Source of the DNA: a virus
Direction: 5' to 3' (one strand)
DNA length: 35,302 bases
Virus record (IMG/VR): IMGVR_UViG_3300021960_000252
Location: 1-35,302 of that record
Part shown: one piece after another, positions 1 through 35,302 of the stretch
Layout: every line of letters begins with the position of its first letter
Position numbering within the stretch: the stretch's first letter is position 1
Notes under the pieces: generated by a model
Databases searched by the model: none
What the model saw: the letters and a program-made list of their open reading frames with translations, nothing else
What the model was told of the DNA's origin: nothing
Position numbers and translations under genes: made by a program

Positions 1-236
1 ACAGGTTTGCGGCCACCTTTGTAATCCTTGTTCATAGAACGTTTACGTTGAGAGCCCTCATGGCCATCCCAAGCGACAATAACTTCGTTGGCGTTAAAGT
101 CCCTTGCGACCTTCTGTAATGACTTTAGAAAGCCAATTGTGCCGCCCACAGGGTTACCTTTGCGGTCCATGTGTGGACTAACAACATAAGAGCGCAAAAA
201 CATATTCAGCGCGTCAATAATAATTACGTTTTTCAT
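1..236 (-). CDS. 5'-3' exonuclease (FEN / Pol I 5'-nuclease type), N-terminal part
   Basis: The reading frame starts at the ATG at 236-234 and runs off the left edge, so only about 78 residues are visible. The start MKNVIIIDALNMFLRSYVV is the typical opening of FEN/5'-nuclease domains, with the metal-binding Asp in IIIDALN. GTIGFLKSLQKV follows, then VIVAWDGHEGSQRKR and DYKGGRKP, which match the family's second acidic motif and its basic helical-arch entry. Enzymes of this family remove RNA primers and 5' flaps (T4 RNase H, T7 gp6 and the N-terminal domain of Pol I). A GGAGG ribosome site sits just upstream of the ATG. The gene has its own perfect promoter at 259-287, separated from uvsX by a terminator. 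With the separate family A polymerase at 7974-9161 it would supply the 5'-nuclease activity that Pol I carries in one chain. Confidence 0.85.
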   Translation of the reverse strand, partial: MKNVIIIDALNMFLRSYVVSPHMDRKGNPVGGTIGFLKSLQKVARDFNANEVIVAWDGHEGSQRKRSMNKDYKGGRKP

Positions 237-258
237 TTATCCTCCAAGATGTGTTTAC

Positions 259-287
259 ATTATAACACATTCTGAAGAGGTTGTCAA
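259..287 (-). promoter_or_regulatory. sigma70-type promoter, perfect consensus with extended -10
   Basis: On the minus strand TTGACA (287-282) is followed by exactly 17 nt and TATAAT (264-259). TG stands one base before the -10 hexamer, which makes an extended -10 (TGTTATAAT). It points at the 5'-3' exonuclease gene starting at 236 and lies directly after the uvsX terminator. Four more promoters in the left part share the CTTGACA core and the 17-nt spacing. Confidence 0.9.
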
Positions 288-296
288 GTAGAAAGT

Positions 297-329
297 ACAA
301 AAAAACCCCAAGACCGAAGTCAAGGGGTT
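297..329 (-). terminator. rho-independent terminator of uvsX
   Basis: An 11-bp stem (304-314 with 319-329) closes a loop that reads UUCG in minus-strand RNA. It is followed by a run of U. It lies 20 nt after the uvsX stop codon and just before the next promoter, so it insulates the two transcripts. Confidence 0.9.
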
Positions 330-348
330 ATTGAGAGTTCCTTCAGGA

Positions 349-1455
349 TTAACCTTCGTTGGACTCTTCGTCAATTCCAAAGTTTTTGCCTTCAGAATCG
401 AACTTTTTAATGATTTCTTCATCCATGATGTCGAATACAACAGAGCGGAACTCGTCGTCTTTCAACTTATCTAACCATTGAGATCGCTGAAATTTGTATT
501 CCTTTCCGTCTCGGCTATATAACTTGTTCCATGCTCCTGCTTTGAAACGATCAGAGCCAGATGCTCTTAGTGCCTCAAGCCATGATTCTTCATCTTGGAT
601 TCCCACATCTTTGCCCCAGAGAATCTTAAAGCCACATGTGCGACCTTCGGATCCGAAACGGGACTTCTCAACCTTTACTTTCACTTCAGATCCTACACGG
701 AGTCCAGAATCGTCTGTGACATAAGAGGCTTTTGCTTTACGCTTTGTAAGCCAGATTCGAAGAGAACAGAAGTATTCAATTGCCTTTCCGCCGGGAGCAA
801 CATAAGGGGTTGTCATGGCTTCTGCGACATTTGAAGTAATGTTCGTCTTAAGTTGGTTGATTAGCAACATTGTGCATTGCTGATTCGCCAATGGAATAGT
901 AAGCTTTGGAAAAGCTTTTCCGAAGATGCGGGGCTTCACAGCCATTGACGATTGAGGATTAAAATCACCTTCGAGGTCCTTCTCGGAAGAAGTTGCTGCA
1001 ATGGAGTCCCAAATAAATAGAAACTGGGTTTCTGAATACTCGGACATTAGATCCTCAATTGTTTCCAAGGTTTTCTCAACGGATACTGCTTGGATATATA
1101 AGAAATCATTATTAATATCGATACCAGAACTCTTGAGGAAGTTTGGATCGATTGCGGACTCAGCATCGAAATAAACAACGCAGTGTCCCATCTTTTGTGC
1201 TTGTGCAGCGATCTGACATGCCATATAGGACTTGCCAGCACTGGATAAACCAGCGAGTTCGGTAATCTTCCCAACGGGAATACCGGCCATCTCACCGCGA
1301 CAAATGATAGAATCCAACCAGCGTGAGCCAGTTGGAATCCATTCTTTGACCTCGGTAGGATTGTCTAAGTTAAGATCGTGAGCAATGTCAAGTCCGACTT
1401 TTTTATTGACGAACTTTTTCATTGACGCGATGTCAATCTTACCTGCCTTGGTCAT
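349..1455 (-). CDS. uvsX: UvsX/RecA-like recombinase
   Basis: This 368-aa protein is a RecA-fold strand-exchange ATPase, the enzyme that T4-type phages use for recombination-dependent replication and repair. Walker A is GLSSAGKS (about residues 69-76). VVYFDAES (about 93-100) matches the RecA FIDAEHALD segment with the catalytic Glu. FLFIWDSIAA (about 145-154) is Walker B. The later NQLKTNI followed by PGGKAIEYFCSLRIWL corresponds to the RecA loop L2 region (NQIR... GGNALKFYASVRLDI). Length is close to RecA and T4 UvsX. The start ATG overlaps the stop of the upstream lipoprotein gene as TAATG, which suggests coupled translation. A strong terminator follows the stop codon. Confidence 0.92.
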   Translation of the reverse strand: MTKAGKIDIASMKKFVNKKVGLDIAHDLNLDNPTEVKEWIPTGSRWLDSIICRGEMAGIPVGKITELAGLSSAGKSYMACQIAAQAQKMGHCVVYFDAESAIDPNFLKSSGIDINNDFLYIQAVSVEKTLETIEDLMSEYSETQFLFIWDSIAATSSEKDLEGDFNPQSSMAVKPRIFGKAFPKLTIPLANQQCTMLLINQLKTNITSNVAEAMTTPYVAPGGKAIEYFCSLRIWLTKRKAKASYVTDDSGLRVGSEVKVKVEKSRFGSEGRTCGFKILWGKDVGIQDEESWLEALRASGSDRFKAGAWNKLYSRDGKEYKFQRSQWLDKLKDDEFRSVVFDIMDEEIIKKFDSEGKNFGIDEESNEG

Positions 1456-1688
1456 TACATCACCTCGTCGTTAGGGTAACAAACGCCAAGTTCATCATTT
1501 GTTTTAAATTCTGATGTCTCGGTTTCTTCAGTCTCTTCTTCTGTTTCCTCGGACGAACCTGTGTCTTCGGTTTCTTCAGAAGAAGTTTCTTCAGTTCTTT
1601 CTTCAACGACTTCTTCAGTTGCGGTGTCTCGAGTTTCCTCTTCTTTATCACCGCAGGCAAAGAATAGGGTTAATAGTAATGTAGTCAT
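1455..1688 (-). CDS. Small acidic lipoprotein (predicted)
   Basis: This 77-aa protein starts MTTLLLTLFFACGDKEEE: a very short hydrophobic N-terminus followed by Cys12, which looks like a lipobox (L-F-F-A-C, unusual at -3). The rest is almost all Glu, Thr and Ser up to a short tail with a second Cys (GVCYPNDEVM). Such low-complexity acidic lipoproteins are common in bacterial cell envelopes, where the linker keeps the anchor and tail apart. The start follows an AAGGAG site with good spacing, and the stop overlaps the uvsX start (TAATG). A phage lipoprotein could act in superinfection exclusion or envelope change, but this is inference; no known family is recognised. The hydrophobic stretch is short for a signal peptide, so export is likely but not certain. 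Confidence 0.7.
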   Translation of the reverse strand: MTTLLLTLFFACGDKEEETRDTATEEVVEERTEETSSEETEDTGSSEETEEETEETETSEFKTNDELGVCYPNDEVM

Positions 1689-1754
1689 GTTTACTCCTTA
1701 ATTTATATAAACTTAAGGCACCTGTGAACCCGTGCCTTCCTGCGGTAATTGTCT

Positions 1755-3344
1755 TTATAAAGACTGTCGTCTAGTTAATCGACGCAAATTATCTGCGAAT
1801 CTACTCTCGATATTATCGAAAGCTTCTCTCAAAGTGTCCGAACACTCACCATTTAAAGATTGTAATCTTTCATAATATAAAGACCAGCCAATTGAGATAA
1901 GAAGCATTCTAGTAGAATCTTTAGTTTCTGCTGACTTATTATTGTAATGATTTCTAATAAATTCATTATCAGTATTAATCTTAATCACATACTTAAAAGA
2001 AGAGTTATCATTGGAATTTAATTCTATTAGAATTGGTAAATTGTATTTACTACAGGGCTCATCAACAATCTCAAATCCATGCTTTGGCTTTGATACAACT
2101 GTTTCGGGGGTAACTTTAACTAGTTTGTCTTTTGAACCTCTGGGATCATTAGGATCTTGAGGGCCTACTTTAACATCCCTTAAGACGTCAGAAGCATCTT
2201 GACCCATTTTTTGTAAATCTCTTTCAGATTCTTCTTTTGTTTGAGAAGTGTCTCGAGAGTCTCTTAGATCTGAATAGTGTTGAACCCAGGGTTTTAGCGA
2301 ACTAACCACTGCGTCAACAAGACTGGAATTTGGAGAAACTGAATCTTTTGAGTTTGACAAATTCATGAATTCATCAGAGTCTTCATGAAAATACAATGCC
2401 CATCGAATGTCTCGGCGGTTTTGAGACTTCTCCCACAACCCAGGCCATCTAGAGCCTCCGAAGACACCAGACTCTACAAGGCGGTTGTTTCTGAAAATGT
2501 TACCTCCTGATTTTGCCATTCTTCCGTGGCTTTTTTTAGGGTGGTTGTAGACTGAGACGGCTCTAAGCTTAATCCCAGAATTAGTCTCTGATGGCTCAAC
2601 GACATACATATCAATCAATTGCTCCGTGAGGGGATTATTCCACTCCAAAGGATCGTCATAACGGACAGACTCTCCGCCTATAGTAATAGATAGGCATTCC
2701 GTATACAAAGAATGATAATACGTCTTACCATACTGTTTCTTCAAGACACCTGAGACTTGTTTAATATTAAGGTTCGTCATTCTGTCTAAGTTTGTTAGAT
2801 AAATCAAAGTACCAGAATCCGAATTCATTTTATCAAGGTATGAATCGAGCATGGCAACATAAAATAGATTAGAAGGGTCTGTTGGGTCTAGAGATTGAGA
2901 GCCCCAAGCATCACGAGATTGTACTTCATGTAGATCATATTTTCGAATATTGTATTCTCCATTTTTCTTTGTAATGGTCACTTTTACGGCAGCAAGGGCT
3001 AATGCACCATTTGTACCGCCCATTCCGAATTTGCCATTATCATGCTCTCCATAGTCTCGATCAGCTCCAAGAGCAAATGAGTTTTTTAACTCATTATATG
3101 ACATTCCGTCACCGTCGTCAGCTATAATAATAGCGTTCATTTTATTTGGATTATTTGACTCAAAATCAACAATGACCTGTGTACAGTTAGCATCTTGTGA
3201 ATTATCTATCATTTCCAAGATTGCTGTTTTGTATTCGTATCCACTGGATCTCATACTATTAATGAATTTTGCACCAATCGGTGCTGGGTCGAACTTGATA
3301 TCGGCCATATTTTGCATATATTCTGCGTTACTTAATGATGACAT
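1755..3344 (-). CDS. GHKL-fold ATPase (Hsp90/MORC/rIIA-like)
   Basis: This 529-aa protein has an N-terminal GHKL ATP-binding domain. The N-box is AILEMIDNSQDA (about 41-52) with Glu44 and Asn48. The G1 box is DDGDGMS (about 76-82). The G2 box is GKFGMGG (about 104-110). The remaining about 400 residues are not recognised; they include a Lys/Gly/Arg-rich segment near RMAKSGGNIFRNNRL and a charged Ser/Asp/Glu region in the middle. In T4, rIIA also carries a GHKL domain, and bacterial MORC-like proteins share the EMIDNSxDA pattern, so an rIIA-type or DNA-clamp ATPase role is possible. It lies downstream of the ssDNA-binding protein terminator and upstream of the lipoprotein and uvsX. The ATG has a GGAGT site. 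The ATPase call is firm; the biological role is open. Confidence 0.8.
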   Translation of the reverse strand: MSSLSNAEYMQNMADIKFDPAPIGAKFINSMRSSGYEYKTAILEMIDNSQDANCTQVIVDFESNNPNKMNAIIIADDGDGMSYNELKNSFALGADRDYGEHDNGKFGMGGTNGALALAAVKVTITKKNGEYNIRKYDLHEVQSRDAWGSQSLDPTDPSNLFYVAMLDSYLDKMNSDSGTLIYLTNLDRMTNLNIKQVSGVLKKQYGKTYYHSLYTECLSITIGGESVRYDDPLEWNNPLTEQLIDMYVVEPSETNSGIKLRAVSVYNHPKKSHGRMAKSGGNIFRNNRLVESGVFGGSRWPGLWEKSQNRRDIRWALYFHEDSDEFMNLSNSKDSVSPNSSLVDAVVSSLKPWVQHYSDLRDSRDTSQTKEESERDLQKMGQDASDVLRDVKVGPQDPNDPRGSKDKLVKVTPETVVSKPKHGFEIVDEPCSKYNLPILIELNSNDNSSFKYVIKINTDNEFIRNHYNNKSAETKDSTRMLLISIGWSLYYERLQSLNGECSDTLREAFDNIESRFADNLRRLTRRQSL

Positions 3345-3483
3345 TTTTACTCCACGTCTTAATTATTTTTACCCACTGCTTTAGCGAGCAATTATAGTGA
3401 ACCATATAATATTTCTCCCACAATATGAGGAGAATTTTAACTCCAAAATACAAAGAAGGTTCAATCATCATATCTAAGAGTTT

Positions 3484-3520
3484 AAAAAAAGGCCGTTTTT
3501 GTAACCACGGGAAAACGGCC
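3484..3520 (-). terminator. rho-independent terminator of the ssDNA-binding protein gene
   Basis: In minus-strand RNA a 9-bp stem (GGCCGUUUU with AAAACGGCC; 3512-3520 and 3491-3499) is followed by seven U residues (3490-3484). It lies 32 nt after the stop of the gp32-like gene. Confidence 0.92.
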
Positions 3521-3551
3521 AAACCCTCAACAACACAGGAGGACCTACGAC

Positions 3552-4325
3552 TTAATCTTCACTCATGAATGCAGCGAAAGCTTGATCCACACTCTCTCCA
3601 GTTTGCTTGTTGAACTTTTGCGTCTCTGTAGAAGAGGACTCTGCTGAAGAGTCGGAGGACAGGTAACCATCCAGCAGAGCTTGGACCTCTTCCGCGGTCT
3701 TGCGATCAAATAAATCGTCGATCACAGGGACGGAATCCAAAAGTTCTTGACAATCAGCGATGTTATCGTCACACAAGATTGATGGACGACGACGAGGTTG
3801 AAGAGTTGTCTTCGGGAAAGTACCGGGAGTTCCAGGAACATTATAGTTCAACTTAATATCAGTACCAGTTTGAGGGTCTGTAATATCTCCATAGTCAGGA
3901 TCTAAGACATATCCCAAAAGGGTCTCATATGCGGTCTTACCATAAGCCCAAATTTTTACTCCTTCACTTTCGTTACCTCGAACAAGGACTGGTGAGTAGT
4001 ATCGCTTTCGCGCAAACATTTTCTTAGCTTCATTCTTTAGATTTTGATCGTCATTTTCAACACCATCTCGCCAAAGCTTAGATGCAAAGTCACAGATTGG
4101 GCATTCGCCTCCATCGTTGCGCTTGTTGCAATAGATTCCAGGATTCTTTCCTACATTGTAGTGAAAGTGGAATTCACGGAACGGATCGCCATCTGCAGTT
4201 GGAAGAATTCGAATCATCTGGTCTCCAGCTTTTGGTCGCCACATAGTTGATTTACTTCCAGATGGTTTTCCACCGGTTTTACTCGCGTTTAATTTAGCAC
4301 GCATTGCTTCAAGATTAATAGCCAT
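3552..4325 (-). CDS. 32: gp32-like single-stranded DNA-binding protein
   Basis: This 257-aa protein has the layout of T4 gp32. It has a short basic N-terminus (residues 1-30, rich in Lys/Ser/Gly), a core with a zinc-binding set H53/H55...C66...C75-x2-C78 (HFHYNVG, then YCNKRNDGGECPICDF), a Lys/Arg/Tyr-rich patch KKMFARKRYYSPVLVRG, and a Ser/Glu-rich linker ending in a short acidic tail (AFAAFMSED). T4 gp32 coats ssDNA cooperatively and recruits replication and recombination proteins through its acidic tail. It is expressed from its own perfect promoter (4409-4437) and ends at a strong terminator, so it forms a one-gene unit. Its leader may be structured (see 4369-4395). Confidence 0.88.
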   Translation of the reverse strand: MAINLEAMRAKLNASKTGGKPSGSKSTMWRPKAGDQMIRILPTADGDPFREFHFHYNVGKNPGIYCNKRNDGGECPICDFASKLWRDGVENDDQNLKNEAKKMFARKRYYSPVLVRGNESEGVKIWAYGKTAYETLLGYVLDPDYGDITDPQTGTDIKLNYNVPGTPGTFPKTTLQPRRRPSILCDDNIADCQELLDSVPVIDDLFDRKTAEEVQALLDGYLSSDSSAESSSTETQKFNKQTGESVDQAFAAFMSED

Positions 4326-4368
4326 AATAATTTACTCCATTGGTTATTTTTTTGTGTTTTATCACTAA

Positions 4369-4395
4369 GGTAGGCAGGGTTTCAACCATACCCCC
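4369..4395 (-). promoter_or_regulatory. Possible structured mRNA leader of the ssDNA-binding protein gene
   Basis: The leader between the promoter and the ATG at 4325 has a GC-rich part where GGUA can pair with UACC around an inner GGU-UGAA-ACC hairpin. About 40 nt of A/U-rich, apparently unpaired RNA then reaches to the ribosome site. T4 gene 32 mRNA has a pseudoknot followed by an unpaired leader, which gp32 binds to repress its own translation. The layout is similar, but the pairing here is weak and was found by eye. Confidence 0.3.
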
Positions 4396-4408
4396 ATCGT
4401 GTATTTAT

Positions 4409-4437
4409 ATTATAACATAGTTTTGATACCTTGTCAA
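4409..4437 (-). promoter_or_regulatory. sigma70-type promoter, perfect consensus with extended -10
   Basis: Minus strand: TTGACA (4437-4432), 17 nt, TATAAT (4414-4409), with TG one base before the -10. It drives the gp32-like gene and lies between that gene and the CAU tRNA. Confidence 0.92.
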
Positions 4438-4463
4438 GTATTTTTTTAAAGTTTTTTAGAAAA

Positions 4464-4536
4464 TAGGCACTCTAGGATTTGAACCTAGGACCAAAGGATT
4501 ATGAGTCCCCTGCGCTAACCGCTGCGCCAAGTGCCC
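4464..4536 (-). tRNA. tRNA with CAU anticodon, probably tRNA-Ile2 (lysidine type) rather than Met
   Basis: A full 73-nt cloverleaf reads on the minus strand: acceptor GGGCACT with AGTGCCT, D-arm GCGC...GCGC, anticodon stem GGGGA with TCCTT closing the loop CTCATAA, T-arm CTAGG-TTCAAAT-CCTAG and discriminator A. The anticodon is CAU. The parts flanking the loop (GACTCATAATC and TTGGTC) resemble E. coli tRNA-Ile2 more than elongator tRNA-Met, and the closed first pair excludes a normal initiator tRNA. CCA is not encoded. It lies 16 nt after the stop of the 111-aa exported protein gene and is probably cut from that transcript. Confidence 0.88.
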
Positions 4537-4552
4537 ATGAAACTTGCATTTC

Positions 4553-4888
4553 CTAATCACATCTATAGAGTCGCACATAATCAGCTGGACTTCCATGGAT
4601 TTGCCATCCGGCTTCGAACCACGAGAAATTTGAAGCAGCGTTGATAAAACAAAACTTGCCAACATTAACTCCGTCTTGATTATACATCCACAAGCAACTG
4701 GAATCTTCGATATAAACCAAACTGATTTTGATTTTATCTTGTGCTGGTGCTTTAATGGTCATGCTGCCTTTCTCCATTAAGAAATAACTGCTATAGCATG
4801 TTGATAAACTCTCGGAATAACGACCGAACCAAAGTGAATCGTCAGCTTGCGCTGTTCCAATAAGTGTAGAAAATAATAGTGATAACAT
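4553..4888 (-). CDS. Small exported protein, unknown function
   Basis: This 111-aa protein begins MLSLLFSTLIGTAQADD, a short signal peptide with a likely cleavage after AQA (residues 13-15). The mature part, about 96 residues, has four Cys (about C31, C65, C80 and C110), fitting two disulfides in the periplasm, and is rich in aromatic residues (SNFSWFEAGW). No family is recognised. The ATG follows a strong AAGGAGGAC site. It lies between the two tRNA genes, downstream of the terminator at 4905-4960. It may act in the cell envelope, for example in blocking superinfection, but nothing in the sequence proves this. Confidence 0.7.
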   Translation of the reverse strand: MLSLLFSTLIGTAQADDSLWFGRYSESLSTCYSSYFLMEKGSMTIKAPAQDKIKISLVYIEDSSCLWMYNQDGVNVGKFCFINAASNFSWFEAGWQIHGSPADYVRLYRCD

Positions 4889-4904
4889 ATGTCCTCCTTG
4901 TTAT

Positions 4905-4960
4905 AAAAAATCCCCTTGATTCTCTACATGCATCCTGTACATAAGGTACTAGCAAGGGGA
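4905..4960 (-). terminator. Terminator-like hairpin after tRNA-Arg
   Basis: In minus-strand RNA UCCCCUUG (4960-4953) can pair with CAAGGGGA (4918-4911), followed by six U (4910-4905). The loop is long, about 34 nt, and holds a further GUAC-containing inverted sequence. It follows the tRNA-Arg 3' end by 3 nt. Confidence 0.7.
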
Positions 4961-4963
4961 AAG

Positions 4964-5040
4964 TGGTACTCCCGACAGGATTCGAACCTGTGACCGTCCG
5001 CTTAGAAGGCGGATGCTCTATCCAGCTGAGCTACGGAAGC
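4964..5040 (-). tRNA. tRNA-Arg (UCU anticodon)
   Basis: A full cloverleaf with encoded CCA reads on the minus strand: acceptor GCTTCCG with CGGGAGT, D-arm AGCTCAGCTGGATAGAGC, anticodon stem TCCGC with GCGGA around the loop CTTCTAA (anticodon TCT), T-arm CACAG-GTTCGAATC-CTGTC... with the usual TTCGAAT loop, discriminator A, then CCA. It would read AGA codons, which suits an AT-rich phage. Terminator-like hairpins lie directly on both sides. Confidence 0.93.
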
Positions 5041-5069
5041 AAAAAAGCGGCCTTTTGGTGGGTAGCCGC
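5041..5069 (-). terminator. rho-independent terminator between the 85-aa gene and tRNA-Arg
   Basis: In minus-strand RNA GCGGC (5069-5065) pairs with GCCGC (5051-5047), followed by six U (5046-5041). The U-run directly abuts the first base of tRNA-Arg, so tRNA synthesis from the upstream promoter would need read-through. Confidence 0.75.
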
Positions 5070-5081
5070 GAACCCAAAGCA

Positions 5082-5339
5082 CTAAAACAGATTAACTGTT
5101 ACATCTTGTGTTTGACTTGTGATGTTTCCAATTTGTGTATTGGAATTAAATGTACGATACGCTTGACGATCAATATCATATACAGTTTCCATTCCTTCCC
5201 TTAGGTTCCGCTCTTGATGAATCGTTGGAAACGTTCCATTTGGAGCCTCGGAAGGTCGGATAAAATTCATTGTTCGGTTTTCGCCACGTTGTGTGACAAA
5301 TGTTCCGCTATATACTGTTGTACTAATTGTGTTGCTCAT
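5082..5339 (-). CDS. Small protein, possibly SH3-barrel type, unknown function
   Basis: This 85-aa protein starts MSNTISTTVYSGTFVTQRGE and continues RTMNFIRPSEAPNGTFP. The pattern of short beta strands with a GENRTMNF turn recalls small SH3-barrel proteins of T4-like phages that regulate or modify host functions, but the match is by memory only. It is the first gene after the perfect promoter at 5379-5407, has a GGAGG site 4 nt before its ATG, and is closed by a terminator at 5041-5069. This layout predicts strong expression. Confidence 0.65.
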   Translation of the reverse strand: MSNTISTTVYSGTFVTQRGENRTMNFIRPSEAPNGTFPTIHQERNLREGMETVYDIDRQAYRTFNSNTQIGNITSQTQDVTVNLF

Positions 5340-5378
5340 AAAACCTCCATATTGTTTTGAGTCATTGTTGATATTTAT

Positions 5379-5407
5379 ATTATAACATATCCAAAAGGGT
5401 TTGTCAA
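5379..5407 (-). promoter_or_regulatory. sigma70-type promoter, perfect consensus with extended -10
   Basis: Minus strand: TTGACA (5407-5402), 17 nt, TATAAT (5384-5379), TG one base before the -10. The -35 lies inside the 3' end of the upstream 164-aa gene. The ten bases around the -35 are the same as in the promoters at 259-287 and 4409-4437 (TACTTGACAA). Confidence 0.92.
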
Positions 5408-5898
5408 GTAGAAAGGCAAACTTTTTTCAAAAAAAGTGATTCTGCTTGCATTGTCTCCAATCTTTCGAGATAGAAGTCGTTGTCAATCTGACCTTCCATT
5501 TTTCCTTGCTGAATCCACTTCATTTGTCGTTGAATGTAACTTGCGATTTCTTCTTCGGTCTCGAAAAGATATTCAGAGTGATCCATTCCTTCTCGGATTG
5601 CTTTTTCGTATTGTGGAAACAGATTGATTGCTGTCTGATAAACGTGCCGATAGTGAATCACGTCTTCAAGGTGTGTTTCTGCAGAGAATGACACGTAAAC
5701 TCTCGGAGTTCCAAACTTCTCTTTTGTTTGAAGAACGCTGATGTTTGATCTTGTTACGATGTCTGTTGTGTAGGGTCTGTGCATTGGCCCTATCAAAGCA
5801 TAGCCAATCCAGTTTGCAATTGTTCCTATTGTATAAAAATAATCTTTGTGTTCTTCGCTTTCGCTTCCCCACATGTTGTAATAAATTTGTTCAGTCAT
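5404..5898 (-). CDS. Hypothetical protein
   Basis: This 164-aa protein is not recognised. It opens MTEQIYYNMWGSESEEHKD, has a Gly/Ile-rich stretch (IGTIANWIGYALIGPM), a central beta-rich part (TPRVYVSFSAET) and a mostly helical, charged C-terminal third (SYIQRQMKWIQQGKMEGQ). No signal peptide or catalytic motif is visible. Its ATG overlaps the TGA of the upstream 60-aa gene (ATGA), so the two are probably translated together. The stop lies within the -35 region of the next promoter. Confidence 0.7.
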   Translation of the reverse strand: MTEQIYYNMWGSESEEHKDYFYTIGTIANWIGYALIGPMHRPYTTDIVTRSNISVLQTKEKFGTPRVYVSFSAETHLEDVIHYRHVYQTAINLFPQYEKAIREGMDHSEYLFETEEEIASYIQRQMKWIQQGKMEGQIDNDFYLERLETMQAESLFLKKVCLST

Positions 5899-6077
5899 TT
5901 ACCCTCCAGTTCTTTCAGAACATTTCGAAGCCGCAATATCATGTTTGACGCTTCAAATATTTTTTCAATTATAAATTTTAATTCTGTCTCATTTAAATTA
6001 TCATTGGCAACAGAATCGATTGCAATGGACTCAAACCTAATCAAGCGTGCCATTTCGTGCATTATTTCTTTTTTCAT
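5895..6077 (-). CDS. Hypothetical small helical protein
   Basis: This 60-aa protein is predicted largely helical, with heptad-like Leu/Ile spacing (LKFIIEKIFEASNMILRLRN). No family is recognised. The ATG has a GGAGAAAGAAA leader and lies inside the 3' end of the upstream 59-aa gene (41-nt overlap). The stop overlaps the next start as ATGA. This tight packing supports a real gene in the operon that begins upstream at the polymerase. Confidence 0.6.
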   Translation of the reverse strand: MKKEIMHEMARLIRFESIAIDSVANDNLNETELKFIIEKIFEASNMILRLRNVLKELEGK

Positions 6078-6216
6078 TTTCTTTCTCCAGTTGTTGCAGG
6101 TATTTCTCGTCTACTACCATTGGCATACCTGATACCATAATTATCGAACAACCCCAAGGAAGCTTCTTCCTTGCCTTTATATTTGATCTTCTGATCATAT
6201 CGATCAACGTAATCAT
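6037..6216 (-). CDS. Hypothetical small basic protein
   Basis: The start is placed at the ATG at 6216, giving 59 aa beginning MITLIDMIRRSNIKARKKLP, because an AAGGAGGA site (6221-6228) lies at the right distance. A longer reading upstream would overlap the preceding gene by about 145 nt. The protein is basic at its start, has a short hydrophobic middle (WGCSIIMVSGMPMVV) and ends in a charged helix. No family is recognised. The promoter at 6392-6420 is the nearest upstream start of transcription. Confidence 0.65.
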   Translation of the reverse strand: MITLIDMIRRSNIKARKKLPWGCSIIMVSGMPMVVDEKYLQQLEKENEKRNNARNGTLD

Positions 6217-6217
6217 A

Positions 6218-7024
6218 TCATCCTCCTTGTATAAAGTGCGTGTGGTGCAAGGAATAGAAATGGTTTTCTTCAGAAGATCTCCAAATAGCATAAGAAGTGT
6301 CTCTATCTTTTTTCTTGTTGTCTCGAACAATTGCTTGACACTTTGGAATAACTTCGGGATCATTATCCAAATCCTCTTCCTCTATATTAATAATATAACA
6401 TGTTTCTGTCACGTTGTCAAGTGAAAAAAGCAACTTTTCTTCTTCACCAAGTTGACCAATGCCAATTGTCGAGATTCTAGAAATTATTTTTTTTTCGTGC
6501 AACTTTCCAAAATCAGGTTGGGTGTGTTTGCAATACATTAGATTTTGAATTGTCGAATAAATAAAATAATTTACCTTTGAAAAGTATTTCAAAGCTGTTC
6601 CTGTTCCAGCGATATCCATTATTTTTTTATTGTCTAATATAATAAGGTTCTCGTACATACCAGAGCGGGCGTATTCTTGCAAGACCCCAAAGTGAACCTT
6701 GTGTCTTAGTTTTTCTTCTCGAGAACAAAACTCAAGATCAGGGACAATATAATAAACGCTTGTTCTAAAGCCCTTGAGAGCCTCAAGAACGCGTAGAGAA
6801 GCTCCGGCAATCTTACCAGACCCACAAAGAAACAAAGAGGCCTCATCGTGCGATTTGAGCCCCTTCTGCGTGAATTTAAAGTCAATCTCATCATATTCTT
6901 CAACGCTTTCTTTTTTTGGTATGCCATTGTCTTCGTCGAGAACAATAATCTTGTAATTTTTTGTGTGAGGTTTGAATAACTCAACAATATTCTTTCCGGC
7001 TTCGCCGAGACCGATCATTAACAT
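6218..7024 (-). CDS. Divergent FtsZ/tubulin-like protein (candidate)
   Basis: This 268-aa protein is not an ordinary FtsZ but follows its layout. MLMIGLGEAGKNIVELF, then YKIIVLDEDNG (1-34), resembles the FtsZ Rossmann start (GVGGGGNNAVNRM, then FIAVNTD). FLCGSGKIAGASLRVLEALK (65-84) lies where FtsZ has the GGGTGTG phosphate loop and keeps GxGxxxGA. VYYIVPDLEF and then LIILDNKKIMDIAGTGTAL (127-145) closely resemble the FtsZ segment LIVIPNDRLLEV...TPLLEAF. PDFGKL (170-175) lies where FtsZ has the NxDFADV T7 loop, followed by ISTIGIGQLG, like MGTG. Tubulins of large phages centre the phage nucleus; a cytoskeletal or cell-division-interfering role here is inference. The ATG has a GGAGG site, overlaps the upstream gene by 7 nt, and an internal promoter lies near the 3' end. 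Confidence 0.6.
   Translation of the reverse strand: MLMIGLGEAGKNIVELFKPHTKNYKIIVLDEDNGIPKKESVEEYDEIDFKFTQKGLKSHDEASLFLCGSGKIAGASLRVLEALKGFRTSVYYIVPDLEFCSREEKLRHKVHFGVLQEYARSGMYENLIILDNKKIMDIAGTGTALKYFSKVNYFIYSTIQNLMYCKHTQPDFGKLHEKKIISRISTIGIGQLGEEEKLLFSLDNVTETCYIINIEEEDLDNDPEVIPKCQAIVRDNKKKDRDTSYAIWRSSEENHFYSLHHTHFIQGG
6392..6420 (-). promoter_or_regulatory. sigma70-type promoter inside the FtsZ-like gene
   Basis: Minus strand: TTGACA (6420-6415), 17 nt, TATATT (6397-6392), with TG one base before the -10. It lies within the coding region of the 268-aa gene and would boost the 59-aa, 60-aa and 164-aa genes downstream. Confidence 0.8.
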
Positions 7025-7227
7025 TTTTCCTCCAATAATGACATGTAACTCTGTGGTATGTTGTACTCCTTAAAATCTTTGAGAAGAAGTACGATGCAAC
7101 AATTATACAATCGCGATTGTCCTCTTATCTTCTTTTTAATAATTCCAATATCACCGTTTGAATAACCAAAAACATTTTCATATTCAAACGGTGATTTATT
7201 TAGAACCACTAGGTCTCCAACCTTCAT
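7018..7227 (-). CDS. Small SH3/KOW-like protein, paralog 3 of 3
   Basis: This 69-aa protein has the pattern shared by three adjacent genes: a start M-x-x-GDLV, a Tyr/Gly segment, GDIGIIKKK, a beta hairpin and a C-terminal Pro/Tyr-rich end. It begins MKVGDLVVLNKSPFEY and contains FGYSNGDIGIIKK. This looks like a small SH3/KOW beta barrel. No function is recognised. The ATG follows AGGAGAAGAAG; the gene overlaps its upstream paralog by 32 nt and the FtsZ-like gene by 7 nt. Confidence 0.7.
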   Translation of the reverse strand: MKVGDLVVLNKSPFEYENVFGYSNGDIGIIKKKIRGQSRLYNCCIVLLLKDFKEYNIPQSYMSLLEEKC

Positions 7228-7432
7228 CTTCTTCTCCTAATCTTGATAAATACTCTAGCGGAATTGTCTCCGTCTGTTCATTTCTAAATAGTTTTACTCT
7301 TGCGAGTGGGTTTCCAAATCCGATAGTAACTTTAAGCACTAGACCAATATCGCCTGTCTGATAGGTTTGCCATTTCCACTTCAAATAAGGAAATGTAACT
7401 ATCACGAGATCTCCGGCTTTAATTTGATCCAC
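7196..7432 (-). CDS. Small SH3/KOW-like protein, paralog 2 of 3
   Basis: This 78-aa protein shows AGDLVIVTFPYLKW, then YQTGDIGLVLKV, aligning with its two neighbours. The start codon is GTG at 7432 with an AAGGTGAT sequence just upstream; no ATG fits the paralog alignment. The C-terminus adds an acidic/Trp tail (EEDEGWRPSGSK) not present in the other two. It overlaps the upstream paralog by 14 nt. Confidence 0.7.
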   Translation of the reverse strand: MDQIKAGDLVIVTFPYLKWKWQTYQTGDIGLVLKVTIGFGNPLARVKLFRNEQTETIPLEYLSRLGEEDEGWRPSGSK

Positions 7433-7610
7433 TGATCACCTTTATCTCTTCGGCCCAAAAAGGTGCATAATCTTTTCGAGATCCAAGCATTGTCCAATAA
7501 ATTGTTGTTTCTTTTGTAACTTGGTCTATTTTGACGATTATGCCAATCTCTCCATTCTCATAGCCAGTTGACTTACTATTGACAACCTCAATTAGATCTC
7601 CAACTACCAT
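7419..7610 (-). CDS. Small SH3/KOW-like protein, paralog 1 of 3
   Basis: The start is placed at the ATG at 7610, giving 63 aa (MVVGDLIEVVN...), because this aligns with MKVGDLVVLN of the neighbour and lies one base after the stop of the preceding gene, suggesting reinitiation. An in-frame ATG at 7631 would add seven residues but has no ribosome site. Shared features are GDLIEVV, then YENGEIGIIVKI and the C-terminal half PFWAEEIKV. The function is unknown. Confidence 0.65.
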   Translation of the reverse strand: MVVGDLIEVVNSKSTGYENGEIGIIVKIDQVTKETTIYWTMLGSRKDYAPFWAEEIKVISGSN

Positions 7611-7611
7611 G

Positions 7612-7980
7612 TTAGTCAATTGGTTCACCATTTTTTATACAAACAGACATCACATCTCTAGTAACATCTCCATTTTTTTTATAAAATTCCCACAATAAGT
7701 TATTGTGTGTCTCATCATAGCAAACAAAAGAGTTTTCATGTTCTCTCCAACAATTCATGCCGTCTTGAGTAAACTTTTGTTGTATATTTCTTATATCTCT
7801 GTTGACCTCAAACGAATTGTTATGAATTATAAATTGAACCTTTTCTCGAGAATAAAAGGTGGAGACATATTTTGTGTCATACCTTTGGGCTCTTTCATTC
7901 CATAATTGCTTTTCATGTCGACATACTTCATACACATCCGATGCTATTGCTGTTGCTATAAAGAATAATAAATTTACCAT
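7612..7980 (-). CDS. Small exported protein, unknown function
   Basis: The start is placed at the ATG at 7980 (MVNLLFFIATAIASDVYEVC), preceded by GAAGGAG, giving 122 aa. The first 14 residues form a short signal peptide with a likely cut after AIAS. The mature protein has Cys at about 20, 77, 87 and 114, fitting disulfides in the periplasm, and an aromatic/charged composition. No family is recognised. The start overlaps the polymerase stop (ATGGTAA), so translation is coupled to it. It is one of three predicted exported products in the left part. Confidence 0.7.
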   Translation of the reverse strand: MVNLLFFIATAIASDVYEVCRHEKQLWNERAQRYDTKYVSTFYSREKVQFIIHNNSFEVNRDIRNIQQKFTQDGMNCWREHENSFVCYDETHNNLLWEFYKKNGDVTRDVMSVCIKNGEPID

Positions 7981-9161
7981 GTGAACTCCTTCATTTTTCC
8001 TAAATTTTTTCCTAATGAACAATTAACTTTAAATTGTCCTAATCTTGTATCTCCGAACATTTCTTTAAGGTCCGGAATCAATCTTCTATCGTCTTTGTGT
8101 AGATCGATGACAATGCTGTCATGAACAACAAAAGCAACATGGGATCTCGATGCCCTAAGAAAGTTAGAAATTTTGCAAAACCTGTCAAGGGTGTTGTCTG
8201 ACGAAGTTGATTGTAATAGGTAGTTGAGGGCTTTGCGAACGGGAGCAGCAATTGACCTTCCAAATGGTGTTTCAACTTTACCTTCTTTATAAAATTTTTC
8301 GAGAAGCACTTCTCTGTCGTAATAATCTGATTGGATAGCTTGGGATTCTTGGTTATAGAGCCAAGCGAATATTTTTGTTTTGGCAGTGTCTCGATCAATT
8401 TCTTTATCGAAGACGTTTTTAATGTTCCACTCATGAATGTCCTCCTCTGGTTGCTCATGTCCTTGTAGTGCTAGCATTGTTCGAATTTCGGCTGCATTGA
8501 AGTCCAATTCAAGGAATGCATCGTTATTTGGTCTTACGTGAACTTTAAGTTCTTTTTTTAGATTGAGAATCGGAAAAGAATTTCTTTTTGTTGTCAATCT
8601 GCCGGTTACCGTACCGAAAATGTCATAGTCAACATATGGAGTTGTTTCTCCAAATGCATCATAAAGATGCTTTGCCTTCTGGTCTTCCGCTGAGATACAA
8701 TAAAGAGCAAAAGAGTTGAGATTTACTGGATGTCTTCTTAGCTCCTTTACAGCGGCTTGGGCTCTTTTTAATAAATTATAATGTTGTGGTTTCTCGACAT
8801 TCTCAAACACCCACTTTGTGATTTCATTTTTGGTATCGAAGTAGTGTTGTAAGTGTTTTTGTGGTACAAGGTCGTAAAAACATACATCTTCTAAGTTTAT
8901 TTGAGCGGTGCTAAAACCCTTGAAATGCGCCTTCAGCAGATTCTTTGCCGTTCCCCAACGTTCCCTAAGGAATTCGGGGCAAACCTCGTCAATCGACCTT
9001 CCAGACACCAGCAAATGCGCATAATCGATGTCTCTGCCGAACAGGTGGTCGGAATACGACCAAGTTTTTGTGATTCCCTCCGGAATTTTGTCTCGAATGA
9101 ATGTGCCGTCAATATAAGTTCCGGCGCAGTCAAGCTTGTTGTCCATTAACTGGAATATCAT
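7974..9161 (-). CDS. Minimal family A DNA polymerase
   Basis: This 395-aa protein holds the polymerase part of a Pol I-type enzyme and no exonuclease domain. GTVTGRLTTKRNSFPILNL (about 183-201) matches Pol I TGRLSSxxPNLQNIP. FLELDFNAAEIR (about 216-227) is motif A, with Asp220 as the metal ligand and DFNAAEIR in place of DYSQIELR. RDTAKTKIFAWLYN (about 257-270) is the O helix, with all four of R257, K261, F265 and Y269 in register. VVHDS (345-349) is motif C with the catalytic Asp348, but the Glu after it in Pol I is Ser. The 180 residues before TGRL replace the thumb and exonuclease regions. Rhodothermus phage RM378 is a known T4-like phage with a polymerase split from its exonuclease. It has a good GGAGGACAA site and a promoter at 9311-9339. 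Confidence 0.9.
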   Translation of the reverse strand: MIFQLMDNKLDCAGTYIDGTFIRDKIPEGITKTWSYSDHLFGRDIDYAHLLVSGRSIDEVCPEFLRERWGTAKNLLKAHFKGFSTAQINLEDVCFYDLVPQKHLQHYFDTKNEITKWVFENVEKPQHYNLLKRAQAAVKELRRHPVNLNSFALYCISAEDQKAKHLYDAFGETTPYVDYDIFGTVTGRLTTKRNSFPILNLKKELKVHVRPNNDAFLELDFNAAEIRTMLALQGHEQPEEDIHEWNIKNVFDKEIDRDTAKTKIFAWLYNQESQAIQSDYYDREVLLEKFYKEGKVETPFGRSIAAPVRKALNYLLQSTSSDNTLDRFCKISNFLRASRSHVAFVVHDSIVIDLHKDDRRLIPDLKEMFGDTRLGQFKVNCSLGKNLGKMKEFTW

Positions 9162-9169
9162 TTGTCCTC

Positions 9170-10420
9170 CTAATAAGACGAACCACGCCCTCCCATCGAA
9201 CTGCCTCCCTGCTGTCTCTGAGATTCTGTTATCGTCTTTCCTTCAAGTTTTGCTTTAAGATCATGAAATCCATTATAGTGATTCCATACTTGATCTCGAA
9301 ACATATTATTAATATAACCGAAAGCTGAGGGTTTGTCAAGTTTTTTATAAAAATATTTTGCTTTTTTATAAATGTTTTCGAGAGTCTGGGGCCTGTAGAC
9401 GTTATTTTCTTCTGTGTTTCTTATCATGATGTAATACCACAACTCATTTAAGTCATCATAGGGTCTGTGATCTAATGGAATTGTCTGAAGTCTGATGTAT
9501 TCTGACACAGTCTTTCCGCATTTTACCGAGACAACTTTAATAAGAGGGTTTTTCAAAACATATTTATTATAATTTATATTAATATTATTATATAACAAAT
9601 TATTATCTAATGTATATGTTTTTATATATCTTTGATTAAATATAGAATCAAGATTATATAAACCATAAGAATTCCTTATAGAAGAACCAGCAGGAGACGC
9701 TAAATCATATAACAAGACGTTGGGATTATTATGAACAATGCTAAAGCTCATGTTCAATGCAAGATTCTTTACATAATCAAAGCAAGGATGGCTTATTATC
9801 TCATCATATTTTTGTTGATCAACATCGTATGGAATATCAGCATAAGAGAAAGCTAAACCAGAGTCAAGCATACTTGAAGCAATAGATGTGTTCCATTTTG
9901 TCATGGTTAAAGGAATATTTTGTAAATTATTTAAAAAAAGATTAAAAAAGTTCTTGACATAGTCTTCATAGGATGCTATACTGGTTATACCAAGAACATT
10001 TGGTATGTGTGTTTCGTTGTAAAATTGGAAGATACCTTGAAGGTATCTTCCATACTTTAATTTAGGATTAGAATATGAAGATACCATTTGAAGATTACCA
10101 AAAGAAGAGCCTTCGTTGCTTACGATACCTCTCTCCAAGGCTGTGCGGAAGTTCAACCGCATAAGAGAATAAGAATCAGCTACAAAGTCAAACACACGAC
10201 CGGAATCTGTTGAAACCAAGAAACTTTCGTTTGGAATAATTGAATTGTTTTGATTGTCGATAAGTCCATAATGAAGTCTCTCGGCAAAATGGAGATCCTT
10301 CATCATGTTTTCTCCGAGACCATTGTTTTCTGGGTAAGCTTCGGTCTTAAACTTTGCTCGGTAGTGCACTTGATTTCTTAAGAAATTTATGCTATTTGAT
10401 GCGTCATATTTCTCAGACAT
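9170..10420 (-). CDS. Predicted structural protein, unknown role
   Basis: This 416-aa protein is not recognised. It starts MSEKYDASNSINFLRNQVHY, is rich in Asn and Tyr with a mixed helix/strand look, contains a long aliphatic/Asn segment (LDNNLLYNNININYNKYVL) and ends in a Gly/Ser/Gln-rich tail (QRQQGGSSMGGRGSSY). It follows the 1195-aa baseplate-like gene by about 21 nt and is the last gene of the virion module, so a baseplate or tail role is likely. The ATG has a strong GGGGGA site. The polymerase promoter lies inside its 3' end. Confidence 0.65.
   Translation of the reverse strand: MSEKYDASNSINFLRNQVHYRAKFKTEAYPENNGLGENMMKDLHFAERLHYGLIDNQNNSIIPNESFLVSTDSGRVFDFVADSYSLMRLNFRTALERGIVSNEGSSFGNLQMVSSYSNPKLKYGRYLQGIFQFYNETHIPNVLGITSIASYEDYVKNFFNLFLNNLQNIPLTMTKWNTSIASSMLDSGLAFSYADIPYDVDQQKYDEIISHPCFDYVKNLALNMSFSIVHNNPNVLLYDLASPAGSSIRNSYGLYNLDSIFNQRYIKTYTLDNNLLYNNININYNKYVLKNPLIKVVSVKCGKTVSEYIRLQTIPLDHRPYDDLNELWYYIMIRNTEENNVYRPQTLENIYKKAKYFYKKLDKPSAFGYINNMFRDQVWNHYNGFHDLKAKLEGKTITESQRQQGGSSMGGRGSSY
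9311..9339 (-). promoter_or_regulatory. sigma70-type promoter of the polymerase operon
   Basis: Minus strand: TTGACA (9339-9334), 17 nt, TATATT (9316-9311). It lacks the TG before the -10 seen in the other four. It lies within the 3' coding end of the 416-aa structural gene, so the early module starts inside the last late gene. Confidence 0.8.
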
Positions 10421-10441
10421 TTAATTTCCCCCTTTTTACTC

Positions 10442-13400
10442 TTAATTCCTAGTGAATCTAATATCATATACAATACTGTCATCGTCTTTTTTAGTCAATG
10501 TCCATATCTCGTCAGCGTAGTCCATTTCTTTGAATGTAAGTTTATACAATGCTCTATCAGCTGGATTTCTAACTTCTGACTCATCATCTGTATCTAATCC
10601 TTTAAGCTTGCTTTTGGCAAAAGCTTCCAAAGAAGGAGGTATAGAAGTTGGGTCACTGCTTCCTCCTTCGTCAAGTGGGACTTCGCTTACTCTACCTATT
10701 GGCGGTAAAGTTACGGAATTTACTGACATAACATTAGATTCAGTTCTAATATATGTAAAGTCTATTGCGTCAACTTTCAATCTATCTTCACTAACTCTTA
10801 GAGAATTGACGGCATTGTTGAACGCTATTTCACAATTTTTTGGCTCGTTTGCAAACGGATTTGCATTTTCTGTTCCACCAACTATAGGAATCCTCGAGTC
10901 TGTTCCGATAAACCTAGTCTCTACCTTTATTGAGTGTTCTGATTCTGATTGGGTTGGTGTTAGTGTGTAACTTACTTTAGTTACAATAAAGTATCCACCA
11001 AGACCTAAAATATTTGGATCTGTGCCATTTGTATGTGGATCTGCTCTTCCAAGCTTGGGTTTCCGAGTTCCATCTGCGACTTCCAACTCTGTCCACGCAT
11101 CTGAGCTTTCAGTGATTGTGGTAGACGCAAAATCAGATATGATAAAGTTTATTATATTTCCAGGGTAAAAGAAAGTATTCATTCTTTTATTTTTAATTTC
11201 AAAAGTTAGATTATAAACATTTGACAATAAAGCCAGTCTTCCAAAAGAGTTATTAAAATATCTTGCTTCGCGAAGATATGAATTTGATTCAACTTTTGAA
11301 AAAGAAACATTAGCACAATAGTTGATAGTAGTAGATTTGTATCCATCAAACAAAGATGGGACATATTCGCTATTTTTAAACTGAGAATCTGAATTTCCTC
11401 CTATTTTTTGTCTAAAGAAGGAAGGAAATTGCTGATATATAATGCAGTAATTGTGAGAACTTCCTGGTTTCGCGGAAATATCTCTTTTCATTATAGCCAG
11501 TCTATCGGTTGGTGGTCCGGCAATTTTCCCGAAGGGCTTTTCCGGATCAAGCCAATGCTCTTTTACCTCTCCTTCATTGTATTGTTTCCAGTATTCCGAC
11601 GTATCAGACCATTTGTATTCGGAAGTGTAAAACCATGAATAAGAATTATCACTTAGAAATGTGCTTCTTAGTTGCGGTGGTGCTTCATCAATTTGTAACA
11701 AGGAAAAACAATTATCATAAAGAACATCATTTACCAATCTCTCAATCAAGTCTTTTATAAAAGGTCCAATTGCATAACTTTGAATTCCTTTCTTTACAAT
11801 TGTATCGTTGTACCAACTAGCAAAAAATGCAAGATCTATGGGTATTTGAAGTGGATTAATTACAAGAGTTTGTGTAGCATCTTTGGGATCTGGTACTTCT
11901 ATGCAGCCTACGATGAATCTTAAATTTAAATCTTGAGTATGAGTGTGATGAGTTGCGGTGTTGTCTTGATACAAACAATCAAGCAATATTTCCATTAAGT
12001 CTCCGAGGAAGAATAGGTGTAGCATGGTGTCTAAAGTATCATCTTTATCCCCACTACCTGAAAAAGCTAAGCCGCTTCGTAATCGTCCCATAGCAGAATT
12101 GCGTGCCATTTCTCGACGATTCGCCGAGCTGGGAATTGTTCCCACGCCATCGGCATCATATAAATCATTGAGTTCTTCTTTTTCATTTCTAGTTGTTTCT
12201 TCGGGAGTCAGTGGTTGATAGTTTACAGGCGTTGCCGATATATTAACATAGTTGCCCAACGATATATCTAAGTTATTTCCATATGTTCCCGATTTATATA
12301 GTCCTTGATTGATCGTGTAAGAATAAAGCAATCCTTCATCATGTAATCTCCGCTTCAACCCTCCATTTCTATGGAATGCTTCCGTTTCAATTCTATGTTC
12401 TTCCTCTTGAACTTTTTGAAGCTGTCTAATAAGTTTATCTGAGCATCCGCTTTTTGCTTGATTTTTAATCAGATTTGTTCTTCTTATTCTGTTTTGTATC
12501 ATAGTGATATCTGTTAGAGCATCATTGTATGGTGCATTCATTACTTCTTCAAAATATCCTCTATAGGATATTGTTAAAGTGCATGGGTTTGTCGCATCAT
12601 CGGAAGTACCAGCTGATCTTTCAATCTTGTGATCTATCATCGATAGATCTGTTATCAAAGCTACACTGGTTTGTAATGGATTAGTATTCTCAGTGCCCTC
12701 ATTGTACCAAACTTTTAATCTTATTCTAGATGCTTCTGGTACATATGATGTTGCTTGATAAGCCATAGTTCCATCAGATGTACGATAGGGGTTGACAATA
12801 TCAATAGTTTTGTCTTGAGAAATTGTTATCAAATCTCTTATTTTAACCATGGCTAGGCCGCCTTGCTCTAATGCATATCGTTGGTAAACTCCTAAATTTG
12901 CAGCAGTCGATTTTTGAGAAACATACTTTGCCATGGCACATGGAGTATTCAAAGAACTTATGTGGTCTAGTTGGATAGTAATATCTACTTTTACATCGTT
13001 TCTAGCAGTAGCAGGATTTGTCCCATCAAAGTTAATGGTGACATTGGTTATAGAATAACCGTGGTTTTTTGTTTTTATAGTTATTGAGTTTTCTATTTCT
13101 GTTGTTATCAGTCCTTTATCTTTTAGGTCTTTATAGACTGGATCATCATTTCCTGCCTGATCAATTTGGATATTGGTTGAGTTTTTCCAGATCTTTGCCT
13201 CGGACAAGCCGACATCATCACGATAGATCCAAGACAAATCCCACGACAAAAAATTGTTTATTGTTTCTGATTCGCTTGATAAATAAGTTCTTACGTTTTT
13301 GGGAATGATAAATTTATTCATCAACATATTAGGGTCTAATGAGGGGTTAAGATCGCCAATATCAACTGGGTAGATTCTTCCATTAAAAGCTTTGTTGAAC

Positions 13401-14029
13401 TCATCTTCCCCTTTCCGCCAGGACTTTGGATATACTCTATAAGAATAACCTTTATGCAAAAGATCTGAAAATAACGCACATTGTCTTAGAGCCCTCTGCT
13501 CTTCTATGGATGGTGTTTTTGTCTCAATACCAAGAGCAGCTGCTGTTGCATTTTTCAACGTTGATAGTTGATTGCCTGTTAAATTTTCAAGATCGTCTAC
13601 TGACGCAATTTCGTCACCTGCAGTAAGAAGTCCGGAGTTTTGATTAAAATATTCAACAAAGCCAAGAGCATCGATTAAAATTTCAAGGGAAGGTTCTATG
13701 CCATCTGATGTAATAGCTTGAACCCCTGAAACATATTCTGCAACCCAGTTGAGCGGATTACCATCAGAGTCTAGATAATTTGAATCTATATACGTGTCTA
13801 TCCCCCCAGCTTTTAAGCTTTGAATAATCTTCTCATCGTTTAGAGACGACACCCATTTTTCATAAACAATCTTTTGCTGTTTTAAACTTGCTTCTTGTCC
13901 AAACTTATCTTGCCCATATTTTGCTAAGGTATTATACAAGTCGTATTTTATTTCTTCTTCAAATTTCCTTTTAGCAGTGGTTTCATTATATGTTTTAAAT
14001 TCTTCCGCGGTGAAAGTTATTTGCGCCAT
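10442..14029 (-). CDS. Large baseplate/hub-like structural protein
   Basis: This 1195-aa protein is the largest of the window. Its N-terminal third is helical and charged; the middle contains FFLGDLMEILLDCLYQDN and VKKGIQSYAIGPFIKDLIERL. A later segment (MNTFFYPGNIINFIISDF, then GLGGYFIVTKVSYTLTP) recalls the beta-barrel hub proteins of contractile tails (gp27/gpD class). The C-terminal 100 residues look separate (YKLTFKEMDYADEIWTL). It follows the LysM/gp53-like gene with a TAATG overlap, the same neighbour order as LysM-type and hub genes in other contractile tail modules. A hub or wedge role is likely; the exact T4 counterpart is uncertain. Confidence 0.65.
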   Translation of the reverse strand: MAQITFTAEEFKTYNETTAKRKFEEEIKYDLYNTLAKYGQDKFGQEASLKQQKIVYEKWVSSLNDEKIIQSLKAGGIDTYIDSNYLDSDGNPLNWVAEYVSGVQAITSDGIEPSLEILIDALGFVEYFNQNSGLLTAGDEIASVDDLENLTGNQLSTLKNATAAALGIETKTPSIEEQRALRQCALFSDLLHKGYSYRVYPKSWRKGEDEFNKAFNGRIYPVDIGDLNPSLDPNMLMNKFIIPKNVRTYLSSESETINNFLSWDLSWIYRDDVGLSEAKIWKNSTNIQIDQAGNDDPVYKDLKDKGLITTEIENSITIKTKNHGYSITNVTINFDGTNPATARNDVKVDITIQLDHISSLNTPCAMAKYVSQKSTAANLGVYQRYALEQGGLAMVKIRDLITISQDKTIDIVNPYRTSDGTMAYQATSYVPEASRIRLKVWYNEGTENTNPLQTSVALITDLSMIDHKIERSAGTSDDATNPCTLTISYRGYFEEVMNAPYNDALTDITMIQNRIRRTNLIKNQAKSGCSDKLIRQLQKVQEEEHRIETEAFHRNGGLKRRLHDEGLLYSYTINQGLYKSGTYGNNLDISLGNYVNISATPVNYQPLTPEETTRNEKEELNDLYDADGVGTIPSSANRREMARNSAMGRLRSGLAFSGSGDKDDTLDTMLHLFFLGDLMEILLDCLYQDNTATHHTHTQDLNLRFIVGCIEVPDPKDATQTLVINPLQIPIDLAFFASWYNDTIVKKGIQSYAIGPFIKDLIERLVNDVLYDNCFSLLQIDEAPPQLRSTFLSDNSYSWFYTSEYKWSDTSEYWKQYNEGEVKEHWLDPEKPFGKIAGPPTDRLAIMKRDISAKPGSSHNYCIIYQQFPSFFRQKIGGNSDSQFKNSEYVPSLFDGYKSTTINYCANVSFSKVESNSYLREARYFNNSFGRLALLSNVYNLTFEIKNKRMNTFFYPGNIINFIISDFASTTITESSDAWTELEVADGTRKPKLGRADPHTNGTDPNILGLGGYFIVTKVSYTLTPTQSESEHSIKVETRFIGTDSRIPIVGGTENANPFANEPKNCEIAFNNAVNSLRVSEDRLKVDAIDFTYIRTESNVMSVNSVTLPPIGRVSEVPLDEGGSSDPTSIPPSLEAFAKSKLKGLDTDDESEVRNPADRALYKLTFKEMDYADEIWTLTKKDDDSIVYDIRFTRN

Positions 14030-14352
14030 TACAACACCCCAGTTAATATATTAATATTATTTACGATTATAACCTTATCGCCTATGGAGTAATGTTGATC
14101 TGTTGGTTTTTTGTTTATAAAGCCAATTATATACCACAAAGAACTATTGCCATAGTATTTTTGCGAAATCCTCATTAGTGTGTCACCATGTGACCAAATA
14201 TGTTCTTCTCGTATTTCCAATTCAATATCAATAACATCTTCGAAAGACTTGGTTCTTCTAATGTTTGCGTATTTGATTCCTCTTCTGGAAAAATATTCAA
14301 CATAATGGTCAGCAAACAGGATTGTTTTTGGGTTGTCAAAATAAACTGGCAT
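14029..14352 (-). CDS. LysM-like baseplate protein (gp53-like)
   Basis: The start is placed at the ATG at 14352 (MPVYFDNPKTILF...), which has GGAGGAAG upstream, giving 107 aa; a TTG six codons further up lacks support. The C-terminal half is LysM-like: HGDTLMRISQKYYGNSSLWY, then IIGFINKKPTDQHYSIGDKVII. T4 gp53 has a similar small LysM-like domain (GNPQLYW segment) and joins wedges to the hub; P2 gpX has the same fold in another contractile tail. It overlaps the 1195-aa gene as TAATG. Confidence 0.75.
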   Translation of the reverse strand: MPVYFDNPKTILFADHYVEYFSRRGIKYANIRRTKSFEDVIDIELEIREEHIWSHGDTLMRISQKYYGNSSLWYIIGFINKKPTDQHYSIGDKVIIVNNINILTGVL

Positions 14353-14356
14353 TTTT

Positions 14357-16021
14357 TTATCTTCCTCCAATTTTTACAGTTTTCCTATTGTAAGGAAAAA
14401 AATGTGCGTTTTCTTTAGTTATAATATTTGAATCGGGCTTTGGTTTTAATTTATAGTTATCTTCATCTGTTATCATGTAATCGTAATTTAATATTAGATC
14501 ACTTTTCGTATAAGTAAAGCTTAGTTTCAAACTGTAGGATTTGGGATATAGCATGCCATTCTCAACAAAATACCCCAGATCATGATCGATATTAAAAGAT
14601 AGTTCATCTAGGAATAGTGGAAGTGCAACTTCTACAATGTTTTCTGGACTTGTTATTATACTTTTTTTTCCCGTTGGTCTCTCAATCATTGATGGTATGT
14701 AAACCAGAACATTGTTTAGCACATCTTCATCTGTTAATATCCCCTGTTTTTGATCTGAACTGACCTGCTCGCTTCCATCATAAAAAGTTTTAAAAAACAT
14801 CCTAGATAAATATTGAATTTTAGCAGCATTTTTTTTGGCATCTAATAAATTTGCTGATGGCACATCGATTTCGAGCGAGTATTTAATTCCCATAAATTGA
14901 TTAAGATCAGGTTTGACCCTAGAGAATACAGAATGATTTGTTGGGTCGGCTTTTGCAAACTTCGTTTTTAAATCTCTGGAGAATTCTTTTAAAAATAAAT
15001 CAAACATAACGTATCTAGGCATTGAATCTTTTGTAGTTAATTTATTACTTATTTTATTAAACTCATAAATATTTTTTGATGAGGCTATAAATAAAAAAGA
15101 GTCTTTTCTCATTTTGACAGATGTATTATCAAGTTGATTCATGTTCTTCATAGACATGTCAACGTGAAAAGGAAACAATCCACTATCATATTGAGCTATT
15201 TCAGAGTTTAAAGTGAAAGGTAAGATTGTTTTGTTGTTTATAATATTCGAACTGCTATCAAACAAAGTCTCACTTTCATAATTTAATTTTAAATTTAGCT
15301 TTATATTTTTTGGGTATAAAAATTTATCAAATTCAAAAAATCCAGCATCTATATCCGGTTCATATTTTATTGATTCTATATAACATGGAAATCCTTTGCT
15401 GCCAAGATCATCAAAGCTCAAAATTTTGTTAGACTTGAACTTCTTACCTCCATTAACTAAGTTTGAAAAAAAAACAAAAAACAATGGAACAGTTGTATTA
15501 TATTTCTCCGTTACATAATCATACGAGAAGCCTATGGGTATCTCTTCTGTTTCATCTATCGTCCTTATCTGATTAGTAGGATTGCCATATTCATCTAACA
15601 CATATTCCACTCTTGATGTTGTTATTTCCTGCATCACTGCTCCTATGTTCCACCTTGTGCCCTTCATGGTGTATCTCTGCAATTCTTCAATTTTTGCTAA
15701 ATTATTTTTTGATTCATTAACACTATGTGCCGGCATGTCAATTGTTATGTCATATGAAAGACTACCTTCTTTCTCGGCTATGTAAATGTCTTCTTGATTA
15801 GAGATTCGACCCTCTTGTTTATTTTTAAAAAAACTTAAACTTAGAGATGATATGAACCCCTTAAGCGCAACCATTCTTTCAATTGGAGCAGATCCAATAT
15901 ATAAAATAAACTCTGATTCGCTTCCATCCGCACCAGTTCCTCGAGGACCACCATCGATAGAGCTTATAAAAACATCGCTCAAGTGATATTCATTATTGTA
16001 TTTTGTGGGAAACTTAGTCAT
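14357..16021 (-). CDS. Tail tube initiator/baseplate-like protein with two similar halves
   Basis: This 554-aa protein carries two matching halves. SLSYDITIDMPAHSVNESKN and NLAKIEELQRYTM near the front resemble YSLEIDVPSANLLDAKKNAA and KIQYLSRMF in the second half. FPCYIESIKYEPDIDAGFFE and LYPKNIKLNLKLNYES resemble LFLDELSFNIDHDLGYFVEN and LYPKSYSLKLSFTYTKSD. A beta hairpin followed by LYPKxxxLxL is typical of tube-fold proteins such as gp19, gp48 and gp54, so a tube initiator or hub role is inferred. It lies right after the tape measure gene and overlaps it as TAATG. Confidence 0.6.
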   Translation of the reverse strand: MTKFPTKYNNEYHLSDVFISSIDGGPRGTGADGSESEFILYIGSAPIERMVALKGFISSLSLSFFKNKQEGRISNQEDIYIAEKEGSLSYDITIDMPAHSVNESKNNLAKIEELQRYTMKGTRWNIGAVMQEITTSRVEYVLDEYGNPTNQIRTIDETEEIPIGFSYDYVTEKYNTTVPLFFVFFSNLVNGGKKFKSNKILSFDDLGSKGFPCYIESIKYEPDIDAGFFEFDKFLYPKNIKLNLKLNYESETLFDSSSNIINNKTILPFTLNSEIAQYDSGLFPFHVDMSMKNMNQLDNTSVKMRKDSFLFIASSKNIYEFNKISNKLTTKDSMPRYVMFDLFLKEFSRDLKTKFAKADPTNHSVFSRVKPDLNQFMGIKYSLEIDVPSANLLDAKKNAAKIQYLSRMFFKTFYDGSEQVSSDQKQGILTDEDVLNNVLVYIPSMIERPTGKKSIITSPENIVEVALPLFLDELSFNIDHDLGYFVENGMLYPKSYSLKLSFTYTKSDLILNYDYMITDEDNYKLKPKPDSNIITKENAHFFPYNRKTVKIGGR

Positions 16022-18450
16022 TAAGATGTTCCTCTTTTTTCCACTCTAGCATCAATAAAATCAGACAATTTATCGCCCTTTGACTCAACCACCACTTTAA
16101 TTGGAGGAAGCTTTAGTTCAGGCATGTTGACATCGACAGTTAATCTTCCTTCGCTTAAACTCTTTATAACTCCCTCGGAAGCCACAGCAAAAGAAGATTT
16201 GTTGCCATCGGTTGTCATAGCTATGAATCCATCAATTTTTAATGTTGAGAGTTCTTGCAAAGCAGATTTGACTGATGTAATTCCGGCTGCTATTTTTCCG
16301 GTATCCATTTTTGCAATTGCTGTTAAGTCAATTTTGCTTCCACCCATTGAGTGAAAAGATCCATGTAGTCCATCGAGTGATTTTGTGGTTGCTCCAATTG
16401 CTGTCGTTGCACTTCCCATGGATTCTGCCATAGAATCATAAGCTTTACCCGAGTGTTCTGGTAATTCCCAAAGTTCGGGAGAGCCAGACCTGTGGAACGC
16501 ATCAAAAATAGCCCCTAAGCCGGCTACAGCAGCAACAGCTATTCCGACCGGTCCGGTCGTCGCTGCCCAAAAAAGATACCACGCCGCCGTTGCTGCGGTT
16601 AGAACATCAATTAATATATAGAGTGCATACCCAGCTTGTTCAAAACCACCGGTGACCTCAGCAATCCCGGAAAAGATCTTGTCAAGCAGCATCCCTAAAC
16701 CTTGAAAAAAAGATAAAAAGGGAGTAAGTAATTTGAAGAACATTATTAAAATATTTGCCAATTTTGTTAAAGCCGGCACTAGTTCTGAGGCGTTTTTAGC
16801 GAGCTCAGCTTGGGCATCGGCAGCTTCTTGCTGTTTAGCTTGGTTGCTTAAATATTCAGATTGGGACATGTTTAATAGTCTTTGAGCCTCCGCGACAGAA
16901 CTTACGCCCATTGCTTGTTGTATATATAGTTTTTCATATTTTCCAAGTGAATCAAAGTTTCCAACTGATGAGCGAACCTCTCTTCTTATTATCTCAATTC
17001 TTTCCGAATCGGTTGCATTCAACATTTCCAGAGAACTTAAGTTTGTTCCTAAAACTGCATTTAGTTGAGAGACTTGATCAGCAGCGCCCGAAAACGTGTC
17101 GAATTTTTTAGATATTTCCAACAGCTTACCCATTTCTAAACCAGTGGCTTTTACTTGAGCAGATAGCTCTTTAAACATTGAATTTCCTTGTGATCCAAAT
17201 AGTGTTATTCTTTCGTAGGCAGTATTGAAGTTTCCAACCATTTTTTCTGTTGTTATACCAAGTTGTCTACCCATTATCGCAATTTGAGCAGTCGTTTCAA
17301 CTGCTTGCTCAGAGGTTAGTCCCATTGCTTTTTCGAAAGTATCTATTAATTTTGTAGATGTTGATGTGCTAACTCCAAACTGTTTTAGTTTAAATACCGA
17401 TGTTGCTAAGTTCACATTCATCCTATGCGATGTTGGATTAAAAGATGAAATGTTGTCTGCCATGGTTTTAATAACTTCTGAAGCTGCTTGTTCGTCTCCT
17501 CCGATCATTGTAAGGTTTCTTCCAATATCTCCAATTTGTTGTGCGAACACATTTCCAAAACCAGTAGCTCTTCCAAGATCTTTTGACACTTTTTCAATTT
17601 GTTTGGCAAGGTCATATGCAAATTCAACCGCACTAAACAAAATGTTTTTAAAATTGAGAGATTGTCCAATTAAGTTTTTACTAATCAGACTCGTCAATTT
17701 CATATTTTCTCCAATTGCATCTGACGATGCCATAATATCAACCATTCCGCCTAAAAATGTATCGGATGAATCTGCTGCCAAACCCACGCTTGTTGCTATT
17801 TTTGTGCTTATTCCACTTACTTTTTTATTAACATTTAAAATATTTTCATTAATACCTCTAGCTTTTTCTAGTATGTCTTTTCTTTTTTGTTCGTTGTCTA
17901 AATTAGCGTCCAATAAATCTAGAAGGGTTTGTTCACCTTCCAACTTCATATTCATGACTTCTTCTTCTATACCGGATCTTTCTAGTAGAGTCTTTAAAGA
18001 CACTGCTTCAGCATCGGCTACCTTGTTTATTTCTTCTAATTGCTTTCTCTTTAATCTTAATTGTTCTCTCTCTTCCTCTGTCTGTTGTGCAGCAGTCACA
18101 AAACCAGTATCTGTTGCGCTGTTTATTGTTTTTTGAAGAGCTAAGATTTCTTGATTCAACTGCTCTCGTTCTGCTTGGGCAGCAAGAATTTCTTGTTCTG
18201 TTACACGAGCATCTCTTAATACATCTGCGTTCTGTTGTAAGTTCAATAAGATTTTATTCTGAAAATTTAATTCTGACTCATATAGGTCGCTTTGAAGTCC
18301 AAGAGCTTCAGCTCTTTTTTTCTGAATTCTTAAAAGCTCCTCTTCTTTCTTTGTTGACTTCACTAAAATTTCGTAAAACTCTGATTGATTTCTTACGTCT
18401 TCCGCGGATGCCCTTCCGGCATTTGAGCCTGTACTTGTTGGATCTGCCAT
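16021..18450 (-). CDS. Tail tape measure protein
   Basis: This 809-aa protein has the tape-measure layout: a long Glu/Gln/Lys-rich coiled coil at the N-terminus (about 25-230), a helical middle with repeated amphipathic segments, then a strongly hydrophobic region (about 560-590, LANILIMFFKLLTPFLSFF; about 605-655, YILIDVLTAATAAWYLFW and PVGIAVAAVAGLGAIFDAF) that could cross a membrane. Tape measures set tail length at about 0.15 nm per residue, so the tail would be about 120 nm. It follows the assembly chaperone genes, as in most tailed phages. A terminator (18483-18512) and a late-type box (18471-18480) precede it. Confidence 0.85.
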   Translation of the reverse strand: MADPTSTGSNAGRASAEDVRNQSEFYEILVKSTKKEEELLRIQKKRAEALGLQSDLYESELNFQNKILLNLQQNADVLRDARVTEQEILAAQAEREQLNQEILALQKTINSATDTGFVTAAQQTEEEREQLRLKRKQLEEINKVADAEAVSLKTLLERSGIEEEVMNMKLEGEQTLLDLLDANLDNEQKRKDILEKARGINENILNVNKKVSGISTKIATSVGLAADSSDTFLGGMVDIMASSDAIGENMKLTSLISKNLIGQSLNFKNILFSAVEFAYDLAKQIEKVSKDLGRATGFGNVFAQQIGDIGRNLTMIGGDEQAASEVIKTMADNISSFNPTSHRMNVNLATSVFKLKQFGVSTSTSTKLIDTFEKAMGLTSEQAVETTAQIAIMGRQLGITTEKMVGNFNTAYERITLFGSQGNSMFKELSAQVKATGLEMGKLLEISKKFDTFSGAADQVSQLNAVLGTNLSSLEMLNATDSERIEIIRREVRSSVGNFDSLGKYEKLYIQQAMGVSSVAEAQRLLNMSQSEYLSNQAKQQEAADAQAELAKNASELVPALTKLANILIMFFKLLTPFLSFFQGLGMLLDKIFSGIAEVTGGFEQAGYALYILIDVLTAATAAWYLFWAATTGPVGIAVAAVAGLGAIFDAFHRSGSPELWELPEHSGKAYDSMAESMGSATTAIGATTKSLDGLHGSFHSMGGSKIDLTAIAKMDTGKIAAGITSVKSALQELSTLKIDGFIAMTTDGNKSSFAVASEGVIKSLSEGRLTVDVNMPELKLPPIKVVVESKGDKLSDFIDARVEKRGTS

Positions 18451-18470
18451 TTATTAAACCTCGTATTACT

Positions 18471-18480
18471 CTAAATAGTT
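18471..18480 (-). promoter_or_regulatory. Late-promoter candidate box AACTATTTAG
   Basis: The minus strand reads AACTATTTAG, 20 nt before the tape measure ATG and directly after a terminator. It is one of six such boxes found only before structural genes. Confidence 0.5.
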
Positions 18481-18482
18481 TA

Positions 18483-18512
18483 TAAAAAAAATGCTCGGGA
18501 GTTCCCGAGCAT
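18483..18512 (-). terminator. rho-independent terminator after the tail chaperone genes
   Basis: In minus-strand RNA a 9-10 bp stem (ATGCTCGGG with CCCGAGCAT; 18512-18503 and 18500-18491) is followed by eight U (18490-18483). It separates the chaperone genes from the tape measure gene. Confidence 0.92.
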
Positions 18513-18515
18513 TCA

Positions 18516-18671
18516 TTATCTCTTCTTCATTGCTTCCGCTTCTTTCTTGTATTCTTCGATTGTTCTTTTAAGCCACCATTCTCTAAGGCCTACCGGTAAG
18601 TTATATAACTCAAACAAAGACCAACCTCCATAATGTTTTAATATAAAGAAAGCTTCATAAACGTTCTCCAT
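18516..18671 (-). CDS. Second frame of a tail assembly chaperone (frameshift or reinitiation product)
   Basis: From the ATG at 18671 this is 51 aa (MENVYEAFFILKHYGGWSLF...), but the frame is open up to 18707 in the +1 frame of the gp26-like gene. The part LYNLPVGLREWWLKRTIEEY resembles the C-terminal part made by frameshift in tail assembly chaperones, where G and GT proteins differ in their tail. No ribosome site precedes the ATG; it lies 4 nt after the TGA of the upstream gene, so it is made by reinitiation or by +1 frameshift on TTTTTTT (18696-18690). It lies just before the tape measure gene, where such chaperones normally stand. Confidence 0.7.
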   Translation of the reverse strand: MENVYEAFFILKHYGGWSLFELYNLPVGLREWWLKRTIEEYKKEAEAMKKR

Positions 18672-18675
18672 ATAA

Positions 18676-19512
18676 TCAAGACTCAGGCCAAAAAAAGTCC
18701 GTTCCAAATGGAACGCTCATAACCTCCTTGTGGTCGCAATGTTTGCAAGTGAAGTCTTGGTTCATAACAATATCCGGAGAAATAACTTTAAAGCAATCCC
18801 TAAGGTATTTAGAATCTGTTGCAACCATATTGTCGCAAACATAATTAACAGTATTAGCATCAGAGTAGCCGTTAAAATCAACGACAAAGTACTTCATTTG
18901 CTTTGTAATCATGTCGCTTGTCATTTCCTTACTGGAACCCTTTGAAACAATGTCGAGCTCATCTTGACCCATTAGCGGTCGAATACAGGCATGTATATTT
19001 GATAAAGGAAGTTCCGTGGTAAATGTTCCGTCATCTTTATATTCTAAGTCTGTCCCATCAACATCAAAGCCATCATACATTTCGTAGTTTGCAAGGTCGA
19101 ATTGAAACTTTGATTGCTCTCCGCACGCTGGGCATTGAACTTTTGCTTTATAATCGGCACCATAGGCTGATGCTCTTGCAAAAACTAAGATTGCGTTTCT
19201 GTCTCCGACATAAAGATGTCTTGCATTAATGCTTTTGTCGACTATTAAATTTTGAATAAGTCTGTCGATAGCAAGACCTTTCTTGAGAAGAGATCTGTTG
19301 GTTAAGATATCTTCATCTTTCGCGGTCATGTATTTGATCTCAATTGAGTCTTTTCCTTTTAAAGGATGTCCTTCTGGATATCTTCCTTTTGATGGCAACT
19401 CGACAAATTGAGTTGGAGCAACAAAGTCCATTGGGTTTGGCATTTGTGGGGCATCTTCTGATGGTGTTGGTTTATGACCGCCCATCAATCGGTCTTCATT
19501 ATTTCTTCTCAT
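18676..19512 (-). CDS. gp26-like tail/baseplate assembly protein with zinc-ribbon Cys
   Basis: This 278-aa protein has a conserved-looking middle (MTAKDEDILTNRSLLKKGLA and HLYVGDRNAILVFARASAYG) and two CxxC pairs, C127-x2-C130 (CPACGEQ) and C256-x2-C259 (CKHCDHK), fitting a zinc ribbon. It ends VPFGTDFFWPES. Its size, position before the tape measure and this motif pattern recall gp26-type assembly proteins of T4-like phages, which may act as the tail assembly chaperone. The last codons contain the T7 run where frameshift into the next frame could occur. The start ATG at 19512 has a GGAG site. Confidence 0.7.
   Translation of the reverse strand: MRRNNEDRLMGGHKPTPSEDAPQMPNPMDFVAPTQFVELPSKGRYPEGHPLKGKDSIEIKYMTAKDEDILTNRSLLKKGLAIDRLIQNLIVDKSINARHLYVGDRNAILVFARASAYGADYKAKVQCPACGEQSKFQFDLANYEMYDGFDVDGTDLEYKDDGTFTTELPLSNIHACIRPLMGQDELDIVSKGSSKEMTSDMITKQMKYFVVDFNGYSDANTVNYVCDNMVATDSKYLRDCFKVISPDIVMNQDFTCKHCDHKEVMSVPFGTDFFWPES
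18690..18696 (-). promoter_or_regulatory. Candidate +1 frameshift site (T7 slippery run)
   Basis: The minus strand reads GAC TTT TTT TGG CCT in the gp26-like frame. Moving forward one base at TTT/TGG re-pairs tRNA-Phe on TTT and enters the open downstream frame (GGC CTG AGT CTT GAT). The fused product would have about 274 + 57 = 331 aa. The next in-frame codon is Trp (TGG), a possible pause. Confidence 0.5.
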
Positions 19513-19531
19513 TTATACTCCGAGATTTGTA

Positions 19532-20188
19532 TTATTGTGATCTTCCATCTGTTTCAAAGGTTGTTGCATTTTTGTCTGTTAATTCTTCTAGCACGGCCCA
19601 ATCATACTTAACGTCGATTGAATATTCAACGAGCCCATCATCTCCATAATCTAAGTCTCCCCATGAAACTTTTGTTATGATTGGATTATGAAGAACCCAT
19701 TTTTCAATTGTCTGCCCATTAGAGTTTATTTGATGTATCTCTAATAATTTTCCAAAAGAGTTGTCAATTGTTGAGGCTTTTTCTGGGCTTGAAATTGATT
19801 TCGCTCTCTGAGAGCTGCCCGTATCCCCAGATGGGGTTGAATAACCAGAAGCCAATAGCATTTCCCATAAAGCATTGGCTGTGGAAGTTAAGCTTTTATT
19901 AGCGGTGTCATCTGCGGCGGTTCGTGTTCTTTGATCAAAAGTGAAGGTTTGATCAAAATGACCAATATCGACAAGAGTAATTGTTATTGGATCCCATTTT
20001 GCAATACCAGGATAAGAATAGTAATGGTTAATCATCTTATATTCTTTCGGTTCAATATTAACTTTTGGCTTTGAAACTGACTTGGCGGACAAGACATTGT
20101 TGCCATTGACGCTTCCAAACTTTAGCAAGAACTTATTCTTCCTTGTTGGACCTCTTTTGCCCTTGAAATCTTCTCCCCACCAAGTCAT
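19532..20188 (-). CDS. 19: Tail tube protein, paralog B (gp19-like)
   Basis: This 218-aa protein starts MTWWGEDFKGKRGPTRKNKF and shares with its upstream neighbour the run of VSKPKVN, YYSYPGIAKWDPITITLVD, VEKWxLHNPxIxKVxWGDLDY and a C-terminal YxxDVKYDWA. This is the gp19 tail tube fold, which stacks as hexamer rings inside the sheath. It differs from paralog A by a longer C-terminus (ELTDKNATTFETDGRSQ) and an insert around residues 85-130 (TRTAADDTANKSLTSTANAL). The ATG has an AGAGG site, 10 nt after the stop of paralog A. Confidence 0.85.
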   Translation of the reverse strand: MTWWGEDFKGKRGPTRKNKFLLKFGSVNGNNVLSAKSVSKPKVNIEPKEYKMINHYYSYPGIAKWDPITITLVDIGHFDQTFTFDQRTRTAADDTANKSLTSTANALWEMLLASGYSTPSGDTGSSQRAKSISSPEKASTIDNSFGKLLEIHQINSNGQTIEKWVLHNPIITKVSWGDLDYGDDGLVEYSIDVKYDWAVLEELTDKNATTFETDGRSQ

Positions 20189-20198
20189 TCAAAACCTC

Positions 20199-20786
20199 TT
20201 AAGTAATGCTTCTATTAAATACAGGATCGGTGTCATCATCATTGTACGTAGCCCAATCATAAGTAAATCCTACTGTGATATCAGAAAGATCTTCTGAGCC
20301 ATAATCCAAATCTCCAAAAGCAACTTTATTGATAAAAGGATTGTGTAAGGTCCATTTTTCAACACTATTACCATCTGAATCTAATTGATGGATCACAACT
20401 GATTGAAGAGCAGCGGTCGCTTTTCCTTTTGAAATAGTGTGAAAAGAACGTTGCCTTGCGCCTTGATCTTTTATATAGTCTGCCGTTGGATACACATATC
20501 CAGATTTTTCTAGAATTTCCAGAAGCTTGGTTGATGCATCTTCACTGATTGGATCAACTAGGGTTGCTTCGACGTCTTCCCATTTTACAGATCCCGGAAA
20601 CTTAAATGTGTGTCCCATAAATTTATGCTCTGTTCCTGCCTCAACATTGATTGCTGGTTTTTCGACACTTTTAGCATACCATACGATTCCCTCGGTGGCA
20701 CCAAGGCCACCAATCTCAAGCTTGAACCTAAATTTTCTTTTTGGATCTTTGCTTGCCGCGTCCAATCCTTCTCCCCAAAATGCCAT
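20199..20786 (-). CDS. 19: Tail tube protein, paralog A (gp19-like)
   Basis: This 195-aa protein starts MAFWGEGLDAASKDPKRKFR. Conserved elements are AKSVEKPAINV, FPGSVKWEDVEATLVD, EKWTLHNPFINKVAFGDLDY and ITVGFTYDWA, shared with the next gene. It directly follows the sheath gene, the usual order gp18-gp19. It is the likelier main tube subunit because it is closer in length to gp19 (163 aa in T4) and comes first. The ATG has a TAGGAG site. Confidence 0.88.
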   Translation of the reverse strand: MAFWGEGLDAASKDPKRKFRFKLEIGGLGATEGIVWYAKSVEKPAINVEAGTEHKFMGHTFKFPGSVKWEDVEATLVDPISEDASTKLLEILEKSGYVYPTADYIKDQGARQRSFHTISKGKATAALQSVVIHQLDSDGNSVEKWTLHNPFINKVAFGDLDYGSEDLSDITVGFTYDWATYNDDDTDPVFNRSIT

Positions 20787-20820
20787 AACATTAATCTCCT
20801 ATTTATTCTTAATTAGTGGC

Positions 20821-23800
20821 TTAAACGAAATCCGCGCCTGTTCTTGTGATTACAAAATCAACCACAATATATTCGATAGCACGAGCTGGTTTGATATAAA
20901 TCTTAGCATACATGACATTGCGATCAATCAAGTCTGCTGTTGTCGTTGTATCATCCAGAATCAATTTATAATCCGTTAATCCGAATCTAGCTGACACGCT
21001 TGATAGCAAAGGGTTTACTTGTCCTTTAAATCTGTTCCATGTAGATTGAACATTTTGATCAAACAATAAGTTTCTCGAGATTTTTGACACTTCTGATTTC
21101 AAGTAAAGAACCAAGCGACGAACATTGATTCTATCCAATGCAGATTGACCAGCTTGAAGAGTTTTTTGTCCGAAGATTACAACGCCTTCAGCAGGGAAAG
21201 TTGCAATTGGATTAATGTTTACTTCATAAAGCAAGTCTCTTTCTTTAGAGTCAAGTCTTTGTCTCGCTTGTAATACCTTAGGGCCTCTAGAGCCGCCAAG
21301 AGAGCCCAATCCGCCGCGGTTAAAGCCAGCGGGGGCAAACCATAGCTCTGATTGCGCTTGAGAGCGTCCGAAGGCTCCTAAGGCCGCTACAGATGGTGGG
21401 AGCCATACAAGATTTCCACCGTTCAAATTGTCTGAAGCTTGAACCCATGGGTAGAAAGCACAAGCATATGAAGAGTCTAGATTTCTAGATTTAATTCTTG
21501 AAATAGCGGTTGTTGGCGATCCTAAAGAGCTAGAGTCTGTATCTTCAACTCGACGTTCTGCTTGTGGTTTATAATCTCCTTCGAGATCAATGATTGCAAG
21601 AACGTCTTTTCTAGACTCAGCTGTGTCAATCACTCTATTTGTAATGACAGGCTTTCTGATACCAGGGATCAACAATAAGTTTGCAGGAACAACCTCAGGA
21701 TCCTTTACGGAATCCAAAGCTTTATTGATTGTGTAGTGAATATAATCTCCAACATCATTTCTTGTTGAAGAAATAAGATCATCACGAAGAGGCTCTTTCT
21801 CCGTTACATCAAATCCTTCGAAGCCACCATGAAGAGGCATTAAGAATTGACGAACATTTAATCCAAGAAGATCGGCAAATGAACCTGAAGAAACAGTATA
21901 AGAAGAACCAGTACTACCTGAACCGAGATCATAAGAACCAACAGTGTAAGTTACAGAATTTGTTGCAGTGTCGATAACCAAATCATCAAGACTGAAAGTA
22001 AACGAGTGCTCAAAATCACCAGATGCAACGTGGTTGTTAATACCGGCAGGAAGTCTTCTCAAATAATCACAATAGTCCGGATCATATTGATTAGAAGTTG
22101 TAGAGATTTTTGGACGAATACCGTAGTAGGCACGATAAGGGTCTGGTGCTCCGCCTTCCGTTCCGTCTCCGCGGAGAGCAAGAGAAGGGAACAAGAACGA
22201 CGCAGTGAAGTTGGTTGGTCCAGAAACAAAGTTGTTTACATCTCCACCAGCGACAGGCATCGATGCATTTCCTTTTACAAATGCTCCGGCAAAGTCGTCA
22301 GAGTCTACACCAAGCGTTGGAGTACTGCTAGCGTGTCCACCAGAAATATAAGTACCAGTTACTAATATATCATAAGTTGACTCTGCGACCAGATCAGCGG
22401 TTATTGTAACAGATGTACCTGCATCATTTGTAGCAGAAACGTCATCAAGTTGATTTAGTAAGTAAGCCAATGCGGTATATACTTCTTCAGCTGTGGTCTG
22501 ACTCAGTAAGCCCAACGTGTGAGTGTTTCCGGTTAATGTTGGAGTTGCACTGTATACTACACCAGTGTCAGTCGTGATTGTTAAAACTGTTGATCCACCA
22601 ACTGAGACAATAATTGTTTGGTTGTGTGCAACCGGAGTAGAAGGATCCGCAATCACATTGCTAGCAGCAGTTCCACTATTGGTAGCGTCTCCAAGAGTTT
22701 GTGCTCCAACAGAGCGATAAGCAAGAGTAAATCCTTTTGGACGAACAGGTCCTTTGAAACCAGCAGGCAAGAATCCTTGTCCGCCGCCATCTTTGATGAA
22801 TTGCTTTAAGTCAACATAAACGATGTTTGATTGGTTTTGGAAGTCTCCGTAAGTTCTATAACGACGATTTGTTTCGTCCCAATCCAAGTATTGATCTCCA
22901 ATTCTTTTAGCAATATAGTCAGGAGAAGATGGATTAAAATTAAGACCCGTGTATCTTTCAATAGTTTGGCCTGAGACGTTTTTAATTGCTACTGTAAATG
23001 TTCCATAGGGATTAACCGATGCATTAGCAGGAGCAGCAATGTTTTCAATTGCGATCATGTAATCTTTTTGGATGTCTTCTCCGACATGAAGAGACTTCAA
23101 TCTAAACAAGTCGACTTGATTTTTTTCTTGTTGAGAAATTACCCAACCGGTTCCAGCTTCTTGAGCTGCTTCTTTGTGAGCTCCCCAGTTATAAGTGCTG
23201 GCAGATCCGCTTTGAAGTGGAAGAAGGACGCCATAAACAGTTCCTTCTGCGTTGTTTTCAAGACCAAGGTCTTCAACTTCTCTTGTGAAAGATTCTCCAA
23301 GCCAATAGTTCTCTTTTTGTGCTGATGGAGTTGTGAGGGAATTAATCAATTGAGGATTTGTATTAAATACTGTTCTGATGTATTTGGTTGAGTTTCTCGA
23401 GAAGTTAAAGTTAAGATCCTTCTTTGCAACACCAGAACCGCTAATTACCAACTTAAATTCACAATTAGATCCAACAGACTTAACAAACGTTCCTGCCTGC
23501 TCGACTTGTGATCCATCGGAAGCTGCAGCACCAGATAAGGCTAAATATCCCTCTTTCGCATAAAATACAGCAGCCAAAGAGCCGGTTGTCATTGTATTAG
23601 CAGAAGCTGACTCAATCAAAAATAAACCATATGCTGTTGAGTTTGTATCAACACTAGTAGAAATGTCACCACCTAAGTTCCAACCTGCTTTACCAGCGTC
23701 AGTTGATGCTTGTGGGTGTTGGTCTCCAGCAATCCTTACCATAGTAATAGGAGAGTTTTCCGAAGCTAACCATGCTTGAGCAGCATATGATGCGTAAGTA

Positions 23801-24042
23801 GGACCAGTAGTATTTCCATCGCGCCAAACATCCCCTTGGGCACCAGCGCCACCTGGAACTGGGAGGCCAAAAACTGATACATAATCATCCAGATTTCTAA
23901 TTTTTACCGGCTTATTAGCAGGTCCTTTTCTTGTGCGACCAATAATAATTGGGCCTTCTGCTTCCGCTTCTTGTGGAATGAAACTTTGGTCAATCTCGCG
24001 GATCTCAACTCCGGGTGAAAGAAAGTCAAATTTTTTAGCCAT
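20821..24042 (-). CDS. 18: Contractile tail sheath protein with large insertion (gp18-like)
   Basis: This 1073-aa protein is far longer than T4 gp18 (659 aa). The N-terminal part (FLSPGVEIREIDQSFIP, then GPIIIGRTRKGPANKPVKI) and C-terminal part (INPIATFPAEGVVIFGQKTL, LYLKSEVSKISRNLLFDQN and DRNVMYAKIYIKPARAIEYI) are typical sheath elements. The middle about 460-585 (VGGSTVLTITTDTGVVYSAT...) is a Thr/Ser-rich beta segment with no sheath features and looks like an inserted surface domain. The sheath encircles the tube and contracts for DNA delivery. A late-type box at 24074-24083 precedes it. Confidence 0.93.
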   Translation of the reverse strand: MAKKFDFLSPGVEIREIDQSFIPQEAEAEGPIIIGRTRKGPANKPVKIRNLDDYVSVFGLPVPGGAGAQGDVWRDGNTTGPTYASYAAQAWLASENSPITMVRIAGDQHPQASTDAGKAGWNLGGDISTSVDTNSTAYGLFLIESASANTMTTGSLAAVFYAKEGYLALSGAAASDGSQVEQAGTFVKSVGSNCEFKLVISGSGVAKKDLNFNFSRNSTKYIRTVFNTNPQLINSLTTPSAQKENYWLGESFTREVEDLGLENNAEGTVYGVLLPLQSGSASTYNWGAHKEAAQEAGTGWVISQQEKNQVDLFRLKSLHVGEDIQKDYMIAIENIAAPANASVNPYGTFTVAIKNVSGQTIERYTGLNFNPSSPDYIAKRIGDQYLDWDETNRRYRTYGDFQNQSNIVYVDLKQFIKDGGGQGFLPAGFKGPVRPKGFTLAYRSVGAQTLGDATNSGTAASNVIADPSTPVAHNQTIIVSVGGSTVLTITTDTGVVYSATPTLTGNTHTLGLLSQTTAEEVYTALAYLLNQLDDVSATNDAGTSVTITADLVAESTYDILVTGTYISGGHASSTPTLGVDSDDFAGAFVKGNASMPVAGGDVNNFVSGPTNFTASFLFPSLALRGDGTEGGAPDPYRAYYGIRPKISTTSNQYDPDYCDYLRRLPAGINNHVASGDFEHSFTFSLDDLVIDTATNSVTYTVGSYDLGSGSTGSSYTVSSGSFADLLGLNVRQFLMPLHGGFEGFDVTEKEPLRDDLISSTRNDVGDYIHYTINKALDSVKDPEVVPANLLLIPGIRKPVITNRVIDTAESRKDVLAIIDLEGDYKPQAERRVEDTDSSSLGSPTTAISRIKSRNLDSSYACAFYPWVQASDNLNGGNLVWLPPSVAALGAFGRSQAQSELWFAPAGFNRGGLGSLGGSRGPKVLQARQRLDSKERDLLYEVNINPIATFPAEGVVIFGQKTLQAGQSALDRINVRRLVLYLKSEVSKISRNLLFDQNVQSTWNRFKGQVNPLLSSVSARFGLTDYKLILDDTTTTADLIDRNVMYAKIYIKPARAIEYIVVDFVITRTGADFV

Positions 24043-24073
24043 GGATTTATCTCCTTAATAAAATCATTTTCCT

Positions 24074-24083
24074 AATAAATAGT
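24074..24083 (-). promoter_or_regulatory. Late-promoter candidate box ACTATTTATT
   Basis: The minus strand reads ACTATTTATT 31 nt before the sheath ATG, in the short gap between the gp15-like gene and the sheath gene. The same ten bases recur at 27038-27047, 30069-30078 and 32425-32434. Confidence 0.55.
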
Positions 24084-24103
24084 AGCTCTATTTTCCAAAA
24101 TCA

Positions 24104-24943
24104 TCAAAAGTCTCTAAAAGAATCATCGTCGGATTCCCATGGTTTGGTATCTCCGACAATTGATCTTTCTCGGATAAGCTTTACTTCGACTATTGTCTCT
24201 CTTGTTGTGATTTTGGGAGCCTCTTCGTTTTCGCCATCGCCTAGTAAGTAGCCAAGAACTTTCAGATCAACTTTTGTCTGAAACATTCTTTCGTCTTCAC
24301 CTAGGTTAGCAGTGTTGTTTGACATAGTCAGGTCTCCTTGAATAAAGGTTTCATATCTATGTCCGTTATGTTCTGCAAATATTGCATTAATTAGACCTGT
24401 TCTTGTTGCAAATGGTGCCATAAGGTCATTCATTTGCTGCTGGTACTCTGTTCTTAGCGTTACAGAATAATTAACTGTTACCCAAACAGGAATGGGCGCA
24501 TAAGTTTCCTCATATACAACTTTTTTATTGTCTATTGGGAAATTATGGTCGTTATATGTCTTTTTTGCTTCGGATTGAGCAAACTTTCTTGTTGGATTTT
24601 GAGAAATCTTTCTAGAAACCAATCTTTGATGCTTTTTGTATCCTCTTGGACCATTTGTGTCTGGGAATACGTGAGCTTGCCACCCACCTTTGAAAGCAGG
24701 ATCTTTGTTGAAGTTTGTTCTGTCAACCGATATCAAAGGAAGCTTTAGTTTTCCAACAGAATCTCGAATATCCTTGTCTTTTGAGTTGACAGCTCTCTCT
24801 GGTGACATCCAAAGCACGGGAACTTTACGAAATCCAGTGTTTGTTCTTGTGTGCAAGTCGAATCCTTCATTGATAAGGTTATATATTGCCATGTCAATGG
24901 TCTCAATTGTTGACGGGGTGAGAACTTTTTCATTATTCGCCAT
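24104..24943 (-). CDS. 15: Tail completion/sheath stabiliser protein (gp15-like)
   Basis: The start is placed at the ATG at 24943 (MANNEKVLTPSTIETID...), with GGAG six bases upstream, giving 279 aa; the ATG 12 nt further up lacks a ribosome site. The protein shows the gp15 pattern: FRKVPVLWMSPERAV (T4: FIRVPITYASKEHF), LKLPLISVDR (LPRINLHLVD), then APIPVWVTVNYSVTLRTEYQ and QMNDLMAPF (PSPIKMIYELSIFTRYEDD...ILPYF). The protein caps the tail and meets the neck. It overlaps the gp14-like gene by 11 nt. Confidence 0.8.
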   Translation of the reverse strand: MANNEKVLTPSTIETIDMAIYNLINEGFDLHTRTNTGFRKVPVLWMSPERAVNSKDKDIRDSVGKLKLPLISVDRTNFNKDPAFKGGWQAHVFPDTNGPRGYKKHQRLVSRKISQNPTRKFAQSEAKKTYNDHNFPIDNKKVVYEETYAPIPVWVTVNYSVTLRTEYQQQMNDLMAPFATRTGLINAIFAEHNGHRYETFIQGDLTMSNNTANLGEDERMFQTKVDLKVLGYLLGDGENEEAPKITTRETIVEVKLIRERSIVGDTKPWESDDDSFRDF

Positions 24944-25418
24944 TGAAAACTCCATCTCTTGCTCTGATACACTCAGCTGTCACTTCAAATCTGCTGTCAA
25001 TCTGTCCAAAAAGCTGTTTTGGCTCGTTGATCTTTACTATCTCATAGTAAATACTTCCGTATCTGACGAAATCGCCTTCTCTGACGTAAAGATTTTGATC
25101 TTCTGTCAATCTTCTCTTGTGAAAGTTAACTTTTAGCCCAGTTGTCTTATCGATACCTATGCCTTCCATAAAAGAAGTTTCAACTCCGTTGTATTCTACA
25201 AGGGCATACACTCGTAATGGGTGCAAAAAGTTTTTTTCAATTGCTTCTCCGTATAGTGGATGGAAGTTTGTGGTCTCCATGTCAATCGGGAAGTAAAGAA
25301 TCTGTTGTCCAACAACTCTTTCGATGATTTCATCATTGACTTGCTTTACAAGATTCTTTTCTTTTTCTCCGAGAAACATCGGAGAGGGAGGCTGTGTTGG
25401 TCTTTCCCATTTTGACAT
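24933..25418 (-). CDS. 14: Neck protein (gp14-like)
   Basis: This 161-aa protein starts MSKWERPTQPPSPMFLGEKE. ILYFPIDMETTNFHPLYGEA lines up with T4 gp14 (ECYYVPRE...DLIFGED), followed by FMEGIGIDKTTGLKVNFHKR and YVREGDFVRYGSIYYEI (T4: PKEGDLIYFPMDNSLFEI) and a final GVFNGE. gp14 with gp13 seals filled heads and forms the joining site for tails. It lies between gp13-like and gp15-like genes, consistent with the T4 order 13-14-15. Confidence 0.8.
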   Translation of the reverse strand: MSKWERPTQPPSPMFLGEKEKNLVKQVNDEIIERVVGQQILYFPIDMETTNFHPLYGEAIEKNFLHPLRVYALVEYNGVETSFMEGIGIDKTTGLKVNFHKRRLTEDQNLYVREGDFVRYGSIYYEIVKINEPKQLFGQIDSRFEVTAECIRARDGVFNGE

Positions 25419-25423
25419 CTAGA

Positions 25424-26677
25424 TCACCCCACAAAAATCTTTAGAGGCACTTTTGCCACTAATGCATCCATGTTTTCAACCATGGCCTTGTCTGTCTCGG
25501 CAATCTTGGAATACAGCATCTCATCAAGCTGCTTGTTCAACTCTTCTCGGAGAGTAGTTTGCTCTTCTTTTGCTTGCGATAGTAGGTCTGAGGCGTTCAA
25601 AGAGACGTTATCGCCTGGAATTGGTACATTACCACCAAACTTGCCTCGAACTTGCCCTAGGGTCTCTTTTGAGAGCGCAAGAGCAAACCTGCGAATCCAT
25701 TGTTGACCAACAGAGTTGATGCTTTCGAATGGAATATTTTCCATTGGCATTGTATTCATATTGTTGACACCATTTACACCAGAGTCGTATGATCCCGTAG
25801 CAAACGCTCCTCCGTCATTTTCAACAGTGAATCTAAACCAGAATCTTTCCGGTGACACACTTTGAGGCGTTGGGTAAAGCTTAAGCTTGTTGTCTAATAT
25901 CTCATAGGAATAGTGTGACGTCCTCGTGTAGAGGTGGTCTTCGTATGCGATTGCTTGGGCTTTGTTTTGCCATGGTGGGATGACGTTGAAGGTTGAGTCA
26001 TCAGCGTACTGACCGTAGTTATGAAAATCGCCCACAACATTAAGGCCGCCATAATAGCCATAAAATCTCCACATTTGTTTAGGTGATACATAATACACCT
26101 GTCTAATCTTAATTCGTTTATTTCCCATTCCATCCCATGCTTCTCCGGATTGAGAAGAGGATACAATGCTTTGCAAGTCATATTCTTGTTGATCTGTCAC
26201 GCTTGCAAATGATGCTGAATAAACGGGTTCGGTTCCTCCGACCAATGCCTCAGAAGAAAACTTGTCAGCGTTTCTGAAAGCATAGTCGAATTGAAACTTG
26301 GGATATTTGAGAGAGACGCCTTCACCAGCAGTGATGTCTCCCTTATGATCAAATGACCCCGTAGGACCGCCTAGGGCGCTTCCTAGTGAGTTCCGCGCTT
26401 GATGGAGGTTCATGATGTAGGAATACTCTAAGACGGCTTCCTCGTAGTGATTAAAGACGTTTCTGGCGGTCAACTCAATGTCGAGAATATCTCCCCCCAA
26501 TCTTTTATAAGTAAAAGCAACTTGGGCTCTCGCACCTGCTATAAAAGTTGCGCCGGTATAGTGACCAATAGCTAAAGAGCTTGTAAGTTCTGCATCTGAT
26601 ATGCTGTCCGAAGATGCGCTTATTGGTAACACAATCGCAGATTGCGTTGATGTTGGGGTTAAATCAGGGAAACTCAT
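25424..26677 (-). CDS. 13: Neck protein (gp13-like)
   Basis: This 417-aa protein starts MSFPDLTPTSTQSAIVLPIS. The last third (WIRRFALALSKETLGQVRGK, then FGGNVPIPGDNVSLNASDLL, then QAKEEQTTLREELNKQLDEM) resembles gp13 homologs of T4-like phages (IKRQWGxNLxKFG...LPGGVxLNG...A.EE...LEEE). The central part has Tyr/Trp-rich beta segments (YYVSPKQMWRFYGYYGG, then NVVGDFHNYGQY). The role is head completion and tail joining with gp14. The ATG has a GGAGG-type site; the stop is 5 nt from the gp14-like start. Confidence 0.8.
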   Translation of the reverse strand: MSFPDLTPTSTQSAIVLPISASSDSISDAELTSSLAIGHYTGATFIAGARAQVAFTYKRLGGDILDIELTARNVFNHYEEAVLEYSYIMNLHQARNSLGSALGGPTGSFDHKGDITAGEGVSLKYPKFQFDYAFRNADKFSSEALVGGTEPVYSASFASVTDQQEYDLQSIVSSSQSGEAWDGMGNKRIKIRQVYYVSPKQMWRFYGYYGGLNVVGDFHNYGQYADDSTFNVIPPWQNKAQAIAYEDHLYTRTSHYSYEILDNKLKLYPTPQSVSPERFWFRFTVENDGGAFATGSYDSGVNGVNNMNTMPMENIPFESINSVGQQWIRRFALALSKETLGQVRGKFGGNVPIPGDNVSLNASDLLSQAKEEQTTLREELNKQLDEMLYSKIAETDKAMVENMDALVAKVPLKIFVG

Positions 26678-26707
26678 GTAATATCCTCCGTCCCATTAAT
26701 TAGTTTG

Positions 26708-26744
26708 AAAATAAAGAAACCTCCGAAGCTAAGCAACGGAGGTT
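26708..26744 (-). terminator. rho-independent terminator after the 81-aa gene
   Basis: In minus-strand RNA AACCTCCG (26744-26737) pairs with CGGAGGTT (26725-26718), followed by UCUUUAUUUU (26717-26708). It lies 27 nt after the stop of the 81-aa gene. Confidence 0.85.
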
Positions 26745-26770
26745 AAGAGATACGAAATGAAACAAACGTT

Positions 26771-27016
26771 TTAATCTTCGGAGGATTTCTCTTCTTTCTT
26801 TTTGCGAGATGACCTTTTAGGTTTCTCGGCTTTTTGTTTTGCTTCTTCCTCTGCTTTCTTTTTGGCAGCGGCTTCGGCTTCTTTTTTTGCTTTTGCTTCA
26901 GCAGCAGCTTTCTTTTCGGCTTCTGCCTTTGCTGCTTGTTCAGCAAGTTGTTTTGCTTGAGCTTCTTTGGCGGCTTTTTGTTTAGCAGCCCAAATTCTTT
27001 TCATTTTTGGTTTCAT
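26771..27016 (-). CDS. Lys/Ala/Glu-rich helical peptide, unknown role
   Basis: This 81-aa protein is almost entirely Lys, Ala, Glu and Gln (MKPKMKRIWAAKQKAAKEAQ, then AEQAAKAEAEKKAAAEAKA and more), ending in a Lys/Arg/Ser/Glu tail (SSRKKKEEKSSED). It would form one long charged helix, like the arm of TolA or histone H1-like proteins. Between capsid and neck genes it may be a core or packaging-linked internal protein, but this is inference. It has its own late-type box (27038-27047), a GGGAGA site and a terminator, so it may be highly expressed. Confidence 0.7.
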   Translation of the reverse strand: MKPKMKRIWAAKQKAAKEAQAKQLAEQAAKAEAEKKAAAEAKAKKEAEAAAKKKAEEEAKQKAEKPKRSSRKKKEEKSSED

Positions 27017-27037
27017 AAAAATTCTCCCAGATTTCTT

Positions 27038-27047
27038 AATAAATAGT
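27038..27047 (-). promoter_or_regulatory. Late-promoter candidate box ACTATTTATT
   Basis: The minus strand reads ACTATTTATT 21 nt before the ATG of the 81-aa gene and just after the capsid terminator. Confidence 0.55.
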
Positions 27048-27050
27048 GCC

Positions 27051-27085
27051 TAAAATAGAAAACCCCCGAACCGAAGTCCGAGGGT
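27051..27085 (-). terminator. Terminator of the major capsid gene, UUCG loop
   Basis: A 10-bp stem (27062-27071 with 27076-27085) closes a loop that reads UUCG in minus-strand RNA, followed by UUUUCUAUUUU. The stem has G-U pairs. On the plus strand it is also followed by T-runs, but no plus-strand gene needs it. It lies 23 nt after the capsid stop. Confidence 0.88.
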
Positions 27086-27108
27086 CTTTTTTGTTAGAGA
27101 ATTAAGGA

Positions 27109-28887
27109 TTAGGATCCAGATTCACCCAACAAACCACGGCAGATAACCAAACCGTACATATCAGGACGAACCATTTTCTTCGCATAGCGAGTCATGACTC
27201 CCTTACGAGGAACGAAGTCTTCTGGTCCGAAGATAGTTGGTGTAGTTTGCAACGGAACGTATGGAGCGTATACATATCCACTTTCAAGGAAAGAAGAACC
27301 GATACGAGCAACCAACACAACGTTACGTGGGAAGTAAGGATCAACGACAACGTCGAACTTACGATTCAAAGAACCAACCTTAACAGCACCGATATCACCT
27401 TTATCAGCATCAGCAGTTACGTTTGCACGGAAACCAGCGGTGAATTCCAAGATGTTAGCAACTTCAGGAGAGACAACAACGTGAGTAGCACCACCACGCA
27501 AAGTCTTTCTGTGAATCTGAGCAGATACGTCATTGATGGTTTCCACCAAAGTTTCATACCATTCGGAAACGGTACCAGTGAAGTCAGGAGCAAGAGCAGA
27601 AGCGCCAATTTCAGCACCAGTTTCGCGGTTCAAGAACATACCGGGTGAACGAGACCAGTAGTAAGTAGCAGCAGTAGCACCATTTACAAGGTCAGCCAAG
27701 ATTTCACGATCGATTTCCAAAGCAATTTGCTCAGACAAGATTGAAGTCAATTCAACCTCAGCATCAATGTTATGGTAAGCGTTCAAGTCTTGACCCAATT
27801 CAGGAGTCCACTTTGCTTTCAACTTTTTGGTTTGTGCTGTGATCGCAATTGAGTCAACCTTGATGTCGATCTCTGGAATGCTTTCGTTTCCTTCTAGTGG
27901 GAACAATTCTCCAGCAACAGCACCAGGTGTACCTGTGACAGGATCAATTGTATCTTTCATAGGCATAGTCAAGTATCCTGCTGAAGCAGTAGTAGCAAGT
28001 TGGGTCCCAGTGTCCAAAGTGTGTGATCCAGTAGTAACTGTGAAAACAAATCGAATCGCTTCTTTTGCAGTCAAAGCATTAGCAGCAGCAACTTTTTGGG
28101 TCAAACGACGAACTTGAGTCAAGCCAGTAATGTCATTAAGATCCGTGATCATTGTAGCCATTTCTGCTGTATCGGCGACGAATGCAGATAAGTTATCAAA
28201 GTCTGGATCTCCGACTGTTGATGCAATATCCTCTTTTTCGACATCGAGAACAACTACGAGCTTAGCACTATCGGTAATGGTCAAAAGATCTGGGTCATAC
28301 TTAATGTATTTAGCATTTGTTTGAGATACAGCTCCATCTAATTCAAAGATAGCGGAAAACCCGTTGGCTGCGGCAATTTCAGAACTTGAACCGGTTGGTG
28401 AAGCATAAGCATAACCCACAGAACCGTCACGACCAGGGCCACCAAATCCAGCTTTTGTAGTAGCATCGACCAATGTAACACCACTGACAATTTCAGAACC
28501 AACTTCGTTAGTACCATAAATAGACTTGGCAGTAGTGTTACCAAGACGAGTTTCGTTGAATTGAAAGTCAAGGAAGAAGATCAGACCAGATGGCAAAGAC
28601 ATCGGCTGAACGCTTACAAGATCGTTTGCAATAAGTCCGGCGAATACACGACGAACGATTGGAAATGCAACAGCAGCAAAACCTTCAATAGAACCACCAG
28701 CTAAAGACGTAGATTCTTTCAACAATGACTTAGCTTGGTTTTCAAGCAATACAGCCATGTTTTGAGCTTGAGACGCGTCAAGCCCTTCGAGTAAACCAGT
28801 TTGAGTCCACTTGTTTAACAGAGCAGCGCCTTCTTGTTGCATATTGCGGTTTACAACGCCCTCTGTAAGAGTTTCGATAATAGACAT
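27109..28887 (-). CDS. 23: Major capsid protein (gp23-like)
   Basis: This 592-aa protein resembles T4 gp23 (521 aa). The N-terminus has KWTQTGLLEGLDASQAQNMA, LLENQAKSLLKES and then FAAVAFPIVRRVFAGLIAND, as in gp23. LKE at 56-58 fits the L/I-x-E cut by the prohead protease gp21. The C-terminal end VLVARIGSSFLESGYVYAPY and PLQTTPTIFGPEDFVPRKGV matches the family. Region about 180-290 (YIKYDPDLLTITDSAKLVVV) is probably the insertion domain. It forms the hexamers of the head. It follows the scaffold gene by 18 nt and is cotranscribed with it. Confidence 0.92.
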   Translation of the reverse strand: MSIIETLTEGVVNRNMQQEGAALLNKWTQTGLLEGLDASQAQNMAVLLENQAKSLLKESTSLAGGSIEGFAAVAFPIVRRVFAGLIANDLVSVQPMSLPSGLIFFLDFQFNETRLGNTTAKSIYGTNEVGSEIVSGVTLVDATTKAGFGGPGRDGSVGYAYASPTGSSSEIAAANGFSAIFELDGAVSQTNAKYIKYDPDLLTITDSAKLVVVLDVEKEDIASTVGDPDFDNLSAFVADTAEMATMITDLNDITGLTQVRRLTQKVAAANALTAKEAIRFVFTVTTGSHTLDTGTQLATTASAGYLTMPMKDTIDPVTGTPGAVAGELFPLEGNESIPEIDIKVDSIAITAQTKKLKAKWTPELGQDLNAYHNIDAEVELTSILSEQIALEIDREILADLVNGATAATYYWSRSPGMFLNRETGAEIGASALAPDFTGTVSEWYETLVETINDVSAQIHRKTLRGGATHVVVSPEVANILEFTAGFRANVTADADKGDIGAVKVGSLNRKFDVVVDPYFPRNVVLVARIGSSFLESGYVYAPYVPLQTTPTIFGPEDFVPRKGVMTRYAKKMVRPDMYGLVICRGLLGESGS

Positions 28888-28905
28888 TTTTATTTCTCCT
28901 AAATG

Positions 28906-30039
28906 TTATTTTTTAATGCCCGCAAGCTTCTGCATCTTTGAAAACAAAGGATCAGCAGTTTGCTTGCTTTCGTTAATGTTTTGTCTAGAATTCAGCATAG
29001 AACTTAAGTTCGATCTTCTGTTGACGGACTCGCTAAGTGATTGTGGACCTTTGCTGTTAGGCGTTGATCCCACTGTAGCTCTGAGTGTCTCATGAAGATT
29101 TTTAGCTTCCTTCGGAGACTCCGCATTCGAGATGGCTTCGACAATTTTAGATTTTTGTCGCTCATTCAGGGAGGCATCGCTTAGAGTGCGGTTTTGATAT
29201 AAAAGTTTTGCGTTTGACAATAGAGTCTCGTCCATATGCTCTTCAAGCTTGGAAAGGACGCGTTCTAGTTGCTTGTTTTGACGCGTCAAGGACTCTATGG
29301 TCTCATGTAATTCGTTAATGTGTCCCATGACTTCTTCGTCATCTGACTCTTCGGAAGATTCTTCTTCGGATTCTTCTTCATAAACAACTTCGGCCATATC
29401 AGCATTGAATTCTTCTCTTGATTCATTGTGTCGCCATACGCCTTTTGCTGCTGCAGTTGGTTCAAAGTCGACTACTTCCTCAAGAAGGTCACCAAGAATA
29501 TCATACACTTCCTCAAGTGGTTCAGGTTCGGCCTCTAGGTCGCCAAGAAGGCTGTCTAAATCGTCTCCACCATCTTCCGCGGATGTTTCCCCTCCAAGGT
29601 CTCCAAGATCGCCTGAAAGGTCTCCTAGAGGCTCTTCCGGAGCTCCTTCTGCAGCTGCCATCTCATCTTGAGGCACTGAGAAATCTCCGAGATCTAATTC
29701 AATCATTCCGTTTTCATCTTCTGGAAGGTTGTCAACCATTGCGGTTAGTTTCATTGAGATATCATCAAAGCGAGAGTCCCATGCTGGAGGAGCTTCGACA
29801 GCAGCAGATGCTGCTGGCTCGCCCATTGCTGGTGCTTCTTCTTCTTGCATTAGTTCTTCTTCGACTTCGCTGATAATTTCATTTGCTTTGTTAGGAGCAT
29901 CGTCCATCTCGAGCATTTGATCTACTGCTTCTTTGATTTGCTTTGAGTATTTGTCGAGTACAGATTGCTCTGCATTTTTGATTGCTTGCTCACGAAGGGC
30001 CGCTGCATCAGCAATCGCTTGTTCTAACATGCTAGACAT
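28906..30039 (-). CDS. 22: Prohead core scaffold protein (gp22-like)
   Basis: This 377-aa protein is strongly acidic, with a Glu/Ala/Asp/Leu-rich middle (DLSGDLGDLGGETSAEDG, repeated GDL blocks at about 135-180) and a Ser/Glu tract (ESEEESSEESDDEE). The C-terminal part ETIESLTRQNKQLERVLSKL forms a coiled coil, followed by LLYQNRTLSDASLNERQKSK and IVEAISNAESPKEAKNLHET, which is the gp22 signature. It builds the inner core of the prohead and is removed by the protease. Lying just upstream of gp23 repeats the T4 order 22-23. A late-type box lies at 30069-30078. Confidence 0.85.
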   Translation of the reverse strand: MSSMLEQAIADAAALREQAIKNAEQSVLDKYSKQIKEAVDQMLEMDDAPNKANEIISEVEEELMQEEEAPAMGEPAASAAVEAPPAWDSRFDDISMKLTAMVDNLPEDENGMIELDLGDFSVPQDEMAAAEGAPEEPLGDLSGDLGDLGGETSAEDGGDDLDSLLGDLEAEPEPLEEVYDILGDLLEEVVDFEPTAAAKGVWRHNESREEFNADMAEVVYEEESEEESSEESDDEEVMGHINELHETIESLTRQNKQLERVLSKLEEHMDETLLSNAKLLYQNRTLSDASLNERQKSKIVEAISNAESPKEAKNLHETLRATVGSTPNSKGPQSLSESVNRRSNLSSMLNSRQNINESKQTADPLFSKMQKLAGIKK

Positions 30040-30068
30040 TAAATTATCTCCCGAATTTTATTTTCTTC

Positions 30069-30078
30069 AATAAATAGT
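30069..30078 (-). promoter_or_regulatory. Late-promoter candidate box ACTATTTATT
   Basis: The minus strand reads ACTATTTATT 29 nt before the scaffold ATG. It would serve the scaffold and capsid genes together. Confidence 0.55.
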
Positions 30079-30115
30079 GTTTGTTTTGATAAAAGTCAAA
30101 CTATTGTTTATTGTA

Positions 30116-30742
30116 TCATGCATAAGGGTCAAACTTTACAACAGAAGAAATATGGATGCTTTCGTTTCCTGCCCAAAATTCTGACAATTCTAAACTAAAT
30201 CCAAAAATGTCTCCTTCACTAAAAGTTGAACCAGTAAAGTTGTAAGTGTAGACCGTGTGAGATACGTCTCCGCTAACAGAGATGCTTTCTACTGGGGTGG
30301 ATTCATACGCATTATCAGTTCCTGTTCCTTTATGGAAACCTGCTGTTAGAGTTTTACCGCTAAAGTTTTTTGATGATTTGATTTGAATTTTTATTAGTTC
30401 TCCGGCAAATGGTGCTATTCTGTAGTTGTTTGCATTTGGCGCCATCGTTTCCGAGAGAGTATCATCAGCTGGAAAATATAGTCGTGTGTAAGCAGAGCTA
30501 GGATTTTGAATTAGACCATCGTCAAGTTGATATAAAGCTCCTAGGATAATATCACCATTAGAGTCAACAAAGTTTCCATTTAAAGCTTGAACGCCATTGT
30601 TAGTGATCTGCATTCGAACAGAGCCGCTTGTTTGAAAATCGATTTGGTCTTCTCCAAAATCAATAAGAGTATTTCTCTCAGCATCATCAGCTGATTTGAG
30701 ATCTCCGATTACTTGAGATCCTTTAGAAAATTTATATGCCAT
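30116..30742 (-). CDS. Small fiber- or decoration-like protein
   Basis: This 208-aa protein starts MAYKFSKGSQVIGDLKSADD. The N-terminus MAYKF is shared with the next gene upstream (MAYKFQIG...), and SGSVRMQITNNGVQALNGN resembles phage tail fiber beta-repeats. The rest is beta-rich (RLYFPADDTLSETMAPNANN, then YTYNFTGSTFSEGDIFGFS), like a small jelly-roll tip. The function is probably fiber or head decoration; not known. It follows a terminator and has a late-type box at 30761-30770. Confidence 0.65.
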   Translation of the reverse strand: MAYKFSKGSQVIGDLKSADDAERNTLIDFGEDQIDFQTSGSVRMQITNNGVQALNGNFVDSNGDIILGALYQLDDGLIQNPSSAYTRLYFPADDTLSETMAPNANNYRIAPFAGELIKIQIKSSKNFSGKTLTAGFHKGTGTDNAYESTPVESISVSGDVSHTVYTYNFTGSTFSEGDIFGFSLELSEFWAGNESIHISSVVKFDPYA

Positions 30743-30760
30743 TTTTATTCTCCATTTTTA

Positions 30761-30770
30761 TTATAAATAG
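30761..30770 (-). promoter_or_regulatory. Late-promoter candidate box CTATTTATAA
   Basis: The minus strand reads CTATTTATAA 18 nt before the ATG at 30742. It directly follows the U-run of the terminator at 30771-30797. Confidence 0.5.
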
Positions 30771-30797
30771 AAAAAGGGTTGGACTTTCGCCCAACCC
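30771..30797 (-). terminator. rho-independent terminator after the 513-aa fiber gene
   Basis: In minus-strand RNA GGGTTGG (30797-30791) pairs with CCAACCC (30782-30776), followed by five U (30775-30771). It separates the two MAYKF genes. Confidence 0.85.
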
Positions 30798-30826
30798 CCC
30801 AAGAAAAATCTTGTCTGCTTTATTGA

Positions 30827-32365
30827 TTACATAATGAACCAAGCTGTTCCGTTACATACAAGGGATAAAGCAGCACCCTGAGTGTCTAGAGAAACGACAT
30901 TGTCTGTCACAAATTCTAAACTCTCACCAGAATCTGGTGCAATAGATACAGCATTTGCTAAAGTATTGTCAATTCTTTTAACCTTGATTACTACACCTGA
31001 CAAGCCAGAAGCTGCCGGAAGAGTAAGTGCAACATTACTACTAGCGGCATTAGCAAGAACAATTGTTTCAGCAGTTGGGTCCAATGTGTAGTTTGCGGTT
31101 TTTGTAGAAAGCGTTTCAATCATAGAAGACGCTACAACACCAGTCAATTCTGCACCATCACCAACGAAAGTACCATAGAAGTTAGCAGCTTGGATATCAA
31201 CTAAGCCAGCAGAACCAGAAGCAATCCAGATATCTCCGGAAGAAGATGCATCAGCAGCTGCGTTGCTTTCACCATTTTGCTCATACTTCCACTGAACTTC
31301 TGGACCTTCGATAGTGAGACCAGCACCAGCAGCAGCTGCGCCATTAGCTGAACCTGAAGCCAAAAGAATATTTTTGTCTGCAATTTCAACTGCGGTTGAG
31401 TTGATGATAGTTTGAGTACCATTTACAGTCAAGTCACCGGAAAGTGTCAAGTTGGTGAATTGTGGAGAGTTACCTGTCCCCAATCCAAGAGAAGTTCTTG
31501 CAGTGTTACCAGATTCATATGCAAAAGCACCTGCACCAGTAGCAACAATGAATTCTCCATCAGATGAAGCAGCACCAAGTGAATCAAGATCCTCAAGAAC
31601 ACCATCGACAGCAACTGTGATGCTGCCTCCAAGAGACACGGCGCCCAGAGCAGCCATACCAGCTCCTTGAGTTAAGGTGATGGAAGAGTTGGCTAATTTT
31701 GCGTTAGCAATAGATCCGGCCAACATATCGTTTTCGACAGCGCCGTTGGCAATTGTCAAAGCACCACCAGAAGCGATAGTAGCATCACCAGAAACAAGAG
31801 CAAATGCACCGTTAGCAACATTAGTCATAGAAACTCTTTTCTCAGTTCCGTTGTCAGAAACCATGAATTCGTCCTGGGTTGCATGCGGAGCTTCAGCCAA
31901 TTCATCTAATTCATCGATGTCAACAGAAAGAACACCAGAAGATAAAGCCAATCCAGCACCAGCAACATTTGAATCCAAGTGCATTTCACCATCACTTTGA
32001 GCAAGACCACCGTTTTCTTGAACAATACCAGAAGCATCAGAAAGGCCAATTCCGGCACCAAGAAATGAACCACCAGAAGTAATGTTTCCGGAACCTGAGA
32101 TTGTAGTTGCACCAGCGATGGCACCAGCAGTTGTGATACCACTAGAGAATACTGCTCCAGCTTGGAAAGTAGGAACACCTTCAACATTTAAAGTACCATC
32201 GATATCAGTGTTACCGTTTGCAGCAACAGTAAATTCAGCCATCGTAATAGAATCAACCGTTAAGTCACCAGAAGCATCAATGGTGCTAGCACCTGTGAAA
32301 GCACCATCGGTTTGTGTAATGGATCCGCTAAGTTTAGCTTCACCTATTTGAAATTTATAAGCCAT
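30827..32365 (-). CDS. Tail fiber-like adhesin protein
   Basis: The start is placed at the ATG at 32365 (MAYKFQIGEAKLSGS...), preceded by GGGAGG, giving 512 aa. The protein is built of short Gly/Ala/Ser/Thr beta-repeats typical of fibers (GDLTVDSITM, then TAGAIAGATTISGSGNITSG). It includes LTLSGDLTVNGTQTIINST with AVEIADKNILLASG, a motif common in cyanophage-type fibers. The C-terminal 90 residues (ETIVLANAASSNVALTLPAA, then VVIKVKRIDNTLANAVSIAP) match the C-terminus of the next protein upstream. It likely binds the host surface or forms whiskers or fibers. Confidence 0.75.
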   Translation of the reverse strand: MAYKFQIGEAKLSGSITQTDGAFTGASTIDASGDLTVDSITMAEFTVAANGNTDIDGTLNVEGVPTFQAGAVFSSGITTAGAIAGATTISGSGNITSGGSFLGAGIGLSDASGIVQENGGLAQSDGEMHLDSNVAGAGLALSSGVLSVDIDELDELAEAPHATQDEFMVSDNGTEKRVSMTNVANGAFALVSGDATIASGGALTIANGAVENDMLAGSIANAKLANSSITLTQGAGMAALGAVSLGGSITVAVDGVLEDLDSLGAASSDGEFIVATGAGAFAYESGNTARTSLGLGTGNSPQFTNLTLSGDLTVNGTQTIINSTAVEIADKNILLASGSANGAAAAGAGLTIEGPEVQWKYEQNGESNAAADASSSGDIWIASGSAGLVDIQAANFYGTFVGDGAELTGVVASSMIETLSTKTANYTLDPTAETIVLANAASSNVALTLPAASGLSGVVIKVKRIDNTLANAVSIAPDSGESLEFVTDNVVSLDTQGAALSLVCNGTAWFIM

Positions 32366-32400
32366 ATTATTTCCTCCCAATATAACTTTTTATAATATGT

Positions 32401-32418
32401 ATGCGTCGCGAAACGCAT
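32401..32418 (-). other. Short hairpin in the 5' leader of the fiber gene
   Basis: ATGCGT (32401-32406) and ACGCAT (32413-32418) form a 6-bp stem with a 6-nt loop between the late-type box and the ribosome site. It lacks a U-run, so it is not a terminator; it may stabilise the mRNA. Confidence 0.4.
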
Positions 32419-32424
32419 GAACAC

Positions 32425-32434
32425 AATAAATAGT
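32425..32434 (-). promoter_or_regulatory. Late-promoter candidate box ACTATTTATT
   Basis: The minus strand reads ACTATTTATT 59 nt before the fiber ATG at 32365. The leader is longer than at the other boxes and holds a hairpin (32401-32418). Confidence 0.5.
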
Positions 32435-32475
32435 TTCGAACTTATCAAAGATGATTAGATGTTCTCAAACTTTTC

Positions 32476-33546
32476 TTAATAAATAAAGAACTTATCGGAT
32501 CCGTTAGAATAAAGATTGATTGCGGCATATGGAGATTCAAGCACAACGGAAGCTTGTCCGTCAATCGTTTGAGACCCTGATGTAAGTATTGTGATGTTTT
32601 TTGTATCTGCTGCTCCGCTCTCATCTTTTACGGTAAAGTATTGCCCAGCATCATAATCTGCAGCAGAGGGAAGGCGGATGTCAATAGCAGCAGCTCCGGA
32701 CACTCCTAGTATAGTTGAGGCGACAGAAGCGGTTGTTGTGGAAGTAATCGCCGTTCTCGAATAAGTGATCCCACCATTTATCGTTACGGTTATATCATTG
32801 CCTGAGTTAGTCGCTGATACACCGGATCCGACAAAGTCAAATGATGATACAGATGTTGTTAGATTAGATCCTTCGTCCTTGACAATGATGTCGCCACCAG
32901 AGCTACCAGAAATATCGCTAATAACGTCTGAGGCCATGTCGCCGACATACAAGAAAGCTCTGGCTGTTGTTGGAACCTTACTTGTTTGAGGATCTTGAAC
33001 AAAAATAATTCCGTTGTAATAATCGATAGTCCAGTCAATTTCATCTGCTGGAAAGATTCTGTCTCCATCTTGATCATAGAGCGTTAGGTTGTATCTATTC
33101 GCTGCGGCATTAGATAAAAATGGAGGAACAATTTGTAACTTACCTCTTGTATCATAAAGCGCTTGTCCGTCCGTAAAGAAGCCAGTTCCCGCATTAGAGT
33201 TGGAACTGCTGGTCTCGTAATCAGTAGGTAGAGAAAGATAATATCCGTGGTAAGTGTTTGCAGATGCTTCAGAGCCACCTGCACCAGAATAATCATCTTC
33301 GTCATAATCTGTTCCAAGAATCTCATTTACGTCGAACTCAATGTATTCCACTGATCCGCTCTGTATAGAGAAGAAAGCGGAGATATCAACGGTATTCGGA
33401 ACTGCTTCACCAAATGTTGTGTCGGTAGAAACTTGAACATTTGAAGGCCTAGTTTCATTACTTAGGTCTAAAATGTTTGAGGTATGCGCTTTTCCTAACG
33501 ACTTCTTCGCCGAAATATTGATTAATGTATCATTTACCTTTGACAT
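32476..33546 (-). CDS. Fiber/adhesin-like structural protein
   Basis: This 356-aa protein has an N-terminal domain with the phage fiber pattern DEIDWTIDYYNGIIFVQD, followed by PTTARAFLYVGDMASDV, then a repeat hinge (IIVKDEGSNLTTSVSSFDFV, then GSGVSATNSGNDITVTING) widespread in fiber and baseplate-linked proteins. The C-terminal 90 residues (STILGVSGAAAIDIRLPSAA to YSNGSDKFFIY) are of the same type as in the 512-aa fiber. The ATG overlaps the stop of the upstream fiber gene as TAATG. Confidence 0.72.
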   Translation of the reverse strand: MSKVNDTLINISAKKSLGKAHTSNILDLSNETRPSNVQVSTDTTFGEAVPNTVDISAFFSIQSGSVEYIEFDVNEILGTDYDEDDYSGAGGSEASANTYHGYYLSLPTDYETSSSNSNAGTGFFTDGQALYDTRGKLQIVPPFLSNAAANRYNLTLYDQDGDRIFPADEIDWTIDYYNGIIFVQDPQTSKVPTTARAFLYVGDMASDVISDISGSSGGDIIVKDEGSNLTTSVSSFDFVGSGVSATNSGNDITVTINGGITYSRTAITSTTTASVASTILGVSGAAAIDIRLPSAADYDAGQYFTVKDESGAADTKNITILTSGSQTIDGQASVVLESPYAAINLYSNGSDKFFIY

Positions 33547-35302
33547 TATGCGTATACCATCCTTATTCTATTGATAGAACCGGTCCAATTTTCATGAGCA
33601 GTTATTTTAACCACAAAATATTGATTAGCGTAAATACCAGAGCTAAAGAAGTTTAGAGTTGCGATAGTTAATTCAGCAGTATCTGTATTTAAATCTCCAG
33701 TATATAGCCCAAAGCCATCAACTTTTGGATCTAATTGGTCATCAAGCGGACTACCAACGTCACACCATCCAGTCGACTTATCGTTGCCACCAGTATATGT
33801 TGGGTCTGAGGGGACCTTGATCTCAACCATCACGTTGTTGTTTGCTCCCAATGTACCTGTTTTGGGTATGAGGGTTGCATTTCCGTAAATAGAAATTGTT
33901 AGACCACTGGCTTGAAGTGTCCCAGAGTTGTTTTTAAAGTATCTGTAATATGTTCTCTCGGAAATGTCAAGCGAAGAGTAGTCAGGGTTTCCTGCAGGAG
34001 CTTGAAGGTTTGCGTGACCTGTATCTCCGGCGACACCAATTTTTAGTGGAGAAAATACTTTTCCATTGGCTGTAACCATGCCATCAGCATGCTCAGCATA
34101 TGAGGCAGTGTCATTTATCGACAATGTTGAGTTCCAAGTATTGGCTGACGAAGTTACCGCTGCTTGATTCGCATAATTGCCTGAAACAATCCTGTAAGTT
34201 TCCAGCCCAAAGTATTCGTCTGTTGCTTCTGTGGTACTCCCAATAGAGCCAGAATATCTCATGAAATCAGTTTTTGTTTGAGTCGCGGCGGTTCCATTTG
34301 ATTTGAACGGGTGTAGAACTCGACCAGATATGCTTGCATCTTGAGAAGAAAAGAACGCTCCAGATATAGAAGTTCCGCCATTATAAGTAACGCTTGCCGT
34401 AACCTCAATGCTTGTTAGCTCACAATCGTTGGTTTCGTTGAGAGATGGCATGTTACATGAACTAACTGCACTATCAAAAGTATTGATGCCTGATCCTGTA
34501 ATTCTGATATTAGTTACTTGACAATTTGATGGTAATGGAAATGAGATTGCCGTTCCATTTTGATAAACATTGCTATAGAAGTTAGACCCAGTAAATGAAA
34601 AGCTTGCCGTAGGATTTGCTGCAAAGTATCCGATTCCTGATTGATAATAGATGTCGGTGTGATTGAAGTCACTTAGAACAGGTGTCGACACATTAGTATC
34701 ATCCACTGAACCAGATGGATCAACCACCCACTCAACATAGTTTGTCGTTGTATCGGCTCCTCCGACTCTGTGAATAACTCTAGCGTAGTTCCATCCAGAG
34801 TTCTGATCATTTACTCCAACAGAGTATGTTCCAGTTCTATAGTGCAATCTATAGTCAGGGATTCCATCTGAGGTCAGGGATTCTGCCACTGATGACACTG
34901 ACAAACCGGTGTCATCGGTTATAGATGAAATTGCGTTTCTTGTTGACTCTAGGTCGATGGTTGTTTCTTCAGCACCATTGATCTCGAGGATAAGAGAGCC
35001 GGTATATGCATTATAGAAAGCATTGGAAGCCCCAGCAGATGCCGTTGGGTTTATTGTTCCGCCCATAACTTCGAAAGCTGAGAATACTCCTCTCGTTACA
35101 TCTTCATCGTCTGAGAATAGTTCATTGACATTTACTGCGGTTAGTGATCCAATCCCTGCAACTTTTGAATATCCGCTAACTGAATTATTGCCACCAAAAG
35201 AAAGTTTTGCAGCAATACCTGCTGAATCGGTCAAATTTAGGTCAGCAACTTCATCTGGGGTTGCCGCGTCGTCTGTATCGGAAGCTCCAAGTTGGAATTG
35301 TA
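33546..35302 (-). CDS. Fiber-like structural protein, N-terminus beyond the window
   Basis: The frame is open to the right edge, so the start lies outside; a TTG at 35234 is only internal. The first visible residues QFQLGASDTDDAATPDEVAD recall the MAYKFQIG start of the fiber genes, so the N-terminus may be just outside. The 585 visible residues are Ser/Thr/Asn/Gly-rich and beta-rich, with segments such as YYQSGIGYFAANPTASFSFT and CQVTNIRITGSGINTF, and a C-terminal MVEIKVPSDPTYTGGNDKST and YFVVKITAHENWTGSINRIR. This fits a receptor-binding or baseplate-attached fiber. The stop overlaps the next ATG (TAATG). Confidence 0.7.
   Translation of the reverse strand, partial: QFQLGASDTDDAATPDEVADLNLTDSAGIAAKLSFGGNNSVSGYSKVAGIGSLTAVNVNELFSDDEDVTRGVFSAFEVMGGTINPTASAGASNAFYNAYTGSLILEINGAEETTIDLESTRNAISSITDDTGLSVSSVAESLTSDGIPDYRLHYRTGTYSVGVNDQNSGWNYARVIHRVGGADTTTNYVEWVVDPSGSVDDTNVSTPVLSDFNHTDIYYQSGIGYFAANPTASFSFTGSNFYSNVYQNGTAISFPLPSNCQVTNIRITGSGINTFDSAVSSCNMPSLNETNDCELTSIEVTASVTYNGGTSISGAFFSSQDASISGRVLHPFKSNGTAATQTKTDFMRYSGSIGSTTEATDEYFGLETYRIVSGNYANQAAVTSSANTWNSTLSINDTASYAEHADGMVTANGKVFSPLKIGVAGDTGHANLQAPAGNPDYSSLDISERTYYRYFKNNSGTLQASGLTISIYGNATLIPKTGTLGANNNVMVEIKVPSDPTYTGGNDKSTGWCDVGSPLDDQLDPKVDGFGLYTGDLNTDTAELTIATLNFFSSGIYANQYFVVKITAHENWTGSINRIRMVYA

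Follow-up and report, generated by a model that had tools for sequence, protein, structure and literature searches.

A predicted programmed +1 ribosomal frameshift in a T4-superfamily tail assembly chaperone gene of a marine T4-like phage

Introduction

Frameshifted tail chaperones have been described in -1, -2 and +1 versions, with T4 listed as an exception (PMC5009743). Phage +1 frameshifts include those in structural genes of the Listeria phages PSA, A118 and A500 and in the haloarchaeal HSTV-2 (PMC5009743). In T4-like phages, gp26 and gp51 are tail chaperones, and some phages use a two-gene solution (Vladimirov, Gautam and Davidson, 2022, as cited in PMC12846349 and PMC10885494). As far as these citations convey, the two genes meant are presumably 26 and 51. 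Because that work precedes ours, the short/long relation of T4 gp26 and gp51 was dropped as a claim of novelty.

Tail chaperone frameshifts are classically of the -1 type, and T4 was long seen as the phage without one. The stretch of DNA analysed here (35,302 nucleotides, hereafter the window) derives from a marine T4-like phage and carries a T4-superfamily tail assembly chaperone gene that, judged from comparative sequence data, very probably undergoes programmed +1 ribosomal frameshifting.

Results

Layout of the junction

Detection of a Gp23 major capsid protein, gp32, RecA and a tail sheath protein identified the window as a piece of a T4-superfamily phage. Between its replication and tail genes, the window also encodes a 395-aa protein with a partial match to family A DNA polymerases (7974-9161, minus strand; Pfam just under cut-off, PHROG 17 with E 3e-18); in a T4-like phage, a family B DNA polymerase is expected. 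Other minus-strand genes encode a 529-aa protein with a GHKL-type ATPase domain (1755-3344; HATPase_c_3, E 1.5e-22) and two adjacent tail-tube-like proteins, both assigned to PHROG 4542 (19532-20188 and 20199-20786). The junction comprises the following features:

18676..19512, minus strand: gp26-like gene, short chaperone of the TAC-N type, 278 aa, TGA at 18676-18678 (PF12322, PHROG 150, AlphaFold model)
18688..18699, minus strand: predicted slip site GAC TTT TTT TGG with T7 run at 18690-18696, near-invariant in 90 relatives; P-site codon UUU, zero-frame A-site codon UGG, +1 A-site codon GGC
18516..18689, minus strand: +1-frame extension, predicted C-terminal domain of the long form, 57 aa plus stop at 18516-18518; homologue of mini-gp51 and of the T4 gp51 C-terminus
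18669..18671, minus strand: in-frame ATG of the extension (MENVY), rival start; no Shine-Dalgarno sequence, missing in 23 of 90 relatives
18723..18729, minus strand: Shine-Dalgarno-like AAGGAGG inside gp26, ending 26 nt 5' of the T run, with synonymous-site conservation
16021..18450, minus strand: tape measure protein gene, 809 aa, next downstream (PHROG 1533, E 3e-5)

The gp26-like ORF ends in GAC TTT TTT TGG CCT GAG TCT TGA, encoding ...GTDFFWPES. On the same strand, the +1 frame is open from 18716 down to the stop at 18516, and its 57 post-slip codons (18519-18689) encode GLSLDYMENVY...AMKKR. The ATG of the extension lies 4 nt 3' of the TGA and lacks a usable Shine-Dalgarno sequence. A first-pass annotation had described this gene end with a T7 run in its last codons, the open +1 frame with a 57-aa extension, the nearby ATG without a ribosome site and the location just before the tape measure gene; all of these were confirmed. 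By itself, TTTTTTTGG is unremarkable (3 occurrences in the window vs 1.4 expected), and the junction exceeds chance because of its conservation in relatives, not because of the abundance of this motif.

The gp26-like ORF matched PF12322 (E 2.5e-16; 60.5 bits, cut-off 24.5) and the PHROG 150 baseplate hub (E 1e-18), and a profile search of solved structures with gp26 gave no match. The two parts of the protein were folded separately. In the AlphaFold model of gp26 (pLDDT 81.5), the last element is a short helix formed by the DFFW slip region, while the extension was modelled as a helical module (pLDDT 87.6; helices 6-22, 27-30 and 35-58) whose first helix starts before the ATG-encoded Met. Foldseek linked gp26 to T4-like hub proteins in BFVD and, weakly, to the HK97 tail chaperone 2OB9 in the PDB (prob 0.51, E 1.3); a fold search with the extension yielded nothing significant. 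Within the window clade, four cysteines of gp26 (C127, C130, C256 and C259) are invariant and form two CxxC pairs, which suggests a putative zinc site.

Frame constancy among relatives

The gp26-like protein and the 51-aa segment that starts at the ATG were each used as query in scans of viral contigs (80 loci each). Removal of duplicate junctions left 90 distinct junctions, window included, with gp26 identities of 40-100%. These relatives are uncultured contigs of common ancestry, so that junction counts are not independent. All 90 distinct junctions (90/90) place the extension in +1 with respect to gp26 and keep it open across the stop. Two neighbouring frames served as controls: that of the next long ORF against the extension (6/13/6) and that of the gene before gp26 against gp26 (24/33/23). 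Both were distributed randomly, indicating that the constancy is specific to the gp26/extension junction and does not reflect general inertia. The comparison of related phages proposed in the first-pass annotation thus showed a near-invariant site and an open second frame throughout; relatives without the run, or with a single continuous gene, were searched for and none was found.

These data also bear on a sequencing or assembly error that split one continuous gene. Homopolymers are error-prone, and the record of Stenotrophomonas phage IME-SM1 deviates at its own run; comparison nevertheless refutes this explanation, whose probability is negligible, since two frames are kept in every junction and a continuous version does not occur among them.

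Slip site and selection in the +1 frame

The sequence GAC/GAG/GAT-TTT-TTT-TGG-(C/T)CT was found in 86 of 90 junctions, with GACTTTTTTTGGCCT in 77 and variants of the forms GAG/GAT TTT TTT TGG and TTT TTT TGG TCT. Exceptions were TTT CTT TGG CCT (L051) and TTC TTT TGG TCT (L067, L072 and L080). At the two Phe codons of the site, TTT is used in 87/90 and 89/90 junctions and TTC in 3% and 0%, as compared with a TTC share of 27% among Phe codons elsewhere in the same genes. Double coding (WP in frame 0, GL in +1) fixes the adjacent GGCCT and also constrains the invariant UGG of the window clade, a candidate for the slow A-site codon of a programmed +1 shift; the choice of TTT at the slip site is outside this constraint. 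In L067, L072 and L080, a +1 stop on the 5' side and the zero-frame stop on the 3' side confine the slip to 20 nt, bounded to ATTTCTTTTGGTCTAGACAA in L067, and TTT-T is the sole re-pairing site in loci of this type. Re-pairing of a P-site tRNA at +1 (UUU to UUU/UUC, or CUU to UUU) is possible at all sites inspected, with Listeria phage LIS04 requiring its first UUU. The canonical -1 heptamer X XXY YYZ, the commonest version and not an obligatory one, does not describe the window, which reads C TTT TTT T and has its extension in +1.

Selection on the +1 frame was evident 5' of the conserved domain: codons 4-12 had a pN/pS of 0.24, while the two other frames gave 1.49 and 1.57. Sequence upstream of any start thus evolves as +1-frame protein, as expected if it is translated in +1.

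This result counts against termination-reinitiation (translational coupling), in which ribosomes that had terminated at the TGA would begin again at the ATG 4 nt on and produce a separate 51-aa protein. Some reinitiation may occur: the ATG lies 4-7 nt past the stop in most relatives, separate mini-gp51 genes are annotated in public records of cyanophages, and Vibrio phage K474 has TAATGATG without a clear heptamer. As the source of the extension, however, reinitiation is very unlikely. Codons between the stop and the ATG are under purifying selection. Between the slip site and the FFxLK domain, ATG is missing in 23/90 junctions, ATG, GTG and TTG are all missing in 19/90, and in 3/90 even CTG and ATH do not occur. 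Shine-Dalgarno matches ahead of the ATG reach 4 nt at most, and this in few loci. The frame of the extension is constant (90/90) while flanking genes vary, the slip site is fixed at synonymous positions, and the zero-frame stop of L149 and of L057 is located 3' of the ATG.

Two further routes would reach the same frame. A -2 shift, as in phage Mu, would add one Phe (GTDFFFGLSLDY), and in the window, as in most relatives, the T7 run does allow the Phe tRNA of the P site to re-pair at -2. The exceptional sites of L051 and Flavobacterium phage immuto (TTT CTT TGG), of the L067 type (TTC TTT TGG), of the uncultured phage LR756508 (TTT CTA) and of Streptococcus phage GXN1 (TTC TTT CGT) allow re-pairing at +1 but not at -2; +1 is favoured on this ground, and a -2 shift is highly unlikely. 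Transcriptional slippage on the T7/A7 run, yielding mRNAs one U short, would fit a homopolymer of seven. It is extremely unlikely, as the arrangement is kept with runs of 3-4 T (L051, L067, immuto and LR756508).

Programmed +1 frameshifting was preferred over reinitiation because of the constant frame, the conserved slip site, purifying selection in +1, relatives without a start codon and stops located after the ATG. The second frame overlaps gp26, has no start of its own, is conserved and is open, as expected of a frameshifted chaperone. The frameshift reading of the junction offered in the first-pass annotation is thus strongly supported.

Homology of the extension and the -1 clade

The +1 arrangement with UUU-Y sites also occurs in Microcystis phage Mel-JY01, immuto, LR756508, GXN1, Bacillus phage SP-15 and LIS04, the last of which has a pyrimidine after its first UUU only. 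The gp26 genes of S-PM2, P-SSM2, HTVC008M and KVP40 also have a very small 'gp51' after them, but its frame is -1 and the heptamer before it is T TTT TTC or T TTT TTT. Among cyanophage-type contigs, T TTT TTC with a -1 extension was present in 56/56 distinct cases, and the -1 arrangement with either heptamer was further observed in C48C1, AsFcp_2, OLIVR5, X1, Atu_ph07, PBECO4, RaK2 and Vibrio 2.275.O.

Extension profiles were compared by hhalign, with E-values that are pairwise and not database E-values. The window-clade extension matched that of the cyanophage clade over its full length from the slip codons (95.6%) and the Mel/immuto extension (97.9%); the cyanophage-clade extension in turn matched the C-terminus of T4-type gp51 (96.8%). 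Direct profile comparison of the window-clade extension with T4 gp51 was negative (0.07%), so the link between them runs through the cyanophage set. A direct search of phage records and Pfam with the 51-aa segment gave no match. The tail chaperone identity previously assigned to this gene is supported by PF12322, by the placement before the tape measure gene and by the homology between the extension and gp51 in T4-like phages.

T4 gp26 and gp51 both match PF12322. T4-type genomes contain two PF12322 genes and all sampled frameshift phages with a match contain one, a count in which Mel-JY01 and immuto fall below the family threshold. A second PF12322 gene with an in-frame extension was not present in 184- and 187-kb relatives (one copy each); the window itself is a 35-kb fragment. 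In a 52-row tree whose root and some long branches are unsure, the +1 rows formed one clade (support 96/90) and the T4 duplicates were placed beside KVP40 and AsFcp_2, both of the -1 type.

In Vibrio phage K474 (L271, approximately 2200-2230), gp26 is followed by TAATGATG and there is no -1 heptamer; frameshifting was possibly lost in favour of coupling. In IME-SM1 (L270, approximately 2220-2240), the T run of gp26 differs in length and frame 0 continues for about 27 codons, which may be a natural change or a sequence error. In one T4-type genome (G011, L288), the gp51 gene seems split in two pieces, the first an ORF of 120 aa.

A Shine-Dalgarno-like element upstream of the site

Shine-Dalgarno sequences that stimulate frameshifting stand 10-14 nt from the site for -1 and 3-6 nt for +1. 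An element at the RF2-type spacing (3-6 nt 5' of the shift codon) was absent in the +1 clade. Instead, AAGGAGG or GAGGAGG occurs inside gp26, 17-27 nt 5' of the T run, in the window and relatives. For the +1 clade, the signal covers -32 to -18 (dG -9.9 vs -1.5 background); for the -1 clade, it covers -20 to -6 (dG -6.9 vs -1.6 background), where -1 stimulators usually lie. GAG encodes every Glu at codon -12 (54/54) and at codon -9 (28/28) of the +1 clade, against a background of 30%. We know of no stimulator at a spacing of 17-27 nt. Two uses of the element, initiation inside gp26 and ribosome binding for MENVY, were rejected, as the start codon is unconserved and the spacing is wrong. It is possible, if doubtful, that a single switch between -1 and +1 took place at the same Phe-Phe codons and that the element acts as a new stimulator in the +1 clade.

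No conserved downstream RNA structure was found by alignment folding, and single-sequence folds gave only mild signals. A hairpin 5' of the slip site (GTTCC-ATTT-GGAAC) was discarded because it tracks the coding of VPFGT and is not kept in relatives with VPFTA.

Discussion

The occurrence and efficiency of slippage, the tRNA step and the chaperone role are inferred. In the proposed mechanism, the majority of ribosomes would terminate at TGA 18676 and release the short gp26-like form. With tRNA-Phe on UUU in the P site and UGG in the A site, a fraction would re-pair one base forward, from UUU to UUU in the window and from UUU to UUC or CUU to UUU in relatives. Shifted ribosomes would read GGC next and synthesize a long form of approximately 331 aa with the helical 'gp51' domain at its C-terminus. 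On the model of lambda G/GT, the tape measure protein would be coated by many copies of the short form and few of the long one, and the C-terminal domain of the long form would recruit tail tube subunits.

If correct, one protein family has arrived at three solutions to one need: shifting by -1, shifting by +1, and encoding the two forms in separate genes. The large +1 clade has cultured members, among them Microcystis phage Mel-JY01, Flavobacterium phage immuto, Bacillus phage SP-15 and a Streptococcus agalactiae phage; current annotations of its phages omit the predicted long forms. The +1 and -1 clades constitute a natural pair for testing what determines the direction and rate of slippage. 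The existence of a +1 clade appears new, as do its relationship at the same codons with the -1 clade and the Shine-Dalgarno-like element so far upstream of the site.

The lambda G/GT shift is a -1 shift on GGGAAAG. Lambda and its relatives share with the window a gene before the tape measure gene that yields a short product and an extended one at low level (Xu, Hendrix and Duda, 2004, as cited in PMC5009743), although sequence homology between lambda G/GT and the window is not detectable and the gp26 fold is weakly like that of the HK97 chaperone 2OB9. The Mu -2 shift reaches the +1 frame of a tail chaperone, as predicted for the window, but several of the relatives studied here cannot re-pair at -2. 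PSA-type phages and HSTV-2 shift by +1 in a virion-assembly gene, as is predicted here; PSA-type sites, however, have CCC before a stop or other codon, whereas the window has UUU before UGG, in a chaperone gene. The closest likeness is to gp26/gp51 of T4-like phages, with which the locus shares PF12322, a homologous C-terminal extension, the position before the tape measure gene and predicted short and long forms. These forms are encoded by two genes in T4 (26 short, 51 long) and would be produced by a -1 shift on T TTT TTC/T in cyanophages, KVP40 and jumbo phages, and by a +1 shift on TTT TTT TGG in the window clade.
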